From a virus, in the IMG/VR virus record IMGVR_UViG_3300034374_005671, positions 19,370 to 83,369 of that record: a stretch of 64,000 bases of DNA; one strand, written 5' to 3'. The notes beneath the pieces are model-generated. The model had not been told where the DNA came from. It was given only the letters and a program-made list of their open reading frames with translations, and ran no database searches. Below, piece by piece: positions 1-64,000 of this stretch (the stretch's first letter is position 1; each line of letters begins with the position of its first letter). A program made the position numbers and the translations under genes.

Positions 1-2
1 GT

Positions 3-3000
3 GGAGGATATACAGGTAACGACCCATTCATAGACCAAAATTCTTTTTTGTATAGAATGGGCTCAAGAAGGGCTTCTGGTGGAAGAATACCTGATGGAGA
101 TATAAATAAAATAGTTATCCACTTAGCTGATAACCCTACTATGTTTGATGGTGTAGACGAAATAATAGTCGCAGTGGACACACCTCTTGTTTCAGTCACT
201 CATATGGGACGGAACAATAGGTCAGACTATGGTGGCGCAGGGTTAGGCTCTGCTGGTCTACAGGCTAATCATACAAAACAGTATTTTTATGCTTCAGGTA
301 CTTGGGGTACGTTAAATATAAAAGCTGATTATCCTCCAATAGACAAGATAGAATTGATAAATGGGGGAGAACTTGCAATAAACCTAGAGAAAACTTGTGT
401 ATTTGAGACTAGATGCCCTTTTAAAGTGTATGAAGACTTAGTTTGCAATCCTGTACCATTTGAATATGGTAACTTCTCATATTGGGAGTCTACCCTTAAC
501 TATCCAAACAATAATTTCTTGTATGATAGTCAAAGCGTGGTGATTACCGAGGCAGACATCCCACCTGATATCAGGACTGAGTTCCAAAACGTATTTACAA
601 ATGGTGCCCCTGCTGCAGGACAGCCTTACGTATTATCAGATGCTGCTGACTTTAGTTGTAAGCCAATTAGGCACTTCAAGTTCCCTGACTTCAACACAGC
701 ACCTGCATTTGACCAAGATGCTATACCATTCAGAAAAAACAATATATTCCCTATTGGATTACACTTGGATAATGAAGTAATTGAGGCTTTCCTTGATATT
801 GCTGTAAATAATAATTACATAAATCAAGAGTTTAGGGATTCTATAACTCACTACGAAATATTTAGAGGGGATACTAAATTTGATAGGTCTGTTATAGCCA
901 AAGGGTTATTGTATGATATGTATCAGTATCCTGAGTATGAGTTTTCTACAGAAGACTCTAACACAGACAATAATGCTTGGTTTAGTAATTTCCCTTACAA
1001 TGACCTTTCTAACAACAAGTTATTGTATCAAGACGAAGACAGAACTGAATACATCCCCCACCCTTTTAGGAATTCAAGAGCTGGGGCAGCTCGTAAATCT
1101 AACTACAAATATACTTTCCACTCTCCTGAGACTAGCTTTGATAAGCCTATACTACCTTTTGAAATGTATGTGGAGTCTCACTTTACGGGGCAGAGTAGAG
1201 GGTCGTTTGTGGCTGTAAAGAATCACCCTGTCTTCACAGTACTATCACCAAGAGCACATAGGTTGGCCAAGATACTAGCGGCTACAGAAACGTCTTTTGA
1301 AGTTCTTGCATTGAGTACAGAACTTTTTATACAGGTCCAACAAGCTTCAGGAGGTGTGATACCTATTGGTAAGGTAGCAGCTTGGATAGCTTGGGCCATA
1401 CTTGCTGGTTCTGCTGTGGCGAGTTCTATACCTGCAGGTAGACGAAGAAGAGTGGAGTGGGAAGAAATATTTTACAATAGAGGAGAGCGACATAACTTTG
1501 CTTACTATTATTCCTCAGTAGGATATTACAATCAATTCTCTAGAGCAAACAACGATGAGTTCAATACTTATGGACTGGTGGGAGATAAGCTTAGAGGACT
1601 AAAAGAAAGACTGTATATTAAAGATGGTAGATACAGAATAGACGAAGCATTTGACAGTCAACCTACTGTCATAAACAATACCTTTAGAGAGTCTTCTGTA
1701 TTCTTAAGTCTAGGTTCCGAAGTAGAATCTACTTTAGAACAAGATTCTAACTTTAACTACTCATTTAATTTAGAACCACCTGCCGCTATAAGAAATAGAG
1801 ACAATAGTAGATATGCAGCTAGTGACCACACTTGTGTAAATGTAGGGGATAGAACACCAGAAACTACTAGAAGTATTGCATCTCCTTATGTCTCATTAAA
1901 GCAGTTTATCCCAAATCAGCATGGAAACATAAATGATTTGAGATACATATACACTTCATACTGTGGCAAGTTGGGAACAGACAACTCTTGTGATATAGTT
2001 TATGGAGGAGATACATTCATCAATAGATTCTACATAAAAAGAAAGTTCCCATTCTTCTTAGCACCTATGATAGATGGTAACAATTCTTTACCTGACCTCA
2101 TACCTTTTAACTATCAAGACGTTAGAAATATTGGGTATCCTAAGTATTACTTAAACTACCGAATGAGTGAGAGGGATGAAAGCACAAGTCTAGGTAGTAT
2201 ACCTAATATGGTGTCTGACTATGAGTTAGATTGTTTCTCGAAAGGTAACAAATATATTGTTCCTCCGTCCAAGTTTTACTTGTACTATTACGGTATACCA
2301 GGATTTATGGTAGAGTCAGCCATGAACCTAGATTTCCGATACGGAGAGAACGAAACAGACAAAGGATATTATCCTGCTCAGTCTGACTTCTATAACTGGA
2401 CTCAAGAAAGTGTAGTACCTATTAGAGAAGACAATCAATATTTCTACTGGAATGTATACTCTACTGAGAATGATAGAGTTGGATACAGGTACTTACCTGA
2501 TAATTATGACCCAGCAGAGTTTAATTGTAGATTTGACCATTATGATAGAACTATCTACTCATTGCCTGATACAAACGAGCAAGACCTCTTAGATAATTAC
2601 AGAGTCTTTTTGGCTAATAACTTCTACGATTTCGGTAGCAAGTACGGACCTTTGAAAGCCCTGCATAGTATAGAGTCTGCTAAGGTTCTAGGTTTATTTG
2701 AGAATGGTGTGGTAGTATTTAATGCATACAGCACTATCCAAGCTACAACCGATGACTATTTGGTTGGTAATGCAGGTATATTTGCAAATAGACCCCAAGA
2801 GTACTTTAAATCAGACCTAGGGTACGGAGGAACTCAACACACAGCGTTTGCCACTTGCCAGTACGGACATTTTTGGGTTGATGCCAAGAGAGGCAGAGTA
2901 TACTCTGTTCAACCAGGAGGTGCAGGTATGCAAGAGATTTCTCAGAATGGCTTAGGTAATTGGTTTAGAGAAAATCTTCCATTTAGAATAAAGAAACAGT

Positions 3001-4004
3001 TCCCTAACATATCAGACAATATGATAGACAATCCATATGAAGGATTAGGCATATCAATGGTATGGGATGATAGATACTCAAGATTATTCGTCACCAAGCT
3101 AGATGCCAAAGTAAAATCAGGTATCACTATATACGATGGACCTAAAGAAACACTTCCATGTGTACCAGGAGGGTCTATCACAATTGACGTTAGATACGAA
3201 GATGATAAAGAAAAGTTAGATTTTTGGTATCTTTCTCCATCTCCGTTCTGCGAAGGACCGACTTTAGTACACCCACAAACTCATCCAAACATATTTGACT
3301 CTGCTTCTTGGACTGTATCGTATAGTCCTATTACAAAGTCATGGGTGTCTTTCCACTCGTTCTTACCTAACTATTATGTAGCTCACAATAACTACTTCTC
3401 TTCAGGACTTAATTTCGGTTCTAATTCAGGTATTTGGAATCACTTACTTGGTAGTAATCAAACGTTCCAAGTATACTACGGAACACTGTACCCTTGGATT
3501 ATTGAGGTACCTGTGAAGCAGAACTACAACACAAGAATGTACGAAGACTTCTCGTATCGACTTGATGTTAGGAGATACAGCAATGAGTATGATTATCACT
3601 ATTTCCCTGAAAACTTTGATACAGCTGTATTCTACAATGACAGAGAATCTACAGGTTTGCTAAACCTTATAACTCAACAACAGAACAATCAACAACAATT
3701 GATTGAATTACCTAGATTTACTGGTAGTGGAGTTGATATATTAGCTACTAAATCAGACTATACTTGGTCAGTAAACTTCTTCCTAGATAACCTTAGAGAG
3801 AATCATACCTTACCAATATGGAATCATGCAGTAAACAATGTAGGTAAGAGCCTAAATGCAACAGCATTTAACTATCAACCTACATTCAAAAACCATATTA
3901 GAGGACAGTATCTCATTGCTAGGCTATCTCAGAATAATGAGTCCCGACTCAAGTATATCTTTGAACACTTCATTTCCGATTCACTACTTTACGATGCTTA
4001 TTAA
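3..4004 (+). CDS. Large virion structural protein, 5' end outside window (tail stabilization/hub-like)
   Basis: The reading frame is open from base 3 to a TAA at 4002-4004 (1333 residues visible), so the true start lies left of the window. The sequence is rich in Tyr, Asn, Phe and aromatic clusters, with many short beta-type segments and no long helices, as in tail hub or propeller-like proteins. One hydrophobic stretch (about residues 455-475) precedes a basic GRRRR run. The tract around residues 900-1000 (NGVVVFNAYST, FWVDAKRGRVYSVQPGG) reads like blades of a propeller. It begins a run of giant genes with a 2-base gap to the next. Large proteins of this style are annotated as tail stabilization proteins in crAss-like phages; I recall that resemblance but cannot verify it. 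The virion role is inference; the coding call is secure. Confidence 0.8.
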   Translation, partial: GGYTGNDPFIDQNSFLYRMGSRRASGGRIPDGDINKIVIHLADNPTMFDGVDEIIVAVDTPLVSVTHMGRNNRSDYGGAGLGSAGLQANHTKQYFYASGTWGTLNIKADYPPIDKIELINGGELAINLEKTCVFETRCPFKVYEDLVCNPVPFEYGNFSYWESTLNYPNNNFLYDSQSVVITEADIPPDIRTEFQNVFTNGAPAAGQPYVLSDAADFSCKPIRHFKFPDFNTAPAFDQDAIPFRKNNIFPIGLHLDNEVIEAFLDIAVNNNYINQEFRDSITHYEIFRGDTKFDRSVIAKGLLYDMYQYPEYEFSTEDSNTDNNAWFSNFPYNDLSNNKLLYQDEDRTEYIPHPFRNSRAGAARKSNYKYTFHSPETSFDKPILPFEMYVESHFTGQSRGSFVAVKNHPVFTVLSPRAHRLAKILAATETSFEVLALSTELFIQVQQASGGVIPIGKVAAWIAWAILAGSAVASSIPAGRRRRVEWEEIFYNRGERHNFAYYYSSVGYYNQFSRANNDEFNTYGLVGDKLRGLKERLYIKDGRYRIDEAFDSQPTVINNTFRESSVFLSLGSEVESTLEQDSNFNYSFNLEPPAAIRNRDNSRYAASDHTCVNVGDRTPETTRSIASPYVSLKQFIPNQHGNINDLRYIYTSYCGKLGTDNSCDIVYGGDTFINRFYIKRKFPFFLAPMIDGNNSLPDLIPFNYQDVRNIGYPKYYLNYRMSERDESTSLGSIPNMVSDYELDCFSKGNKYIVPPSKFYLYYYGIPGFMVESAMNLDFRYGENETDKGYYPAQSDFYNWTQESVVPIREDNQYFYWNVYSTENDRVGYRYLPDNYDPAEFNCRFDHYDRTIYSLPDTNEQDLLDNYRVFLANNFYDFGSKYGPLKALHSIESAKVLGLFENGVVVFNAYSTIQATTDDYLVGNAGIFANRPQEYFKSDLGYGGTQHTAFATCQYGHFWVDAKRGRVYSVQPGGAGMQEISQNGLGNWFRENLPFRIKKQFPNISDNMIDNPYEGLGISMVWDDRYSRLFVTKLDAKVKSGITIYDGPKETLPCVPGGSITIDVRYEDDKEKLDFWYLSPSPFCEGPTLVHPQTHPNIFDSASWTVSYSPITKSWVSFHSFLPNYYVAHNNYFSSGLNFGSNSGIWNHLLGSNQTFQVYYGTLYPWIIEVPVKQNYNTRMYEDFSYRLDVRRYSNEYDYHYFPENFDTAVFYNDRESTGLLNLITQQQNNQQQLIELPRFTGSGVDILATKSDYTWSVNFFLDNLRENHTLPIWNHAVNNVGKSLNATAFNYQPTFKNHIRGQYLIARLSQNNESRLKYIFEHFISDSLLYDAY

Positions 4005-4006
4005 TT

Positions 4007-7000
4007 ATGATTAGACTAGATTTAAATAAAAAGTTAACTAAGGCTGAAAACGGTACAGTTATACCTGTAGCTAGACATCAAAATTATTTTACAGTTGACC
4101 CATTTGGGGAAGGTCTAGATAGACCAAATAATAATTTGTATGATGAGAGAAATAGGGGAGGAAGTAATGCATATTCTGCACCAACTTCAGGAGGGCAAGG
4201 GTTCTATGGAGAAGCTACTAGAAATAGAACAAATGCAGATGCAATAGTACAAAGCCAAATAGCACAAGAAACTCAAGCAAGAATTGACGAGGAAAAAGAA
4301 AGACAACAAGAGATAGACCGAAACACCCTGGCTCCATATAGTTACTATAGGAAGTATGATTTAGATAAAAAGCCTATTGCTGGTTATTCTCCTGGAACCC
4401 CAGGACACACATTTGCATTGTATGGAGAGGATATAAAAAATTATCAGTACGGATTCGACAGTGCAGAAGATAACATTGCATTAGCGAATCAGTTAAGAGG
4501 CATATATACAGATTACACAGGCTCCGAAAGGCAAGAAAAATTAGATGCTCTTAGAGATGCACAGTATCAAAGATACCTTATGAATCCTGAACGTTTGGCG
4601 GCTATGGACCAAGATATAGCATATAATGAAGGTATACAGTCTAACGTAGATAGGGATTTTGGACCAGGTGTTGATAATGCTAGGGCTGATGTTAATAATT
4701 TTAGGTATCAAATGAGATGGGACCCTTTATTATGGCAAGATAAAAAATTACCTCCTAAAAACATAAACTACAATAGTTTAAATTCACAAATACACACTAC
4801 TCTTGGTACTTTGGGAATGGTTCCAGTATTTGGAGAACCTTTTAACTTGTTAGATGCAGGGTTATACCATCTTGAAGGAGATAATTTCAACAGAAATCTA
4901 TCACTAGGCTCTATGATACCCTTTTTAGGAAATGCTACAGGAGGTGCTCAATTGGCTAGAAAAGGATTTCAATATGGAAAAAATTTCTTTAGGAGGGGAG
5001 CATCTGCAGCTCCTACGATAGCGAGAGGAGCTACCAATATTCCTTCTCCTCAATTTAGAGGAGTAAATAGACAATTATTTCAATCGGATATAGATTATGG
5101 AAAATCATTAGGGCTAGACATTAATAATGTAGATGACTTAATGAAGAATTATAATTTAAGAAACAGAACATACAGAGCGATTGATGTAAATCCTAATACA
5201 TTTAATGACCCAGGATTCAGACAAGCCGCAACAAATGTAGGGGTTGATGTAGAGGACGTTGATGCACTTACAACATATATGGGCTCATCAGTTCCTTACA
5301 AAAGGATAGGCAATGTATACACAGAGGGTTTATTGAAAAACACGGGAGATAGCAAATCATTTATGTTCACATCTCCAAACAAAGACTTTACTACAAATTA
5401 CATTAGAAATGCAGATAATCCCTATGTTTTTAGGTACCCCATATTTAATGATGATGTTACTAACCTAACTAATACTGATATACTAAACAGAATACGTTAT
5501 GGTACGAGAGATAATTTCAGTAATGTTGGACAATTTGGACAAGAATTACCATATGAGTTTTTATTACGTAATCCAGATGCAGCAAAAAGTCTAGGTAAAG
5601 GACAAATAGTATCAATGCCACCTAGTGGTAATAAACCTTTTGTACAGACAAACACCATACAGTTTGTAGGTAATAGAGGAGATGCAATAATAGACCCTAG
5701 TAAAGTTGAATTTATGTCACCTTCTAACCCTGCTTTTGTTGACTTCCAACAGGGAGGTACGGCAAGAAGACATCAAGATGCAGAACCTCTAACATTAGAG
5801 CAAAGGGCAGAAGCTATGGGCGAGAACCCAGAGTACGCTAGAAACGTACAAAAAATGCTTGATGAGGGGGCAACTATACAAGAGTTAGCCGCCAGAAGAG
5901 TAGGTACTGTAAGTGGTTTATCTAAGTTATTCCCTGATGCTGAAATGGGGACTGCGCCTGAACGAAGTTCAAGCAGAAGCACTAGTAGTTCTAGTAGTCG
6001 GGGAGGCGGGTCTGATGTAGAGTCCAGAGCAGCTGAATTTAATATGTCCCCCGAAAAGTTTGTTGGGTACTACAACAGGGGGGCAAGAATGATTAACGAA
6101 GGTAAGAGTATAGATGATTTAGTTAAAATGGGATATGGCACAAGAGGAGCCTTATCAAGAATGTTCCCAACTGCCCCTACTGAAACAGTTAAGGTGGAGG
6201 AAACACCAGAAAAATCTTCAAATCTTGATAATTTATCTCAAGAAGAGATTAATGCTCTTTGGGTGCAAATGGGGAATGATATTAAAGATGCTCCAAAGGC
6301 AAAGAACCCTGAAGGTACCCGTATAATGAAAGATTTTCAACCAATAGGATTTCTTGATTACACTCCCCCTCCTCCAACAGTAAATGAAGATTTAGATATA
6401 CTTAATTCTGCTGCTTCTTTTTCTTCGCAATCATTAGACGAAATAAGTACTCCCGACATTTTTAAAGAGAAAAAAGAAGTACAACCGCCTGGTAGCGGGA
6501 CAGTTCTGCCTGGAAGAAGAAATATCTTTACAGGGGAGTATGTAAGACCCGCAGAAGGTAAAGATATTTTTGAAGCTACAGGAGAATTTTTTAATAGAAA
6601 TATTGTAGAACCTATTGAGGGTTTTGTAGATAAAAACATCATACAACCTTTCGAAGAAAAGTTTATTGAACCTATACAAGAGGAAATTGAATTTGCACAA
6701 GGAACTTTTAGCCCAGAAGTACAAAAAGATTTAGCGGCTCTTGAGTCTAGTGAAAATCAACAAAAAATAGCAATGGAGATTCTTCTGAATCCCGACCTCA
6801 CTATACAAGATGCGTTGAGGGATAGTGGTTTTACTCATGCAGCTCAGGCTATGGATGATGTAGAATACCTAGAAGAAAATTATGGAGATTGGTATGATTG
6901 GTATTTAGACCAAGGTACTACGGCTAAAGCACTTAAGAATATAGGAGAATTTGTATCAGGACAGGACCTTGACGTTCCTCAAGAAGCCCAGGAAGGCATT

Positions 7001-7399
7001 TCTGCAGGCAGAGAATTTTCTAGAATGAAGGACTTTACTGGTATAGAGTTCTTGTCTGACCCTTGGGTTGCAGACAATTACGGTGACCAAATATTTGAAT
7101 CAGTTATGGGTTACAAACCAGAAGAGGGAGAATATGAAGAAGCCCTTCCAATGATACAGGATTTAATAGAAATCCAACAGTTGATGGCTGAACAGGGTTT
7201 TGATATTAGTGAAATATTCCAACAAGGAGGTAAAATAAAACTAGACCTTGAAAAAAAATTAGGAGTAGATATAGACAAGCTAGACCCTTTACCAATAGGT
7301 ACATCCTACAAATCCCGTAGGTTTTTCCAAGAAAATCCTCTTGCAGCCATAGCATATGGTAAAAATCCTTTTAGAAAAGCAGGCTCTCCACCAAGATAA
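4007..7399 (+). CDS. Large virion-associated protein with ADP-ribosyltransferase-like segment and internal repeats
   Basis: This 1130-residue gene starts at an ATG two bases after the previous stop. The N-terminal third is Asn/Tyr/Gln-rich, then a Gly-rich hydrophobic stretch (about 260-320) could contact membrane. Residues about 385-565 contain RTYRAI, FMFTSPNKDF and ELPYEF, spaced like the R, S/T and E motifs of ADP-ribosyltransferase folds; this is a weak resemblance. Residues about 600-645 and 675-720 are two copies of a helix-turn-helix-sized unit ending GTVSGLSKLFPDA and GTRGALSRMFPTA, separated by a Ser/Arg linker. Two FQQGG motifs (about 582 and 1072) match motifs in the following genes. 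The C-terminus ends ENPLAAIAYGKNPFRKAG. Function unknown; probably a virion or ejected protein given its place in the structural operon. Confidence 0.75.
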   Translation: MIRLDLNKKLTKAENGTVIPVARHQNYFTVDPFGEGLDRPNNNLYDERNRGGSNAYSAPTSGGQGFYGEATRNRTNADAIVQSQIAQETQARIDEEKERQQEIDRNTLAPYSYYRKYDLDKKPIAGYSPGTPGHTFALYGEDIKNYQYGFDSAEDNIALANQLRGIYTDYTGSERQEKLDALRDAQYQRYLMNPERLAAMDQDIAYNEGIQSNVDRDFGPGVDNARADVNNFRYQMRWDPLLWQDKKLPPKNINYNSLNSQIHTTLGTLGMVPVFGEPFNLLDAGLYHLEGDNFNRNLSLGSMIPFLGNATGGAQLARKGFQYGKNFFRRGASAAPTIARGATNIPSPQFRGVNRQLFQSDIDYGKSLGLDINNVDDLMKNYNLRNRTYRAIDVNPNTFNDPGFRQAATNVGVDVEDVDALTTYMGSSVPYKRIGNVYTEGLLKNTGDSKSFMFTSPNKDFTTNYIRNADNPYVFRYPIFNDDVTNLTNTDILNRIRYGTRDNFSNVGQFGQELPYEFLLRNPDAAKSLGKGQIVSMPPSGNKPFVQTNTIQFVGNRGDAIIDPSKVEFMSPSNPAFVDFQQGGTARRHQDAEPLTLEQRAEAMGENPEYARNVQKMLDEGATIQELAARRVGTVSGLSKLFPDAEMGTAPERSSSRSTSSSSSRGGGSDVESRAAEFNMSPEKFVGYYNRGARMINEGKSIDDLVKMGYGTRGALSRMFPTAPTETVKVEETPEKSSNLDNLSQEEINALWVQMGNDIKDAPKAKNPEGTRIMKDFQPIGFLDYTPPPPTVNEDLDILNSAASFSSQSLDEISTPDIFKEKKEVQPPGSGTVLPGRRNIFTGEYVRPAEGKDIFEATGEFFNRNIVEPIEGFVDKNIIQPFEEKFIEPIQEEIEFAQGTFSPEVQKDLAALESSENQQKIAMEILLNPDLTIQDALRDSGFTHAAQAMDDVEYLEENYGDWYDWYLDQGTTAKALKNIGEFVSGQDLDVPQEAQEGISAGREFSRMKDFTGIEFLSDPWVADNYGDQIFESVMGYKPEEGEYEEALPMIQDLIEIQQLMAEQGFDISEIFQQGGKIKLDLEKKLGVDIDKLDPLPIGTSYKSRRFFQENPLAAIAYGKNPFRKAGSPPR

Positions 7400-7422
7400 T
7401 TTACGTCATAATTTGTAAATTA

Positions 7423-7454
7423 TTTGGTTATATCAAATATGTTTTTTATATTCG
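7423..7454 (+). promoter_or_regulatory. Bacteroidota-type promoter before the 829-residue gene
   Basis: TTTG (7423-7426) is followed after exactly 20 bases by TATATTCG (7447-7454), one mismatch from TAnnTTTG. The next ATG is at 7475, leaving a leader of about 15 bases. It sits in the only intergenic gap of more than 70 bases within the rightward block, so it probably boosts the downstream structural genes. Confidence 0.65.
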
Positions 7455-7474
7455 TATTTATTCTCTAAATCAAT

Positions 7475-9964
7475 ATGTACAGGAACTTTACTAATAAAAG
7501 AAAATTTCAAGATGCTAACTCTATTGGCGCAGAGGGGACTGTGCAGAATATACCTATTGCTGATGTTAACTTCGATGATAATTACATAGAGCAATTAGAA
7601 AGCACTTTACCTCAAGATAATATTGATTTAAAGTTTGAAGACCTTTCTTTTTCTGCACAACAAGACCCTTACATGCGGCAATACTATGGTATCACGGAAG
7701 GTACAACATATAATCCTCCGTCAGGCATGCAACCTGCAGGTCCTCCTCAAGCTTCAACACCAGACATGAAGCCTGTAACATTAGGACAAAAAGTTAGGAA
7801 TAACACGATAAATAGGCTACAAAAAAGGTTATCTAATATTGAAGAAGGCAGAGAGAATAAAATAGCTAAGGCTGTAGATTTATTAGGTTTAGGAAATATA
7901 GGCACAGCAGGCGGGTATATGCAAGCTTTTACTGATTTACCCGAAAGAGCTTTCGCTAGAGCAGGGTACAATATGGAGCAAGGACCTAGAGGTAAAGCTA
8001 GAGCACTAGGAAACATAATAGAGGCCAGTACAGGGTTGGGAGGAGCTTTTTTGCAAGGGCTTGGTTCTTTTAAAAAGACAAAACCCATGACAGAAGAAGA
8101 GTACATCGCAGCTAAAAAAGCAGAGCAAGCCAAGAAAAACAATACTGTCATGATTGGCGATACCCGCTACACCTTAGTAGAAGATAGCGAGGGTAGAATG
8201 ACAATTGGACCTGAATACCAAGAAACCGAAACTATGAAAATGGGGGGACGAATGGGCCCTAAAGTTATTAAGAATCAAGATTTCTATACAAGACTAGATG
8301 AGGCAACTAAAGGAGTGAATCAGTCAGGGACTAGGAACACAGCTACACGTTCTGGAGTTGGAGAGCAATATAGCCTTGACCTGTCTACTGTTTTTCAAAG
8401 CCCTCAAGATTTGGTGGATTATTATGGCATGAGCAGTCTTACAAGTGACCCTAAATCTACTTACTATGTTAACCCAGAAAGGGCAAAAAGAATGTATGAA
8501 TTAGTCACAGGGTCAGGTAAAATAAACCCTGCTGAACTTCACATGATTATGCAGGCTAGAGGATTAGATTCAGAAGGTTATGAAAATTTAACCAATGCCC
8601 AAGTGATGGATGCTATTAATAAGGTTAATGAGCATATGCCTGGAACATATCAGGCTGGGCCTCAAGGAGGGTTTAGCGGTGAACAAAATTTAGCTGCTGT
8701 TCAAACTGCTTTAGACCATTACGGGGGCGTAAGAAGAGCTTATGGAGTACCTTTTACCCCAGGCCAAACAGCTGAAGAAAGATTTAGCGAACTGTATTAT
8801 GAAGATTATATGGCTAGTAATCCCAATACACCTGAAGGTAATATTGTCAAGTTAGACGGAGGAATGGGAGGTGTTATGCGCTTACAGAATGCCAGCCCTA
8901 CTATGTTTAATCCTTTTGCAATTCAAACACCAAGCATCCAACCTTTCACAATGGAACAAGTAGATGCTGATTTTGCAAATGTACCAGAGCCTTCACCATT
9001 CATGACTGATTTTGATATGGATGGTATTTCTGATTATATAGATATTGATGCAGGTGAAGGTACCAATCAAGCTTTACCAGGAGTATTAGGAGGACCATCG
9101 ATTGCTACCCCCACACCTACAGACTTTTCCTACTCTGATGCAAGTAGCCCTGTAGACATGACTACTGATTCCGATGGGGATGGTATTCCTGATTATCAAG
9201 ATGATTTTGATAATTCTATAGTGTCTGAAGAGGAAAGACAGAAAGACATAGCCAAAAAACAAAATTCTCTGTTTGGCATGGCAGCATCTTTAGGTTCTGC
9301 GGTAGGCTCCGATGATTTAACTTCTCGAGCAGCTCGTGCAGGTCTAATGGCAGGCCGCTTACTACAAGGAGAAAGCCCTTTAGCATCAACCATAGGGTTG
9401 GGAGCAGGGTTAGGTTCGGTTGGATTTGGAGCTGCAAGGACAATGAAAGGAGCTAGGGCAGAAGCTATCGCCACTGCAGATGCAAGAAAAAGAGCTGCAG
9501 AAAGATTAAGACAAGGGATTATGACAGGGGGTACAAAAGGCAGAGACGTAGCATCCCTAGAATCATATCTACAAAGTTCTACCTACGACCCTATGGCAAC
9601 AGAGTTTGGCCAAGATGGTATGATGATGGGGGGTAATAAAGGAGGAATGGCACAAGGTGGCAACCAAGGTACTCCTCCTCCCAAAGGAGTTGTGATTGGA
9701 CGAAATACTGCCAAGTACTTCCAAAAACCACAACTACCTGTTTCACCTAACGGTTTGGTAGAATATCCTAATCAAATGGTTAATGTACCTACAACAGGTA
9801 CTATAACTATGAATGAAGAAAAAGCAGGTGGACCACTACCTGAGTATGTTTTAGCTGTGCCTAACGGAGATACACCAGTCATAATGCAAAATGGTTACGA
9901 CTATGATTTCCCTAATAGTGACATGGTAACAGAGATACCCTTAAATCAAGCATTGTATGTCTAA
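7475..9964 (+). CDS. Virion-associated protein with calcium-binding-type Asp repeats
   Basis: The 829-residue product starts at ATG 7475, placed just after a host-type promoter. Residues about 510-526 (DFDMDGISDYIDID) and 564-580 (DSDGDGIPDYQDDFD) are thrombospondin-type-3-like Asp-rich repeats that usually bind calcium. A Gly/Ala-rich hydrophobic region with basic ends (about 600-680) follows, then GG-rich linkers (MMMGGNKGGMAQGG). The C-terminus (about 755-829) contains repeated proline/valine strands ending in TEIPLNQALYV. Motifs MGGRMGPKVIKNQ (about 256) and LQNASPTMF (about 470) recur in the next gene product. It overlaps the next gene by 8 bases. Likely a virion component; its exact job is not recognisable. 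Confidence 0.75.
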   Translation: MYRNFTNKRKFQDANSIGAEGTVQNIPIADVNFDDNYIEQLESTLPQDNIDLKFEDLSFSAQQDPYMRQYYGITEGTTYNPPSGMQPAGPPQASTPDMKPVTLGQKVRNNTINRLQKRLSNIEEGRENKIAKAVDLLGLGNIGTAGGYMQAFTDLPERAFARAGYNMEQGPRGKARALGNIIEASTGLGGAFLQGLGSFKKTKPMTEEEYIAAKKAEQAKKNNTVMIGDTRYTLVEDSEGRMTIGPEYQETETMKMGGRMGPKVIKNQDFYTRLDEATKGVNQSGTRNTATRSGVGEQYSLDLSTVFQSPQDLVDYYGMSSLTSDPKSTYYVNPERAKRMYELVTGSGKINPAELHMIMQARGLDSEGYENLTNAQVMDAINKVNEHMPGTYQAGPQGGFSGEQNLAAVQTALDHYGGVRRAYGVPFTPGQTAEERFSELYYEDYMASNPNTPEGNIVKLDGGMGGVMRLQNASPTMFNPFAIQTPSIQPFTMEQVDADFANVPEPSPFMTDFDMDGISDYIDIDAGEGTNQALPGVLGGPSIATPTPTDFSYSDASSPVDMTTDSDGDGIPDYQDDFDNSIVSEEERQKDIAKKQNSLFGMAASLGSAVGSDDLTSRAARAGLMAGRLLQGESPLASTIGLGAGLGSVGFGAARTMKGARAEAIATADARKRAAERLRQGIMTGGTKGRDVASLESYLQSSTYDPMATEFGQDGMMMGGNKGGMAQGGNQGTPPPKGVVIGRNTAKYFQKPQLPVSPNGLVEYPNQMVNVPTTGTITMNEEKAGGPLPEYVLAVPNGDTPVIMQNGYDYDFPNSDMVTEIPLNQALYV

Positions 9965-12900
9965 AAGTATCTTTGACAGAAACCCTTTAACTGAAATGTT
10001 CTCTTCTATAGAAGAAGCAATGAGATGTGCTGATTCTATGGAGTTAAAGAATATGTTAAGAAACTCATTTAAAAATATAACAACAGACCCTATATTAGGT
10101 AAACCGAATAAATCTAAACAATCAATGTCAATCACAATAATTGCAGGTGATGACCTTAATAAATTAAATAATATAAACACACTGGAAAACGGAGGAAAAA
10201 TGAAAAAGTTTAAATACACAGGTAGATATGCTGATGGTGGTAAAAATTTGAAGCCAATCCCAGCAGACAACAAAGGACTTCAGGCTCTTGCCAAGAAGAA
10301 TCCTAAGTTAGTTATGGACATGGGATTCAATCCTAACAGCGTAGCAGCTAAAACTAAAGGTAAAAAGAAAGGACCTAAAGTTTCTAAGAATCAAGATGTT
10401 GAAAGAGTACCTGAGACTGCACGTATAGGTGATGACATGAGTAGCATGAACGCTCTTAAAAGACTTTATTATGATTATCTAGCTGGAGAGGGAGCTCAAA
10501 CTGATAGAGTAATACAGGCTGGAAGGATATTCCCGTTTGGTCAAATTTTTCAAGCTGCTGAGGGTATAACAGATATAATATATCCTTTTCTGACTGATGA
10601 GAGTCAAGCAAAGGAGGACAAACGTAGAGCCATCCAGCAAGAAGCTACTGAAGACTTAGAAGAATACAAACAATATTTAAAAGACAAGGGACTATACAAA
10701 ACACCTTTTGAAACTGTAAAAGGCTTTTTCGGTTTTCAAAACGGAGGAATGGGACCTAAAGTTCCTAAGAATCAAGGTGGAAGATTAGTTGTACCAGGAT
10801 TTACTGGTGGTATGATTGACCCAACCACAGGAGAAAGAGTACCTATGCTTGAGGATTATGTCAGAAAAGGTATGCAGTATTTCATGGGAGATACTACAGC
10901 TAACCCACCTAAGTTTCAAAATGCAGACCCCACTATCGTACCTTCTGTTACAAACTTAGATGAGACAGTTGTAACTGCTTATCCAAATGAAGGAGAGATG
11001 GGAGTACTCAACACCACAATTTATACGCCACAAAATGTCTCTAAGAAACAGCTGAGACAGATGAATAGAAATAATGCAGCTCAGGCTATGATGTCAGGAG
11101 AGCCTCTTTCTTACGCAGAACTTGCAGCTATGTACGGACCGAGAAAAGCTTCTAGAATCATTGCATCGGGAGCAGGTGCTTCAAATTTCAATCAAAATAT
11201 AAGCGGTGTATCTAGTGCAAATGCAGACGTAGGGGATGTAACCTCAACTTCAGAAGTAGGAAATGTAAGTTCATCTTCAGTTTCAGATTCTTCAGGAAAC
11301 GCTATGGACATGCAAGGTGCTAACATTGGTTCAGGCGTAATGGACAACTCGCAGATGGTAACTAACCAAAACGGTGGAAGAATGACTCCTAACCTTGGAG
11401 GATACCCTGACATCCCTTACTTATTTGGATATCAGATAGGAGGAATGGTACCTGGTTATCAGAATGCTGCCCCATCCATCAGAAATTTCCCAAGTAGTAT
11501 TGAAGGATTTCCTAATTTTCAAATGCCTGTAGCTGGCTCTCCTTCCGAAGGAGGTACCACTGAATTTATGAATTCAGACCAAAGTGTAATGTATAATGAG
11601 CGAGCGTGGGTAGAAATGCTTCAGAATCTAGGTGTTGATGCTGAACAACTATTAGCAGGAGGTGGAGCAAATTTACCTGCATTTTTAGATAAAATGGCTC
11701 CTCAATTAAGAAACCAAGTAACTGGTATACTAGAGGGCGCAGGCATTTCAGTTCCTCAGAGTAATGCACAACTAATTTCAGGCTTTAAGAATTTGCTACA
11801 GGAGAACCCTCAAATATTATCTGAGCTTAAAAAATTAGAGAATATAAGCATGGAGGATGTTATGAATTTGGGTACTGAAGCTCTAGGGGAGCAGGGTATG
11901 CAAGGATTATTAGGCATAATCAACAATCCATTCTTTAAAAAACTTGAAGGACAAGCACTACAATTTGGACAAGCTATGCAAGGCTCAAAAGAAGTGCAAG
12001 ATTTACTTGGTCTAATAAATAAGGCTCGAGATGTGTATGACGAGGTAAGTTCACAGCCCTCTACTGCTCCAACAACTGGTGGTAGTGCGCCTGCTGCAGG
12101 TGATGAAAGCACAGCTGAGGTTGCTACTGCAGAAGACAATAAAGATAGGTCAAACTATCCTTATAAAGTATTTAAGAATGTTGGTCTTGACATAAAAGAC
12201 TTCCAAAAAGGTCAATATTCTGACCGTTCTGCTGATAGCAATAGAGAACTTAGAAGACTTTTACAAGAACATTTAGCTGCAGGAGGCTCACCTGAAACAT
12301 TTAGTGTCAGACAGACAGCTGAAACTGCTGATATTGAAGAGGCTAAAAGGAAATTAATGGAGAACATTACTACAGTTCCAGTTGAATTCGAGGACATTGT
12401 GCCTGAAGATGAACTAGAGAAAGTCAGCCTGAGCGAAGAACAAACGGTCCCAACGTCTCGTAGACAAAATAGACGAGCCAATAGACTTGAGAAGCTTGAA
12501 GGCAGACTGGAAAGAACTCAACAAAGAACGGCAGATAGACAAGCTAGAAGAGACGACAGGCAGCAAAGAAGAGCAGATAATCAGGCGGTTAGAAGCAATC
12601 AAATGCAGCAAATAAAAGACCTTAGAGAGCAAATCCGAGCTGCTAGAGGTAATGCTATGGACGGTATGAGATATTTCCCACCTACCATAGGAGGTAATAT
12701 TCCTAACGGAGGACAGATGGCACCTGCATTCAACTTTGCTCAAGACGGCATACTTACTGGTATGCGACCAAATATGATGGCACCACCTTCATATCAAAAA
12801 GGAGGCATAATGAATGTACAACCAATGCCTTATGACCCTACCTCTCAAGATAGCACTATGCTTGGTGGAGGTACTGCTCCTATGTTCCAAGATGGCACCG

Positions 12901-13208
12901 ATTATCTTAGGAATCTACGTGTACCAGGATATACTGGGGGCATGATTAATCCAATGACAGGAGCAATCATTAGAACTCCCCAAGATATGATTAATCAGGG
13001 ATTAAACTACTTTGTACCTGATTCTACTAGGGTATCACCACCTCGAAATCAAGATGGCCAAATGATGAGAGGAATTGCACCAAGTAATGAGCCTTACCAC
13101 TTAGAGAAATTAGGGATTGCACCAGTGGGTGGACCATCTTTGAGACCAACTCCACTAGGCCAAATGATGAGACCTATGCCTCTTAATAGAATTCAAAGAT
13201 TACGCTAA
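9957..13208 (+). CDS. Repeat-containing virion-associated protein
   Basis: The 1083-residue gene starts at an ATG that overlaps the previous stop by 8 bases, implying coupled translation. The protein is a string of low-complexity linkers punctuated by GG motifs (ENGGKMKKF, QNGGMGPKVPK, QNGGRMTPN, QIGGMVPGYQN, PNGGQMAP, QKGGIMNV). A module of about 45 residues beginning VPGFTGGMIDPTTG (from base 10789) recurs as VPGYTGGMINPMTG (from 12919). Residues about 535-680 are more globular and helical. Residues about 825-895 form an Arg/Gln-rich charged helix (RRQNRRANRLEKLEGRLER onward), a likely coiled coil or nucleic-acid contact. No enzyme motif is visible. Context suggests a structural or ejected protein. 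Confidence 0.75.
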   Translation: MSKSIFDRNPLTEMFSSIEEAMRCADSMELKNMLRNSFKNITTDPILGKPNKSKQSMSITIIAGDDLNKLNNINTLENGGKMKKFKYTGRYADGGKNLKPIPADNKGLQALAKKNPKLVMDMGFNPNSVAAKTKGKKKGPKVSKNQDVERVPETARIGDDMSSMNALKRLYYDYLAGEGAQTDRVIQAGRIFPFGQIFQAAEGITDIIYPFLTDESQAKEDKRRAIQQEATEDLEEYKQYLKDKGLYKTPFETVKGFFGFQNGGMGPKVPKNQGGRLVVPGFTGGMIDPTTGERVPMLEDYVRKGMQYFMGDTTANPPKFQNADPTIVPSVTNLDETVVTAYPNEGEMGVLNTTIYTPQNVSKKQLRQMNRNNAAQAMMSGEPLSYAELAAMYGPRKASRIIASGAGASNFNQNISGVSSANADVGDVTSTSEVGNVSSSSVSDSSGNAMDMQGANIGSGVMDNSQMVTNQNGGRMTPNLGGYPDIPYLFGYQIGGMVPGYQNAAPSIRNFPSSIEGFPNFQMPVAGSPSEGGTTEFMNSDQSVMYNERAWVEMLQNLGVDAEQLLAGGGANLPAFLDKMAPQLRNQVTGILEGAGISVPQSNAQLISGFKNLLQENPQILSELKKLENISMEDVMNLGTEALGEQGMQGLLGIINNPFFKKLEGQALQFGQAMQGSKEVQDLLGLINKARDVYDEVSSQPSTAPTTGGSAPAAGDESTAEVATAEDNKDRSNYPYKVFKNVGLDIKDFQKGQYSDRSADSNRELRRLLQEHLAAGGSPETFSVRQTAETADIEEAKRKLMENITTVPVEFEDIVPEDELEKVSLSEEQTVPTSRRQNRRANRLEKLEGRLERTQQRTADRQARRDDRQQRRADNQAVRSNQMQQIKDLREQIRAARGNAMDGMRYFPPTIGGNIPNGGQMAPAFNFAQDGILTGMRPNMMAPPSYQKGGIMNVQPMPYDPTSQDSTMLGGGTAPMFQDGTDYLRNLRVPGYTGGMINPMTGAIIRTPQDMINQGLNYFVPDSTRVSPPRNQDGQMMRGIAPSNEPYHLEKLGIAPVGGPSLRPTPLGQMMRPMPLNRIQRLR

Positions 13209-13227
13209 TATATCTCAATACTAAAGT

Positions 13228-16200
13228 ATGAATTTTTATAATCTTGACTTACTTTCTAATTACCAAGATGGCGGTAATACTAAGATAGAAGAACAGGTAT
13301 CAGGTAGATACGTGAAGGGTGTTGCAAAACCTGAACAGCATGATGTTAATGCTGAGGTTGAGAAAAATGAATTTATACAGTATCCTGATAGAGAGATATC
13401 CCAAGTAGACCCAAAAGGTAAATCACACGCTCAAGGGGGAGAATTTATGAATCTTCCCCCTGAAACTAAAATTTTATCCGATAATATTAAGATTGGTAAA
13501 GAATTACGTGATAGATTAGAGGATATGTTTGGCGTAACTCTAAAAACATCTGATACTATTGCTAAGGCAATGGAGAAAGTAAGGAAGAGTATAGGAATGG
13601 AATCCATCCTTGTTCGAATGGAACAATACCTTAAAAAGATAAAAGAAAATAATAAGGTAAAAGACAAGGACACTAAAAGAGTCAATGAGGAATACTTAGC
13701 TAATAAAATCTACGAACTAGAACAAGAGCGAAATCAAAAGAAAGAACTTGAGAATCAAGTCTTTGAGATGTTGTTTAATGTTCAAGAGACTAGAAAGCAA
13801 GCTGAACAAATGGGTGACCCGAATCATCAGAATATCAGAAAACGTCCCCCAATAGACCAGCCTACTGAGCAAGAGATGTCTGATTATGAGCAGATGAAGG
13901 AGGCAAAACAACCTAAAAATTTGGCTAGACCAGGACAGCAAGGACCTGAGACTATGCAGGTGATGGCTGAAAATGGTGGAAGACTCATAGAGGTTTTCTT
14001 CGATGGGGGGTCTCCTTACGTGGGCAATATGAATGATATGCAAGCCTTAGAGGTTCAAGCTATGCAAGATGGTTATGATAATCTTGATGAGTTTATTTTT
14101 GGTGTTTATTCTGACGGAGGAGGTATACCACAAAGGTATAGAAGCAAAGGATTCACCAAAGTAGGTGTAAAGAAAAGAGCACCTTCTGGAGCTAAACACA
14201 AATGGGAAGTCCTTGCACGTAAAAAAGTAGGAGGCAAAACAAGATATAAAATTGTTAAAGGTGGCTTCCGTGGGATGAAAGATTTTAAATCTCACAAAGA
14301 CCCTAAGAGAAAGAAAAGATTTTGGGACAGAATGGGGGGTAAAAACTCTCCCAAAGCAAAAGACCCATTTTCTCCTTTGTATTGGCACAAACGTTTTGGT
14401 ACTTGGGAAGAAGGAGGAGTGCTAGGATATCAAAATGCTGGTGAAACAGCATCCGCATTTGCTGCAAGAATGGGTCAGGCTTGGCCTAAAGGTGTAAAAG
14501 ACCCAGTATACAATGCCGATACTAAAATGTGGGAATTTGCTGATGGTACACCAGCTATTAGTAGGGGGGATGCTATGAATTTAGCAAGAGATATTAATCG
14601 AACAGGTGAGGTACCAGATGCCTATAAAGTAGCTGAAAATATAAGAAACCAGGGGGGAGTAGCATCCACACCAATTACTCCTAGTGAAGAGCAAACAGCA
14701 GCTAACCAGAACGGACCAGTTACTCAATATAATCCAGAACCTGTAGATATAGGAGGTGTACCTCACTATGAAGTAATAGTAGATGGTAAACCTTATTTGC
14801 TTGAAGCAGGCAAAGTTTCTACCATTCAAACAGATGATGGCTCAATATTCCGAGTAGATATGGGAGATGTAGAATCTCAAGATTTTAGTGTGGACACTAG
14901 GCAAGAAGCAGGATATAGAACAGGTTACTCATCAAGAGGCGATGTAAAAGGTTATAGAGGGGCTGATAAGGCCGCTATTGATGCTCAAATAGCAGAACTA
15001 GAATCCGATTTAGCTCCTTTCTTGCAAGCTATCGAAGACGGCACAGTACAAGCTGACCCTGAAACAGGCAAGTTTAATTTACCTCTTACTATTAGAGGGG
15101 GTAGCTCATCCAGACCTATGGCACTGGGGCAAACTAAGAGCCAACTTCAGTCTAGTTTTGAAAACTTAATACAATACAATCCTGAATTAGAAGGCCAAGT
15201 TGGTTTTATCCAGCCTGATGGTTCAATAGACCCTAACAAACAGACTGGACAGGTAGCATTACCTGCAGGATTTCATAATGTATTTGGAGATGAGTTTGAC
15301 CCAGGAACCATAGAAACTTTCGATTTAGATGAATTAAGTAGGGGAGGGAAAGAAGGTGAAGAAGCTCTATCTAATATTGGTAATGATGCATTAGCGTACA
15401 ATAGAAACAGAACCGAGTATGAAGAGGTTCTCCTTCCTTTCCTAGAACAAAAAGGCTATGATATAGACCAATTTAATGTCTCTAACGAAATGCTACCATA
15501 CAGAACTGCTGAAGAAACAGCAGCTGACTTAGGAATAGATTACGAAAAAGTACAAGCAGGAGATTTCTCTGAATTATCAGAGAGATTAGGCAGAGAGATA
15601 ACCTCGGTAGAACAAGCTAAGGAATTCTTACTTGATGCTGCTCAGTTCTCAGGGATTGGAGGGGCTTCTGAAGGAGAATTAACTTCTTTGGTATCTGAAG
15701 TAACTCCAGATGACGGAGGGATACCACCTCCTATAATTCAAGATGACCCTGTTATGGGAGGTCCTATGCTATTATCTACTCCTAGAAGACTAGGCCCTGA
15801 CCCAATGATGGTTGGACCTTTCATTATGCCTGAGTACGACAGAGTATCAGCTATGAAGGTATCTCCTCAAGCGGGTTATCAAGCTAATACTAAGCAGGTT
15901 AAAGCGGGTATGGACCTATTAACTCAATCAGTTGGTTCTCAAGCGGGTGCAAATGTTGCTAATCTTTTAGGACAGTCTGCAGAAGGTATTAACCAATTGA
16001 CAGCTAATACTAATCAACAAAATGCTCAATTGAAGCAACAAGCTGACCAGATGAATGCTCAAATACAGCAGGCAGAAGCTGCAGCAAGAGCACAGGCATT
16101 AGCTACCTTTGGTACAGAATCAATGACAGCATACGCTAATACTTTAGCAGACAGAAGGGCTTACTTAAATATATTGGAAGAAGATAGATTAGCAAGGGAT

Positions 16201-16449
16201 GCAGAAAGAAGACAGCTACAAATTCTTGATGCAATATACCCTCAATATACATTTGATATGTTTGGAAATGTACTTTACGACCCTTCAAGAGCAGGAGATT
16301 TCTACGTACCAGAAACTGCTTTAGCTCAACAAATATATAACCAAGGAACAGGGACAAGCGGAAGCACTGAGGCAGTAGATGAGAATTTTGATACTAGAAC
16401 TATTGACGGTATCACATATCTAAGAGCACCTGATTCGTATCAGAGTTAA
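13228..16449 (+). CDS. Large virion-associated protein with basic DNA-contact-like segment
   Basis: The 1073-residue product begins MNFYNLDLLSNYQDGG. Residues about 40-90 contain VNAEVEKNEFIQ and KSHAQGGEFMNLPP, a pattern I recall from Bacteroidota and marine phage proteins of unknown function. A charged coiled coil spans about 95-200. A strongly basic tract (about 305-390) includes KHKWEVLARKK, DFKSHKDPKRKKRFW and DPFSPLYWHKRFGTW, suggesting contact with DNA or the genome core. GG motifs recur (ENGGRLIEV, EEGGVLGYQNAG). Residues about 920-960 are an Ala/Gln-rich helix. The C-terminus is ordinary globular sequence. Inference: internal virion protein. Confidence 0.75.
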   Translation: MNFYNLDLLSNYQDGGNTKIEEQVSGRYVKGVAKPEQHDVNAEVEKNEFIQYPDREISQVDPKGKSHAQGGEFMNLPPETKILSDNIKIGKELRDRLEDMFGVTLKTSDTIAKAMEKVRKSIGMESILVRMEQYLKKIKENNKVKDKDTKRVNEEYLANKIYELEQERNQKKELENQVFEMLFNVQETRKQAEQMGDPNHQNIRKRPPIDQPTEQEMSDYEQMKEAKQPKNLARPGQQGPETMQVMAENGGRLIEVFFDGGSPYVGNMNDMQALEVQAMQDGYDNLDEFIFGVYSDGGGIPQRYRSKGFTKVGVKKRAPSGAKHKWEVLARKKVGGKTRYKIVKGGFRGMKDFKSHKDPKRKKRFWDRMGGKNSPKAKDPFSPLYWHKRFGTWEEGGVLGYQNAGETASAFAARMGQAWPKGVKDPVYNADTKMWEFADGTPAISRGDAMNLARDINRTGEVPDAYKVAENIRNQGGVASTPITPSEEQTAANQNGPVTQYNPEPVDIGGVPHYEVIVDGKPYLLEAGKVSTIQTDDGSIFRVDMGDVESQDFSVDTRQEAGYRTGYSSRGDVKGYRGADKAAIDAQIAELESDLAPFLQAIEDGTVQADPETGKFNLPLTIRGGSSSRPMALGQTKSQLQSSFENLIQYNPELEGQVGFIQPDGSIDPNKQTGQVALPAGFHNVFGDEFDPGTIETFDLDELSRGGKEGEEALSNIGNDALAYNRNRTEYEEVLLPFLEQKGYDIDQFNVSNEMLPYRTAEETAADLGIDYEKVQAGDFSELSERLGREITSVEQAKEFLLDAAQFSGIGGASEGELTSLVSEVTPDDGGIPPPIIQDDPVMGGPMLLSTPRRLGPDPMMVGPFIMPEYDRVSAMKVSPQAGYQANTKQVKAGMDLLTQSVGSQAGANVANLLGQSAEGINQLTANTNQQNAQLKQQADQMNAQIQQAEAAARAQALATFGTESMTAYANTLADRRAYLNILEEDRLARDAERRQLQILDAIYPQYTFDMFGNVLYDPSRAGDFYVPETALAQQIYNQGTGTSGSTEAVDENFDTRTIDGITYLRAPDSYQS

Positions 16450-16460
16450 ACAAGTATAAA

Positions 16461-19400
16461 ATGGCTACAGCTTATTCACAACCTTTACAGTATACACCTT
16501 ACCAGGAGCAATGGAATAAAGAGCTTCTGGCTAAGGCTTTGCAGTATAAGCAAGATAAATATGATACAAACAGGCAAGTCATAAAAGAGACTATTGCTCA
16601 AGTGTCTAACATCGACTTGATAAAAGACCAAGATGCTGAATATCTATACGACAGACTGCAAACAGTAGTTAACAACTTAAATACTCAAGGTACAGGTGAC
16701 CTCTCTCTAGATTCTAGAGCTGATTACCTAACAGGGTATGTTGCTGATGTGGCAGACCAAAAAGTAATGAATGGTTACATTGGTACTAGGGCATACAGAA
16801 ACGTAGTTGCAGAGCACGAGAAGTATAAAGAAACAGGAGAAGCTTCTGATTTAAATTTATCTTATTCTTTGCAAGATATTAGTGCTTGGGCCAATGATGG
16901 CCAAATCGGAAGCGCATTACCTGCAGGAGCAAATACATCCTATGTAAAGTTTACTGATTTATATGAAAAATACCAAGAGGTAGCAAAAGCTTTACAACCT
17001 GATTCATATGTGGTGTTTGAACAATTTGGTGGAAGCGGATTCACATGGTACAGTCAGGAAGGTCTAAGACTCGATAAAAATAAATTAGTTTCTGCTTTTA
17101 ATTTAGCTACAGAATCAGACCCTGCCATCCAAGACCAGTTAAGAGTAAATGCTTGGGGAGCAAATTTAAATGTTAGTGATGCAGATTTCATAGCAACTTT
17201 TAAAGAAGATGGAGCAAGAGAAAAAGAAGCTATTGGTAGGTACATCAATAGACTAAAAGATGCTAAAGCTAAGAGTGTCAGTTCGTCTGAAATGGCCGAG
17301 TTGGATGCTAACATAGCAATATATGAAGAGCAAGTTAAGCAATATGATGAAGCTCTTATGATGACTGACGAACAGATACTAGCAAATAAAGAATCATACC
17401 AGTATCTTTCATACAGAAGTTCTTATTTTACTGACTTGGCAGGAGTATTTTCATATGAACAAATGGAAGCACCTAAATTAGTAACAGACCAAGGTGCACT
17501 AGAAATGTACAAACAGCAGCAAGCAAACGCTAGAAACAGAGCTAGAATACAATCAAAAGAAGATATAGCTAGGGCAAAAGCAATTGTCGAAGAGGATAAA
17601 ATGAGAATTGAAGATGAAAAAGCACTTAAAGCCTTAGCTATAGAGATACTTAAGGAAGAGGATACGGATATACAAGAGGGAATGTTACGATTCAATCAAG
17701 ATTTAATTGCTCGTAATCCTGAATACGCTGCTAAACTAAATTTAGTTACAAACTTTGAAAAGAAAGAACCTAGATTAACCCTTGAAGAAGCTGCAAGTGA
17801 ATACAATGTAGATTTAGTGGCTGTCAGTGAGGGAGATTACTCGACTATAGCAAGTGCTATGGGGGAAGGTGCAGTCCTTCCCGAGTTTGAAAGCCCCCAA
17901 GAGGCAGCTGCTTTTTTAGTAAGTCAGGCTAACATAGCGAAAGGGTTTGACAACACTAACAGTTACGACCCAATGCTTGATGCTTATCTTGCAAACGGAA
18001 TGATATCTCAAAAACAATATAATGAGATGACAGCTGGAGGTTATTCAAATTTAACTCCAGATGAATTCCAACAACTATTCAACCCTATAGAAACAACGGC
18101 TGGCGTTCAAAACTTACAATTTGACGACATGACTGTCACAACTGATGATGGTGGGCAGGAAGAACTCAATACCCTAAATATTCAGACTAAAATAAATGAG
18201 TTCTATGGTAAAAACGATGTGATAGAAGAGCAAGCCAGAAAAGAACTTGTAACAATATATGGGGAAGAAAAAGGGAATAGACTCTATAGAGAATTGGCAG
18301 GACTGGATAATATGTATTACCTTCGAATTATTGGAAAAGATACAGACGGTAGCAATATTATTCAAAAAGAGTATGCGACCTACGACAAAGACGGCAAAAT
18401 AGATATAAAATCCACGGAAGCTGATTGGGATAGAAATAATTATCTTTGGAATGAAAATGCTAATGAACCAATGTATTATAAGGACCTAGGTACTAATGAT
18501 ATTCGTGCTATGGTTAATCCAGCCGCATTAACTGGTTATAGGCAGGACATACCCGAGGAACAAGTATTTGCAGCTGCTGACAGGTTATCAACTTTAATGA
18601 CTCAGTATTCCGTAAACGAGCAAACTATAAATCACTTAGTAAATGCAAGGGATGGAGTGAGAACAGACTTTCGTTCCATCGCTGACGAGGCAGCAGACAA
18701 TATCATAGATAATAAATTGAGTTTTTTAATTCATAACGATAAAGGAGGGTCTTGGAATGCAATGTACAATGAGGATGAAGACTTATGGTTTATTGAGGGT
18801 ACATGGGATGCGAAGAATATGAGACCACTATCCATAGGCGAGGAGGGTGTAAGAAGAAATCTTAGGAATAAACTAGGTCCAGGTAAAATGCCAGGTAAAG
18901 AGTATTCTTGGTGGAACTTTACAAAATGGGGCACATCAGAGGCAGGTACAGCTGACTATATAGAAACATATGATATAGGCACATGGGGGGCCACAAACAA
19001 AAACAGAATCAGTTTGGAAGCTAATAATGACCAAGCAGAGAGAATCGTATTAGATAACGCCCTACTTCTAACAGCACCTAAAGAGAGTTTTTCTCTTGCA
19101 AGGAACAATGAACAGCAGTATCTTAGCTCAATTATAGCAGCCAACCAATCTAATTTTGAACCTATAACTGCATCTGATATCGCTATGCTTGGTGAAGGCC
19201 AAAATTTACAACTTAAAACAGGAGTTAAGGACGAAGGCGACAAAACAGTAGTACCTGCTGCTTTAGGACGTTTCACGGCCCTTACTGATGGTGCAGTGAT
19301 AGACCAAACAATAAAAAATAATGTAGGAGCTACAGAGGACAATGCAGCTACTACAACAGCTATGGATGGTAACGCAAGTATAATTACTACTGGCGGTTAC

Positions 19401-20012
19401 CACTATATTATAGCGGGATATGATACTCGAAATAAGGATGAAGTTAGCGTGATAGGGGGTAAAATACCTGTAGGGGCAATAGATTACTCGCAACCTAACC
19501 CTTTTCATGGTACATTACAAAATCAAATTACTGCTGCAAAGACTGCAGAAAACAACTACTATATGGAAAGGGTAGTGGCTAATAGACTGGAGTGGGATGC
19601 GGAGACTCAGACAGGAGAAAGATATATTGAACCTTTGGACAGAGCCCAACAATATTTTTCTCCTAACTTTTCAGTCGATGGTGTTAGTTACACTGCAGAG
19701 CTTAACCAATCAATTGAAAGGGTAGGACCCAATGATGTAGATTACGGATTGGTTGTAAAAGTTAACAAATTCACTACTGATGAGAATGGTAATAAGGAGC
19801 CCCATATATTCCAAGGAGGGGAAGGTAATGAAAATAATATTGACTTTATATGGACACCTCTTGATGCGAATGGAAATCCTTTAACATTTGATACACCAAG
19901 TGATTTTCAATTGTATATTCAAGAAAATTATAACGATGAAACAGCTCCTCTTGCTTTTGCATCAGCTATAAATGCATCAAACGAAGTACCAACAACAATA
20001 AACAAACCTTAA
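16461..20012 (+). CDS. Large helical virion or cargo protein
   Basis: This 1183-residue gene starts 11 bases after the previous stop. The N-terminus (MATAYSQPLQYTPYQEQWN) leads into long amphipathic helices (about 20-130 and 250-460), followed by mixed alpha/beta sequence. N-terminal YTP followed by long helices is a style I associate with large tail or cargo proteins of crAss-like and other gut or marine Bacteroidota phages; this is recollection, not a search result. It lacks the GG/QNA motifs of its upstream neighbours, so it may mark a boundary between protein classes. No catalytic motif seen. Confidence 0.72.
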   Translation: MATAYSQPLQYTPYQEQWNKELLAKALQYKQDKYDTNRQVIKETIAQVSNIDLIKDQDAEYLYDRLQTVVNNLNTQGTGDLSLDSRADYLTGYVADVADQKVMNGYIGTRAYRNVVAEHEKYKETGEASDLNLSYSLQDISAWANDGQIGSALPAGANTSYVKFTDLYEKYQEVAKALQPDSYVVFEQFGGSGFTWYSQEGLRLDKNKLVSAFNLATESDPAIQDQLRVNAWGANLNVSDADFIATFKEDGAREKEAIGRYINRLKDAKAKSVSSSEMAELDANIAIYEEQVKQYDEALMMTDEQILANKESYQYLSYRSSYFTDLAGVFSYEQMEAPKLVTDQGALEMYKQQQANARNRARIQSKEDIARAKAIVEEDKMRIEDEKALKALAIEILKEEDTDIQEGMLRFNQDLIARNPEYAAKLNLVTNFEKKEPRLTLEEAASEYNVDLVAVSEGDYSTIASAMGEGAVLPEFESPQEAAAFLVSQANIAKGFDNTNSYDPMLDAYLANGMISQKQYNEMTAGGYSNLTPDEFQQLFNPIETTAGVQNLQFDDMTVTTDDGGQEELNTLNIQTKINEFYGKNDVIEEQARKELVTIYGEEKGNRLYRELAGLDNMYYLRIIGKDTDGSNIIQKEYATYDKDGKIDIKSTEADWDRNNYLWNENANEPMYYKDLGTNDIRAMVNPAALTGYRQDIPEEQVFAAADRLSTLMTQYSVNEQTINHLVNARDGVRTDFRSIADEAADNIIDNKLSFLIHNDKGGSWNAMYNEDEDLWFIEGTWDAKNMRPLSIGEEGVRRNLRNKLGPGKMPGKEYSWWNFTKWGTSEAGTADYIETYDIGTWGATNKNRISLEANNDQAERIVLDNALLLTAPKESFSLARNNEQQYLSSIIAANQSNFEPITASDIAMLGEGQNLQLKTGVKDEGDKTVVPAALGRFTALTDGAVIDQTIKNNVGATEDNAATTTAMDGNASIITTGGYHYIIAGYDTRNKDEVSVIGGKIPVGAIDYSQPNPFHGTLQNQITAAKTAENNYYMERVVANRLEWDAETQTGERYIEPLDRAQQYFSPNFSVDGVSYTAELNQSIERVGPNDVDYGLVVKVNKFTTDENGNKEPHIFQGGEGNENNIDFIWTPLDANGNPLTFDTPSDFQLYIQENYNDETAPLAFASAINASNEVPTTINKP

Positions 20013-20017
20013 TTAAT

Positions 20018-23000
20018 ATGGCTGCTGATTCTTCACCAAAATTTAAATTAGGTCAAAGAACTGCTAACATTACTCCACAAGAGGTAAAACAGCAATCAAG
20101 GCCTTCTTCTGCCGCTTATAACACTGGTATAACTAAAGTAGATAAGTCTACTTATAATGCTGACCTTATAAGGAATACGCACTTTATAGACCCTTTTGAA
20201 CATTATAAGCCAGTAGGTGAAAATATGTGGGCATCTCGATACCCAAATTATAGACCTTATTGGAGTGAGGACCAATGGGCTGAAATTCAAACTTCCGAGG
20301 AAGTCAGAAGAAATATGCGTAAAAGAGCTTGGGATGGATTCTGGGGGTCCTTTGCAGGTGGTTTTAAAAATACAAGTGAAAATATAGGAAACGTCCTTGG
20401 CCGTGATTTAGGAGGTCTTATAGTTAGCGATGCAGGTAAGAAGGCAGGGGAGCGTATGGCAGCTGAAGAAGTTTTATATCCTATTTATACATCTAGAGAA
20501 ATGAGGCTTGAAGATGCTAAGGCTGACCCAAGTATAGCAAGCTCATTTATGAAGTATATGCCAGGGGGAGCTGACCCAGGAAGAAGATGGGCACAATTAG
20601 GTGCATCATCAGGTTTTACTCTTGGTACACTAGCCACTGTGGCGGCTGAAGAACTTGCATTAGGGGCTTTAACTTCATTCACAGGTGGGGCAGCAGCTCC
20701 TGCTGCGGCTGTAAGAACAGGTAAAAATCTCAATAGATTAAGGAAGGCTTTTAAGACAATGTTCTCTAGTGGAGGTGATTTTCTTAAAACAACAAAAGCC
20801 TTAGCCGCAACAAAAAATGTAGCAAGAGGTGCAAAAGCTTTAGGCAAGGGAGCACTTTACACAGCTAGAATGGCGAATCTAGCATCTTATGAAGCTTCAA
20901 TGGAGGCGGGTATGTGGATGGCTGAGTCTAAAGAAAATTATATTAGAGACTACATGGCTGAAAACGGAGGTGAATTACCTTCTAACGAAGAATTAGCAGA
21001 AGCATACGAGAAAATAGAAGAGGGAGGTGATTTTTTGTTTACATACAATATGCCTTTACTCACAATGTCTAATCTCATAGTTCTACCTAATATTATTAGG
21101 CCAGCAATCCCTTTTAAATTTGGAACAGGATTTATACCAAAAACACTCTTTAGAGGAGGTAAGTATAAAGCTTTGGGAGATGTGGTTAAAGAAGGGATGC
21201 AAAAAACGATGGGAAAAAGGCTCGGAGGGTTCGCATTCGGAACGGCAAGACTCACTGGTAAAGTAGCTAAACTAGCAGGCTCAGAAGGTTTTGAGGAAAT
21301 GGCTCAGGGTATTGGGGGAGAAGCAGCTTCTAGTATGTATGACCCTGTTAACGGTGAGTATGCAGACACCCTTATGGAACAAATATCAGTTATTGGTAAC
21401 GCTGCGAAAGAGTCAATGGGCTCTGGTAAAGGTTGGGATGAATTTGTAGCAGGGGGTCTTATGGGTCTTGGTTTTGGTGGATTTGGAGCAGTTAAGACTA
21501 TGGTCACTGGGGGGAAAAGCCAACTTCAACAAAATAGAGAGACAGCTGCTGCAATGAATGCAGCTATGGATGATTTCATACAAGCCACAATGTTTAGTGC
21601 TGATAATATCAATGGTGCGACACAAACACAAATACAAGCAGAGATATTAAAGGCAGAACAAGAAGGAGACACTAAAAGAGTAAAAGATTTAAAAAATCAA
21701 GCAAGAGCTTCTCTTTTCATGACTATGCATAGGTCAGGTAAAGGTAAAGACTTCGTTAATGATTTAATGGAGCAAGTAGAGATAATGCAAGAAGAAAACC
21801 CCGAAGGTGTGGAACTTCTTCTTAATGGTAAAACTATAGAGGAGACCAAGTTAGAACTCCAACAACAGTATGAGCAGTACTCCAAGGACATGGATATGTA
21901 CACGAGTGCCTTTGGGATAAACGAAATGACTGACCCAAATGAGTACAGTGCTACATATAACGCAGCACATTTTCTCGCAGCTTCAGGAACTAAACTTAGA
22001 GATGGGCAGGCAAGGGTAGAAAACCTAAGAAATGACTTAGCTAAGGAACTTGCTGAGAGCGAAGACGGTAAAGATGCAGATAAAACATTTAAGATAAATG
22101 AGATGTTTGAGGTCCTCATGGACCCAACAAAGCTTCCAGCCGCTATAAGCAGTGTGTATAATTCTTTAGAGACAAACAAAGAGATTCTTAAGAATTCTAC
22201 AAATGAAGCTGAAAAGAAAGCTTTACAGGAAACAATTGATAAACAAGAACAATACTTGTTTGCTCTCAATGCAATAAACAAGCAGGTATTTGATAAGAAT
22301 GGTAATATATCAGATAACTATGATTCTGCGGAGGCTATAACGACCATCTTAAATCAGATGCAAAAGGTAGCTCCTTCTGCTGTTAATGAATCTTTCAGGC
22401 AAAAGGCTAAAGACCTTTTAAAAATTAACGCAGAAAACCAAAACATCACCTTCTTCCAAAACGTATTGACAGACCCTAAAGCTCGTGAAGCATACGCATC
22501 GAAATTTGTTGAGGCTCGTGAGATTGCCCAAGCAAAAAACGCTCTTAAAAAAGCTAAGGCTGGTAACAGAATGGTTAGGGGTGTAGACACTGACTTGGCA
22601 AATGCTGATAGCATGACAGAGCAAGAGTTTGACGAAGCTACAGGTGATGCACAGTTTTCTCCTCAAGACATAGATTTAGTTCTATCTAAACTAGCTTCCA
22701 TAAAGCAAAATCGTTTTACAGGTAAATACGTAGTAAATAAAAAGAAGTACGATACTTTAGAAGAAGCACAAGATGCAGCCTTAGATTCTTTACCAATACA
22801 AGTCAAAGAAAAAGCTGCCCCTTACAAAGAAGCATTTAAGAAAAGAGCTAACGCTATTGCTCAGTCTAAGCAAGACCCTAAAGCAGTAGAGGCTGCACAG
22901 AAAAGAGAAAAGCCTTTAAGAGATAGAATTAAAAGAGCAGAGAAGAAGCAACAAGCCGCTGACGTTGTCCGTAGAGGAGGTGGTAAAACTGTCGCACAGA

Positions 23001-26000
23001 CAGAGTCTGCTTTAAAAAAGAACCAAGAGGCTCTTGCAAAAACAAAGAAGGACATTAAGGAAGCTCAGACTGAACTAAACCAAGCTACAAAAGCAGTAGA
23101 GGCTGAGAATAAAAAGAAAAAGAAAGATGCCGCTAAATTAAAAGAGGCTAAAGAAAAGCAGGCTAAAGCTAAAGAGAAGGTTGCTGAGTTAAAGCAAAAA
23201 CAGTCTGATTTAAATAAAGCAATAAAGGCTGATACGCAGTATTTACCTGAAATTAAAAAAGTTGAAGAAAAGCAAAATGCTATTGCTGAAGCTAACAAAA
23301 AAGGTGACTTAGTAACAGAGTTATCAGCTATACAAGATTTAATTAAAGCAGCATCCACAGGTGAAGTTATATTAAGCAAAGAACAATTAGCCAATTTAGT
23401 TGCTAGACGATTGGAAATAGAAAATCAAGGTTATTCAGTTGAAGCTCCTACTGTAGGACAGGTTATGACGGAGGAGATGGACAACAGTTATGATGTAGAA
23501 GAGGTTGTAACTGAAGACTTACCAGAGGGAATGTCTGTAGTTAAAGAGGTTAAGCAACCCAAAGTATCCTATCAAACCGAAGAAAACGCAGACCCCGAGG
23601 TAAAACAAAAGGGTAAAGTAGTTGTAGCTAAAGGTATAGGTAATAAAGAGAACTTCAAAGAGCTTGAAACTCAAGAAAAAATAGAAAAAAACGCAGCGGA
23701 AAATAACAATCCTGAAGGACAAAAAGCAGCACAAGAAAAAATACAAGACGAAAAAGAAACCATTGCTGCTAATTATATGTCCAAAGAGGAAGAAAAAGCT
23801 GAAGGAGCAGAAGAAAAATCTATTAAAGAAAAGATAGACACCGAGACTCCTCTTACTGAGCAGGAGAGAGTAGAACGGGATGATAAGTTAGCAGCTAGAT
23901 TTAAAAATGCAGAAAATTCAGGCCCAAAAACTCAAAATGAGGTAGACAATGATGCTACTCGTTTATCAAGACCACAAACCGAATCTTCTAGAGGAGTCCT
24001 TGGTTTGGTATTTGATTATGCCATCATGTCTCTTTACTACGGTCAAAATCTAACAGGATTTTTATCAAACTCAGCCAGCAGCAACCTCCAAAAACTATTT
24101 GGAGGATTGAGAGAAAAAGGCAAAACTCAAGGTAATGTAAGTATTGCTGTTATAAAACTAAACGATTCACTTATCCCTGAGTCTGAGATTTTAATAGACT
24201 TGTCAGAGAATGGTAAAGACAAATTACCTAAAAACGCTACAGATAGAGACATCACAAGACTGTCAAATAGAATAAATAAAAAACTAGAAGCAGGTGAAAC
24301 TGTAGTAATAAGAGACAGCAAGAATAGACTTATCATTATTAATAGAGGTCTAAACACAAGGCCGTTTCTACAAGCAATTGAGCAAAAGTATAGCTTATAT
24401 AGAGATGCTTATACTGGTTTAATCAGGGAGGGAAGTGCTAATGGTAAGATATTTGGTTCTAATTTTAACGAAGGGCAATTCACAGAACAGTCTAAACAAA
24501 GACTCGGGCAACTTAGAATAGGTGATGAAGTACAATTACGTATCCCTAATAACGAATACAATCAAAACCTCATTGAGCAATATCAAAGAGGCGAAATAAC
24601 CCAGAGAGATGTATTTGCCAATATGGCTATAGAGATAGTAAGCGATGGGCATGTAGTAGGTCTTATACCAGGTTCTGAGAAAAATAGTACGTATGAAGTA
24701 GAAAGATTCCAAAGAGCTGAACAGCTAAGAGCTAAAGTGTTTGGGGGTAAAAGCAAAAAAGCTATCGACTCCGTAGTTTCCAAAGTAGGCAAAAGAACAA
24801 CAGGCTACTTGGCAGGTAAAGTTGAAGTGAGCCAAAATTTTGTTAAAAGAGCTGGTAAACGTAACCCAGCACAAGACCAAACAGGACAAACAAACACCGT
24901 TTTTGTAGGTCTTGAACAGTTTGAACAAGACCTAGCTGACAGCGGTGCTAATGTTACTGTAGAATACTTTGTAGGTGAGGACCCTTACACAGCCGTTGAT
25001 GCTAATGGCAAAAAGATAGGAAATAAGGAGGCCAACAGAGAAAATTCACCTTTTAGAAAAGGTGCAGTATATATAAAAGTAACAGACAACGCTACACAAC
25101 AGACACTCACTGTACAAGCAGTCACTCCTATGTTTGATAGTGCAGGTAATCCTGTTGTGTCGCCTATGACCTATAATCAAAATGATTTAAAGTCTGAGGC
25201 GTTTAAACAAGAACTTTCTACAAATTTAGACGGCTCTACAGGACAGCCTATCATATCAACTCAGATATTTGTAGATGGTAAATCATTCTCTTCTAATACC
25301 AATGAGACTAACAAATCAGAGACTGTATCCGATAAATTTGGAGAAACTCAACAGAAAGGTAACGTAACTGTGGTGCCTGTAGGTGGTAAGCCTGTTCCTG
25401 TTACAGGTGCATCTATAGATAATGAAACAGATACTTTCAAAGGAGAAGGCCCTGATGGACCGATAGAATTCCCATTAGCTAAGATAGAGGACTTCGCTCC
25501 TTACAAAGAAACTAATTCAGCTGCAAGACCTAAAAATGCTCCTCAAACTTCAGCAAGAAAGCAAGCTGATGAGGCGTTAGCCAGACTACGAAGAATAACT
25601 AAGCCAGCAGAAGTTATAGATAGAAGTGCAGTGCAAGCGGCAGCAGAGATAGTTAAAATAGAAAGACTAGTAGAAGGAGGTCTTCAGTTAAATGAAGATG
25701 AGCAAAAAATACTAGATAATGCCAAAGCAGGACTTAAAAACGGGGGCTATAGTATAGAGACTAAAATCGAAGGAGAGGTATTAGATAAAGTGCCTACCAA
25801 AACAGAAGCAGTTACAAAGTTAGAAGAGGATGATACTCTTCCTGAAGGTGTTGTTGTAGTTAAGAAAGTCAACAGACCTGCTGTAACTAAGGGTGGTAAC
25901 CTAGTAAGTGGTACAGGTAGCAATACAGGTAAACCTAATTATACTCTTAGAGTAGGTACAAAGAAAAATACTGAACACGCTGAAAAGAAAGCAGAATTAA

Positions 26001-29000
26001 AAAGAGAACAAGACAGACTTGCTGCCCTCGAAGAACAACAGAAGAAACAACAAAAAGAATCTCCTAAGACTAGAACGGTTACTCAAGAAGAAACAGATGC
26101 AGCTATAAAAGAATTAGAAGATAGCCTTAGTAGTTTAAGTTTCCGCACGGGACTTGAAATTAACGAAATTGAATATGGTGGCTTTAGACCTTCTATTACT
26201 GTAGGAATTGAAACAATTACTGATGAAAATGGAAGGGAAACTACCAGAGAATATGTAGGGGATGAAGCTATTGCTGAGGCAAGGGCAAGGGGTATCTCAC
26301 TTAGAATAGGTAATAAACCAGCACACCTAAAAAACACCGTACGAACATTAGAAATAAACGGTAAACAATATAGAGTTTTCGGAGAGTTCTACCCAGATGG
26401 GACAGTCATATATAATGCTAGTGAGTTAGATGCTGCTGGAATACCAATCGCTGACCTTTCTGCGAGTGAGTTTAATGAGTTAATGGCTAGTCAGGAAGTA
26501 GAAGAAATAACTCCTGAAGCAAACGTCCCTACTGCACAAGAACAAGAAGTTGTAGAGCAAGCAAAACTTGCGTTAGAAAAGAAGGACCCAGAGACTGGTC
26601 TTACTAAGCAACAAACATTAGAAATAAAGCAAGGACAATTAGCTGCCGAAGACCCAGGTAGTGCAGATGCAAAAATTCTTGAAAAAGAGATAGCAGGCCT
26701 AAAAGAGGCGATTGCTGTTCAAACATATAAAATCAATTATCCTGCAGCTCATATCATACAACTTCAACTAGTCAAGGAGCGACTTAGATTAGAAAAAATA
26801 AGAGAAAAAACAGCTGCAGAAAAGAAAAGATTATCAGAAGTAAATAAGCTTATTGATGAGATGGACCCTGCTACAAGGGAACAGGAGATAGCAGACAAAA
26901 GGTTTGCCAATCGAAAATCTCCTACCGCTAAACAAAAGAAAGCCCTTGATGACTTAACTGTAAAATTAAAAGAAAAGTCTAAAGAGCAAAAAAGAAACGG
27001 TGAATTTGCTGAAAGATTAAACGATAACAAAAAGAAAATTAAAGAATTATTCCCTGACCTTTCTGCTGTTGCCGATAATCTAGTAAAATCAAAAGCAAAA
27101 CCTGCTGTCAAAAAAGCTGAACCTAGAGTAACTGCTGAACAAATTGCAGCTAAGTCAGACCGAGTAAATCAGCTACAAGCAGAGCTTGCAAATATAGAGA
27201 AAGAAATTGAAAATAACGCTGTTGCACAGGCAAAGGCTGATAACTCAAACGCTTCTGAGGTACGACCTTCTAGTAAGAATAAAGCTATAAAGAATGCAAA
27301 AGAAGGTAGCGAAGCTATTGATGTTAAAAATGATACACTCCAAGAAGAGTTAAATCAAGTTAATGAAGAGTTAGCCAAAGCTAATAAAGAGTTCAAGGAA
27401 ACATCCCAGAAGGTAGCAGAGTTAGAACAAGAAAGACTAGAAGCTCTTGAGTCGGTACCTGAAGGTGAGAGGGGTGCTGTTGCTAAGGTAGTGGAAGACA
27501 CCGTAACAGGTTCAGTAGAAGGCACACCTAAAAACAGACAAGTAGCAAAGAACAATTCTGCTGCTATAGAGAGAATGTTACAGGCTGAACAACAACTAAG
27601 TGAAGCACGTAAAAAACTTTCAACTCTTAAGAAAGAAAGAGAGGCACTTAATACTCAAAAAAATCTAAACACTCAAGAAGGTCTCACCCTCGAAGAGCAA
27701 CAAAAAGTCACTGAAGAAAAGAATACAGAACGTGTTGCAAGACTCAACGAGAGGCAAGAGCAAATTTCTAAAGAATTAGCTGATAAGAAAAAACAAGCGG
27801 CTAGTGTATCAGAGGAGCAGGAAAAAGCTTTGAAGGCTGTAGAGAAAAGAGCAAACAAAGAAGTCACTCTTGAGGAAATTCAAGAAGAAATAGATAGCTT
27901 AGAAAATACTGAGTCTGGATTAATTAGAAGGGTTAACGATATTTTCGAGCAAAGCGTAAGCGTAAAAGAAGTAGCTAAAAAACTAAAAGCACTTCAAGGT
28001 CCCACAAATATTGCTGACTTCTTTACTGATACACACAAGAAAAGGAATCTTGAGTTAAGTAAAAGAAACGGAAAAGACTTAGTTAGACAGATAGATAAGA
28101 GACTCAAAGAGTTAAAGTTAGCGAAGCAAGCTTTGGAAATCAAAAATTCTCAAGAGAACCAAGAGATTCAGAAGCTAGAACAAGAATTTGATAATAATGC
28201 AAATGATTTAGCAGCTGCAGAGGGTGCAGTAGAAGCATTGAATCAAGAACCTTTAACTAATGAGGAAATACTTGAGGAGGTAGCTGCAATAGAGAATGAG
28301 GAAGAGATAGAGGCTCTTAATGAGGAGTTGTCTAATTCTGAAAGAGAAACCCCTTTAAGTCCTTACGAAATCTTTGATTTACATGATTCTGCTACGGTAG
28401 AAGAGGTACAACAGAGATTTGTGCAAATTGTGAATGAAAACAACTTCTTTGATGCAGATGTCAATACAAAACTAGAAATACTTCTTGCATATAAAACTCT
28501 TCTTCAAGAGAGAGGTGCTGCTGCCCAAGCGATATCTTTAGATGAACTTCTAAAAAGAGACGATTCTAGACAAGCAAGATTAGATGCCGTAGATGTTCAA
28601 GAAACTGTTGCAGCTAAACAGGCTTACATTGTTCAATATGGACAAGAAGGAGATGTATTTACAATGCCTGATGGTACAACATACACTGTATTGTCAAGGA
28701 ATGAGGAGGAAGACACTATTACGTTGTCTAAAGAAGGATACAACCCTATCGTTGTTTCTATATCAGATGGCACCTTAGCAGCATCAGAATTAGAACTAGA
28801 TAGACAAGATGTGGAGGAGAATCCTCCTACAGATGCGGAAATCATGCAACTCCTAGAAAAATTATCACAAGGTATTCAACTATCTCCAAGAGAAAACGCC
28901 ACTATGATAGTGCATAAAGAAAGAATCAAGGAGGTTGCAGAACGTATGGCTACTTATAGTACCACATATCAAACACTTGATAAATTTGGATTACAGTACT

Positions 29001-30076
29001 CTGCTCAAGTTATGTACACATTAGATATAAATATGTTTGATGATTTGGCATTAATAGTTGAAAAATATACTACCTTAGTGAAAGAGGGTCAACCCCTTCC
29101 AAATAATTTAGAAGAATTAATGTTACAGGCGGGACTAAGTGCAGAAAGAGTTGATGCTTACAGGCAAAACCTTACGGTAGCAGCATATGCTTCTATATGG
29201 GCATACGCTACACAAGCAGATATTTTGATTGGAGAGCAAAGGTCAGCCACATTAAGAGAGGTTCTTGGTCAGAATGCTGCTGTATTTGACAATCAAATAC
29301 AAAGACTAGAAAGAATGGATGTGTCAAATATGACTCCTGCGCTGTTAAGACAAGCATTAGGCATACCAAGAAGAATAATTGAGGACTTTTTTGCTGAACA
29401 ATCATTATATTTGTCAGGAACAGATGTTATGGAAAACATGACTAAAGACCAAATGTTAGGACTATTAGGCTCTATAGGTAACTTTATTGATAGAACGGTA
29501 GAAGAAGAAACAGCTACTCAAGTTCTACGTAATTATATGGAATTTACTAGAGAGTTGAGAGAGATTGGATTAGACCTTAACGTATCAACTATAGTCCTTA
29601 CTCAAGAGGGACTAGACTTTGGAACTGGTTCTCAGCTGGTTTTCAACGACTCAATTGATTTCCTAAGTGAATTTAACGATGTCGAAATGAGTGAGAAGGC
29701 CTTAGAGGATATATCGTTAAATAACGAAGTCATTAAAGTTAAAAATGATAAGGGGAGCATGTCTGAAGTGAATGTATCCGACTTAACTCCTCAACTCTTA
29801 AGCAGTGAACAAGTTCAAAGTGATGTGAAGTATGTTAATTCTATCTTAAACGAGCTAGGGGAAGGCATGCAAATGTCTACGGCATACATAGCAGCATCGC
29901 ATCTTGTTAACGGAAACGCAACCGAGATTGTATCTAGAATTTTTGAGAGCAGCAGAGATGTTGAGCAGGTAGTTAGATATAGAGAGTTCACTAGAACAGG
30001 AACCTTAAAACCTGTTAATGAGTTCTTTAATAGAGAGACAGAAGAAAAAGAAGTAGAAAACCAAATTTGTAAATAA
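20018..30076 (+). CDS. Giant 3352-residue virion protein with coiled coils and a J-domain-like segment
   Basis: The largest gene in the window starts 5 bases after the previous stop. The N-terminal ~500 residues carry several Gly/Ala-rich hydrophobic stretches (for example about 195-235, 345-375 and 470-490), suited to membrane penetration during genome ejection. Most of the rest is Lys/Glu/Ala-rich coiled coil (about 800-1110, 2180-2420, 2500-2740). A ~60-residue module is duplicated: NQGYSVEAPTVGQV with LPEGMSVVKEV (from about 1127) and NGGYSIETKIEGEV with LPEGVVVVKKV (from about 1900). Residues about 2778-2831 (SPYEIFDLHDSATVEEVQQ onward) resemble a DnaJ J-domain but lack HPD. Base use matches its neighbours. 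Likely an internal or ejected multi-domain protein; precise role unknown. Confidence 0.78.
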   Translation: MAADSSPKFKLGQRTANITPQEVKQQSRPSSAAYNTGITKVDKSTYNADLIRNTHFIDPFEHYKPVGENMWASRYPNYRPYWSEDQWAEIQTSEEVRRNMRKRAWDGFWGSFAGGFKNTSENIGNVLGRDLGGLIVSDAGKKAGERMAAEEVLYPIYTSREMRLEDAKADPSIASSFMKYMPGGADPGRRWAQLGASSGFTLGTLATVAAEELALGALTSFTGGAAAPAAAVRTGKNLNRLRKAFKTMFSSGGDFLKTTKALAATKNVARGAKALGKGALYTARMANLASYEASMEAGMWMAESKENYIRDYMAENGGELPSNEELAEAYEKIEEGGDFLFTYNMPLLTMSNLIVLPNIIRPAIPFKFGTGFIPKTLFRGGKYKALGDVVKEGMQKTMGKRLGGFAFGTARLTGKVAKLAGSEGFEEMAQGIGGEAASSMYDPVNGEYADTLMEQISVIGNAAKESMGSGKGWDEFVAGGLMGLGFGGFGAVKTMVTGGKSQLQQNRETAAAMNAAMDDFIQATMFSADNINGATQTQIQAEILKAEQEGDTKRVKDLKNQARASLFMTMHRSGKGKDFVNDLMEQVEIMQEENPEGVELLLNGKTIEETKLELQQQYEQYSKDMDMYTSAFGINEMTDPNEYSATYNAAHFLAASGTKLRDGQARVENLRNDLAKELAESEDGKDADKTFKINEMFEVLMDPTKLPAAISSVYNSLETNKEILKNSTNEAEKKALQETIDKQEQYLFALNAINKQVFDKNGNISDNYDSAEAITTILNQMQKVAPSAVNESFRQKAKDLLKINAENQNITFFQNVLTDPKAREAYASKFVEAREIAQAKNALKKAKAGNRMVRGVDTDLANADSMTEQEFDEATGDAQFSPQDIDLVLSKLASIKQNRFTGKYVVNKKKYDTLEEAQDAALDSLPIQVKEKAAPYKEAFKKRANAIAQSKQDPKAVEAAQKREKPLRDRIKRAEKKQQAADVVRRGGGKTVAQTESALKKNQEALAKTKKDIKEAQTELNQATKAVEAENKKKKKDAAKLKEAKEKQAKAKEKVAELKQKQSDLNKAIKADTQYLPEIKKVEEKQNAIAEANKKGDLVTELSAIQDLIKAASTGEVILSKEQLANLVARRLEIENQGYSVEAPTVGQVMTEEMDNSYDVEEVVTEDLPEGMSVVKEVKQPKVSYQTEENADPEVKQKGKVVVAKGIGNKENFKELETQEKIEKNAAENNNPEGQKAAQEKIQDEKETIAANYMSKEEEKAEGAEEKSIKEKIDTETPLTEQERVERDDKLAARFKNAENSGPKTQNEVDNDATRLSRPQTESSRGVLGLVFDYAIMSLYYGQNLTGFLSNSASSNLQKLFGGLREKGKTQGNVSIAVIKLNDSLIPESEILIDLSENGKDKLPKNATDRDITRLSNRINKKLEAGETVVIRDSKNRLIIINRGLNTRPFLQAIEQKYSLYRDAYTGLIREGSANGKIFGSNFNEGQFTEQSKQRLGQLRIGDEVQLRIPNNEYNQNLIEQYQRGEITQRDVFANMAIEIVSDGHVVGLIPGSEKNSTYEVERFQRAEQLRAKVFGGKSKKAIDSVVSKVGKRTTGYLAGKVEVSQNFVKRAGKRNPAQDQTGQTNTVFVGLEQFEQDLADSGANVTVEYFVGEDPYTAVDANGKKIGNKEANRENSPFRKGAVYIKVTDNATQQTLTVQAVTPMFDSAGNPVVSPMTYNQNDLKSEAFKQELSTNLDGSTGQPIISTQIFVDGKSFSSNTNETNKSETVSDKFGETQQKGNVTVVPVGGKPVPVTGASIDNETDTFKGEGPDGPIEFPLAKIEDFAPYKETNSAARPKNAPQTSARKQADEALARLRRITKPAEVIDRSAVQAAAEIVKIERLVEGGLQLNEDEQKILDNAKAGLKNGGYSIETKIEGEVLDKVPTKTEAVTKLEEDDTLPEGVVVVKKVNRPAVTKGGNLVSGTGSNTGKPNYTLRVGTKKNTEHAEKKAELKREQDRLAALEEQQKKQQKESPKTRTVTQEETDAAIKELEDSLSSLSFRTGLEINEIEYGGFRPSITVGIETITDENGRETTREYVGDEAIAEARARGISLRIGNKPAHLKNTVRTLEINGKQYRVFGEFYPDGTVIYNASELDAAGIPIADLSASEFNELMASQEVEEITPEANVPTAQEQEVVEQAKLALEKKDPETGLTKQQTLEIKQGQLAAEDPGSADAKILEKEIAGLKEAIAVQTYKINYPAAHIIQLQLVKERLRLEKIREKTAAEKKRLSEVNKLIDEMDPATREQEIADKRFANRKSPTAKQKKALDDLTVKLKEKSKEQKRNGEFAERLNDNKKKIKELFPDLSAVADNLVKSKAKPAVKKAEPRVTAEQIAAKSDRVNQLQAELANIEKEIENNAVAQAKADNSNASEVRPSSKNKAIKNAKEGSEAIDVKNDTLQEELNQVNEELAKANKEFKETSQKVAELEQERLEALESVPEGERGAVAKVVEDTVTGSVEGTPKNRQVAKNNSAAIERMLQAEQQLSEARKKLSTLKKEREALNTQKNLNTQEGLTLEEQQKVTEEKNTERVARLNERQEQISKELADKKKQAASVSEEQEKALKAVEKRANKEVTLEEIQEEIDSLENTESGLIRRVNDIFEQSVSVKEVAKKLKALQGPTNIADFFTDTHKKRNLELSKRNGKDLVRQIDKRLKELKLAKQALEIKNSQENQEIQKLEQEFDNNANDLAAAEGAVEALNQEPLTNEEILEEVAAIENEEEIEALNEELSNSERETPLSPYEIFDLHDSATVEEVQQRFVQIVNENNFFDADVNTKLEILLAYKTLLQERGAAAQAISLDELLKRDDSRQARLDAVDVQETVAAKQAYIVQYGQEGDVFTMPDGTTYTVLSRNEEEDTITLSKEGYNPIVVSISDGTLAASELELDRQDVEENPPTDAEIMQLLEKLSQGIQLSPRENATMIVHKERIKEVAERMATYSTTYQTLDKFGLQYSAQVMYTLDINMFDDLALIVEKYTTLVKEGQPLPNNLEELMLQAGLSAERVDAYRQNLTVAAYASIWAYATQADILIGEQRSATLREVLGQNAAVFDNQIQRLERMDVSNMTPALLRQALGIPRRIIEDFFAEQSLYLSGTDVMENMTKDQMLGLLGSIGNFIDRTVEEETATQVLRNYMEFTRELREIGLDLNVSTIVLTQEGLDFGTGSQLVFNDSIDFLSEFNDVEMSEKALEDISLNNEVIKVKNDKGSMSEVNVSDLTPQLLSSEQVQSDVKYVNSILNELGEGMQMSTAYIAASHLVNGNATEIVSRIFESSRDVEQVVRYREFTRTGTLKPVNEFFNRETEEKEVENQICK

Positions 30077-30082
30077 TTTATT

Positions 30083-33000
30083 ATGGCTTGTAGCATAATT
30101 AAAAATAAATCAGGAGTACAATCAGTTCTTGCACCTAATGGTGTTGAATCTAATTTATACCAAGATTTACTTAAATTACCATTTATAGAGGGGCAGAATG
30201 ATGCGCTCGTGTACCATAACAAAGCACAACAGTACGCAAAAGATTCTTTCTTTACAGATGGGAATGGGGAACCTGTTCTTATGTTTAGAGCAAGGTCTGC
30301 TCCAGACCAATTAGGCTTGATGGGCAATAAACTAGTTTATACTACTTCTTTTGCTGAAGCTTTGGCACAAGACAAACAAGGGAAAGGTGTAGAGGTAGGG
30401 TTTATGCAGAAGAGAGCTAAAGCCAATGTTCTTGAAAAGTCTAACACTCCTGCTGAATTTTTTAGAAACACTAGAAATGCAGGACTAGAAATAGGAACAG
30501 GTGAACAAGTTCTATCCGAACTAGCAGGTTCTAAGTCTGTTGTTGTTACAACATCTCAAAATGACTTCAAACCTATTGCTCTTTTTAATAGAGAGACTGA
30601 TGCTTCTACAGCCGCAGGGTTTGCCACTATGACAATGAATTCAGGGTTTGTCAAAAACGAAAAAGTTAATTTATCTAATTTACTAGAGGCACAACCTGCA
30701 TCAGAAGGGTCTCAGGTGGTAAATGTAGAAACAAGAGAAACTGGGGGCCAACCTTCTTCAATAAACGTTATCGTAAATGATAATAACGTTGCTAACATTG
30801 ATTTGCAACCTATGCTGAATGGTTTTGAAGTGCCACTGCTAGACTTATCAAATGAAGCATTCCCTGAGACTGTAGCGCATGACATGCTCAAGTTGGCTTT
30901 CGCCAAAGTAAAAAAACCTATCTATTCTTCTAGAGAACTATCTGAACAAGAACGTAATGTGTGGGAAACACTTGTACAGGAACAAGTGGCCACGCAAATG
31001 CCTGACGGTAGATATGTTTTAGAGCGCATCTCTGCGAAGAAAAGAAACAGCAAGAATCAAGATATTTCGATTGCACAATTAAAAAACAACGGGACTATAC
31101 AAGTTAAATTTAACTCATCAGACCCTCACTATGTGTATAAAGGGCAAGTGTACCGCAGTCAAGGAGCTTTAAATAAAGCAGTTAAATTAGATTTGAGAAG
31201 AGGTAATGTTAGCGTTACTACTCCCAATAATTCTTTTGTGTTTGAATTACAAGACCCTCTTTTTGAAGGGGTGATAGAAGGGTTTGCTGAGGAGATGTTT
31301 GGAACTAAAGACTTCCTTACATTTTTTGAACAGAATGGCAAGGTCTACATGATGATGGACGAGAATCATGCCAATCAAATATTTAGTGATGTTAAAACCT
31401 TTAAAAACCTCCAAGGACAAGAAATGGAGGTAGATGTACGAAAAGAGTACGAGAAAGTCAAGAAGGGAGGACAAATACAAGATATACCTGGTTTATCAGA
31501 AGCAGTTGAAAACATGCTCCTTAGAGATATGCAAGATGCAGCCCTAGAAGAGGCTAGAAGCCTTCTTGACATGTCAGAACAAGATAAAATGAGGCAACTA
31601 ACAGGGTTCCTAGATAGACTAGGAATTAATTTAGTTAGTTTAGACGATTATAAAAAGAGTTACGAACAGAGATTTGGTGTACCGTTAGAGGCAAATGGTT
31701 TAGCTGATATGCTTAACAAAGTCGTTGTTCTTAGTAATGAAGCTGATTTATCTGTTCTAACAGAGGAGGTTGCTCACTTTGCAATCGAATTCTTTAACGA
31801 CCAAGAAGTTCTTGAAAACATGCTCAAGAACATAGACCAAACTAACGCATACAAAGCGAATGCAGCTAACTACCGAGATGCGTATAGTAAAAAGACTCAG
31901 GGAGCAAAAGGTTTGGAGGGAGATGCCCTTGAGCGTAAAGTAAGAAAAGAGGTTCTAGGTAAAATACTTGCTGATAAAATACAGGATAACTTTGACCAAA
32001 GCAGTGCATCCAACTCAGTAGAAACTGGTATATTCAGTATTCTTAGAGACTTTTTTAATCGTTTCTTGGATATATTTACACCAAACAGAGGTAATGTACA
32101 ATTCTTTGAAGAGTTTGGTCAAACAATAGATAATATAGCTCGTGGGGTTGTTGACCCTAACCAAACAGGTATGTTTACTGAAAGGCAAAGTAATGAGTTT
32201 TACTTTAGCTTACAAGCTGACCCTACCATGCAAAGGCTTAGTCAGAGTCTTGCTACCTCAATGGCTTCATATCAAACAAAGTACTTGAGACTTTTAGGTA
32301 CTGAGAGTGAGGGACTGTCTAAGAGTAACCAAATGAATGAGATTGTGCAAAAAGCACTTGACCATCAGTTATTGGAAAGTAGTGCTCAGTTTTTAGGTAT
32401 CATGCGTTCCGATGTTGAAAAGGCTGCTGATATATTCGATAGAGCTGAACGTCAGGTGATAGAAGATTTAAGGCAAGCCAATGCTGGTAACCCACAAACA
32501 TCTGCTAATGTATCGCCACAGGTTAAAGCAAATTTAATTCTAGAAAAAATACCCACTCCTAATGTTATGAATCTAATCACTTATATGAGTGATGTGACTA
32601 CTGACTTGGATGTTATTGATGCCTTCTTAACAGATGCAGCTGCAAGTGACTTGTTTAACCCTAATGATGTTGTAAGGTTACAAGACCTATCTCAAGCAAT
32701 TAGAACACAGACTGCCCAACTGAGGCCCGTTGTGGATTCGGTAATTAGAGCTCAAGTAAAATCAGACATTATCGATTTAGCTAGACAAAAAGGAGCTACT
32801 GAATCTATGATTAAAGATTTGGAAGCTAAGATGTTGTCGGGTGCGGGTTTAAAGGATATGACAATGGCTGCTTCTTATCTATTCTCAGGGTCTGATATGA
32901 TTTCTAATCCTATATTGTCGTATGGCCTCATGGCTATAAGAGAGGAGCAAAATAACGCTAATGGTATGACAGAATCTTACTTTAGTGATTTTGTACAAAA

Positions 33001-36000
33001 ACTCAGAGAAACTAATATGTTTGGCCGTGAGGAAGAGTTTTTTGAGAAAGCTGTTAATGGTTCTTATTTCAGGAGCCCTATCGATATAGGAGCTTTTATG
33101 AAAGACTTCAATGATGCCAAGCAAGAAATAAAAGACAAGTACAAAGAGAAAATATCTAAACTAGATACTACAACAGACGAAGGAAATTTTAAAAGACAAG
33201 AACTTCTTTCAGAGCAAGCTGAAGAATTACAAAAAGTCAACGAGAAATTTTTGATGAGCAGGTACGTAGAAAAGCCTGACAACAGAAGAAGAGAAAGAGA
33301 CACAGTGAACCCTGTCAGCGGCCTTAAAACAAGAACGCAAGATGCTCAAAGAAGCATAGCTAAGTTTTCTAAGGCTAAAGCAGAGATATATTCAAGATAT
33401 AGAGACCCTGATACAGGAGAATTTGTAAATAATTTCTCTACGAGAGATTTAGATGCTTTAGATGAGATTAAAAAACAAATTAAATTAGAATCTAGTCTTT
33501 ACAATGCAGCTTTTAGACCAAAGACAGGTGGTGAGTTGGCCACTGCCCTTGACTTACAGGATTATTATGAATCTTTCCAAGGTGGTGAGATGTCGGAAGC
33601 AGCAAAAGATGCATACTACGTGGCTAGAGAGAAGGTCAAAGCAGAATATGGAGAAAATTCTAAAAACTTTAAAGCTTGGGAAAAAGTATTTTCTATAGAA
33701 ACTTATGCTGAAGAATCCGTAGAAACTCAGGCAGAACCTGTAGAGATAGATGAAGAAGCACTGAGAGATGCAAGTATTAAGTATGATGCTACTATAGCAT
33801 CTATAAGAGCTATGATAAACACTGAGAATATAGCTGAATCGGACATCACTCCTTCATTTCTGTATGAAGCTCTCAAGGAAAAAAGAAGAACTATTTTAGC
33901 CCCCTACAGGTCTGCTAAACTTAATAATGAGGTAGATGGAACTAGTTTTAGTAGAAACGAACTTGCTGTAGCAGAAGTTAGAAAGATAGACGAATACTTA
34001 TCTTTTTTAGTTGGACCAAGAACAAAGAACACCCCACGAGGTGAATTTGTAATGAATCAAGAAAGGACAAGCCCTTTCACATTCGAAGCTGTACCTAATC
34101 AGTCGTTTAAAGCAAAATTTTTGCAGCTATTGCAACTAGATAATGAAACAGGTGGCTCCCAACTACAAGATTGGCTCAGAACATTAGAATTAGCTCCAGG
34201 AAAATCAGATGGCGTATTCCCTATACCTAGAGATGCTTACTACGTTACGTTCAAAAAATACAAGGATGGCGTACTTGTTCCAAAAGAAAAAGGACCATCT
34301 TTCGTGTGGGAGAGTATGACAGGCGAATCTAAAGAGTTAAATCCTGATTTTAATTCTGATTTAATAGGTAAGTTTCATCAACCCAGTGCTTGGGCAATGG
34401 AAAAGTACCGAGATGACAAATATTTTGAATATTTTGGAATTAAAAAGTCAGTTGACCCTTGGTCAGACGTAGCTACTAGAAATACAGATGTATTTGACCT
34501 TCTTACGTACTACCAAGAAACTAAGTACGATGTTGATAGATATCAAGGGTTAAACAACCATTACTACTTAAGACCTCAAGTAAGAAAGATTGCTAATGAA
34601 AGACTTTATAAAGGTCTCACAGACCCATCTACTATTCCTGGCTCATTTAAAACTTGGGCTAAAGAAACATTCGTTATTGACTCTACGGATGAAGAATTTG
34701 GTGCAGCAAGACCTGATGGCAGCAAACAAGCAGTAAGAGGGTCTAGAGCAATTCCAAGATATTTCCACATAGAAAAACCACAAGAGGAACTCACGCAAGA
34801 TGTTGCTTACTCTATGGGTAGATACATGGATGCAGGATTTAGATACATAGGTAGGTCTAGAGCATTAATGAAAGCACAGATGGCATTGTTCATGCTAGAG
34901 CAGAATGTATATGCAGAGACTGGTCCTGGGATACTTAAACGTAAAGGTACTAGTAATTACGCACAGACCATGCGTGAGATGATTGATAGAGACATTTTTG
35001 GTAACTTAACTAGTGGTGCGCTAATAGGAACTGATGTTAACATAGGTGGTAACCAAGTGAATGCTGCAAAGACAGTCAAAGCTCTTACTAAGTATAGTAA
35101 AGGACTTCTCATGTCAGGTAACCCGTTTGTACCTGCTACTTCTTATGCTGCATCTAGATTGATGATTAGGGCCGTAGGTAGAGAAGGTAAATTATTCACG
35201 GAAAAAAGTAGACGTAGAGCAAGGAGGAAATATTTACTTGATACAGGTAAGTCTATTTTTGATGAAAATACAGGACAATTTATCCCTGGAAACAGAGCAA
35301 CTTTGCTTATCCAGTATGCAGGGTTGAAAAGAGACGTAGAAGAGATGTTCACAGGTACTACTCTAAGTAGGGGACGTAGAGCAGCAAGACGTTTTAAACC
35401 AGGTAATATTACAGGATTCCAAATATTTAACCAAATACAATCCGTTGAGGCTGTTACAGCTGCTTTAGATAACTTTAGGTTGTATGATGGTAAATTTTTG
35501 ACTCATGCTGCTTTTGTAAATAAATTACTTGAGGAGACTAACATGACTCGTGACCAAATAGAAAAACAATGGGATAAGCTGAGTGACAAAACATACGACA
35601 ATTTCTTGACTAGAGAGGGCGAAAGACTAGTTTTAAATAAAGAAGCACTTAAGAAAGAGGGATTTGACCCTAAAAGCTATCAAATGGTAGAGGCACAAGC
35701 AAAAGAATTAGCAAAAACAGCTAAATCTAAGATAGATGCTAACTTAGAGGGCTCTCAAGCTGCCCTTCTATCAAGAAGACCTGAGCTCGCTCTTTTCTTC
35801 CCTTTCAAAAATTACTTATCTGTATTTTTAGGCTCTAGGCTTAAGAGGGGAGGATTCGACCCAGTAACAGGTATCTATGATGAAGGGGTGTATAACACTG
35901 TATTTGGAGGTACGAAAGGAAAAGATTTATTTAAAGCTCTTGGTGCTATGGCACTATCTGCAGCAAACTTTAGTGCAGCTAACAACTCTGTGTTATCTCT

Positions 36001-36631
36001 ATTAGACAATACAGACCTTTCTGAAGCACAGAAAAGGAACTGGATTAGAATGGGAGCTGATGTTAGAATGTTTACCATCGCAGCACTGTCTGCTTACCTT
36101 CTAACTATGTTGGCTTATCAACAAGGGGCTGATGGTGAAGAAGATGATTCTCTAGCACTGAACTTTGCATCGTATATCGCTACGAGAGTGTACTATGAGA
36201 CATTCAGTTCAACTTTCTTTGGTACTGCTTTCACTCCTCAAGAGATTATGGGTCCAGGTGCAGCTATAGGTCAGTTAACATCTTTCCTTGGGGATACTGT
36301 TAAAATTTTAGGTTTTGACCCAACTGCAGAAGAGGATACTCGTTCTAAGGCAGAAATAGAAAGTGACAGAGGTATTATCAGTGTGCTTGGTATAGAATCA
36401 CCAAGTGAGTTTACTGGTATGATGGGAGAGTTGTTTGATAGATATGTTCCCCTATATTATAACTTACACCGTGCAATGGAGTATAGAGCTAATCCTGCAC
36501 AAATTAGGAAAACTGAATCTAATTACATAAGATACAGACCTAGTGTGTTTGGCCAGTGGTTATATAAGTCTTCTAAAGAAAAAGGTAAGGGTGATGAGGG
36601 TAAGGCTAAAATAGGAGGAAGTGCATATTAA
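30083..36631 (+). CDS. Giant 2182-residue polyvalent virion protein with zincin-like and ART-like segments
   Basis: It starts 6 bases after the previous stop and ends the large-gene run. Near the N-terminus, GEPVLMFRARSA followed by YTTSFAEAL (about 70-100) resembles the ADP-ribosyltransferase-like domain of phage polyvalent proteins. Residues about 558-566 read LTEEVAHFAIE, the position where related polypeptides carry HExxH, but the first His is Glu here. Charged helices fill about 900-1400. Near the C-terminus (about 1945-2010) there are hydrophobic segments (MFTIAALSAYLLTMLAY). It ends in a basic, Gly-rich tail (about 2150-2182). The family assignment is by style and motif only. Probably a virion-carried protein delivered with the genome. 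Confidence 0.75.
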   Translation: MACSIIKNKSGVQSVLAPNGVESNLYQDLLKLPFIEGQNDALVYHNKAQQYAKDSFFTDGNGEPVLMFRARSAPDQLGLMGNKLVYTTSFAEALAQDKQGKGVEVGFMQKRAKANVLEKSNTPAEFFRNTRNAGLEIGTGEQVLSELAGSKSVVVTTSQNDFKPIALFNRETDASTAAGFATMTMNSGFVKNEKVNLSNLLEAQPASEGSQVVNVETRETGGQPSSINVIVNDNNVANIDLQPMLNGFEVPLLDLSNEAFPETVAHDMLKLAFAKVKKPIYSSRELSEQERNVWETLVQEQVATQMPDGRYVLERISAKKRNSKNQDISIAQLKNNGTIQVKFNSSDPHYVYKGQVYRSQGALNKAVKLDLRRGNVSVTTPNNSFVFELQDPLFEGVIEGFAEEMFGTKDFLTFFEQNGKVYMMMDENHANQIFSDVKTFKNLQGQEMEVDVRKEYEKVKKGGQIQDIPGLSEAVENMLLRDMQDAALEEARSLLDMSEQDKMRQLTGFLDRLGINLVSLDDYKKSYEQRFGVPLEANGLADMLNKVVVLSNEADLSVLTEEVAHFAIEFFNDQEVLENMLKNIDQTNAYKANAANYRDAYSKKTQGAKGLEGDALERKVRKEVLGKILADKIQDNFDQSSASNSVETGIFSILRDFFNRFLDIFTPNRGNVQFFEEFGQTIDNIARGVVDPNQTGMFTERQSNEFYFSLQADPTMQRLSQSLATSMASYQTKYLRLLGTESEGLSKSNQMNEIVQKALDHQLLESSAQFLGIMRSDVEKAADIFDRAERQVIEDLRQANAGNPQTSANVSPQVKANLILEKIPTPNVMNLITYMSDVTTDLDVIDAFLTDAAASDLFNPNDVVRLQDLSQAIRTQTAQLRPVVDSVIRAQVKSDIIDLARQKGATESMIKDLEAKMLSGAGLKDMTMAASYLFSGSDMISNPILSYGLMAIREEQNNANGMTESYFSDFVQKLRETNMFGREEEFFEKAVNGSYFRSPIDIGAFMKDFNDAKQEIKDKYKEKISKLDTTTDEGNFKRQELLSEQAEELQKVNEKFLMSRYVEKPDNRRRERDTVNPVSGLKTRTQDAQRSIAKFSKAKAEIYSRYRDPDTGEFVNNFSTRDLDALDEIKKQIKLESSLYNAAFRPKTGGELATALDLQDYYESFQGGEMSEAAKDAYYVAREKVKAEYGENSKNFKAWEKVFSIETYAEESVETQAEPVEIDEEALRDASIKYDATIASIRAMINTENIAESDITPSFLYEALKEKRRTILAPYRSAKLNNEVDGTSFSRNELAVAEVRKIDEYLSFLVGPRTKNTPRGEFVMNQERTSPFTFEAVPNQSFKAKFLQLLQLDNETGGSQLQDWLRTLELAPGKSDGVFPIPRDAYYVTFKKYKDGVLVPKEKGPSFVWESMTGESKELNPDFNSDLIGKFHQPSAWAMEKYRDDKYFEYFGIKKSVDPWSDVATRNTDVFDLLTYYQETKYDVDRYQGLNNHYYLRPQVRKIANERLYKGLTDPSTIPGSFKTWAKETFVIDSTDEEFGAARPDGSKQAVRGSRAIPRYFHIEKPQEELTQDVAYSMGRYMDAGFRYIGRSRALMKAQMALFMLEQNVYAETGPGILKRKGTSNYAQTMREMIDRDIFGNLTSGALIGTDVNIGGNQVNAAKTVKALTKYSKGLLMSGNPFVPATSYAASRLMIRAVGREGKLFTEKSRRRARRKYLLDTGKSIFDENTGQFIPGNRATLLIQYAGLKRDVEEMFTGTTLSRGRRAARRFKPGNITGFQIFNQIQSVEAVTAALDNFRLYDGKFLTHAAFVNKLLEETNMTRDQIEKQWDKLSDKTYDNFLTREGERLVLNKEALKKEGFDPKSYQMVEAQAKELAKTAKSKIDANLEGSQAALLSRRPELALFFPFKNYLSVFLGSRLKRGGFDPVTGIYDEGVYNTVFGGTKGKDLFKALGAMALSAANFSAANNSVLSLLDNTDLSEAQKRNWIRMGADVRMFTIAALSAYLLTMLAYQQGADGEEDDSLALNFASYIATRVYYETFSSTFFGTAFTPQEIMGPGAAIGQLTSFLGDTVKILGFDPTAEEDTRSKAEIESDRGIISVLGIESPSEFTGMMGELFDRYVPLYYNLHRAMEYRANPAQIRKTESNYIRYRPSVFGQWLYKSSKEKGKGDEGKAKIGGSAY

Positions 36632-36662
36632 ATCTCTCTTTATCACAATCTAAATTACAATT

Positions 36663-36770
36663 ATGAGTTGGGGAAAAGCAATGTGGAAGTTATATCTTTT
36701 TTGCTGGGCATTGATGGCAGGACTTCTAGGCACGATGACTTACGTAGCCCTTAAACATTTTATATTTTAG
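36663..36770 (+). CDS. Small single-pass membrane peptide, 35 residues
   Basis: ATG 36663 to TAG 36770 encodes 35 residues: a short basic start (MSWGKAMWK) and one hydrophobic helix (LYLFCWALMAGLLGTM), ending LKHFIF. It lies 31 bases after the giant gene and is the last rightward gene before the convergent terminator. Short membrane peptides at the end of late operons are often lysis related, but nothing specific identifies it as a holin. Confidence 0.55.
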   Translation: MSWGKAMWKLYLFCWALMAGLLGTMTYVALKHFIF

Positions 36771-36774
36771 GCAT

Positions 36775-36799
36775 AAAAAAAGGGGAGCTTTCGCTCCCC
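36775..36799 (-). terminator. Rho-independent terminator of the leftward block
   Basis: Read leftward, the sequence is GGGGAGC, GAAA, GCTCCCC followed by seven T. This is a 7-bp GC-rich stem with a GNRA-type loop and a U-run, 24 bases past the stop of the last leftward gene and between two converging operons. Confidence 0.9.
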
Positions 36800-36823
36800 A
36801 CACACTGGAAAAAGATGATAAGC

Positions 36824-37219
36824 TTAGGCTTCAGTAGTAGCCTCTGCTTGTTGGTTTTCAGCTTCCTCAGCTTCCATAGCTTTAGTCTGCATAGCTTTCT
36901 TATAATCATCGAAATTCATCGTATGACCGTCCTCAAAGAAACGTCTGTGCATAGTACGATAAATCATACCATATAACTCAGCGATTGGTTGAGCGTAAGG
37001 TTGCATAAAGTGCCCGATAGGTTGGTTATTTTCACCGAACACTGCTTGGGTATTGTCATGGAGAAACTTCTCCAATCTACCCTTAATCTGCATCATCTCT
37101 GCACCATACATAGTAAGCTCCGTGTCGGGAGCATACATTTCCTGTTCGATAGCTTCATAATTGAAGTCATCATTTTGGGGAGTTGCCCCGTTCTGTGAAG
37201 TCTTTACTTCAGTTGCCAT
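36824..37219 (-). CDS. Hypothetical acidic protein, 131 residues
   Basis: ATG 37219 is the first Met after an AT-rich leader. The N-terminus is polar (MATEVKTSQNGATPQND), the middle is a helical region with several Met and Tyr residues, and the C-terminus is a Glu/Ala/Gln-rich tail (KAMEAEEAENQQAEATTEA). No family recognised. It is the last gene before the terminator and lies just downstream of the DnaB-like helicase gene, so it may be expressed with replication genes. Confidence 0.7.
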   Translation of the reverse strand: MATEVKTSQNGATPQNDDFNYEAIEQEMYAPDTELTMYGAEMMQIKGRLEKFLHDNTQAVFGENNQPIGHFMQPYAQPIAELYGMIYRTMHRRFFEDGHTMNFDDYKKAMQTKAMEAEEAENQQAEATTEA

Positions 37220-37249
37220 AATAATTGGTTTAAATTAAAAAATACAAAT

Positions 37250-38248
37250 CTACAAAATATCATTCAATGTATCATCAACTTGTTGAGGATTTTTTTCTTC
37301 CTCTTCAGGTTGCCTAACATCAAACAACTTCTCTACCCACACATCTTCGAATCCTTCCATATCTTCGATATCTCTAGACTTCAACATGTGATAGAAATAA
37401 TTCCCTTCAGGGATAAAATGGTTATACTTACCACCACCTTCTTCTATGAACTGCTCGTCAACGTACTGATAGGCGAACTTAGAGAACACCATGTACTTTC
37501 CTGTGGCTCCAACCTTGTAAGGGTTGTATACCGCTAATACCAAGTCAGACAACTGAAACAATTGGTCTGACCCGTAGAAGTCTAGTTGGCGTGGTGCCTC
37601 TGATGGGTGGTTGCCAACTCTATCGAGTAAATCTCTTTTGAGCTGCATCAGAGGTAGGAAGAATACATATGGGTGGTTTTTCTTGAGTTTGTTCATTTCT
37701 TCGAACAAAGCATCTATTTCTCCTTTTTCCCTTCCTTTTACCAAGCCAACGTGGTCGATGGTAATCATTACCTTCTTGTCTATATTAGATTGCAAAAACT
37801 CTGCCACCTCATCTCCGAACTGACGAGCTGTCACAGGTTCCTCATAATAGTACAATCCATCCCTCCTTTCTTGCTCACAGATGTCTTTTATGACTGTCAA
37901 GTTGTCTCCGTGTGGAGTATTGAACAGCACTTCTGACATCTTCATATCCGTCTTCTGCGTAATCTTCCTCAAAAGAAGCTTGTATACAGCAGACTCCCAA
38001 TTACATCTCAATAGAACGACATCAGTATTATTATCAATAACACTGTTCTCAATCTTCTGCATCAGGTACGTCTTACCGTGATTAGACAAACCTCCGATAG
38101 TCATTATCGTAGAAGGGAGAAACCCTCCAAGCAAGTGCCTATCTAACCACTCAAATCCTGTAGATATAGGAGCAATCTCTCCTGTCTGAAACTTGGCTAT
38201 ACTTCTTACAGCCTCATCTGTCTTCTCCTTAGCTGATTTAATTGGCAT
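37250..38248 (-). CDS. DnaB-like replicative helicase (RecA-fold ATPase)
   Basis: The product unwinds DNA at the fork. The Walker A motif is GGLSNHGKT (about residues 52-60 from the chosen start), Walker B is MITIDHVGLV, and MQLKRD matches the sensor region that reads SQLNR in DnaB. The N-terminal segment TGFEWLDRHLLGG matches the start of the DnaB C-terminal ATPase domain. The large N-terminal domain of cellular DnaB is missing, as in many phage versions. I chose ATG 38248, which overlaps the upstream gene by 11 bases; ATG 38281 and 38308 are alternatives with larger overlaps. It ends in an acidic tail (RQPEEEEKNPQQVDDTLND). Confidence 0.88.
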   Translation of the reverse strand: MPIKSAKEKTDEAVRSIAKFQTGEIAPISTGFEWLDRHLLGGFLPSTIMTIGGLSNHGKTYLMQKIENSVIDNNTDVVLLRCNWESAVYKLLLRKITQKTDMKMSEVLFNTPHGDNLTVIKDICEQERRDGLYYYEEPVTARQFGDEVAEFLQSNIDKKVMITIDHVGLVKGREKGEIDALFEEMNKLKKNHPYVFFLPLMQLKRDLLDRVGNHPSEAPRQLDFYGSDQLFQLSDLVLAVYNPYKVGATGKYMVFSKFAYQYVDEQFIEEGGGKYNHFIPEGNYFYHMLKSRDIEDMEGFEDVWVEKLFDVRQPEEEEKNPQQVDDTLNDIL

Positions 38249-38771
38249 TGGCTTTACATTTTGTGTAGAGTCTGCTATCATCGATAGAAAACTTCCTAGC
38301 GTATGCATTCGAAGGCTTCCAAATAAACAAGTCTAATCTAGCCGTGTATTCGGGGTCTGTCTGCATAAGATACTCCTCTACTGTTTCAACAATATGGTCA
38401 AAGGTAAACAAATTTTTTGTTTCTTCAACAAACTGAGCAAACATTTTTAGTGCCTTGTTAGCACTACCCACGTTACGCCCATAGTCTTTGTATAGCTGTA
38501 CTAATCTTAGGAAGGTAGCTTTTATCTCATCACTAATTCCTGCTGTACCAACATCTCTTAGAAAGCCATTACCTTTTTTAGTTATCTTATACCAATTATC
38601 TTTCTTACGAGGTTCCACTAAACCTTCTCTAAGAAGAAGGCTCATATACTTCTCGACATGGTCAGAATCCATCCACAGCTTATCACAGTCGTTCTGTTTG
38701 ACTGCAATAAGGAGAACAAATGAAGGATATGTCATCTGTGCTTTGTCGAGAACATCAAAGTTTATGTACAT
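38238..38771 (-). CDS. Winged-helix protein, possible helicase loader or replication initiator
   Basis: The 177-residue product starts at ATG 38771, two bases after the stop of the small membrane peptide gene. The N-terminal half contains a winged-helix-like pattern: helices, then LLLREGLVEPRKKDNWYKIT, which reads as recognition helix and wing. The C-terminal half is helical with LFTFDHIVETVEEYL. It directly precedes and overlaps the DnaB-like helicase gene, the usual place for a loader or replisome organiser. The role is inferred from this context and the wing pattern; no specific family is recognised. Confidence 0.7.
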   Translation of the reverse strand: MYINFDVLDKAQMTYPSFVLLIAVKQNDCDKLWMDSDHVEKYMSLLLREGLVEPRKKDNWYKITKKGNGFLRDVGTAGISDEIKATFLRLVQLYKDYGRNVGSANKALKMFAQFVEETKNLFTFDHIVETVEEYLMQTDPEYTARLDLFIWKPSNAYARKFSIDDSRLYTKCKANAN

Positions 38772-38773
38772 AC

Positions 38774-38863
38774 TCAATCTTTTTTATCGGGAAATAGGTA
38801 ATCAACTAGAGCTATCACTCCAAATACAATCACAATTATCCCACCTATTACTAAAAGTTCCAT
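38774..38863 (-). CDS. Small single-pass membrane peptide, 29 residues
   Basis: ATG 38863 to TGA 38774 encodes 29 residues: MELLVIGGIIVIVFGVIAL followed by DYLFPDKKD. The first 20 residues are one hydrophobic helix and the tail is charged. It sits in the 95-base gap between amidase and winged-helix genes and ends 2 bases before the next ATG, a spacing typical of real genes here. Function unknown; a lysis accessory next to the amidase is possible. Confidence 0.5.
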   Translation of the reverse strand: MELLVIGGIIVIVFGVIALVDYLFPDKKD

Positions 38864-38872
38864 TACTATAAT

Positions 38873-39754
38873 CTATAAACTAACTAACATGTCCATCATC
38901 TCCTGTTGGGGATGAATATCACACTTACCTGTGTTTGTGTTTGTATGGGATAGCACACCCTTAATCAAACCTCTGTACGCTTCTTCTTTCCATTCAAAAG
39001 CCTTAGCACCTTCCTTCTTAATCCATCTAGGAAGTCCCTCACGGATATCAATACCATCTCTCTCAGCAATGAAGTATAACCACTCCCGAACTTTCTCTAT
39101 CTGTGCATCTGAGAACCTGTGCCACTGACTCATACCTTTGAAAGGTTCAGCTAAAGTTACAAATTGAGAAGGGTCTGCTTTTACCCCTGCCCAAGTCTTA
39201 CCTTCTTTAAGATAACCCCAGTTGCAAATTTCTAATCCTACAGAATGCTCGTGCATATACTGAGAACCATTTCTACCGATGTGCCAAGCATACGCTCCTG
39301 ATGGGAATGCCTGTACCATTCTGCCATCGTATGTATCATCGTCACCCTTAATAGAAGGACCTCCCAAAACAAACTCAGTTGCAATACGTCCTCTACTATC
39401 TCTGCCCCAATGGTCAATACACTTGTAAGGGTTATGCCATCCTGCTGTAAAGTGCAAGAACGCATACTCCTTTGTGGTAGGACCGTTTAGATACTCTCCT
39501 GTGGGCAGGTAATGAGTATCATAAGCAAACTTCGAGTCGATAGCTTTATCTACGGTCAAATCCGTATCTAGCAGACTCATCGCCTCTAGTGTCTTAGGAC
39601 CAACAATCCCATCAACTACTAAACCTCTGACCTTTTGAAAGGTCTTTACTGCATCCTCTGTTTGAGGACCAAATATGCCATCTACATCGATAGCACCCAA
39701 AAAGGACTGAATTTCCATTACCATTCGTCCTCTACTTCCCATTCTATAAACCAT
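38873..39754 (-). CDS. N-acetylmuramoyl-L-alanine amidase (endolysin) with peptidoglycan-binding domain
   Basis: The enzyme cuts the bond between MurNAc and L-Ala of peptidoglycan at lysis. The 293-residue product has an N-terminal peptidoglycan-binding domain (about 5-60, with VDGIFGPQTEDAVKTFQ and VDGIVGPKT) and an Amidase_2 domain (about 90-290). Zinc ligands and catalytic residues are visible: His in AFLHFTAGW, Glu in SVGLEICNWG, and His/Asp in GKCDIHPQQE. There is no signal peptide, so a holin or other export route is needed. ATG 39754 overlaps the DUF3310 gene by 11 bases. It is one of three peptidoglycan hydrolases in the window. Confidence 0.93.
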   Translation of the reverse strand: MVYRMGSRGRMVMEIQSFLGAIDVDGIFGPQTEDAVKTFQKVRGLVVDGIVGPKTLEAMSLLDTDLTVDKAIDSKFAYDTHYLPTGEYLNGPTTKEYAFLHFTAGWHNPYKCIDHWGRDSRGRIATEFVLGGPSIKGDDDTYDGRMVQAFPSGAYAWHIGRNGSQYMHEHSVGLEICNWGYLKEGKTWAGVKADPSQFVTLAEPFKGMSQWHRFSDAQIEKVREWLYFIAERDGIDIREGLPRWIKKEGAKAFEWKEEAYRGLIKGVLSHTNTNTGKCDIHPQQEMMDMLVSL

Positions 39755-40007
39755 GATTGTAATCTTTATAAGTTATTGAAATCAGTTTATCTAAATAAAC
39801 TCTTGCCTTCTCTAAATCCTCCAAACCATTCTTAGATTTGTGGCGAGTCACGTACTTGATAATATTCCCTTCGAAGAAATCCAAGTTGTGAGCTGCGATA
39901 TAATCCCAAGTTTCTATGTTCTTGTTGTAGAACTTAGGATGTGTAGTGCCACTCCTCTTTGGGCTGTGTGGATTATCCATTAAAGGGTCTCTAGTGTTTT
40001 GTCCCAT
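39744..40007 (-). CDS. DUF3310 protein
   Basis: The 87-residue product contains the DUF3310 pattern: FYNKNIETWDYIAAHNLDF, then EGNIIKYVTRHKSKNGLEDL, then KARVYLDKLI. Such proteins are common in phages near nucleotide metabolism and are sometimes annotated as nucleotide kinase-like, without firm evidence. ATG 40007 begins one base after the upstream TAG (40009), so I prefer it over upstream in-frame starts that would lie inside the neighbour. Confidence 0.85.
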   Translation of the reverse strand: MGQNTRDPLMDNPHSPKRSGTTHPKFYNKNIETWDYIAAHNLDFFEGNIIKYVTRHKSKNGLEDLEKARVYLDKLISITYKDYNHGL

Positions 40008-40008
40008 A

Positions 40009-40194
40009 CTATTTATTCTTTGCGACACTATACTCAGTATTGTTGTCTGCGTTAACATTCAAGAGGTCTACTAGTTTTTTAGCCTCTTCTTTCGATTCTA
40101 AGTTTAGTACAACTCCCAAACTGTCTAACAAATATACGCTAGAAGAAGGTAATTGAGAGTGTACTTTAACTTTTTTTATGATTTTATATCCCAT
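40009..40194 (-). CDS. Hypothetical protein, 61 residues
   Basis: A small alpha/beta protein starting at ATG 40194: MGYKIIKKVKVHSQLPSS, then VYLLDSLGVVLNLESKEEA and a polar tail. Strand-strand-helix order suggests a compact fold, but I recognise no family. It overlaps the M23 peptidase gene by 11 bases and ends one base before the DUF3310 start, so it is in a tightly coupled operon. Confidence 0.65.
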   Translation of the reverse strand: MGYKIIKKVKVHSQLPSSSVYLLDSLGVVLNLESKEEAKKLVDLLNVNADNNTEYSVAKNK

Positions 40195-40894
40195 GGGTAA
40201 TATAGTGTCTACCTTTTTTAATTAAATTAATACTATCGCTCACAAGGGTTGAATCATCCAAGTTGATTATCAACTCAGGGTCGATAGGCACACCTAAGAA
40301 TCTTGTTTCCAAGTGAAGGTGGGGACCTGTAGAACGCCCTGTGGACCCAACTAGTCCAATTGCATCCCCTGCTTCTAGTGTGTCTCCTTGTTCTACAAAT
40401 AATTTTCTGTGGTGGGCATAGTAAGTCTCAAGACCATTGAAGTGTCTTATAATAACTAAGTTACCATAACCTCCGTTATAACCCCTCTTTGAATACCTTA
40501 CTACTCCAGGAAACATACTTTTCGTAGTGTCCCTGTTATTGTATGCTATGTCGATACCATCGTGACTTCTGCCCCAACGCCATCCGTATCCGCTTGTCAT
40601 TCTCCCATCTACAGGGTAACAATACTCGTGTTTGTGAGTCACTAAGGGAAGTGTTACAGTATCAGGGGCATCATAATCCCTGTAATGCAATCTATCCCAC
40701 GAATACGTAGAATCATACAACGTATCGCCCATAAGAACTGCTGTATCCAAATCAAACGTAGAGTCTACAATTATAGCAGTCTCTATATCGTAATAATTGT
40801 TTACAGTCTTACTGTTTAGCGATGCCCAAACCCATAGCATCAATACAGTAATCAATACTAATTTCCAATCAATCATATTTACTTTATGTTCCAT
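40184..40894 (-). CDS. M23 metallopeptidase, membrane anchored
   Basis: The product cleaves peptide cross-links of peptidoglycan. The 236-residue sequence has an N-terminal membrane segment (DWKLVLITVLMLWVWASL, about 9-26), a ~70-residue linker, then an M23 (lysostaphin-type) domain. Zinc-site motifs are HDGIDIA (HxxxD), HHRKLF and HLHLE (HxH). The core G-YGNLVIIRH and GSTGRSTGPHLH are typical. The signal anchor suggests it acts at the host envelope rather than in the virion. It overlaps the next gene by 11 bases and follows the homing-endonuclease-like gene by 2 bases. Confidence 0.9.
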   Translation of the reverse strand: MEHKVNMIDWKLVLITVLMLWVWASLNSKTVNNYYDIETAIIVDSTFDLDTAVLMGDTLYDSTYSWDRLHYRDYDAPDTVTLPLVTHKHEYCYPVDGRMTSGYGWRWGRSHDGIDIAYNNRDTTKSMFPGVVRYSKRGYNGGYGNLVIIRHFNGLETYYAHHRKLFVEQGDTLEAGDAIGLVGSTGRSTGPHLHLETRFLGVPIDPELIINLDDSTLVSDSINLIKKGRHYITHGI

Positions 40895-40896
40895 AA

Positions 40897-40980
40897 TTAT
40901 TTTGCTTCATACCATGATGTGCCAATATTGGCTTCTGCCCCCATCTCCACTAATCCACTACTAAGATAGTAATTTCCTCC
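40897..40980 (-). repeat. Copy 2 of polymerase 3' end (diverged direct repeat)
   Basis: These 84 bases (27 codons plus TAA) align without gaps to 41912-41995 at about 61 of 84 bases by my hand count. Similarity stops abruptly at the Gly-Gly codons. This copy is read in frame as the tail of the GIY-YIG gene. Confidence 0.85.
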
Positions 40981-41724
40981 TCTGCTATCCTCCACTTCTC
41001 CAAAACTTTTAATACACAATTCTACACCACCTGTCCTACATTCCGTCATACCCTCAAAATCAATAGAGGGTGTGTACTTGTATTCTTTTGTCAAACGTAA
41101 TAATTTTTTTTCTAATTCCCAAATTTTAGAAGCTTCGTTTTCCACGATAGCGACTACTTTGTATTCATAAGGTAGTCTTCCTGAAAAACGTTTCTCCAAA
41201 GTATCCCCTGTTATGCCTATTTTGTAGAACACCTCCTCATCTTTATTCAATTCTAAGATATATAATTTAGGGTTTTTTTCATTGCTCTTTTCTACCCATC
41301 TGTCTTTCTTGTAAGCAGAGTAGTAACCACACTTAGGACAACCATGCCCCCTCTGATGGTGTAATGGTTGTTGCCAAAACTCTCCGTGGGTGGGGCAAGT
41401 AATTTTCATATCTTCTTGAGAGAGAGTAATGGTTTCGGGGTGATAAGTGTATTTACCCCCATGAACTGTTTTAAACTGTTTTATTTTTTCTAAAGGCTTT
41501 ATACTATCTCTTTCTTTTATGTAATCGGCATAACATTTTTTACAGCCTGTGTTTACACTTCTTAAATGTAATTGAGGAGAGGTTTCAAACTCAGTATTAT
41601 GTTTATTACAAAAAACATTTATGCTATTTTTAGAACCTTTAATTACATCAGGATAAGAAAACTTATCACCATGCATATCTCTGAACCTTTCAATCCAGTC
41701 TTTAGTTGTCAGATACTTTCCCAT
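40897..41724 (-). CDS. GIY-YIG homing-endonuclease-like protein fused to a copy of the DNA polymerase C-terminus
   Basis: The 275-residue product has two related zinc modules (about 10-55 with CNKHNTEF and GCKKC; about 80-130 with CPTHGEFWQQP and GCPKC) of the kind found in phage homing endonucleases. A GIY-YIG/T5orf172-like core follows (about 150-180): LYILELNKDEEVFYKIGIT, then LEKRF. The last 27 residues, from GGNYYLSSGLVEMGAEANIG to SWYEAK, match the end of the neighbouring DNA polymerase at 21 of 27 positions. The start overlaps the ribbon-helix-helix gene by 23 bases. Nuclease activity is inferred from the family. The fused tail is directly visible and unusual. Confidence 0.85.
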   Translation of the reverse strand: MGKYLTTKDWIERFRDMHGDKFSYPDVIKGSKNSINVFCNKHNTEFETSPQLHLRSVNTGCKKCYADYIKERDSIKPLEKIKQFKTVHGGKYTYHPETITLSQEDMKITCPTHGEFWQQPLHHQRGHGCPKCGYYSAYKKDRWVEKSNEKNPKLYILELNKDEEVFYKIGITGDTLEKRFSGRLPYEYKVVAIVENEASKIWELEKKLLRLTKEYKYTPSIDFEGMTECRTGGVELCIKSFGEVEDSRGGNYYLSSGLVEMGAEANIGTSWYEAK

Positions 41725-41857
41725 TGTCTTGCTCCATTGCTTTTATTATAACCATTCTAATATAGGAAGACATATCAAGTCCTAGCTTATCAGCCGCCTT
41801 TCTTACTCTTTCTTTTAACTCAGAATCAGTTCTTACTATTATTTGTACTTCTTTCAT
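41702..41857 (-). CDS. Ribbon-helix-helix DNA-binding protein, 51 residues
   Basis: ATG 41857 to TAA 41702 encodes MKEVQIIVRTDSELKERVRK onward, then LGLDMSSYIRMVIIKAMEQ. The order of one strand (VQIIVRT), helix, turn and helix (LDMSSYIRMVI) is the Arc/MetJ/RelB antitoxin fold, which binds DNA as a dimer. It lies between the polymerase gene and the GIY-YIG gene, has its own promoter, and a 10-base tandem repeat on that promoter (41861-41881) is a likely operator. I infer that it represses itself and the co-transcribed endonuclease. Solitary antitoxin-like function is the alternative. Confidence 0.8.
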   Translation of the reverse strand: MKEVQIIVRTDSELKERVRKAADKLGLDMSSYIRMVIIKAMEQDNGKVSDN

Positions 41858-41860
41858 AAT

Positions 41861-41881
41861 TACAATGTTACTACAATTTTA
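41861..41881 (-). promoter_or_regulatory. Tandem operator-like repeat on the RHH promoter
   Basis: TACAATGTTA (41861-41870) and TACAATTTTA (41872-41881) are direct repeats with 9 of 10 identical bases and an 11-base period. The second copy covers the -7 box, and the first lies directly before the ATG. Ribbon-helix-helix dimers bind repeats spaced about one helical turn. Confidence 0.55.
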
Positions 41882-41905
41882 TCAATTATCCAAATTTATT
41901 ACAAA
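41874..41905 (-). promoter_or_regulatory. Host-type promoter of the RHH/GIY-YIG unit
   Basis: Read leftward: TTTG (41905-41902), 20 bases, TAAAATTG (41881-41874), one mismatch from TAnnTTTG. It starts 7 bases after the polymerase stop, so the unit can be transcribed on its own. Confidence 0.6.
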
Positions 41906-41911
41906 ATACTT

Positions 41912-41995
41912 TTATTTTGCCTCGTACCAAGAGTCTCCTATATTCGCCTCTGCCTTAATATCTACTAAGCCACTTGTTAAATAGTATTGTCCACC
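41912..41995 (-). repeat. Copy 1 of polymerase 3' end (diverged direct repeat)
   Basis: The last 27 codons and stop of the DNA polymerase gene, mirrored by 40897-40980 about 1 kb downstream. See the GIY-YIG entry. Confidence 0.85.
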
Positions 41996-43936
41996 TTTAA
42001 TCATGCAGTCCTCAAGCACTTTTTTATACTCATCTACTAGGCTTTCATCCACCTCAAGAACAAATTCATCATGGGGTATATTACATATTCTTACCTTTCG
42101 AAAATGTCCATTGTCTACTATATAATCAAAAAGTAAACAAGCGGCTCGTTTTGTCATATGTGCTGAAGTCGCTTGAACAGGGTTGTTCAAGGCCAACCTG
42201 AAGTATTTTCCTTGCCAAGAAAAGTACTTAGAAAGTTTAGGTCTCATCTTTGTATATACCTTGTATGCCTCTTTGTTTACTACGGTATATGTCTCTCCTT
42301 TCTCTTCAGCCTCTTTTTTCTTGTTAGCTTCTACTTTACCTGCCTTGTACAGCTTCTTATCAGCTTCTCCTGTAGCATCCATCCATTTTTTAAGGTCAAG
42401 GAATTGGTCAAACCAAGGAAGGTCTAATTTAAAACCATCTGCTGATTCTACCCACCCATTCTCAATGGATTCTTGCAGTTTCTTTCTGCCCCAAGTATAT
42501 ACTCCAGGATGTAGTTCTTTGTATAGCTGTTCTAATCGTTCCCCTTCCTTTACCTCGATATTAAGACTCTTAGCTGCTGTAAAGCCTGTCCCACCATACG
42601 AGAAACAGAAGCGAGGTGCTTTGGAGAACTGCCTTTTATCTTTATGGTTGTTTTTAATTTCATCGTCAGTTAATTCTTGCAGTTCAGGGAATATCAATCT
42701 TGCGAATGCAGAGTGTAAATCATCTCCATTCTTGATTGAGGATATCATCATTGCATCTTGGTGGAGGTCAGCACCGACCACATTTTCTTGGCCTTCGTAG
42801 TCAGCCACGACCATTTTATATCCATGTGTAGCCACAAAGCAATCCCTAGTTCTCTTATTAGCTGGAAAATTAAGAATATTAACCCCGCCACGCCTAGTAG
42901 AAATTCTAGCAGTATCCAGCACAGGATTAAAATCAGTATAAATTCTGCCATCTTTAATTTTATTTAAAATGTTTTCTCCGTATGTAGATACATCATGCTC
43001 TGCTTGTTTGTATGTTAACCATAACTCTACGAAAGGGTGGCTACTTCTCCTAAGAACATCCTTGTGTAGAGTCTTCTTGTCAGGGTTCTCATCCGATTGT
43101 ACATCAATACCAAACTCCTCAAAGATAGGAATCATTTGTAGAGATGACGACAATAAGGGGATGATACGTGGAGAGCTATCAAACATATCTATCTGTCTGT
43201 CCCTATATTTAGGTAACTCGTCATAGACAAATTTGACCACATCATCCTTAGCTTTTTCTAGAGCAATCTTGTCTTGCTCAATTTTATCTTTCCATTTAGC
43301 TTCTGATATTGGGATACCACACTGCTCCATATAGGCAAGAGCTCTGATATATCGACAATGTAGCTTGAATGTTGGTACACATCCTCTGTCTCGCAACCTT
43401 TCCCCTAAAACTTTAACTAATTCTAATACTTTGTCTACGTCATTGAAAGCATATCGAATAGCTTTTGGATTTGACAATTGGGTCTTAGCAATGTTCTTTT
43501 GCTCACTCTTATCATAGCTGATACCCAACTCACGCTCCATCACAAAACCAAAACCGTGTCTTGTAATTAAACCGTTTCCGTTGTAAAGTATTTTACTTGC
43601 AATAAATGTATCGTAAACTTTTTTAGGTACAAAGTTATATTTGTATAACCACCCAAGGTCGAATGTAAGGTTGTGACCAACCAATGTCTTGCCTTCCAGG
43701 AAAGGAGCCACCTCATCAAATGTTATCTCTCCTCCTAATTGTTGAAGGTCTATAATATAGTTGTCCTTCCCTGTACCTATCTGCACAGAGAACATATGAC
43801 CGTCTATAGGTTTGAGGGAGGTAGTCTCCGAGTCAAACGCAATAACATCAGGTAGCACCATATCTTCTAAGGTGCAATAATTGTACGCTCCTATCTTCTC
43901 AAAGAAAGGACGATTGTTTGTTATGATATAATTCAT
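41912..43936 (-). CDS. polA: Family A DNA polymerase with 3'-5' exonuclease domain
   Basis: This is the replicative polymerase of the phage. The 674-residue product starts with an intact DnaQ-like proofreading domain: FDSETT (Asp35, Glu37), LTFDLGW (Asp103) and YAFNDVD (Tyr162, Asp166). The polymerase domain shows motif A as VVADYEGQENVV (about 377), motif B as RQFSKAPRFCFSYGG, and motif C as PHDEFVLEV (about 618). Motif A has GQ in place of the usual SQI spacing but keeps Asp and Glu. No 5'-3' exonuclease domain is present, as usual in phages. The start ATG overlaps the stop of the small upstream gene by 4 bases. The 3' end is duplicated downstream. Confidence 0.95.
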   Translation of the reverse strand: MNYIITNNRPFFEKIGAYNYCTLEDMVLPDVIAFDSETTSLKPIDGHMFSVQIGTGKDNYIIDLQQLGGEITFDEVAPFLEGKTLVGHNLTFDLGWLYKYNFVPKKVYDTFIASKILYNGNGLITRHGFGFVMERELGISYDKSEQKNIAKTQLSNPKAIRYAFNDVDKVLELVKVLGERLRDRGCVPTFKLHCRYIRALAYMEQCGIPISEAKWKDKIEQDKIALEKAKDDVVKFVYDELPKYRDRQIDMFDSSPRIIPLLSSSLQMIPIFEEFGIDVQSDENPDKKTLHKDVLRRSSHPFVELWLTYKQAEHDVSTYGENILNKIKDGRIYTDFNPVLDTARISTRRGGVNILNFPANKRTRDCFVATHGYKMVVADYEGQENVVGADLHQDAMMISSIKNGDDLHSAFARLIFPELQELTDDEIKNNHKDKRQFSKAPRFCFSYGGTGFTAAKSLNIEVKEGERLEQLYKELHPGVYTWGRKKLQESIENGWVESADGFKLDLPWFDQFLDLKKWMDATGEADKKLYKAGKVEANKKKEAEEKGETYTVVNKEAYKVYTKMRPKLSKYFSWQGKYFRLALNNPVQATSAHMTKRAACLLFDYIVDNGHFRKVRICNIPHDEFVLEVDESLVDEYKKVLEDCMIKGGQYYLTSGLVDIKAEANIGDSWYEAK

Positions 43937-44169
43937 TCATCAGGATTCTCGTCAGGGGTCAAACAATCCCCTTTAAAAAATATCTCCTTGCTTAGAACTT
44001 CTTCTAGCTGTAATAACTCATCATCTTCCAAATCATACACATCGATGTAGTCAGGAACTGAACCTGTAGCTAACAGTCCTGCTAATCTAACTAGGTCATC
44101 TTCACATCTAACCTCTTTCCCATATATGTAAAGACAGCAGTCTTTTACTTCAAATTTTTTACTTGACAT
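43933..44169 (-). CDS. Hypothetical protein, 78 residues
   Basis: A small acidic protein (MSSKKFEVKDCCLYIYGKEV; later YDLEDDELLQLEEVLSKEI). It overlaps the polymerase start by 4 bases and the helicase stop by 1 base, so it is translationally coupled to both. No family recognised. Its place between helicase and polymerase genes suggests a replication accessory, which is inference. Confidence 0.7.
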   Translation of the reverse strand: MSSKKFEVKDCCLYIYGKEVRCEDDLVRLAGLLATGSVPDYIDVYDLEDDELLQLEEVLSKEIFFKGDCLTPDENPDE

Positions 44170-45557
44170 TACGCAAATAATTTTATATTAACAAATTCGC
44201 AAACACCACTTTTAAATGCCTTTGCGCTGGGGGTACTTGGCTCAAATTTATCTGAGGTAACCCACATTACATAATTTTTATCTTTATACCAAACTTGTTC
44301 TACTGGCTCTCCTTTGTATTTACCGAAACCAAACATCAAGTTAAAGTCAGACCTTTTAGATTGTTTTTTATATCGTAGAAACTCCTTATCGGTGTACAAC
44401 CCTTCAGACATAGGGATACCCGTAACAAGTCTTTCTTTTGCAAACATACCCCACCCATACCCATCAATATCTTCAAAGTTAAGTTCTTCTATCTTACCAA
44501 ATTTCAAAGAGTTACCTGCTAAGTCTATTATCTTACAATCCTTTTTGTTGGGAGCGATACGCACCCCTCTACCCAAGGTTTGGTAGTATATAGCCATCGA
44601 ATTAGTAGCTCTAGCGTGGATGATAGCATCTAACTCAGGATGGTCAAATCCTACAGATAATACAAGTACATTGAATACCACTCTGATAGAGCCATCTTTA
44701 AACCCTTCGATAATCTTATTACGTTGTCTCTTAGGAGTTTTGCTGTTTACAGAAGCACTATTAGGTACTAACTCTGCTAACTCCTCAGCAGCTTCGATAG
44801 AAGGGACAAAAGCCAATATAGATTTCCTACCCTCATCTACCAATCGCTCTACTTCACTTATAATGTTTGCTTTGGTATTGTTCTCCTCGTACATACGTAG
44901 TAAGGAATTGTTTGTATAATCAGAACCATTACTATTTAGAACTAACATAGAGTCATCAACGAATCTATTCTCATATACCAATGGACTCCAAAACCTTTTT
45001 TCTACAAGGTCTTGTATTTGAGTTATGTGTATAATCTTTCTGAAGAAAGACTTTGCAGTTCTATTCATCATACGTAACACAGACTGCCCCATATAACTGG
45101 TTAGGAATATAGGAGTTGCAGTTAATCCAATTACTTTGCGAGGTCTAAGTGCTTTTATCGCTCTGTGCATTTGTGAATTGACCTTCGTTTGTAAGTGACA
45201 CTCATCTACAATGATATAATTAACTCCTGCTTCTTGGAACTCCTCTAGGGAATTAAATACACTTCGAGGGGTTGCAAAAGTCACAGAACCTATCTCCTTC
45301 ACTCCAACAGATGCAGAGAATAAACTTGCCTCCTCTCCGTAAGATACGTACTTAGCATAGTTTTGCTCTAGTAATTCCTTTGAAGGTTGAAGACACAAAA
45401 CTTTCTCCCCCAATGCTCTTGCTACGTTAGCAACAATCAAACTCTTTCCCGCAGCCGTTGGTGCGACTACTAGTCCATTCTTTGCTGTGCTGTTTTGTAT
45501 AAAATCTATACAAGCATCTACTGCTTGTTGTTGGTATGGTCGTAATGTGAAAGCCAT
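44169..45557 (-). CDS. Superfamily II DNA helicase (UvsW/RecG-like)
   Basis: The 462-residue ATP-dependent helicase starts MAFTLRPYQQQAVDAC (Q motif). Walker A is APTAAGKSL, the DECH box is IIVDECHLQ, motif III is LTATPI, and motif VI is QTLGRGVRIAP. Domain order and size fit UvsW/RadD-type helicases that remodel branched DNA during phage replication and recombination. The start overlaps the upstream HNH gene by 40 bases. It sits in the order HNH nuclease, helicase, small gene, polymerase. Confidence 0.92.
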   Translation of the reverse strand: MAFTLRPYQQQAVDACIDFIQNSTAKNGLVVAPTAAGKSLIVANVARALGEKVLCLQPSKELLEQNYAKYVSYGEEASLFSASVGVKEIGSVTFATPRSVFNSLEEFQEAGVNYIIVDECHLQTKVNSQMHRAIKALRPRKVIGLTATPIFLTSYMGQSVLRMMNRTAKSFFRKIIHITQIQDLVEKRFWSPLVYENRFVDDSMLVLNSNGSDYTNNSLLRMYEENNTKANIISEVERLVDEGRKSILAFVPSIEAAEELAELVPNSASVNSKTPKRQRNKIIEGFKDGSIRVVFNVLVLSVGFDHPELDAIIHARATNSMAIYYQTLGRGVRIAPNKKDCKIIDLAGNSLKFGKIEELNFEDIDGYGWGMFAKERLVTGIPMSEGLYTDKEFLRYKKQSKRSDFNLMFGFGKYKGEPVEQVWYKDKNYVMWVTSDKFEPSTPSAKAFKSGVCEFVNIKLFA

Positions 45558-46048
45558 TCTTCTAATTTAGTTTTTAATAATCCTTTTTCTTCTACCAAAG
45601 GTAACACTTTTTTCATTCTTTCAAAACTTTTTGGAAACTCTTTTTGCAATCTATCAAAATTGTTAGTATCCACAAGCCTATCAAAACGTGTATGTGCATC
45701 CCAAGATAGGTACACAACATTACTGCTGTGGTCCTCTACAGAGTGATACTTTCTTTTTGGAAACAGATGAGCTATATTCAGACGAGATGGGTCATAAATA
45801 CGCTCACCTGTTTCGAAACAAAAAGGATTACTCTTGAGAAAGTTTACGTGAGCCTCAAAGAATTTACTTAATTTTTCTTTACGCTCCTGGTCTACTTTAA
45901 ATGATTTTTTGATTGGTGTCTTTCTAGTCAACATAGTTTCTTCTCCTTGACTTCTTCTTTGCATCTCTCTACAAGGAGAGCATAAGCCTTTACTTCTGAC
46001 AGGTACTTTTGCACCACATTCTTTACAAGGATATAACTTACGCTCCAT
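45518..46048 (-). CDS. HNH-type nuclease, NinG/recombination-nuclease-like
   Basis: The 176-residue product begins at ATG 46048, which overlaps the SET gene stop as TAATG. An N-terminal zinc-binding knuckle (CKECG and CSPCR) is followed by basic sequence (LTRKTPIKKSFKVDQ). The HNH region is NIAHLFPKRKYHSV, then NVVYLSWDAHTRFDRL. This layout is like lambda NinG (Rap), a structure-specific nuclease for recombination. A free-standing HNH homing endonuclease is the alternative, but adjacency to the SF2 helicase favours a recombination role. Confidence 0.78.
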   Translation of the reverse strand: MERKLYPCKECGAKVPVRSKGLCSPCREMQRRSQGEETMLTRKTPIKKSFKVDQERKEKLSKFFEAHVNFLKSNPFCFETGERIYDPSRLNIAHLFPKRKYHSVEDHSSNVVYLSWDAHTRFDRLVDTNNFDRLQKEFPKSFERMKKVLPLVEEKGLLKTKLEEWLSHYDHTNNKQ

Positions 46049-46419
46049 TATATCATATCTACACACGCACCTTTGGTATCAAAGTCTGTGCCTCCACAAA
46101 CATTGTATAGTGTGTATTTTAAAGTAAGTTCTTCTCCTGCTTGTATATCCCTAATAGTTCTGACATACTTAAGGTCTTTTAACAGTCCCTCTGCTTCATT
46201 ATCTATAAGAACTAAGTTAGGTTCATCGCTATGATTAATAAAGCCTCCTAGTGGAGTCCTAATATAGTTGTTTTGAAACCTTTCATCAAATTTATGTGAA
46301 ACGCCTAAAACCGTCTTAGCTTTGATAGGCTTTGTAGCAAATAAACCAAGACCATGTATATGTGACTCTCTAATCGTAAGCCCCTCCATCAATGGTGTAT
46401 AAAAAGCACTTTTTTCCAT
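46048..46419 (-). CDS. SET-domain protein methyltransferase
   Basis: The 123-residue product is essentially a bare SET domain: IHGLGLFATKPIKAKTVLG (SAM-binding start), GGFINHSDEPN (the conserved N-H-S core), and RDIQAGEELTLKY with the late Tyr. Such enzymes transfer a methyl group from SAM to a lysine side chain, usually on a protein. The target is unknown and could be a host or phage protein. It has no post-SET cysteines apart from CGGTDFDTKGAC near the end. It is coupled to the HNH gene. Confidence 0.88.
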   Translation of the reverse strand: MEKSAFYTPLMEGLTIRESHIHGLGLFATKPIKAKTVLGVSHKFDERFQNNYIRTPLGGFINHSDEPNLVLIDNEAEGLLKDLKYVRTIRDIQAGEELTLKYTLYNVCGGTDFDTKGACVDMI

Positions 46420-46424
46420 ATTAT

Positions 46425-46508
46425 TTATTTTCTTTTAATTAAATGTCCCAACATCATAGCAACAAAGCAACAGATGTGAAATACTACCACACTAATCACC
46501 CATTTCAT
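46425..46508 (-). CDS. Small single-pass membrane peptide, 27 residues
   Basis: ATG 46508 to TAA 46425 encodes MKWVISVVVFHICCFVAMML followed by GHLIKRK: one hydrophobic helix and a basic end. The start overlaps the end of the preceding gene by 17 bases and the stop lies 5 bases before the SET gene ATG. Function unknown; real-gene status rests on fit into the gap and composition. Confidence 0.5.
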   Translation of the reverse strand: MKWVISVVVFHICCFVAMMLGHLIKRK

Positions 46509-47163
46509 CTTTTACTTCTTCTGTACCATACATATATCTATCGCTGTCTTCTGTTACCCACTTCTCGTATCCCTCAGCATTGAAAGTTTGAGTACATACT
46601 TTATAGTCAGGTCTTGCAGGGAACTCCTTAGTGGTAAAAGAAGGCTCTATCCATCTTACTCTATTGTTAGGTTGTAATGCGATATTACCATTGTGTAAAA
46701 GTATAATATGATGAGACTTATGTTCGTGAGGTGTTTCACTCAACGTAAGGTCTGCGTTTTCATTAGTGTCTCCTGCCCATTGTATGGTAGCAAAGTACTC
46801 ACCATCATACCACTTTTTATCTTTTAAAAAAGCCGATGCAGTTACACTACCCAAATAGTTAAGTTGCACTATTGAGAAGTTCTTACTGAAAGAGTTCCAA
46901 AGGCATAAGTGGTCAAACGCCATAGCAGGAGCTTCAGTAGGGTCTATCTCTCTGTCAAACACCACGAAAGCAGAACAAGGTAGCTTGTCTCTCATTACGC
47001 CATTTTCTAGTAACACTTGAAATAGAGGAACTTGCCCAGTTAAACATTTAACAGACACCATGCGACCTCTGTCAAACTCTCCGTGATGTTCTTCCATGTC
47101 ATATAAGTATTCTCTTCTTACCCACACATCAATAGGTGGGAAACTTGATTCTATATAAGCCAT
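46492..47163 (-). CDS. Conserved phage protein of unknown function, 223 residues
   Basis: The product starts MAYIESSFPPIDVWVRREYL and contains MVSVKCLTGQVPLFQVLLENG, then HIILLHNGNIALQPNNRVRW and RPDYKVCTQTF. I recall similar sequences (NGNIALQPNNR followed by PDYKVN) in other marine phages without known function. The sequence is mainly beta, with no catalytic motif. It follows nrdA by 11 bases, in the same operon. Confidence 0.75.
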   Translation of the reverse strand: MAYIESSFPPIDVWVRREYLYDMEEHHGEFDRGRMVSVKCLTGQVPLFQVLLENGVMRDKLPCSAFVVFDREIDPTEAPAMAFDHLCLWNSFSKNFSIVQLNYLGSVTASAFLKDKKWYDGEYFATIQWAGDTNENADLTLSETPHEHKSHHIILLHNGNIALQPNNRVRWIEPSFTTKEFPARPDYKVCTQTFNAEGYEKWVTEDSDRYMYGTEEVKDEMGD

Positions 47164-47174
47164 ATTTGTTGCTT

Positions 47175-49322
47175 TTAACTACTACATCCAAAGCACTCAA
47201 ACTGAGAGTCTTTTGGTTTTTCTTTACTTACTCCTGCTAATTTAGCATTATTTTCAATTTTTGACTTGGTTCTAGTGTAATAAACCCCTGTCTTCAATCT
47301 TTTTTTCCAAGCATACATCAATGCACTTGATATCTTAGAATACTTTGCATCCTTGTGATATACATTCATTGATTGACTTTGGTCTACATACATATTTCTA
47401 ATAGATGCTAAATCAAGCAGAGTCTTCTGTGATATCTCCCACACATCTTTGTATCGGTATCTCACATCTTCAGGTATCTCTACGATGTTTTGGATAGAAC
47501 CGCCATTGGCAATAATCTTATCCATCATCTCTTGATTCCATAATTTTAAATCATCTAACTCACTTACAAGATACTTGTTAATTACAGTAAACTCGCCTTG
47601 ACCAACTCTTCTTGTGAACAAGTTACTTGTCACAGGTTCGAAACTTTCGAACACTCCAAGTAAGATAGAAGAACTTGCCGTAGGCATAAGCCCTAAGAAT
47701 AGAGAGTTCCGAACTTTAATAGGCTCTCTCTGGGAAGGAGCTAACACTCTGCCTGTTACTTTACTTGTGTACATAATTCCTTTACTGTAAGGACTCCCTT
47801 CCCAAGCAGGATACACACCTTCTTCCTCAGCCATCTTCTGACTTTCTTCTACAGCAGACTCATACATAGTTCCGAATATCTTGTGTTGCCAATCAACGGC
47901 TTCCTCTGACTCAAAACTAATTTTCTTCTTTGCGAAGAAGTCTGCCATCCCTGCCACACCAATAGCCAACGCTCTTTGGTCTTCTCCTGCATTCTTGCTC
48001 CAATCATCAGACCACTTATTCTTGTCTATGACTCGGTTAAGCATTCTAGTTAGAACCTTGACACTGTGCTTGATAGTCTTCTCACTCTCATGCTCAGACA
48101 AGTTAATTGAGCCAAGGGTACATTGTGGTGTGTACGAAGGCTTTGATGCTTCCATAATTTCGATGCATAAATTACTTTGTTTAATTACACCGATATTACT
48201 CTGCATATTCTTTCTGTTAGCATTGTCCTTAAAGAACACATAAGGTCTACCTGACTCCACTTGAGACTTGATTATTGAGTCCCAAATTTTCTTAGGTGAT
48301 ATTTCGTGACCAATACCAAGGTCAACTGCCTTCTGATATTCTGCTTCAAACTCCTCACCCCAAAGGTCTTCAAGAGGACGTAACCCGTTGTCTTTCAACA
48401 CTTTAGGGCAGAACAGATGCCAAGGTTCATTGCTCAACAATTTATTCATAAATAAATCGTTAATAGTTACAGACAAGAATAAGTCTCTTGTTCTAAGTTC
48501 TTCTTGTCCTACGGGAAGAGTAAGTTCCAAGAAGTCCATAATGTCTCTGTGCCAAACCGATAGGTATAACGCACAAGAGCCTGAACGAGTACCTTGCTTG
48601 TAGAAACGCATCTTGGACTGAACCATATCAGCGAAACGTACAATCCCTCCTGCCTTTGCACTAAAAGAAGTCACATCTGATTTCTTACTTCTCAAGTTAT
48701 CTATCATAAGACCGATACCTGCACCTTCCTTCGAAGCGTAAGCTATTTTAGTTAAAGTGTTTTCGATGCCATCAATGCTATCTTCTTGCAAGTGAGTGAG
48801 GTTACACGATATCATTCCGTTTCTGCCTTCGATACCTGCATTGGTATAGATAGGTGTAGCACAGTTGATTCGTTTAGTCTTCAGCTCGTCTGCAAATAAT
48901 TTATATTCCTTCTTATCTTTTGCCAAGTGTTTAGCCACTCTCTCGTACATACAAGAGGGTAACTCCGATGGAGAACCATCAACCTTCTTAGAATACTTCT
49001 TCAAGAAAGTAATAGCACCAAAGAAATCGTATGTCTCATCAACAGGTTGAAGAGGCTTATCAATTAATTTAGATAATCTACTTAGTAGCAGTCTACCTCC
49101 TAGCAAACTATAGTCAGGATGCGTAGTCACCATATCGGCTGAAGTAAATGCGATAAGCTCATCGATATCAGTAGTGGTCATCCCATCCTTGATAGATGGG
49201 ATAACCTTCTGAAAAAGTTCGTGAGCATCAACCTTCAAACCTTGAGAGCGATTCTTAATTCTAGTTAAAATTTTGTTAGGAAGAAAATGTTGACTACTTC
49301 CGTCTCTCTTGGTAATTCTCAT
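47175..49322 (-). CDS. nrdA: Ribonucleoside-diphosphate reductase large subunit
   Basis: The class I reductase makes deoxynucleotides for phage DNA. The 715-residue subunit has an N-terminal ATP-cone (about 1-85). Active-site features include the Cys of INCATPIYTN, the NLCIEI segment with Asn/Cys/Glu, and the partner Cys of QCTLGSINLS. The radical-transfer tyrosines lie in VYYTRTKS near the C-terminus. The C-terminal redox tail is FECFGCSS (CxxC). It starts one base after the nrdB stop, giving an nrdB-nrdA order. Confidence 0.95.
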   Translation of the reverse strand: MRITKRDGSSQHFLPNKILTRIKNRSQGLKVDAHELFQKVIPSIKDGMTTTDIDELIAFTSADMVTTHPDYSLLGGRLLLSRLSKLIDKPLQPVDETYDFFGAITFLKKYSKKVDGSPSELPSCMYERVAKHLAKDKKEYKLFADELKTKRINCATPIYTNAGIEGRNGMISCNLTHLQEDSIDGIENTLTKIAYASKEGAGIGLMIDNLRSKKSDVTSFSAKAGGIVRFADMVQSKMRFYKQGTRSGSCALYLSVWHRDIMDFLELTLPVGQEELRTRDLFLSVTINDLFMNKLLSNEPWHLFCPKVLKDNGLRPLEDLWGEEFEAEYQKAVDLGIGHEISPKKIWDSIIKSQVESGRPYVFFKDNANRKNMQSNIGVIKQSNLCIEIMEASKPSYTPQCTLGSINLSEHESEKTIKHSVKVLTRMLNRVIDKNKWSDDWSKNAGEDQRALAIGVAGMADFFAKKKISFESEEAVDWQHKIFGTMYESAVEESQKMAEEEGVYPAWEGSPYSKGIMYTSKVTGRVLAPSQREPIKVRNSLFLGLMPTASSSILLGVFESFEPVTSNLFTRRVGQGEFTVINKYLVSELDDLKLWNQEMMDKIIANGGSIQNIVEIPEDVRYRYKDVWEISQKTLLDLASIRNMYVDQSQSMNVYHKDAKYSKISSALMYAWKKRLKTGVYYTRTKSKIENNAKLAGVSKEKPKDSQFECFGCSS

Positions 49323-49323
49323 C

Positions 49324-50277
49324 TTAAAACTCGTCTGTGAACATACCTTCAGTAGTAGTAGGGATATCTACTCTAGTGTACTGACCTGTTCTTTGTTCAA
49401 AGAAATTGTTTTTCGCTGACAACCCAATACGAGCCATATAGTCAAGTGGGTTTCTAACATTGAAATACTTACCACATCCGAAGTCTTCTAAGACGATATC
49501 AGTAACGTATTTAACGTACTCCAGCATCTCTTCCTTTGTAAGACCTTGTAAGCCATTAGGCATACTATCTAAAACAAACTTCTGCTCTACATCGAAACAC
49601 TCAAGAATGATTTTCTGAATTTCGTGAGTAGGAATTTTGTACTCATCCTTGATGTAGTTGTTGTATAGGTACTGAGCAAACTCATAATGCAAGGATTCAT
49701 CTCTAAGGATTAATTCGTTCATAGAACCCAAGCCATTCATCTTGTTACGTGACCTAAACCAAAACACTCCTGCGAATACAGAGGAGAAAGCAATACCTTC
49801 CACACAAGCAAATGCTACAAGTCGGTGAGCGAATGATGGATGGTCAATCCACTTCTCTGCCCAAGAAGCCTTGTCTTTTACTGCTTGGTTGGTAGACATT
49901 GAATTAAATAAATCGTTTCTTTCTTGGTTGTCTTTGATGTATGTATCAATAAGGAGTGAATAACCATTGGCATGAACCTGTTCTATGAATGTCTGATGCC
50001 CATAAAAATACTGAGCTTCAAGTAGCTCTACTTCATTCATAAAGTTGGTAGCCAAGTTGTCTATCACAAGACCATCAGAGATAGCAAAGAATGCAAGGAT
50101 GTTTTTTAAGTAACTTTTTTCATCTTCTGACAACGCATCGAAGTCATCAGAACTCAAGTCAACCTCCTCGGCAACCCACGTTTGCTTTTCTGCTTTTTTA
50201 TAATAATCCCACAAATCAGTATGGGACAATGGGAAAATAGAATACCTCTTCCCTAAATCCTTAGAGTTTAAATACAT
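49324..50277 (-). CDS. nrdB: Ribonucleoside-diphosphate reductase small subunit
   Basis: The subunit houses the di-iron centre and radical. The 317-residue product shows the Asp ligand in FAISDGLV, the EQVHANGY segment (E-x2-H-x3-Y), which matches the ligand pair and radical tyrosine of class Ia R2, CVEGIAFSS, and RDESLHYEF (E-x2-H). The presence of this Tyr argues against metal-free or tyrosine-lacking variants. It is the first gene after a leader that has a promoter-like sequence and a terminator-like hairpin (50303-50373). Confidence 0.95.
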   Translation of the reverse strand: MYLNSKDLGKRYSIFPLSHTDLWDYYKKAEKQTWVAEEVDLSSDDFDALSEDEKSYLKNILAFFAISDGLVIDNLATNFMNEVELLEAQYFYGHQTFIEQVHANGYSLLIDTYIKDNQERNDLFNSMSTNQAVKDKASWAEKWIDHPSFAHRLVAFACVEGIAFSSVFAGVFWFRSRNKMNGLGSMNELILRDESLHYEFAQYLYNNYIKDEYKIPTHEIQKIILECFDVEQKFVLDSMPNGLQGLTKEEMLEYVKYVTDIVLEDFGCGKYFNVRNPLDYMARIGLSAKNNFFEQRTGQYTRVDIPTTTEGMFTDEF

Positions 50278-50302
50278 AGTTAAATTTTAAAAAAGTTTAG
50301 AC

Positions 50303-50330
50303 AAAAAACCCACCGAAAAATTCGATGGGT
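50303..50330 (-). terminator. Terminator or attenuator hairpin before nrdB
   Basis: Read leftward the stem is CCCATCGAA and TTCGGTGGG with a 3-base loop and one mismatch, followed by six T (50308-50303). It lies downstream of the promoter-like element at 50342-50373, so it could terminate the SSB operon or attenuate nrdBA. Confidence 0.75.
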
Positions 50331-50341
50331 ATTAATGCCCC

Positions 50342-50373
50342 CCAATATAGGTATTACATTCGGAATATCCAAA
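50342..50373 (-). promoter_or_regulatory. Host-type promoter for nrdBA
   Basis: Read leftward: TTTG (50373-50370), 20 bases, TATATTGG (50349-50342), one mismatch from TAnnTTTG. It starts 17 bases after the stop of the upstream gene. Confidence 0.6.
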
Positions 50374-50389
50374 TTTGTAACAATTGTAA

Positions 50390-50701
50390 TTAGAAAGGAT
50401 ACTCCTCTCTTACTGGTTTGTTGTGTCTGTACACAACTGATTTTGACTCCTCGAAAGTAGCAGTCCCCTCCTTCTCTTCTAACTTCTTTAGAGACTTTAA
50501 CTCAGCCTCCATTTCAGTTACCTTTTCAGAGTAAGACCACTTCTTTCGATTCTGCCAAGAGTACGAGCCATAATAGAACTTCGTACCCTCTTCGGGCATA
50601 TCTTCACTCAATCTTTGCTTGAGTTCAGACTGCTCCTTCTCGATGTCCCTGCGCTTCTGCTCAAGGATTGCGTAACGCTTGTATATTTCTTCTAAAGTCA
50701 T
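50390..50701 (-). CDS. Hypothetical coiled-coil protein, 103 residues
   Basis: Starts MTLEEIYKRYAILEQKRRDI; two charged helices (about 1-32 and 55-78) flank FYYGSYSWQNRKKW, so an antiparallel coiled-coil hairpin is likely. The tail reads VYRHNKPVREEYPF. It lies 8 bases after ssb and is the last gene before the terminator, suggesting an SSB-linked replication factor. No family recognised. Confidence 0.7.
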   Translation of the reverse strand: MTLEEIYKRYAILEQKRRDIEKEQSELKQRLSEDMPEEGTKFYYGSYSWQNRKKWSYSEKVTEMEAELKSLKKLEEKEGTATFEESKSVVYRHNKPVREEYPF

Positions 50702-50709
50702 AATCTAAA

Positions 50710-51357
50710 TTAAAATGGTAAATCTTCTACATTTGGTTTTTTCTCCTCTACTTTTGGTGGTTCAGGTGTTGAGGGTACGTCTTGAGATTCGCCAAAGTTC
50801 TCACTTAGTTGTTTCTTCATAAAGTTATACAAGTAATCGTTACGCTTCTCAAAGTTAGGCTTCTTCTTGCCCATACTTTCTTTCCATTCGATTGGTGGGA
50901 TATCACCATCGGGATTGTTTGCAGTTTGGTATGTAAGTGCCTTCTCTACTTTCTCTGTGCCATCCTTACGGAAAGTAAGACCACGATACTGATACTTACT
51001 ACCTTCGGGTTGATAGACAAATCCTGTCACATCATACTCCATACCTTTCTGTAGATTAGGTAACTGACGAATGATGTTCTCAGCAAAAGGAGAAATCTCA
51101 TCTCTATCCATTAAAGGAACTTCGATTTGGAAGTAATCCTCGTTACGTAATACTACAGCAAGAGTCTGCCCAAAGTTAGTGTCTCGATGCTTAATAGAAA
51201 CTAATGCTCCTGATATAGGCTTACGATACACCTTCTTGTAGTTAACACCTGAACGTCCTGCAACGCTCCATTCATTCTTTTCAAAACCCTCTTGAGGTTC
51301 TTTGGAAGTCTCATAAATACTCCCATCCTTAAAACTTACTTTCAAATAATGTGTCAT
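50710..51357 (-). CDS. ssb: Single-stranded DNA-binding protein
   Basis: The 215-residue product has a beta-rich N-terminal ~125 residues compatible with an OB fold (LKVSFKDGSIYET; YDVTGFVYQPEGSKYQYRG). It continues with a helical segment, a proline-rich linker (STPEPPKVEEKKPNVE) and the terminal acidic-hydrophobic tip DLPF, the hallmark used by SSB to recruit partners. It is located among nuclease, primase and reductase genes. The fold call is inferred; the SSB tail is directly visible. Confidence 0.78.
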   Translation of the reverse strand: MTHYLKVSFKDGSIYETSKEPQEGFEKNEWSVAGRSGVNYKKVYRKPISGALVSIKHRDTNFGQTLAVVLRNEDYFQIEVPLMDRDEISPFAENIIRQLPNLQKGMEYDVTGFVYQPEGSKYQYRGLTFRKDGTEKVEKALTYQTANNPDGDIPPIEWKESMGKKKPNFEKRNDYLYNFMKKQLSENFGESQDVPSTPEPPKVEEKKPNVEDLPF

Positions 51358-51375
51358 AATACTGATTTTAAAAAT

Positions 51376-51945
51376 TTACTTTACATCTGTTTTCTCCACC
51401 ACACCGAGACCCCTCAGCTCGGATGCACAAGTGTCGGTAAATATACGAACACTTTCTAATACTTTAGACAAATACTGATAATTTGCATATGCCATAGAAT
51501 AATCTCTAATCCATTCTTCATAGTTAGGAGATGCTCCAAGATAGTCACGCATAGATGACTTGGCTATGTTGGAGTACTCCTCATGCTTTTTTAAGTAATC
51601 AAGAGCCTTTGCTCTTTCAACTGTCTTGGATTCCTCAAGAAGCATCTTCACACGATTGACCTCGTGAACATAATTATCTACCAACTCACGATAAATGAAG
51701 TTGGCTCTCGTTCTTGTCTCTTGTACAAGAGTATATTGTCTAGGTAACTCCATTCTGTGGAACTCCTCTTGGAGTTCTGCGAAAGCACCTTCTAGTTCCC
51801 GAATACCTCCTTCTACCTCCACCATTCTTTCGTAATTCTTAGACACACGTAAGTTATCTATGACTTCCTTTATAATGTCAACTGCACACAATTCATCTTT
51901 GCAACTGACTATTTTATCTACAATTTGTTTTGCTTTTTCGCTCAT
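51376..51945 (-). CDS. Hypothetical helical protein, 189 residues
   Basis: MSEKAKQIVDKIVSCKDELC onward is almost entirely alpha-helical, with a heptad-like core (about 35-110: MVEVEGGIRELEGAFAELQ onward). No motif recognised. It is translationally coupled to the upstream 77-residue gene (stop and start overlap) and precedes ssb by 18 bases. Confidence 0.7.
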   Translation of the reverse strand: MSEKAKQIVDKIVSCKDELCAVDIIKEVIDNLRVSKNYERMVEVEGGIRELEGAFAELQEEFHRMELPRQYTLVQETRTRANFIYRELVDNYVHEVNRVKMLLEESKTVERAKALDYLKKHEEYSNIAKSSMRDYLGASPNYEEWIRDYSMAYANYQYLSKVLESVRIFTDTCASELRGLGVVEKTDVK

Positions 51946-52175
51946 ACTACTTTTAAAATTTCTCCGTTATCGTTCACTAATATACTAACTTTATATTTAT
52001 TATCCAAGTTTTGTGCGATAATATGGAAAGCATTTGGTATGTGTTGTAAAACCCAAACCAATTCATCCATACTCTTGCCCTCTTGCTGACACCACATATT
52101 CAAGAACTGTGCTTTAGTTTGTTGTGTTGCATGAGTACCTCGGTACAAGTTAATATAATCTTTTTTACTTAACAT
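51942..52175 (-). CDS. Hypothetical protein, 77 residues
   Basis: I place the start at ATG 52175 (MLSKKDYINLYRGTHATQQT), overlapping the nuclease gene by 11 bases; an upstream start at 52232 would overlap by 68. The sequence has helical character with FLNMWCQQEGKSMDELVWVL, then a two-strand end (YKVSILVNDNGEILKVV). Unknown function. Confidence 0.65.
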   Translation of the reverse strand: MLSKKDYINLYRGTHATQQTKAQFLNMWCQQEGKSMDELVWVLQHIPNAFHIIAQNLDNKYKVSILVNDNGEILKVV

Positions 52176-52899
52176 TAAGTGCTTTGAATATCTTGTAATA
52201 GTCCGATATCTCTTTGACTGTCTCTCTAACAATAGACTCTGCTCTTTCTATTGATTTCTGAGAGAATAGATATTTCTCTTTCCAAATGTTATTACCTACA
52301 GTAAGAGACTCTCTTCCTCCACCATTCATACACTCTCTACCTCCAAGTCTTTCTATAATGAGATACTCGGCTCTCTTCACCTCAAGACCTCTCTGCTGAA
52401 GACCTAAGATATACAATTCTAATTGTAGTTTCTTTGGGTCATGCAAGTCAGCCTTAGAACTTTTTGATTTAGTCTTATAGTCTCTGACTATCTCTACAAT
52501 CCCATCCTTCTCTTCTGTTCTGTCATCAATATAACCAAGAAGGCAAAAGTCTCCAAAGTCTACAACTATCTCATCTTGGAATATACCCAAAGGCTTGACA
52601 TCTCTTAGGATAATCATCTCCTCATCATCGAATGGCTCACATTGCCCAAGAGTCACACAATCTTCTACCTCAGTACCGAACTGCCCCCAACCCATATCAG
52701 GGAATCGCTCACCTAAGAAGTATCTAATCATATACTCCTTGTTACCTGCCATACCCGTGTTGAATCCTTTCTTGGCAGTCCAAGATTCTACTTGTGACCA
52801 ACTTGTTACAGGCATCCCAATAAACTTCTCGTGTTCGGGACGACTGCCCCCTCTTTCCCACTGCTCACGTGAGTACTTTTTAGGTAATTCTAAACTCAT
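52165..52899 (-). CDS. RecB-like PD-(D/E)XK nuclease
   Basis: The product is a 244-residue exonuclease-type protein. The catalytic core is visible as CLLGYIDDRTEE, then VRDYKTKS (Asp...Asp-x-Lys variant of the D-ExK motif), followed by the RecB-family motif QLELYILGLQ (QxxxY). Such nucleases act in phage recombination or as a primer-linked Cas4/RecB-type exonuclease. ATG 52899 begins one base after the stop of the small membrane gene; ATG 52914 is an alternative that would overlap it by 14 bases. Confidence 0.82.
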   Translation of the reverse strand: MSLELPKKYSREQWERGGSRPEHEKFIGMPVTSWSQVESWTAKKGFNTGMAGNKEYMIRYFLGERFPDMGWGQFGTEVEDCVTLGQCEPFDDEEMIILRDVKPLGIFQDEIVVDFGDFCLLGYIDDRTEEKDGIVEIVRDYKTKSKSSKADLHDPKKLQLELYILGLQQRGLEVKRAEYLIIERLGGRECMNGGGRESLTVGNNIWKEKYLFSQKSIERAESIVRETVKEISDYYKIFKALNVK

Positions 52900-52900
52900 C

Positions 52901-53029
52901 TTATTCTTCGTCATCTAGGTTAAAATCATCATTCTCTAAGAAGTCTCCTTCGGGTATGGTCTTACCTGCGTAGTAGAATATACCAAATATGATTGTTAAA
53001 CAAACTATAATAATTATTGCATTCATCAT
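52901..53029 (-). CDS. Small single-pass membrane protein, 42 residues
   Basis: ATG 53029 to TAA 52901 encodes MMNAIIIIVCLTIIFGIFYY then an acidic tail (EGDFLENDDFNLDDEE). A single N-terminal hydrophobic helix with a cytoplasmic-type acidic tail is clear. It fills the whole gap between two replication genes and its TAA is one base from the next ATG. Unknown function. Confidence 0.6.
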   Translation of the reverse strand: MMNAIIIIVCLTIIFGIFYYAGKTIPEGDFLENDDFNLDDEE

Positions 53030-53039
53030 TTTACTTTAT

Positions 53040-53891
53040 TTAAAATAATCCATTTAGTTCGTTAGGAATGTCCCCCTTGAACATTGTATCTAATATATCC
53101 TTAGTTGCCTTGGGGTCTAGATTCATTGAACTTAATTTGTCTTTTAGGTCTCCGATATCTTTGACTGATACAACGCCATTGTAAGCCTTCTCTAACGTAC
53201 CAAGTTCTGCATTTGCAAGTATCTCATCTTTCCAATCAGTCTTGATACCCGCCATTCTTTTAAGGATGTCGTGACAAATACGAACATTCACTTCACATCG
53301 GTGAGTAATCTCTTCGTACTCCTCGTGGATGTACATACTCGCAACATCTTTACCTAGAATAATACTCTCTGCATAGTCCAAATTAAATGCGTGAGCAAGA
53401 GACAACAGAGGTGCTGACACAGGAGAAGAACCCTGCCACAAATCTTTTATATCAAGAATCCAATTGATATCCCAAGGCTTCAGTCCTGATACATCAAACA
53501 ACTCGTGTACTGAGATGTCGTTGATGACAGACCTACGCATAACGTAGGGAATAGCAAATCCTTTTAGAGAATGCCCACACAAGGTAAGACTGCCCCAAGT
53601 TCTTCGGAATGCATCTACCATTTTGTAAGTAGTCTCAAGAATCTCCTTCTCGTCACCTTGAATAGTCTTGATGTTTAGGTGGTGATTCTTTACGTATCCA
53701 AGTGACACACAAAATATCTTTCCGAACTCAGCAAACAAAGGTGCAGTCTCTGTGTAGGAATCAGAGTCATCTACACGCTCTGACCAACTATTATGCATAA
53801 GACCTTCTTTGGCTAACTCAGTCTCTTGTGGGACTGTTTCAATGCTGATAAAAAGAATTTTCTCTAGGTTGATTTTCTTTACTGCTCTCAT
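53040..53891 (-). CDS. PolB-exonuclease-related DnaQ-fold protein lacking catalytic acids
   Basis: The 283-residue protein aligns by eye with the predicted 3'-5' exonuclease family DNA_pol_B_exo2 (PF10108): ILFISIETVPQ at the N-terminus, LFAEFGKIFCVSLGY, LCGHSLKGFAIPYVMRR, LKPWDINWILDIKDLW, and ITHRCEVNVRICHDIL. In the family these motifs read DIETVP, GFDLP or EFDFP, and YC-x-x-DV. Here Asp is Ser, Asp is Ala, and Asp is Asn; only Glu of motif I remains. So it is probably not a nuclease but a structural or DNA-binding partner. The gene overlaps the primase gene by 53 bases and precedes the RecB-like nuclease. Confidence 0.82.
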   Translation of the reverse strand: MRAVKKINLEKILFISIETVPQETELAKEGLMHNSWSERVDDSDSYTETAPLFAEFGKIFCVSLGYVKNHHLNIKTIQGDEKEILETTYKMVDAFRRTWGSLTLCGHSLKGFAIPYVMRRSVINDISVHELFDVSGLKPWDINWILDIKDLWQGSSPVSAPLLSLAHAFNLDYAESIILGKDVASMYIHEEYEEITHRCEVNVRICHDILKRMAGIKTDWKDEILANAELGTLEKAYNGVVSVKDIGDLKDKLSSMNLDPKATKDILDTMFKGDIPNELNGLF

Positions 53892-54789
53892 TTTTTACTG
53901 CTTTAATTATGTAATCTGCTATATCGTCTCCTTCTTCTAAGAATTCCGATTCTTCTACAAATGTAGAAACTTTTATTGACTTTACCAAATTTTTATTTAA
54001 AAATTCTTTGGCTTTTATTTTCCAATACCCAAAACTCCGTTCTCCTTTGTCGGGATGTAGTACCACATCTCTACCCTCTAAGTTAGGTAAAATATGTTCT
54101 TGCAAGTTAGTTACTGAAGATGTCGCTAACCAAATGTGTTGAGGTCGCACACAAGCCATAATCAGAGCAGTCTTCTCTGACTCGACTATATGTACGGCAT
54201 CATTAGGTCGGAGTGGAAGTAGATGGGAACCAAAAGAACACATTCTAAAATTGAAATCATCCATTCTAGAATGTAACCATTTTATATTTTTATATGTCTT
54301 ATCAAACTTTGTTCTCTTAGGTTCACCATCTACCATGTGGTAATTCATAATCTTTCCACTCCTAACCTTCTTAAACTCGTCAATGAACCAAAAGATAGGG
54401 GCAAAACCCCCATTGAAAGGCACAGAGACTACGTTGTAGGCAATTAAAACTGCCAAGTGATTGTCACCCCAATGCTTACGGAGAAAGTCCGTTAGAGGGT
54501 CTGTATTTGCGTAGCAAGTTGCCAATGATTTTTTAACTAAATCCAAAGGCATCACCGACATAGGCTTTTCTACATACTTAACTTCGTCTTCTTTAAGTAT
54601 TACTTGCCCTTTTGGTCTGTTCTCGTAGCCACACTTGTTGACTCTATCACACACTCCGTACTGAGAATCGCACAATTTGTCCTCCTTCTTGTCGAAAAAT
54701 AAATTAAATCGTTTTATTCCTCCACAACTTGGGCAGTTGACCTTGAAGTTTCGTCCATGTCTTGCTTTCGCAAACTCGTATCTATACAC
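53839..54789 (-). CDS. Zinc-finger TOPRIM primase (DnaG-like)
   Basis: The 316-residue product makes primers for replication. The N-terminal zinc finger is CPSCGGIKRF with a second Cys pair in CDRVNKCGY (about 19-56). The TOPRIM core is VHIVESEKTALIM (catalytic Glu) and DVVLHPDKG (Asp-x-Asp-like). It resembles short primases of Bacteroidota elements and phages more than full DnaG. It is coupled to the upstream gene by an 8-base overlap and lies with the nuclease and SSB genes. Confidence 0.85.
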   Translation of the reverse strand: MYRYEFAKARHGRNFKVNCPSCGGIKRFNLFFDKKEDKLCDSQYGVCDRVNKCGYENRPKGQVILKEDEVKYVEKPMSVMPLDLVKKSLATCYANTDPLTDFLRKHWGDNHLAVLIAYNVVSVPFNGGFAPIFWFIDEFKKVRSGKIMNYHMVDGEPKRTKFDKTYKNIKWLHSRMDDFNFRMCSFGSHLLPLRPNDAVHIVESEKTALIMACVRPQHIWLATSSVTNLQEHILPNLEGRDVVLHPDKGERSFGYWKIKAKEFLNKNLVKSIKVSTFVEESEFLEEGDDIADYIIKAVKNESSKENQPRENSFYQH

Positions 54790-55213
54790 GCTCGTGATGT
54801 ATTTTCTTGTAAGAATTTAAATACTTTAGTTCGCCATTCGGTAAACGCTCTGCACGTTGGATGTACTGAACCTTTCTACCTCTTGTAGTTTTTCGGTTGT
54901 TGTTGACTCGTCTATACTGACTTTGCAACATAGATAAGTCAATCTCTTGAGGCTCTTGCTTGTTCTTGAACTCACGTACAATTGCTCTAAGCGATGATAG
55001 GGCAGTCTCTACTGCTTCCTTTCTCGTCTTGAACTTGTCGGTAGGCATAACGTCTGTAAAGAAAGGGTCGATAGTTCTGAACGCCCATTTCCCTTCACCA
55101 AACTTAGTTACAAACCCTACCTCAGCATCTCCTAAGTCTCTGCCTTCGTACTCGTTGGTGATTACTAAATACTCTTTGTAATCTTCTCTGCTTGTTTCTT
55201 GATATTTAACCAT
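54782..55213 (-). CDS. Hypothetical protein upstream of primase, 143 residues
   Basis: Starts MVKYQETSREDYKEYLVITN and shows a beta-rich first half (VGFVTKFGEGKWAFRTIDP) then helices (EAVETALSSLRAIVREFKN) and a basic C-terminal tail (NNNRKTTRGRKVQYIQRAER). Basic residues suggest nucleic-acid contact. It overlaps both neighbours by 8 bases. No family recognised. Confidence 0.7.
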   Translation of the reverse strand: MVKYQETSREDYKEYLVITNEYEGRDLGDAEVGFVTKFGEGKWAFRTIDPFFTDVMPTDKFKTRKEAVETALSSLRAIVREFKNKQEPQEIDLSMLQSQYRRVNNNRKTTRGRKVQYIQRAERLPNGELKYLNSYKKIHHERV

Positions 55214-55457
55214 TGCTTACTTTTTTTGACTTTTGATACGCTAATTTACTATTCTCTTCTAACTTACGCAAGAAAACATTACAACCTATTTCTCCACCTC
55301 CAGGAGCGTAGAACTCTTTAGGTATAAATCTTTTGTTCTTGTTGTCGTAGATTAGGAAGAAGTTACCCTCTTTTCGTTTTACGAATCGAGTAGTTGGCGT
55401 AGAACTCTTTAAACGACTCATAGCCTGTTTCATAAATTTTTGATTTTGCTGTTTCAT
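55206..55457 (-). CDS. Hypothetical basic protein, 83 residues or shorter
   Basis: MKQQNQKFMKQAMSRLKSST onward; basic N-terminus, strand-rich middle (NFFLIYDNKNKRFIP), GGGEIGCNVF loop and helical end. From ATG 55457 it overlaps the upstream gene by 95 bases in another frame; ATG 55421 cuts the overlap to 59. The overlap is longer than usual in this window, so the start is uncertain. Confidence 0.55.
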   Translation of the reverse strand: MKQQNQKFMKQAMSRLKSSTPTTRFVKRKEGNFFLIYDNKNKRFIPKEFYAPGGGEIGCNVFLRKLEENSKLAYQKSKKVSNG

Positions 55458-55713
55458 ACTGCTTGTTAAATTTACTTATATTATTTTTAAAAAACTTTTT
55501 ATCTACTTTACTCATAGGTAAAGTAATCACTCCCCTTAATTCAGGGTCTTCTTCTTTTAGCGAACTATGTACGTATCTTGTATGTTTTTTATGAAAAACA
55601 ATAAACTCTTCTGAAGGATTTATCCCAAATCCACTAAACCTATCGTCCGTTGTAAAGCACACCATACAAGGAACTTTATTTTTAATTAACGTATGTAATC
55701 TACCTTTCTCCAT
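55363..55713 (-). CDS. Hypothetical protein, 116 residues
   Basis: MEKGRLHTLIKNKVPCMVCF onward, with mixed strand and helix and a long Lys-rich helix (SKVDKKFFKNNISKFNKQYE), ending SIRKTKRG. It is the first gene of the replication-block transcript on this side, with a perfect 14-base palindrome two bases upstream of its ATG. No family recognised. Confidence 0.6.
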   Translation of the reverse strand: MEKGRLHTLIKNKVPCMVCFTTDDRFSGFGINPSEEFIVFHKKHTRYVHSSLKEEDPELRGVITLPMSKVDKKFFKNNISKFNKQYETAKSKIYETGYESFKEFYANYSIRKTKRG

Positions 55714-55715
55714 TT

Positions 55716-55729
55716 TTTACAATTGTAAA
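55716..55729. repeat. 14-base perfect palindrome between divergent genes
   Basis: TTTACAATTGTAAA lies 2 bases before the leftward ATG at 55713 and just before the rightward promoter-like TTTG at 55733. A dimeric regulator site is possible. Confidence 0.6.
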
Positions 55730-55732
55730 TAA

Positions 55733-55764
55733 TTTGCTTATTAATTTTTTTTTACCTATTTTAA
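55733..55764 (+). promoter_or_regulatory. Promoter-like element for the small rightward gene
   Basis: TTTG (55733-55736), 20 bases, TATTTTAA (55757-55764). This matches the first six positions of TAnnTTTG and misses the last two. The ATG follows at 55784. Confidence 0.4.
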
Positions 55765-55783
55765 CGCTTCTAAAATTAACACT

Positions 55784-55948
55784 ATGAAAATTACAGATAA
55801 AATTAAATCAGTATTGACATCAGACCTCTTTATCACAACGGCTTCTGCCGTTCTCGGTGGAGTCGTTTTTTTCAAGGGTATGCCCCTTCTCGGTGGTATC
55901 GCCATCGGAGTCGCTCTCACTAAGTTGTGGGGAGTCCTCAGAGGGTAA
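55784..55948 (+). CDS. Small membrane protein encoded antisense to its neighbour, 54 residues
   Basis: ATG 55784 to TAA 55948 encodes MKITDKIKSVLTSDLF, then two Gly-rich hydrophobic segments (TTASAVLGGVVFF and LLGGIAIGVALTKLWGVL). It is the only rightward candidate in a leftward region and overlaps the end of the neighbouring leftward gene tail to tail by 129 bases. A promoter-like element and typical start spacing support it. The leftward gene's C-terminal ~43 residues are low-complexity acidic sequence, which is less constrained. Confidence 0.5.
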   Translation: MKITDKIKSVLTSDLFITTASAVLGGVVFFKGMPLLGGIAIGVALTKLWGVLRG

Positions 55949-56260
55949 AGCCCACACAGGAGCGTTGTCCCCACCATCACCTCCTGCATACAAGTCAAGT
56001 ACGTATTCGACTTCTTGCCTTGTAGTCCCCGAAAGGTCATTAGCGTAGATGGGAGTACCTTCACCTACATATGCTCCCCACACATTGAATTCTAAGTATT
56101 CGAGTGCTTCCTCTACGCTCATACCTTCTTCTATTAAGATATCTTGCATTTTTGCCTTAGAGTAAATAACTCTTGGTACTTCTATCCATTCTTCTGCAAA
56201 TCCAATGATGGCTTTGTCAAATCCATCTGCGTATAATGTGGGGTCTTTTTTATTCTCCAT
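55820..56260 (-). CDS. Conserved phage protein of unknown function, 146 residues
   Basis: From ATG 56260 (overlap of 11 bases with the previous gene): MENKKDPTLYADGFDKAIIG, then EVPRVIYSKAKMQDILIEE, GMSVEEALEYLEFNVWGAYV and GEGTPIYAND. This pattern (DGFD-A-IG, VYS--K, GM--EEA-EF-EFNV-GAYVGE-TPI) is widespread in phages and has no assigned function. The C-terminal 60 residues are Asp/Ser/Glu-rich and appear to be an extension. Antisense overlap with the small rightward gene is noted there. Confidence 0.78.
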   Translation of the reverse strand: MENKKDPTLYADGFDKAIIGFAEEWIEVPRVIYSKAKMQDILIEEGMSVEEALEYLEFNVWGAYVGEGTPIYANDLSGTTRQEVEYVLDLYAGGDGGDNAPVWALPSEDSPQLSESDSDGDTTEKGHTLEKNDSTENGRSRCDKEV

Positions 56261-56624
56261 CGCTAACATACATTTCAAATCCACCTGTTCGTCTGTACTC
56301 TTCGTTTGGAACACCAAGTTCCATCCACGAATCGCCAAACTTTTCTCTCGAATCAGAATATACCTCCGTATCGTGGTATCCATCTTCTAATGCTAAGTCT
56401 TCTAAACCTTCGCCATACACTTCTTTGTTATGGTCATTGTTTACAAACTCTCCATCCCAATCTTCCCAAATGTTTTCATTTAAGTAATCGAATAGTTCTT
56501 GCTCGGTGTTGCCCTCATAGGGAGGCTCACACTTTCTTAACTTTTCAACATCAACCTCTATGGGTTGTGTCGCAGTCCATTGTGTGAATTTCTCACACCT
56601 TCTTACAAATAATTTATCTGCCAT
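56250..56624 (-). CDS. Hypothetical acidic protein, 124 residues
   Basis: MADKLFVRRCEKFTQWTATQ onward, very acidic (WEDWDGEFVNNDHNKEVYGE), with possible helices around 25-55. No family recognised. It overlaps the next gene by 11 bases and lies 10 bases after the lysozyme-like gene. Confidence 0.65.
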   Translation of the reverse strand: MADKLFVRRCEKFTQWTATQPIEVDVEKLRKCEPPYEGNTEQELFDYLNENIWEDWDGEFVNNDHNKEVYGEGLEDLALEDGYHDTEVYSDSREKFGDSWMELGVPNEEYRRTGGFEMYVSDGE

Positions 56625-56634
56625 TTTATTTAAT

Positions 56635-57063
56635 TTAATCTACCATTACTAAAGTTTCCAATCGGTCACTTACTTTTCTCCAATAACGATTGGTACAATA
56701 AAACATATGCCCATTCGTCCCACCATTCCAGCACCTCGCTATCTTCTCATATGAAGAATTTGGGTGATAGTATTCTTTCCATACATAGAACATCTCTTTA
56801 GACTTCTCTACGCTATATCTATCATTATAGGTATAACGAACATCACTACCATTCTTCTCCAATATCCTATTCACTTCACGAACCATGATAGGATGTATTT
56901 GTAGTACACCTACTGCTCTGCCACCATCTCCAATCGCAGTCGAGTCCCCTCGTGATTCTACGTGAATGATTGCATCTACCAAATACTCGATAGGTACTTG
57001 GTCTTGTGCATACGTGCTGAAAGACAACACAACAAATATAAATAAAGTAATCAACTTTTCCAT
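56635..57063 (-). CDS. Secreted lytic transglycosylase (SLT/lysozyme-like)
   Basis: The 142-residue product has a signal peptide (MEKLITLFIFVVLSFSTYAQ, cleavage likely after the Ala-Gln region). The SLT-type fold follows: catalytic Glu in IIHVESRGDSTA, AVGVLQIHPIMV, then IARCWNGGTNGH. It would cleave glycan strands from the periplasmic side, either at lysis or for entry. It is next to the tRNA gene and separate from the amidase/M23 group. Confidence 0.85.
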   Translation of the reverse strand: MEKLITLFIFVVLSFSTYAQDQVPIEYLVDAIIHVESRGDSTAIGDGGRAVGVLQIHPIMVREVNRILEKNGSDVRYTYNDRYSVEKSKEMFYVWKEYYHPNSSYEKIARCWNGGTNGHMFYCTNRYWRKVSDRLETLVMVD

Positions 57064-57076
57064 AATATAAATTTAG

Positions 57077-57150
57077 TACTCCCTAAAGGACTCGAACCTT
57101 TAACCTATTCATTAGAAGTGAATTGCTCTATCCAATTGAGCTAAGGGAGC
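57077..57150 (-). tRNA. tRNA-Arg (UCU anticodon)
   Basis: Read leftward, 74 bases fold into a cloverleaf: acceptor GCTCCCT/AGGGAGT, D-arm GCTC/GAGC, anticodon stem ATTCA/TGAAT with loop CTTCTAA (anticodon TCT), T-arm AAAGG/CCTTT with loop TTCGAGT. CCA is not encoded. It reads AGA/AGG, and AGA is the evident favourite Arg codon of this phage. Confidence 0.95.
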
Positions 57151-57156
57151 ATATCA

Positions 57157-57324
57157 TCAATCATCTATGACCTCAAACATTTGACCTGTAGTAATGAGAT
57201 ACATATCGCTTAGTGCTTCATTATCTCGGTCATACAAGTCTTCCTCTACGGCTAACTCTTTAGGTAATAAGTCCATCAGTCTTTTTACCATTGCCGACTT
57301 CGTTATTTTACCTAATGGTTTCAT
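57157..57324 (-). CDS. Hypothetical protein, 55 residues
   Basis: ATG 57324 to TGA 57157: MKPLGKITKSAMVKRLMDLL, then acidic DLYDRDNEALSDMYLITTGQ. The ATG overlaps the upstream stop as ATGA, so it is coupled to the basic 45-residue gene. No family recognised. Confidence 0.6.
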   Translation of the reverse strand: MKPLGKITKSAMVKRLMDLLPKELAVEEDLYDRDNEALSDMYLITTGQMFEVIDD

Positions 57325-57458
57325 TTCCCTTGACCTCTGTATTTCTTAGCGTAATGCTTTGCACCTTTGTGCTTAGAGTTCTTACTCTTGGCGTGTACAC
57401 CTTTACGCTTTCTTTTAGGTGTAACCAACGCTTCGCTTCCGTACTTAATTTTTGCCAT
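57321..57458 (-). CDS. Small highly basic protein, 45 residues
   Basis: ATG 57458 encodes MAKIKYGSEALVTPKRKRKG, then VHAKSKNSKHKGAKHYAKKY and RGQGK. About a third of residues are Lys or Arg. I recall near-identical patterns (VTPKRKR-GVH-K-K, KYRGQGK) in many Bacteroidota phages. Likely binds nucleic acid; function unknown. Confidence 0.75.
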   Translation of the reverse strand: MAKIKYGSEALVTPKRKRKGVHAKSKNSKHKGAKHYAKKYRGQGK

Positions 57459-57747
57459 CTTCTTTTAATTTATTTATCCATTTAATAACTCGACCACATA
57501 ACTCATACTCTTCCTCTTCTTCTATTCTACCTAAATTGAGTTCAAGTATTTCTAAGTATTCTTCTTTCTGTGCTACAACATCTATCTCCATAATCTCGTC
57601 AGCGTGTTCTTGCGTATGATTTGCGATAAGACAACTATCGTCATCATTATCTAGAGCATCACATATCTTAGTACAAGTCGTAATACTGAACTTGATAGGG
57701 TCAATGTTGAGTCTGAAGTCCTCGTTAAAATCTAAAAAATCTCCCAT
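57445..57747 (-). CDS. Hypothetical acidic protein, 100 residues
   Basis: MGDFLDFNEDFRLNIDPIKF onward; four cysteines (TTCTKICDALD, DSCLIAN, YELCGRV) and a strongly acidic helical second half (LNLGRIEEEEEYEL). It overlaps the next gene by 14 bases and the previous by 1 base. Unknown function. Confidence 0.65.
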   Translation of the reverse strand: MGDFLDFNEDFRLNIDPIKFSITTCTKICDALDNDDDSCLIANHTQEHADEIMEIDVVAQKEEYLEILELNLGRIEEEEEYELCGRVIKWINKLKEDGKN

Positions 57748-58253
57748 TACTTACAATCTTTTAAACGCTTGTTTGCTTCTTTCACAAACATATCAATTTC
57801 AATTAAATCATTCTTCGTACTTTGGATATCAGTCCAAAAAGAAGTTGAAGAATCAAACTGATGTTCTGTACCATCCAATGTTCGGTAGTAAGGATTGTAG
57901 TATAGTGTAGGTACTACATCCCCTCCCCCAACTATCTCACAATACCAAATAGGATTGTCGTGTTCATCTGAAATAGTAAAACAACCTAACATACTATCGT
58001 TCTCAGAGGGACTGATGACTCCTGTTCGCCATCCCAACTTCTCTCCAAATAGCATCCATCTGTTTGATTCCCAATTGTACCATACGCTATCAATGAATAA
58101 TTCAAATGACTCTCCATAGGATTTTCTACTAAAGTCACAAGTCTTGCCATAGTTACTTATGATATCCCTTACCTTGTTTCCCAATACTGCATCGTTAGGA
58201 GTATTGTTTACTACTTTGATTACATCTTTAATTAAATCTACGTGTGTTTCCAT
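57747..58253 (-). CDS. Hypothetical protein, 168 residues
   Basis: METHVDLIKDVIKVVNNTPN onward; aromatic-rich strands (SVWYNWESNRWMLFGEKLGW, NPIWYCEIVGGGDVVPTLYY) suggest a compact beta fold, and the end is helical (IEIDMFVKEANKRLKDCK). No family recognised. Confidence 0.65.
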   Translation of the reverse strand: METHVDLIKDVIKVVNNTPNDAVLGNKVRDIISNYGKTCDFSRKSYGESFELFIDSVWYNWESNRWMLFGEKLGWRTGVISPSENDSMLGCFTISDEHDNPIWYCEIVGGGDVVPTLYYNPYYRTLDGTEHQFDSSTSFWTDIQSTKNDLIEIDMFVKEANKRLKDCK

Positions 58254-58280
58254 TACTTTCCTTTTTAAACTTTTTACAAA

Positions 58281-58937
58281 TTAAAGACTATTTAGTGACT
58301 TATCCAAATCATCTTCGTTAATTATTTCTCCACACCTTTGCAATTCATCTACATAGGTGACGTTTCCTATTGCTTCGGATAACCTATCAGCCAAGTCAGT
58401 ACAGCATTCATAATTATCATCATACAGCATATCCCCACTACCATTGTCAGCCATCGTTATCTCTACAAACTCAAACTTATTATCTTCCAATAACTTGAAC
58501 CATACGTTATAGTAAGGGTGAGGCGTGTGTTCTAACTCTTCTCCGTTCTGTATCTTAACCTCTCCTGCGATTTGGCAACCACTTTCCTCATACTCCAAAG
58601 TAAAAGATAGGTTAGGAAATGTTTTAGAGATAGATAAAATAAACTCTACATTAGGTGACCAAGCCGTATCATAAGCTATTCGATAGTAATCATCATCTCT
58701 TGCACTCTCATAACTACTTACAGAATCTACGTCCCACTTAGTACCCCAATGAGATACTCTCCATTCGTACCAATCATCTCTTAGTTCTTCTCCACCCTTG
58801 TCTGTCTGTTTTCTTGGAGTAGGCATAAAACTTTCCATACAAAAGTTACCACCACTCAAGTCAATTATTCTGTAGAACTCAGACATATGTTCTTTAGTCC
58901 CACACACTTCTAAACTATTCCAACACCAATTCGGCAT
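58281..58937 (-). CDS. Api92-like protein with ferredoxin-like fold
   Basis: The 218-residue product starts MPNWCWNSLEVCGTKEHMSE and has FMPTPRKQ, DWYEWRVSHWGTKWDV, then YDTAWSPNVEF, the recognisable signature of the Api92-like family (phage and plasmid proteins of unknown function). The C-terminal ~80 residues are extra to that core. In this phage it is part of the small-gene operon of host-modifying type genes. Confidence 0.82.
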   Translation of the reverse strand: MPNWCWNSLEVCGTKEHMSEFYRIIDLSGGNFCMESFMPTPRKQTDKGGEELRDDWYEWRVSHWGTKWDVDSVSSYESARDDDYYRIAYDTAWSPNVEFILSISKTFPNLSFTLEYEESGCQIAGEVKIQNGEELEHTPHPYYNVWFKLLEDNKFEFVEITMADNGSGDMLYDDNYECCTDLADRLSEAIGNVTYVDELQRCGEIINEDDLDKSLNSL

Positions 58938-58954
58938 AATCTTTTTATTTAAAT

Positions 58955-59257
58955 TTATTGAAAAAATATGAACTCATCACTTGGATTACTATTCCTCCAA
59001 GTATCTATAGCATCTTCTTGGATACGCACCTCTTCCTTTGGCTCTTCCAAAGGCAAGGAATCGGGCATCCCCTCGTAATACAAGTCGGGACAATCACTCA
59101 AAGCCATATGCTCCCCACAATCGTGACATACGATATGCTCTGCACCCATTCTATGAATCAAGATAGTACCACAATTACCACACGATACGATGTTAAGTCC
59201 TTTGGACTGCATCTCTAACTGCAATTTTACTTGCTCTGTTTTAAGTTTTTTACTCAT
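58955..59257 (-). CDS. Zinc-ribbon protein, 100 residues
   Basis: The chosen ATG 59257 lies 2 bases after the preceding stop (MSKKLKTEQVKLQLEMQSKG). The central zinc ribbon is CGNCGTILIHRMG and CHDCGEHMAL (two CxxC pairs, about 30-55). A helical N-terminus and an acidic C-terminal tail flank it. Possible transcription or nucleic-acid adaptor; no family assigned. Confidence 0.72.
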   Translation of the reverse strand: MSKKLKTEQVKLQLEMQSKGLNIVSCGNCGTILIHRMGAEHIVCHDCGEHMALSDCPDLYYEGMPDSLPLEEPKEEVRIQEDAIDTWRNSNPSDEFIFFQ

Positions 59258-59259
59258 TG

Positions 59260-59766
59260 TTACCAACTTGCTTGATATGAATAACTTGCATTGTGACCAA
59301 CAATCGAATGCTCTTCGATAATCTTACCGAACACCTCAACTGCTTCCTTCACATCTCTCTCATACCACTCATCTATATCAGTACTACCAAAGAAGAAACC
59401 TTCTTTTGGTGGTAGCGTTTGACCTGCGATAACCTTGTCCCCAATACTAAGACTCTCTTTAACTAAAGATAATGCTTCGTGTATCTGTATTAGGTCATCT
59501 ATATCTAAGTAGATAACTTGACATTCATCTACACCCCCACCAAAGTTGTCTACTACGTATGAGTGAAGAGCATTGAACTTTCTAAACTCTCCGAAGAGTT
59601 CTTCGATATACCGAACATTCTTTAGGTTTACGTGTGAAAGGTCAGCATCATCAATTTTAAGTTCCATGTTGTTGACATCTCGCTCACCCCATCTACCATC
59701 ACTATCTCTAGTGTCTTTAAATTTACTGACGTAAGTACGTCTTGAAAAATACATATCTAATCCCAT
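59260..59766 (-). CDS. Conserved phage protein of unknown function, 168 residues
   Basis: MGLDMYFSRRTYVSKFKDTR onward, with FRKFNALHSYVVDNFGGGVD, TLPPKEGFFFGSTDIDEWYE. The pattern MGLDMY... KANA-H-WFV, GFFFGSTDYDEWY is frequent in phage genomes with no known function. It follows a promoter of the TTAACA class at 59783-59817. Confidence 0.78.
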   Translation of the reverse strand: MGLDMYFSRRTYVSKFKDTRDSDGRWGERDVNNMELKIDDADLSHVNLKNVRYIEELFGEFRKFNALHSYVVDNFGGGVDECQVIYLDIDDLIQIHEALSLVKESLSIGDKVIAGQTLPPKEGFFFGSTDIDEWYERDVKEAVEVFGKIIEEHSIVGHNASYSYQASW

Positions 59767-59782
59767 TGTTTCTAATTTTACT

Positions 59783-59817
59783 CTAAGTTAATACTTTTAA
59801 TGTTACCAAATTGTTAA
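59783..59817 (-). promoter_or_regulatory. TTAACA-class promoter (gene at 59766)
   Basis: Read leftward: TTAACA (59817-59812), 21 bases, TAACTTAG (59790-59783). The spacing equals that of three promoters further right. Confidence 0.45.
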
Positions 59818-59835
59818 GAAATCTTAAAACTTTCA

Positions 59836-60153
59836 TCAAGAGTACTCAAATTTGTTAACGTGTTCCTCGTACTTGTTTACAACTCTATTAAGTGATTTTG
59901 TTATCCACTTATACTCGAAATTATCTCGGTCATCCATATGGTTGACGTAGTGATTTATTAAAGAGTGTTCCCCACGTTTAAGAACTTCTGCAATTTGCAT
60001 TTGAGTAAACCCTAATCTATGGTAAAGTATTTGCGATAAAGCAATACGAACATCTACTATTTCACGCTTACGTGATTTACCTAATATATCTTTCTTGTGA
60101 TATCCTTCCCTCTCTATCTCTTCCCATAGAGAACTAATTAACTTATCAGTCAT
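59836..60153 (-). CDS. DnaA domain IV-like DNA-binding protein
   Basis: The 105-residue product is nearly all a DnaA C-terminal-like helix-turn-helix: SRKREIVDVRIALSQILYH, then FTQMQIAEVLKRGEHSLINH, corresponding to the DnaA signature G-x-x-HS/T. The AAA+ domain is absent. Standing alone, it could bind DnaA boxes; a perfect box is at 63866. It may act as an origin-binding or competitor protein. This is inference. The leader contains ATAAAAAGAAAT directly before the ATG. Confidence 0.85.
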   Translation of the reverse strand: MTDKLISSLWEEIEREGYHKKDILGKSRKREIVDVRIALSQILYHRLGFTQMQIAEVLKRGEHSLINHYVNHMDDRDNFEYKWITKSLNRVVNKYEEHVNKFEYS

Positions 60154-60175
60154 TTCTTTTTATTTAAAATTAACA

Positions 60176-60667
60176 TTACCACCAACTTGGTGCTTCTCTT
60201 CCTCTCTCCCACTTAGCAAAGCGTGACTTATCTACTTTGTAGTAAATACGATACGCAAGAACTACGTTAGGTTGTCTACATTCATTGGGCATCGCTTGAG
60301 CAAAGTCAGTCAACTCCCCTTGAGGAATCAAGTCTGCCAACTCTCCCATCATACGGATACCATCCTCACAATAGTGAGGTTTATTGTATCTAAGTTTAAA
60401 CTCTTCGCACAACGCTAACCCATGTTGTACTGCCCATCTAAAATTATCTCGGCTATCTCCTACCCATCGTGTACAAGGATGATTGTGGTAGCCACCTTTC
60501 AATGGTGTACCACCTTTGGTTGTTGGCATAACATCGTCTGTTGCACCATACCTACGCAAGGCAGAGCCTATCTGCTGATATAACTCCACGACCATCTTAG
60601 GTACGTGCTTGTCGCAATGCATCCTTGCAGATACAATTGGGTCTTTGTGTAGTACAAATATATTCAT
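60176..60667 (-). CDS. Conserved phage protein, 163 residues
   Basis: MNIFVLHKDPIVSARMHCDK onward with HVPKMVVELYQQ, NHPCTRWVGDSRDNF and EEFKLRYNKPH. This family (D-P---A--HCDKHV-KM, HPC--W---S--N, RY-K-H) is widespread in phages and unassigned. Conserved His, Cys and Asp look like a metal or catalytic site. No confirmed function. Confidence 0.82.
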   Translation of the reverse strand: MNIFVLHKDPIVSARMHCDKHVPKMVVELYQQIGSALRRYGATDDVMPTTKGGTPLKGGYHNHPCTRWVGDSRDNFRWAVQHGLALCEEFKLRYNKPHYCEDGIRMMGELADLIPQGELTDFAQAMPNECRQPNVVLAYRIYYKVDKSRFAKWERGREAPSWW

Positions 60668-60669
60668 CT

Positions 60670-60984
60670 CTATTCTTTCTCTAAAGATACATAATTTTTA
60701 ATAAATCCTACTACTGCATCGTAGACATCTTCTATGTGTGCGTAAGGAATAATATCCATTAGATACTCTCGGTATTCGTTCTCCCGATACTTTTCATCTC
60801 GTGTTATTTTACCTACTACGGGCATTAACCAATCCCAAGACTCGTGATAGTTGAGTTGGCTCTCCATATATCCTTGCTCGTAGCCGATACCATGCAATCG
60901 CATTTCTTCCAAATTTTTTAAGTATTCTTCATCGGATTTGTATTCCACTCCCATAAAGTCTGCTATTAGTTTATTTTCTTTCAT
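60670..60984 (-). CDS. Conserved phage protein, 104 residues
   Basis: MKENKLIADFMGVEYKSDEE, then YHESWDWLMPVVGKI and DVYDAVVGFIKNY. The combination NKLIA-FMG with Y--SWDWLMPV--KI recurs in Bacteroidota phages and host contigs in my recollection; function unknown. It overlaps the following 67-residue gene by 14 bases. Confidence 0.78.
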   Translation of the reverse strand: MKENKLIADFMGVEYKSDEEYLKNLEEMRLHGIGYEQGYMESQLNYHESWDWLMPVVGKITRDEKYRENEYREYLMDIIPYAHIEDVYDAVVGFIKNYVSLEKE

Positions 60985-61174
60985 CTTGAATTTGTTTTAA
61001 AATAATTTGTTTATTATCGTTTGACAAGTCTGCAATCGCTACAACCTCTTCGTTTCCGTACAAGTCATCAATTGCTTCTTGCTTGTTGCCAAAGATGATT
61101 ACCTCTCCACTCTCCTCAAAACGTAGCATTCTATCGTTTGCTCTGTCGTAAATTACATATTCGTTACTCTGCAT
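60971..61174 (-). CDS. Hypothetical protein, 67 residues
   Basis: MQSNEYVIYDRANDRMLRFE, then EVIIFGNKQEAIDDLYGNE; strand-turn-strand-helix pattern of small phage proteins. No family recognised. It overlaps one neighbour by 14 bases and lies 2 bases from the other. Confidence 0.65.
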   Translation of the reverse strand: MQSNEYVIYDRANDRMLRFEESGEVIIFGNKQEAIDDLYGNEEVVAIADLSNDNKQIILKQIQDERK

Positions 61175-61176
61175 CT

Positions 61177-61716
61177 TTAAGCGTTTATCTCTTTTAAATA
61201 CTCTATGTAACTATCAAGGAATGCAATCCTCTCGGCATCATCTGTCAAGTACAATTTAATTAACTCTTCCAACTCTTCCTCTGAAATTAGATTATTACCT
61301 AAATCAAATTCGTAATAGTGCATCAATCGTTCACGTAGAACAATTGCATCTGTCACTTGTGATGACTCCTTTGCAATACGTTTGGCATAATCCATTACCA
61401 TAATTTCATCGTGATGCAGTAAGGCTTCTGCTAAGGAATCTTTTAACGAAGATATTATGTGTGTTGCACTTGCTACGGAACTGCATACTTTTCTTGCAAT
61501 AAAGAAGACACATCTCCAAGACCTATAGAGTGAATCTACTGACTGCCATTTGTCATCTGTAGTATGGCTTAAATCATAAGTAAATTCAGAATCCTCAATA
61601 ATGCATTCCCAACCCTTATCTTCGTTATACCTTAGTGGCACACCAATCACTCTTAGTAGTGCTAAATCCTCTCGGTAATCAATGCTTTCTTTTGTGTAGT
61701 TTGCTACGTATCCCAT
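61177..61716 (-). CDS. Hypothetical protein, 179 residues
   Basis: MGYVANYTKESIDYREDLAL onward; mostly helical, with SLYRSWRCVFFIARKVCSSV and an acidic C-terminus (LISEEELEELIKLYL). No family recognised. It is the first gene after a terminator and a strong TTAACA-class promoter. Confidence 0.68.
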   Translation of the reverse strand: MGYVANYTKESIDYREDLALLRVIGVPLRYNEDKGWECIIEDSEFTYDLSHTTDDKWQSVDSLYRSWRCVFFIARKVCSSVASATHIISSLKDSLAEALLHHDEIMVMDYAKRIAKESSQVTDAIVLRERLMHYYEFDLGNNLISEEELEELIKLYLTDDAERIAFLDSYIEYLKEINA

Positions 61717-61736
61717 ATTTTCTAACTTTGTTTTAA

Positions 61737-61771
61737 CAAATATACTAATAAAATGTGAATTATTCTGTTAA
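61737..61771 (-). promoter_or_regulatory. TTAACA-class promoter (gene at 61716)
   Basis: Read leftward: TTAACA (61771-61766), 21 bases, TATATTTG (61744-61737). The ATG is 21 bases past the box. The surrounding 50 bases nearly match those of the 63132 gene. Confidence 0.65.
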
Positions 61772-61778
61772 GATGTGT

Positions 61779-61805
61779 TAAAAACCCCACCCACTACAGG
61801 TGGGG
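61779..61805 (-). terminator. Rho-independent terminator
   Basis: Read leftward: CCCCACC, a 7-base loop, GGTGGGG, then TTTTT. It follows the 322-residue gene stop by 21 bases and separates it from the next promoter. Confidence 0.88.
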
Positions 61806-61825
61806 CAAAACACAGAAAAAACAAA

Positions 61826-62794
61826 TTAACTAAAATTCTCTTCGATATGCTCTGCTTCGATAGTCACTGCATCTTCTTTAGATATCTTATCAAATAGATA
61901 GTATATAGCATATGATTCGATTAACATATCTCTACCCTTTAACTCGCCATCAGTTATCTCTATGCGATAACTTTTGATATCGCCATCTCGCTTATTCGTT
62001 TTAAGTAATTTAAAAGAATGACCTCCACTTATACGCCAATCCCTTGCTTCCAATCCAAAATACTTATCAGTACCTAACTGAGTAGGTACAAATATCTCGT
62101 GACCTTCTTGGAACTTTTCCATCAATGCATTTCTTACCATTGCCTCAGCACTACTACTAAACTCGCTTGGAATATCTACTTTGTACTTAGAAAGAGTTCC
62201 CTTACACGCAATAAAATGATTGTACTGAATTTTTAAATCAAATAAAAAACTATCTATTTCGCTTTTCTTACTGCGAATGAACTCGAATACTTTTATTCTT
62301 GATTCTAAGAACTCTATGTTATCATCGTAATCAAAAAACTTTCTATCGTCTTTGCTCGAACTTAATTTAGGTAAATCCATTTTCACTTCGAACAAAGGTT
62401 TAGCACCCTCAAAACTAGTGCCTTTGTGAGGAGTACGCAGTACAATAGTTAAATCAGAGTGCCACATTGGGTCTTTACCACACGTAAATGTAACCTCCAT
62501 GTATTTGTATCTGTAATCAGTTTCTATCAAGAACCTCTTGTCATCTGAAGAACCATCAGCAACACATCCTAAGATATCAAAAATTAACTCTTTGAAAATG
62601 TCTGTGAACGTATCTTTTGCCCAATCGTTAAGGGATATACGCTCGTCCCATATCTTATCACTAATCCTTTGATTAGCCATTTCCATTGTATGACCTTGTC
62701 TTAGTCGGTCATTCATATCGTCTATCTCAGACGATGTAAATAGGTTCATATTCAATTCCCCTAATCCTTCTGTTATCAGTTTTAAGTTTTCCAT
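61826..62794 (-). CDS. Hypothetical protein, 322 residues
   Basis: From ATG 62794 (MENLKLITEGLGELNMNLFT). Mixed helix and strand with several conserved-looking patches: EVKMDLPKLSSSKDDRKFFD and KTNKRDGDIKSYRIEITDGE. A central helical section (NIEFLESRIKVFEFIRSKKS) is likely coiled. An upstream in-frame start would lie inside the promoter region. No family recognised. It has its own promoter and terminator, so it is a single-gene transcript. Confidence 0.68.
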   Translation of the reverse strand: MENLKLITEGLGELNMNLFTSSEIDDMNDRLRQGHTMEMANQRISDKIWDERISLNDWAKDTFTDIFKELIFDILGCVADGSSDDKRFLIETDYRYKYMEVTFTCGKDPMWHSDLTIVLRTPHKGTSFEGAKPLFEVKMDLPKLSSSKDDRKFFDYDDNIEFLESRIKVFEFIRSKKSEIDSFLFDLKIQYNHFIACKGTLSKYKVDIPSEFSSSAEAMVRNALMEKFQEGHEIFVPTQLGTDKYFGLEARDWRISGGHSFKLLKTNKRDGDIKSYRIEITDGELKGRDMLIESYAIYYLFDKISKEDAVTIEAEHIEENFS

Positions 62795-62819
62795 TTTTTC
62801 TGTTGTTTTTTTTCTGATG

Positions 62820-62854
62820 TAAATATACAAATTATTCCGATGGGTGTTTGTTAA
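62820..62854 (-). promoter_or_regulatory. TTAACA-class promoter (gene at 62794)
   Basis: Read leftward: TTAACA (62854-62849), 21 bases, TATATTTA (62827-62820), 26 bases before the ATG. Confidence 0.6.
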
Positions 62855-62860
62855 GAAATG

Positions 62861-62947
62861 TTAAAGCAAAATAAAACTAAGTAAAAACATTCCACCCAAA
62901 GCAATTATACCTAATATCATTAGTGCTTCAAAGACCTTGTAACTCAT
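62861..62947 (-). CDS. Small single-pass membrane peptide, 28 residues
   Basis: ATG 62947 to TAA 62861 encodes MSYKVFEALMILGIIALGGM then FLLSFILL: one hydrophobic helix. The ATG is preceded by ATAAAAAGAAAT, the same leader seen before two real genes (60153, 63430). Unknown function. Confidence 0.55.
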   Translation of the reverse strand: MSYKVFEALMILGIIALGGMFLLSFILL

Positions 62948-62967
62948 TTCTTTTTATCTAAAATTAT

Positions 62968-63132
62968 TTAATCGACTATCGTGTAGCCTTTTTCCCAAAG
63001 AAGATAGTCGTAGTAAGACTCGTCAAAGTCCTCCCAATTTTCATTCGTATCTTCGACCAAATTGTTTTTTACTGCCATATCCCACGCTTCATTACGCATC
63101 TCTTGATATGTACTCATTGATATTTCCTTCAT
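62968..63132 (-). CDS. Hypothetical acidic protein, 54 residues
   Basis: Start placed at ATG 63132 because it lies 21 bases from the promoter box, exactly as at 61716; an in-frame upstream GTG falls inside the box. The product is MKEISMSTYQEMRNEAWDMA onward, then acidic NENWEDFDESYYDYLLWEKG. No family recognised. Confidence 0.68.
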   Translation of the reverse strand: MKEISMSTYQEMRNEAWDMAVKNNLVEDTNENWEDFDESYYDYLLWEKGYTIVD

Positions 63133-63152
63133 GTTTTCTAATGTTGTTTTCA

Positions 63153-63187
63153 CAAATATAGTAATAAAATGTGAATTGATTTGTAAA
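63153..63187 (-). promoter_or_regulatory. TTTACA/TTAACA-class promoter (gene at 63132)
   Basis: Read leftward: TTTACA (63187-63182), 21 bases, TATATTTG (63160-63153). The ATG lies 21 bases past the box. Near-duplicate of 61737-61771. Confidence 0.65.
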
Positions 63188-63211
63188 AAAATGTTAACGA
63201 CTCTTTTTTAT

Positions 63212-63430
63212 TTAAAATTTAATGTTGTGGACTTCCTCCACGAACTTTGAAAAGCAAGAGTCGTGACGTTCCATCATGCCCATCTTAACCTCGTCATCTG
63301 TAGGTACATAGTTACCCAACCACTTGTGGTAACCATCTTCTCCCCAAAACGGAACAAAGTAAGTATCTTTATTGGCATCTATTAACTTAAAATGGTGTGA
63401 GCCATTATGTATAACTAAGTACTTTACCAT
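63212..63430 (-). CDS. Hypothetical protein, 72 residues
   Basis: MVKYLVIHNGSHHFKLIDAN, with DTYFVPFWGEDGYHKWLGNY; aromatic-rich small beta fold. The ATG is preceded closely by ATAAAAAGAAAT. No family recognised. Confidence 0.65.
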   Translation of the reverse strand: MVKYLVIHNGSHHFKLIDANKDTYFVPFWGEDGYHKWLGNYVPTDDEVKMGMMERHDSCFSKFVEEVHNIKF

Positions 63431-63439
63431 TATTTCTTT

Positions 63440-63649
63440 TTATTTAGTTTTAAATATGATAGGTAAAAAGTCGTAAATTGCTTTGTGGTCTAAATCACTT
63501 AATTTACTATACCATTCCTCAGAAAGTACATCATACTTTAGAGAGGTAGGACAATCCAAGTCAACACTACCATTTGCATATGATGGATATACCACACCAT
63601 TGTCAAGGTCTAACCAACTGCCTACCGATTTTAATTCATGTAATTTCAT
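63440..63649 (-). CDS. Hypothetical protein, 69 residues
   Basis: MKLHELKSVGSWLDLDNGVV onward; contains EWYSKLSDLDHKAIYDFLP. The first gene of the rightmost transcript in the window, behind a host-type promoter (63726-63757) and a UUCG-capped hairpin. No family recognised. Confidence 0.65.
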   Translation of the reverse strand: MKLHELKSVGSWLDLDNGVVYPSYANGSVDLDCPTSLKYDVLSEEWYSKLSDLDHKAIYDFLPIIFKTK

Positions 63650-63684
63650 TTTCTTTTCTGTTTAGTTTTTTTGTTTGTACCCAA

Positions 63685-63700
63685 CCCCTCCGAAGAGGGG
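63685..63700 (-). other. UUCG-capped hairpin in 5' leader
   Basis: Read leftward: CCCCTC, TTCG, GAGGGG. This is a perfect 6-bp stem closed by the extra-stable C(UUCG)G loop. No T-run follows, so it is not a simple terminator. It lies near the predicted 5' end of the transcript. Confidence 0.75.
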
Positions 63701-63725
63701 ACTGAGTATGTAATTTTATTTGACT

Positions 63726-63757
63726 GCAATCTACAAAGACTTTTTTTAATATCCAAA
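63726..63757 (-). promoter_or_regulatory. Host-type promoter of the rightmost operon
   Basis: Read leftward: TTTG (63757-63754), 20 bases, TAGATTGC (63733-63726). The first gene begins at 63649, after the UUCG hairpin. Confidence 0.5.
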
Positions 63758-64000
63758 AATAATTTTAAAAAATTCGGGCAGAGGATTTTCCTCCATAGAA
63801 AGAAACACGCACACACGCACGTAATATATAATAATAAACCATATAACCAAATATATATAGATAAGTTATCCACAATTCTCTCTATGCTCATATCTCAGAC
63901 CTCCGTGTGTGGTAGTTCCAAAACACCCCATAATGCTCTTAAAACGCATCTATGAGCCTCTCAAGGCATTTTAAACTATGCAAGTAATCGTCTATATTTA
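63758..64000. other. Non-coding edge region, candidate replication origin
   Basis: No convincing gene is present; open frames here lack plausible starts and composition. It holds a short inverted repeat (GAGGA-TTT-TCCTC, 63781-63793), a CA-rich tract (63806-63821), a highly AT-rich stretch (63822-63860), and a perfect DnaA box TTATCCACA at 63866-63874. Box plus AT-rich DNA plus a phage DnaA-domain protein suggest an origin. Function is inferred. Confidence 0.4.

Follow-up and report, generated by a model that had tools for sequence, protein, structure and literature searches.

A free-standing phage protein of the PF10108 exonuclease family predicted to have lost catalysis

What could a phage gain from keeping an exonuclease-like protein that no longer appears able to cut? 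The question is raised by a gene in a 64,000-nucleotide stretch of viral DNA (positions 19,370 to 83,369 of IMG/VR virus record IMGVR_UViG_3300034374_005671; hereafter, the window), in which an earlier note, made from the sequence alone, had recognized a DnaQ-fold protein lacking three of its four catalytic acids. Here we describe the gene, its homologs, the selection acting on it and its genomic neighborhood, and weigh the roles that its product might have.

Results

Catalytic residues and family assignment

The gene and the positions within it are as follows:
53040..53891, minus strand: putative pseudo-exonuclease gene, PF10108/PHROG_25228 homolog, 283 aa, ATG start
53844..53846, minus strand: codon 16, AGC, Ser where the motif I Asp is expected
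53838..53840, minus strand: codon 18, GAA, Glu, the sole acid kept
53553..53555, minus strand: codon 113, GCT, Ala where the motif II Asp is expected
53298..53300, minus strand: codon 198, CGA, Arg where the DEDDy Tyr of motif III is expected
53286..53288, minus strand: codon 202, AAT, Asn where the motif III Asp is expected
53040..53255, minus strand: C-terminal helical extension, approximately residues 213-283, common to the phi38:1, phi17:2 and G001 homologs

The 283-aa open reading frame stands alone, without a helicase domain, and its product has a net charge of -12. Motif I reads F-I-S16-I-E18-T-V-P (D-x-E in homologs), motif II reads G-F-A113-I-P (G-F-D in homologs) and motif III reads R198-C-E-V-N202-V (Y-x3-D in homologs). 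These residues confirm the reported loss of three of the four metal-binding acids, with S16, A113 and N202 encoded by AGC, GCT and AAT and only E18 remaining. Overlooked at the time was that the catalytic Tyr of Y-x3-D, which defines the DEDDy class, is also gone, its place being taken by Arg198. Alignment with homologs revealed no convincing replacement acid at or beside the lost positions of the window protein. DEDDy exonucleases work by an established two-metal mechanism and, because three of its metal ligands and the tyrosine are missing, the window protein very probably has no metal-dependent exonuclease activity.

Among family profiles, the protein is matched by PHROG_25228, "3'-5' exonuclease" (E=1.6e-38), and by PF10108 (E=6.6e-5), the latter at 23.1 bits, which is 0.9 bits below the curated 24-bit cut-off. 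It is 36% identical to the phage phi38:1 homolog, and a sequence search of the PDB with it returned only chance matches to Hermes transposase. Structure prediction, as the earlier note had proposed, indicated that the PolB-exonuclease fold is kept. The AlphaFold2 model (pLDDT 80.1) combines a DnaQ/PolB-exonuclease fold with a C-terminal part that is helical and modelled with less certainty; the intact phi38:1 homolog was modelled in an identical arrangement (pLDDT 84.7). Top structural matches (Foldseek) were archaeal family B polymerases, across a stretch as long as their exonuclease region, and the exonuclease of phage phi4:1. Judged by sequence similarity and modelled fold, the window protein belongs to the PF10108 family by descent; it lacks the complete set of DEDD ligands and the motif III Tyr expected of an enzyme of that family.

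Loss of catalytic residues across a phage clade

We gathered homologs from phage records and IMG/VR, of which 27, some of them near-duplicates, fall outside the clade of the window protein. Represented among them are phages of Cellulophaga, Flavobacterium, Vibrio, Serratia, Klebsiella, Rhizobium and Pseudomonas, alongside uncultured phages. D, E, D and D are kept in 27/27, G001 included (motif I is not covered in L023), and Tyr occupies the R198 column in 26/27. The exception at that column, L006 (3860-4534 of its 735-kb phage record), keeps the four acids and has Lys for the motif III Tyr. Homolog L022 (2002-2847 in IMGVR_UViG_3300031215_000124) is open only with TGA read as an amino acid, with 8 TGA in the matched stretch; the same holds for its neighbor genes, marking a phage with TGA recoding.

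The catalytic columns read D/E/D/Y/D in other homologs, in contrast to S/E/A/R/N in the window protein and L007 and S/E/I/R/N in L008. This clade has three known members only, two of them 99% identical (the window protein and L007), while L008, from another metagenome, is 66% identical to the window protein. Within it the S/A/N pattern is fixed except for Ile in place of A113 in L008, which settles a question posed by the earlier note. That note had also named Asp at all sites in close relatives as the sign of a recent defect; we examined this, and both L007 and L008 share the loss.

A fully supported branch (100/100) splits the window protein, L007 and L008 from the rest of the tree, where their nearest neighbor is the homolog of G001 (support 89/90). 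G001, a phage contig of 130 kb, has intact residues; its PolA and primase are 57% and 44% identical to those of the window. Given the position of the clade beside intact G001, catalytic loss most likely dates to after the G001 split and before the L008 split, on a long stem. Searches via the PD-(D/E)XK and primase genes described below, the GLKPWDI and THRCEVNV motifs, the G001 homolog and genome contigs yielded no further pseudo-exonucleases.

Selection on the clade gene

Selection on the clade gene is purifying. The window gene and L007 are separated by 22 synonymous and 4 nonsynonymous nucleotide changes, the latter affecting three residues (dN/dS 0.045). Compared with L008, dN is 0.216, synonymous sites are saturated and neither an indel nor a stop occurs in the 283 codons; S16, R198 and N202 are identical, and the E18 codon differs synonymously (GAA to GAG). 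From 13 non-redundant intact homologs, we defined a conserved set of 23 columns, each kept in at least 80% of them. Both the window protein and L008 have lost 4/5 catalytic columns versus 2/18 other conserved columns (one-sided Fisher P=0.008). Chance or error is excluded by this bias and by the recurrence of S16, R198 and N202 in a contig with 66% identity, and a recent defect or sequencing error is likewise ruled out by the changes shared with L008 together with the dN/dS.

Overall, the conservation pattern marks a pseudoenzyme rather than a relic: catalytic loss has become fixed in the lineage and the protein has been kept by selection, as seen in three members of which two are near-identical. 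Conserved K175 is replaced by Glu in both the window and L008 lineages, which may weaken DNA binding and cautions against assuming it.

Linkage to a PD-(D/E)XK nuclease gene

Three nearby genes bear on the role of the protein:
53839..54789, minus strand: primase-like gene (zinc ribbon, DUF6371, weak Toprim), upstream of the pseudo-exonuclease gene with a 53-bp overlap
52165..52914, minus strand: RecB/Cas4-like PD-(D/E)XK nuclease gene with intact catalytic motifs, downstream of the pseudo-exonuclease gene
50710..51357, minus strand: 215-aa protein with SSB-like acidic C-terminal tip EDLPF, recognized by inspection only, no family match

The placement of the gene between primase and RecB-like genes holds, as does the 53-base overlap: the primase-like gene (53839-54789) runs into the open reading frame (53040-53891), and the RecB/Cas4-like gene is 125 bp off. 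Downstream, the PD-(D/E)XK gene is followed by a gene for a 189-aa protein and then by that for the 215-aa SSB-like-tailed protein. In the window the overlap takes in the first 17 codons of the pseudo-exonuclease gene and part of the 18th. A constraint from this overlap was considered as the cause of S16 and rejected, because in L008 the overlap spans only 23 bp and codon 16, which lies beyond it, still encodes Ser. Primase adjacency is absent in phi38:1, phi17:2 and L072. In G001 the primase and exonuclease genes, neighbors in the window, have two homing-endonuclease-like genes (L016 6899-7897, and 11679-12488) between them.

Linkage between the exonuclease gene and a PD-(D/E)XK homolog is conserved in the window, G002 (the phage of L008), G001, phi38:1, phi17:2 and L072, among them four lineages with intact exonucleases. 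The homolog comes immediately after the exonuclease gene in phi17:2 and L072, two small genes after it in phi38:1 and ~2.7 kb downstream in G001; none was detected in FPSV-S1, where we also looked. Motif residues I-D, D-x-K-T and Q-x3-Y of the PD-(D/E)XK proteins are invariant in 6/6 aligned, including that of the window. The linkage is older than the loss of catalytic residues from the exonuclease and has outlived it. Within a dense phage replication operon, such linkage is weak evidence for contact between the products. The family gene adjoins genes for Erf-type annealing proteins in four phages, three of Vibrio and one from spring water, in most of which an SSB-like gene is also present; these neighbors point to recombination or end processing as an ancestral role.

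PolA and other observations in the window

Proofreading had been attributed to the polymerase of the same phage:
41912..43936, minus strand: PolA with intact 3'-5' exonuclease domain (PF01612)

This attribution is borne out, as the PolA exonuclease domain matches PF01612 with E=6e-22 and D-x-E, N-L-T-F-D and Y-x3-D are all present. G002 encodes a second DEDDy protein (L036) with intact motifs and with homologs in G001 and phi38:1; no match to it was found in the 83-kb record of the window, which may be incomplete. With the PolA exonuclease intact, and with L036 in G002, the lost PF10108 catalysis would be redundant.

The gene after PolA (40897-41724), which is DUF4379-type and homing-endonuclease-like, ends in a 29-residue copy of the PolA C terminus (72% identical) and looks like a mobile gene bearing a copy of the 3' end of its target. 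A gene copying the PolA C terminus was found in contig G004 too. Both ribonucleotide reductase genes of the window (47175-50277) share 97-99.7% identity with their counterparts in phage G002, with dS of 0.11-0.32. Genes flanking this cassette show dS of ~1 or saturation in the same comparison, and the difference suggests that the cassette was recently exchanged between phages.

Discussion

We favor an explanation in which the pseudo-exonuclease is a non-cutting subunit, most likely tied to the PD-(D/E)XK nuclease, and consider the chances that this is correct as a whole to be about even. We take the protein to be a true pseudo-exonuclease, descended from a DEDDy 3'-5' exonuclease of PF10108, a family with a place in the replication-recombination module of Bacteroidota phages. 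One phage clade has lost metal ligands and the catalytic tyrosine and kept the fold and C-terminal extension. The resulting subunit would bind 3' ends, ssDNA or protein partners, both at forks and at ends undergoing recombination, and would most likely recruit or restrain the adjacent intact RecB/Cas4-like PD-(D/E)XK nuclease, leaving proofreading and 3' trimming to the PolA exonuclease domain and, where present, to the second intact DEDDy protein. Some binding or docking role is probable, while the adjacent nuclease is only tentatively put forward as the exact partner.

As for the earlier note, its view of a conserved fold without catalysis stands, in light of clade-wide fixation, purifying selection, the fold model and the lack of a substitute acid. 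The scaffold, fork-binding or nuclease-regulating role that it proposed is plausible, and the ancient link to an intact PD-(D/E)XK nuclease favors the nuclease-partner version. A stronger form of this version, in which the adjacent Cas4/RecB-like nuclease has the dead exonuclease as its obligate subunit for regulation or targeting and the two form an ancient pair of end-processing nucleases in Bacteroidota phages, strikes us as rather unlikely. If true, one partner would have turned into a pure structural platform with the exonuclease/nuclease pair still linked.

A replisome scaffold is another candidate, with the dead exonuclease joining primase, PolA or the SSB-like protein at the fork and the PD-(D/E)XK nuclease not needed. 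It would suit the overlapping primase-like gene, the SSB-like gene in the same operon and the inactivated DnaQ-like domains that polymerases commonly carry (PMC12926913). However, linkage to the PD-(D/E)XK gene is wider than that to the primase gene, which is not adjacent in phi38:1, phi17:2 or L072 and is set apart by two endonuclease-like genes in G001, and we regard this scaffold as unlikely. Retention of the substrate-binding fold and of most conserved non-catalytic residues would also be expected of a 3'-end binder or decoy that shields the 3' ends or ssDNA of the phage from nucleases of either host or phage, or that titrates a nucleotide or nucleic acid signal, and a non-cutting binding role has been proposed for the pExoDinG pseudo-exonuclease domain (PMC11981726). 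K175E and the net charge give no hint of stronger DNA binding, and we give this reading little credence.

Continued catalysis by E18 together with other residues, in a rearranged active site, could explain why E18 is kept through a synonymous change and why the motif regions are conserved. It is highly improbable, however, as three of the four metal ligands are lost, the tyrosine is gone too, and no new acid has arisen at or next to these sites. Lastly, while catalytic loss can start decay, a decaying relic or an assembly error is scarcely credible, as independent contigs share the changes, synonymous outnumber nonsynonymous changes relative to L007, and the reading frame is free of indels and stops relative to L008 despite saturated synonymous sites.

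Whichever partner the non-cutting subunit has, the automatic label "3'-5' exonuclease" for the family would mislead for the window clade. Active-looking cousins (phi38:1, G001) and the dead clade, in similar gene neighborhoods, amount to a natural, free-standing separation of function, and this contrast allows one to ask what a DnaQ-type protein offers a phage beyond cutting. The finding also draws attention to a conserved, uncharacterized pair, PF10108 exonuclease and RecB/Cas4-like nuclease.

Comparison with known systems

Pseudo-exonuclease domains of the DnaQ fold are already known, but among the open-licence papers searched, none described a free-standing phage example from the PF10108 family or offered a direct precedent for an inactive DnaQ-like phage protein that stands alone. 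The closest relatives are the predicted 3'-5' exonucleases of PF10108/COG3298 (PHROG_25228), such as phi38:1 gp4 and phi17:2 gp164 of Cellulophaga phages and Calle_1 gp33. The window protein resembles them in full-length homology, fold, C-terminal extension and a nearby PD-(D/E)XK gene; unlike these proteins, which hold D-E-D-D and Tyr, its clade retains the Glu only. The pExoDinG domain likewise has a DEDDy-type fold without catalytic acids and Tyr, and regulatory binding has been proposed for it (PMC11981726), but it is bacterial and fused to a DinG helicase, whereas the window protein is a free-standing phage protein of another family. The inactivated DnaQ-like domains of Pol I orthologs, PolB2 and PolA2 belong to the same superfamily and have also retained the fold and lost catalysis (PMC12926913). 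They lie within a polymerase chain, in contrast to the separate gene of the window, whose PolA exonuclease domain is intact.

For the pairing itself, a precedent is provided by the fusions of COG2251, in which a PF13482 RNase-H-like exonuclease is joined to a Cas4-like DUF83 domain (PMC3985635). As in the window, a PolB-exonuclease-related domain is paired with a RecB/Cas4-like nuclease; unlike the single, presumed active chain of COG2251, the window pair is encoded by two genes, and its exonuclease is predicted to be dead.
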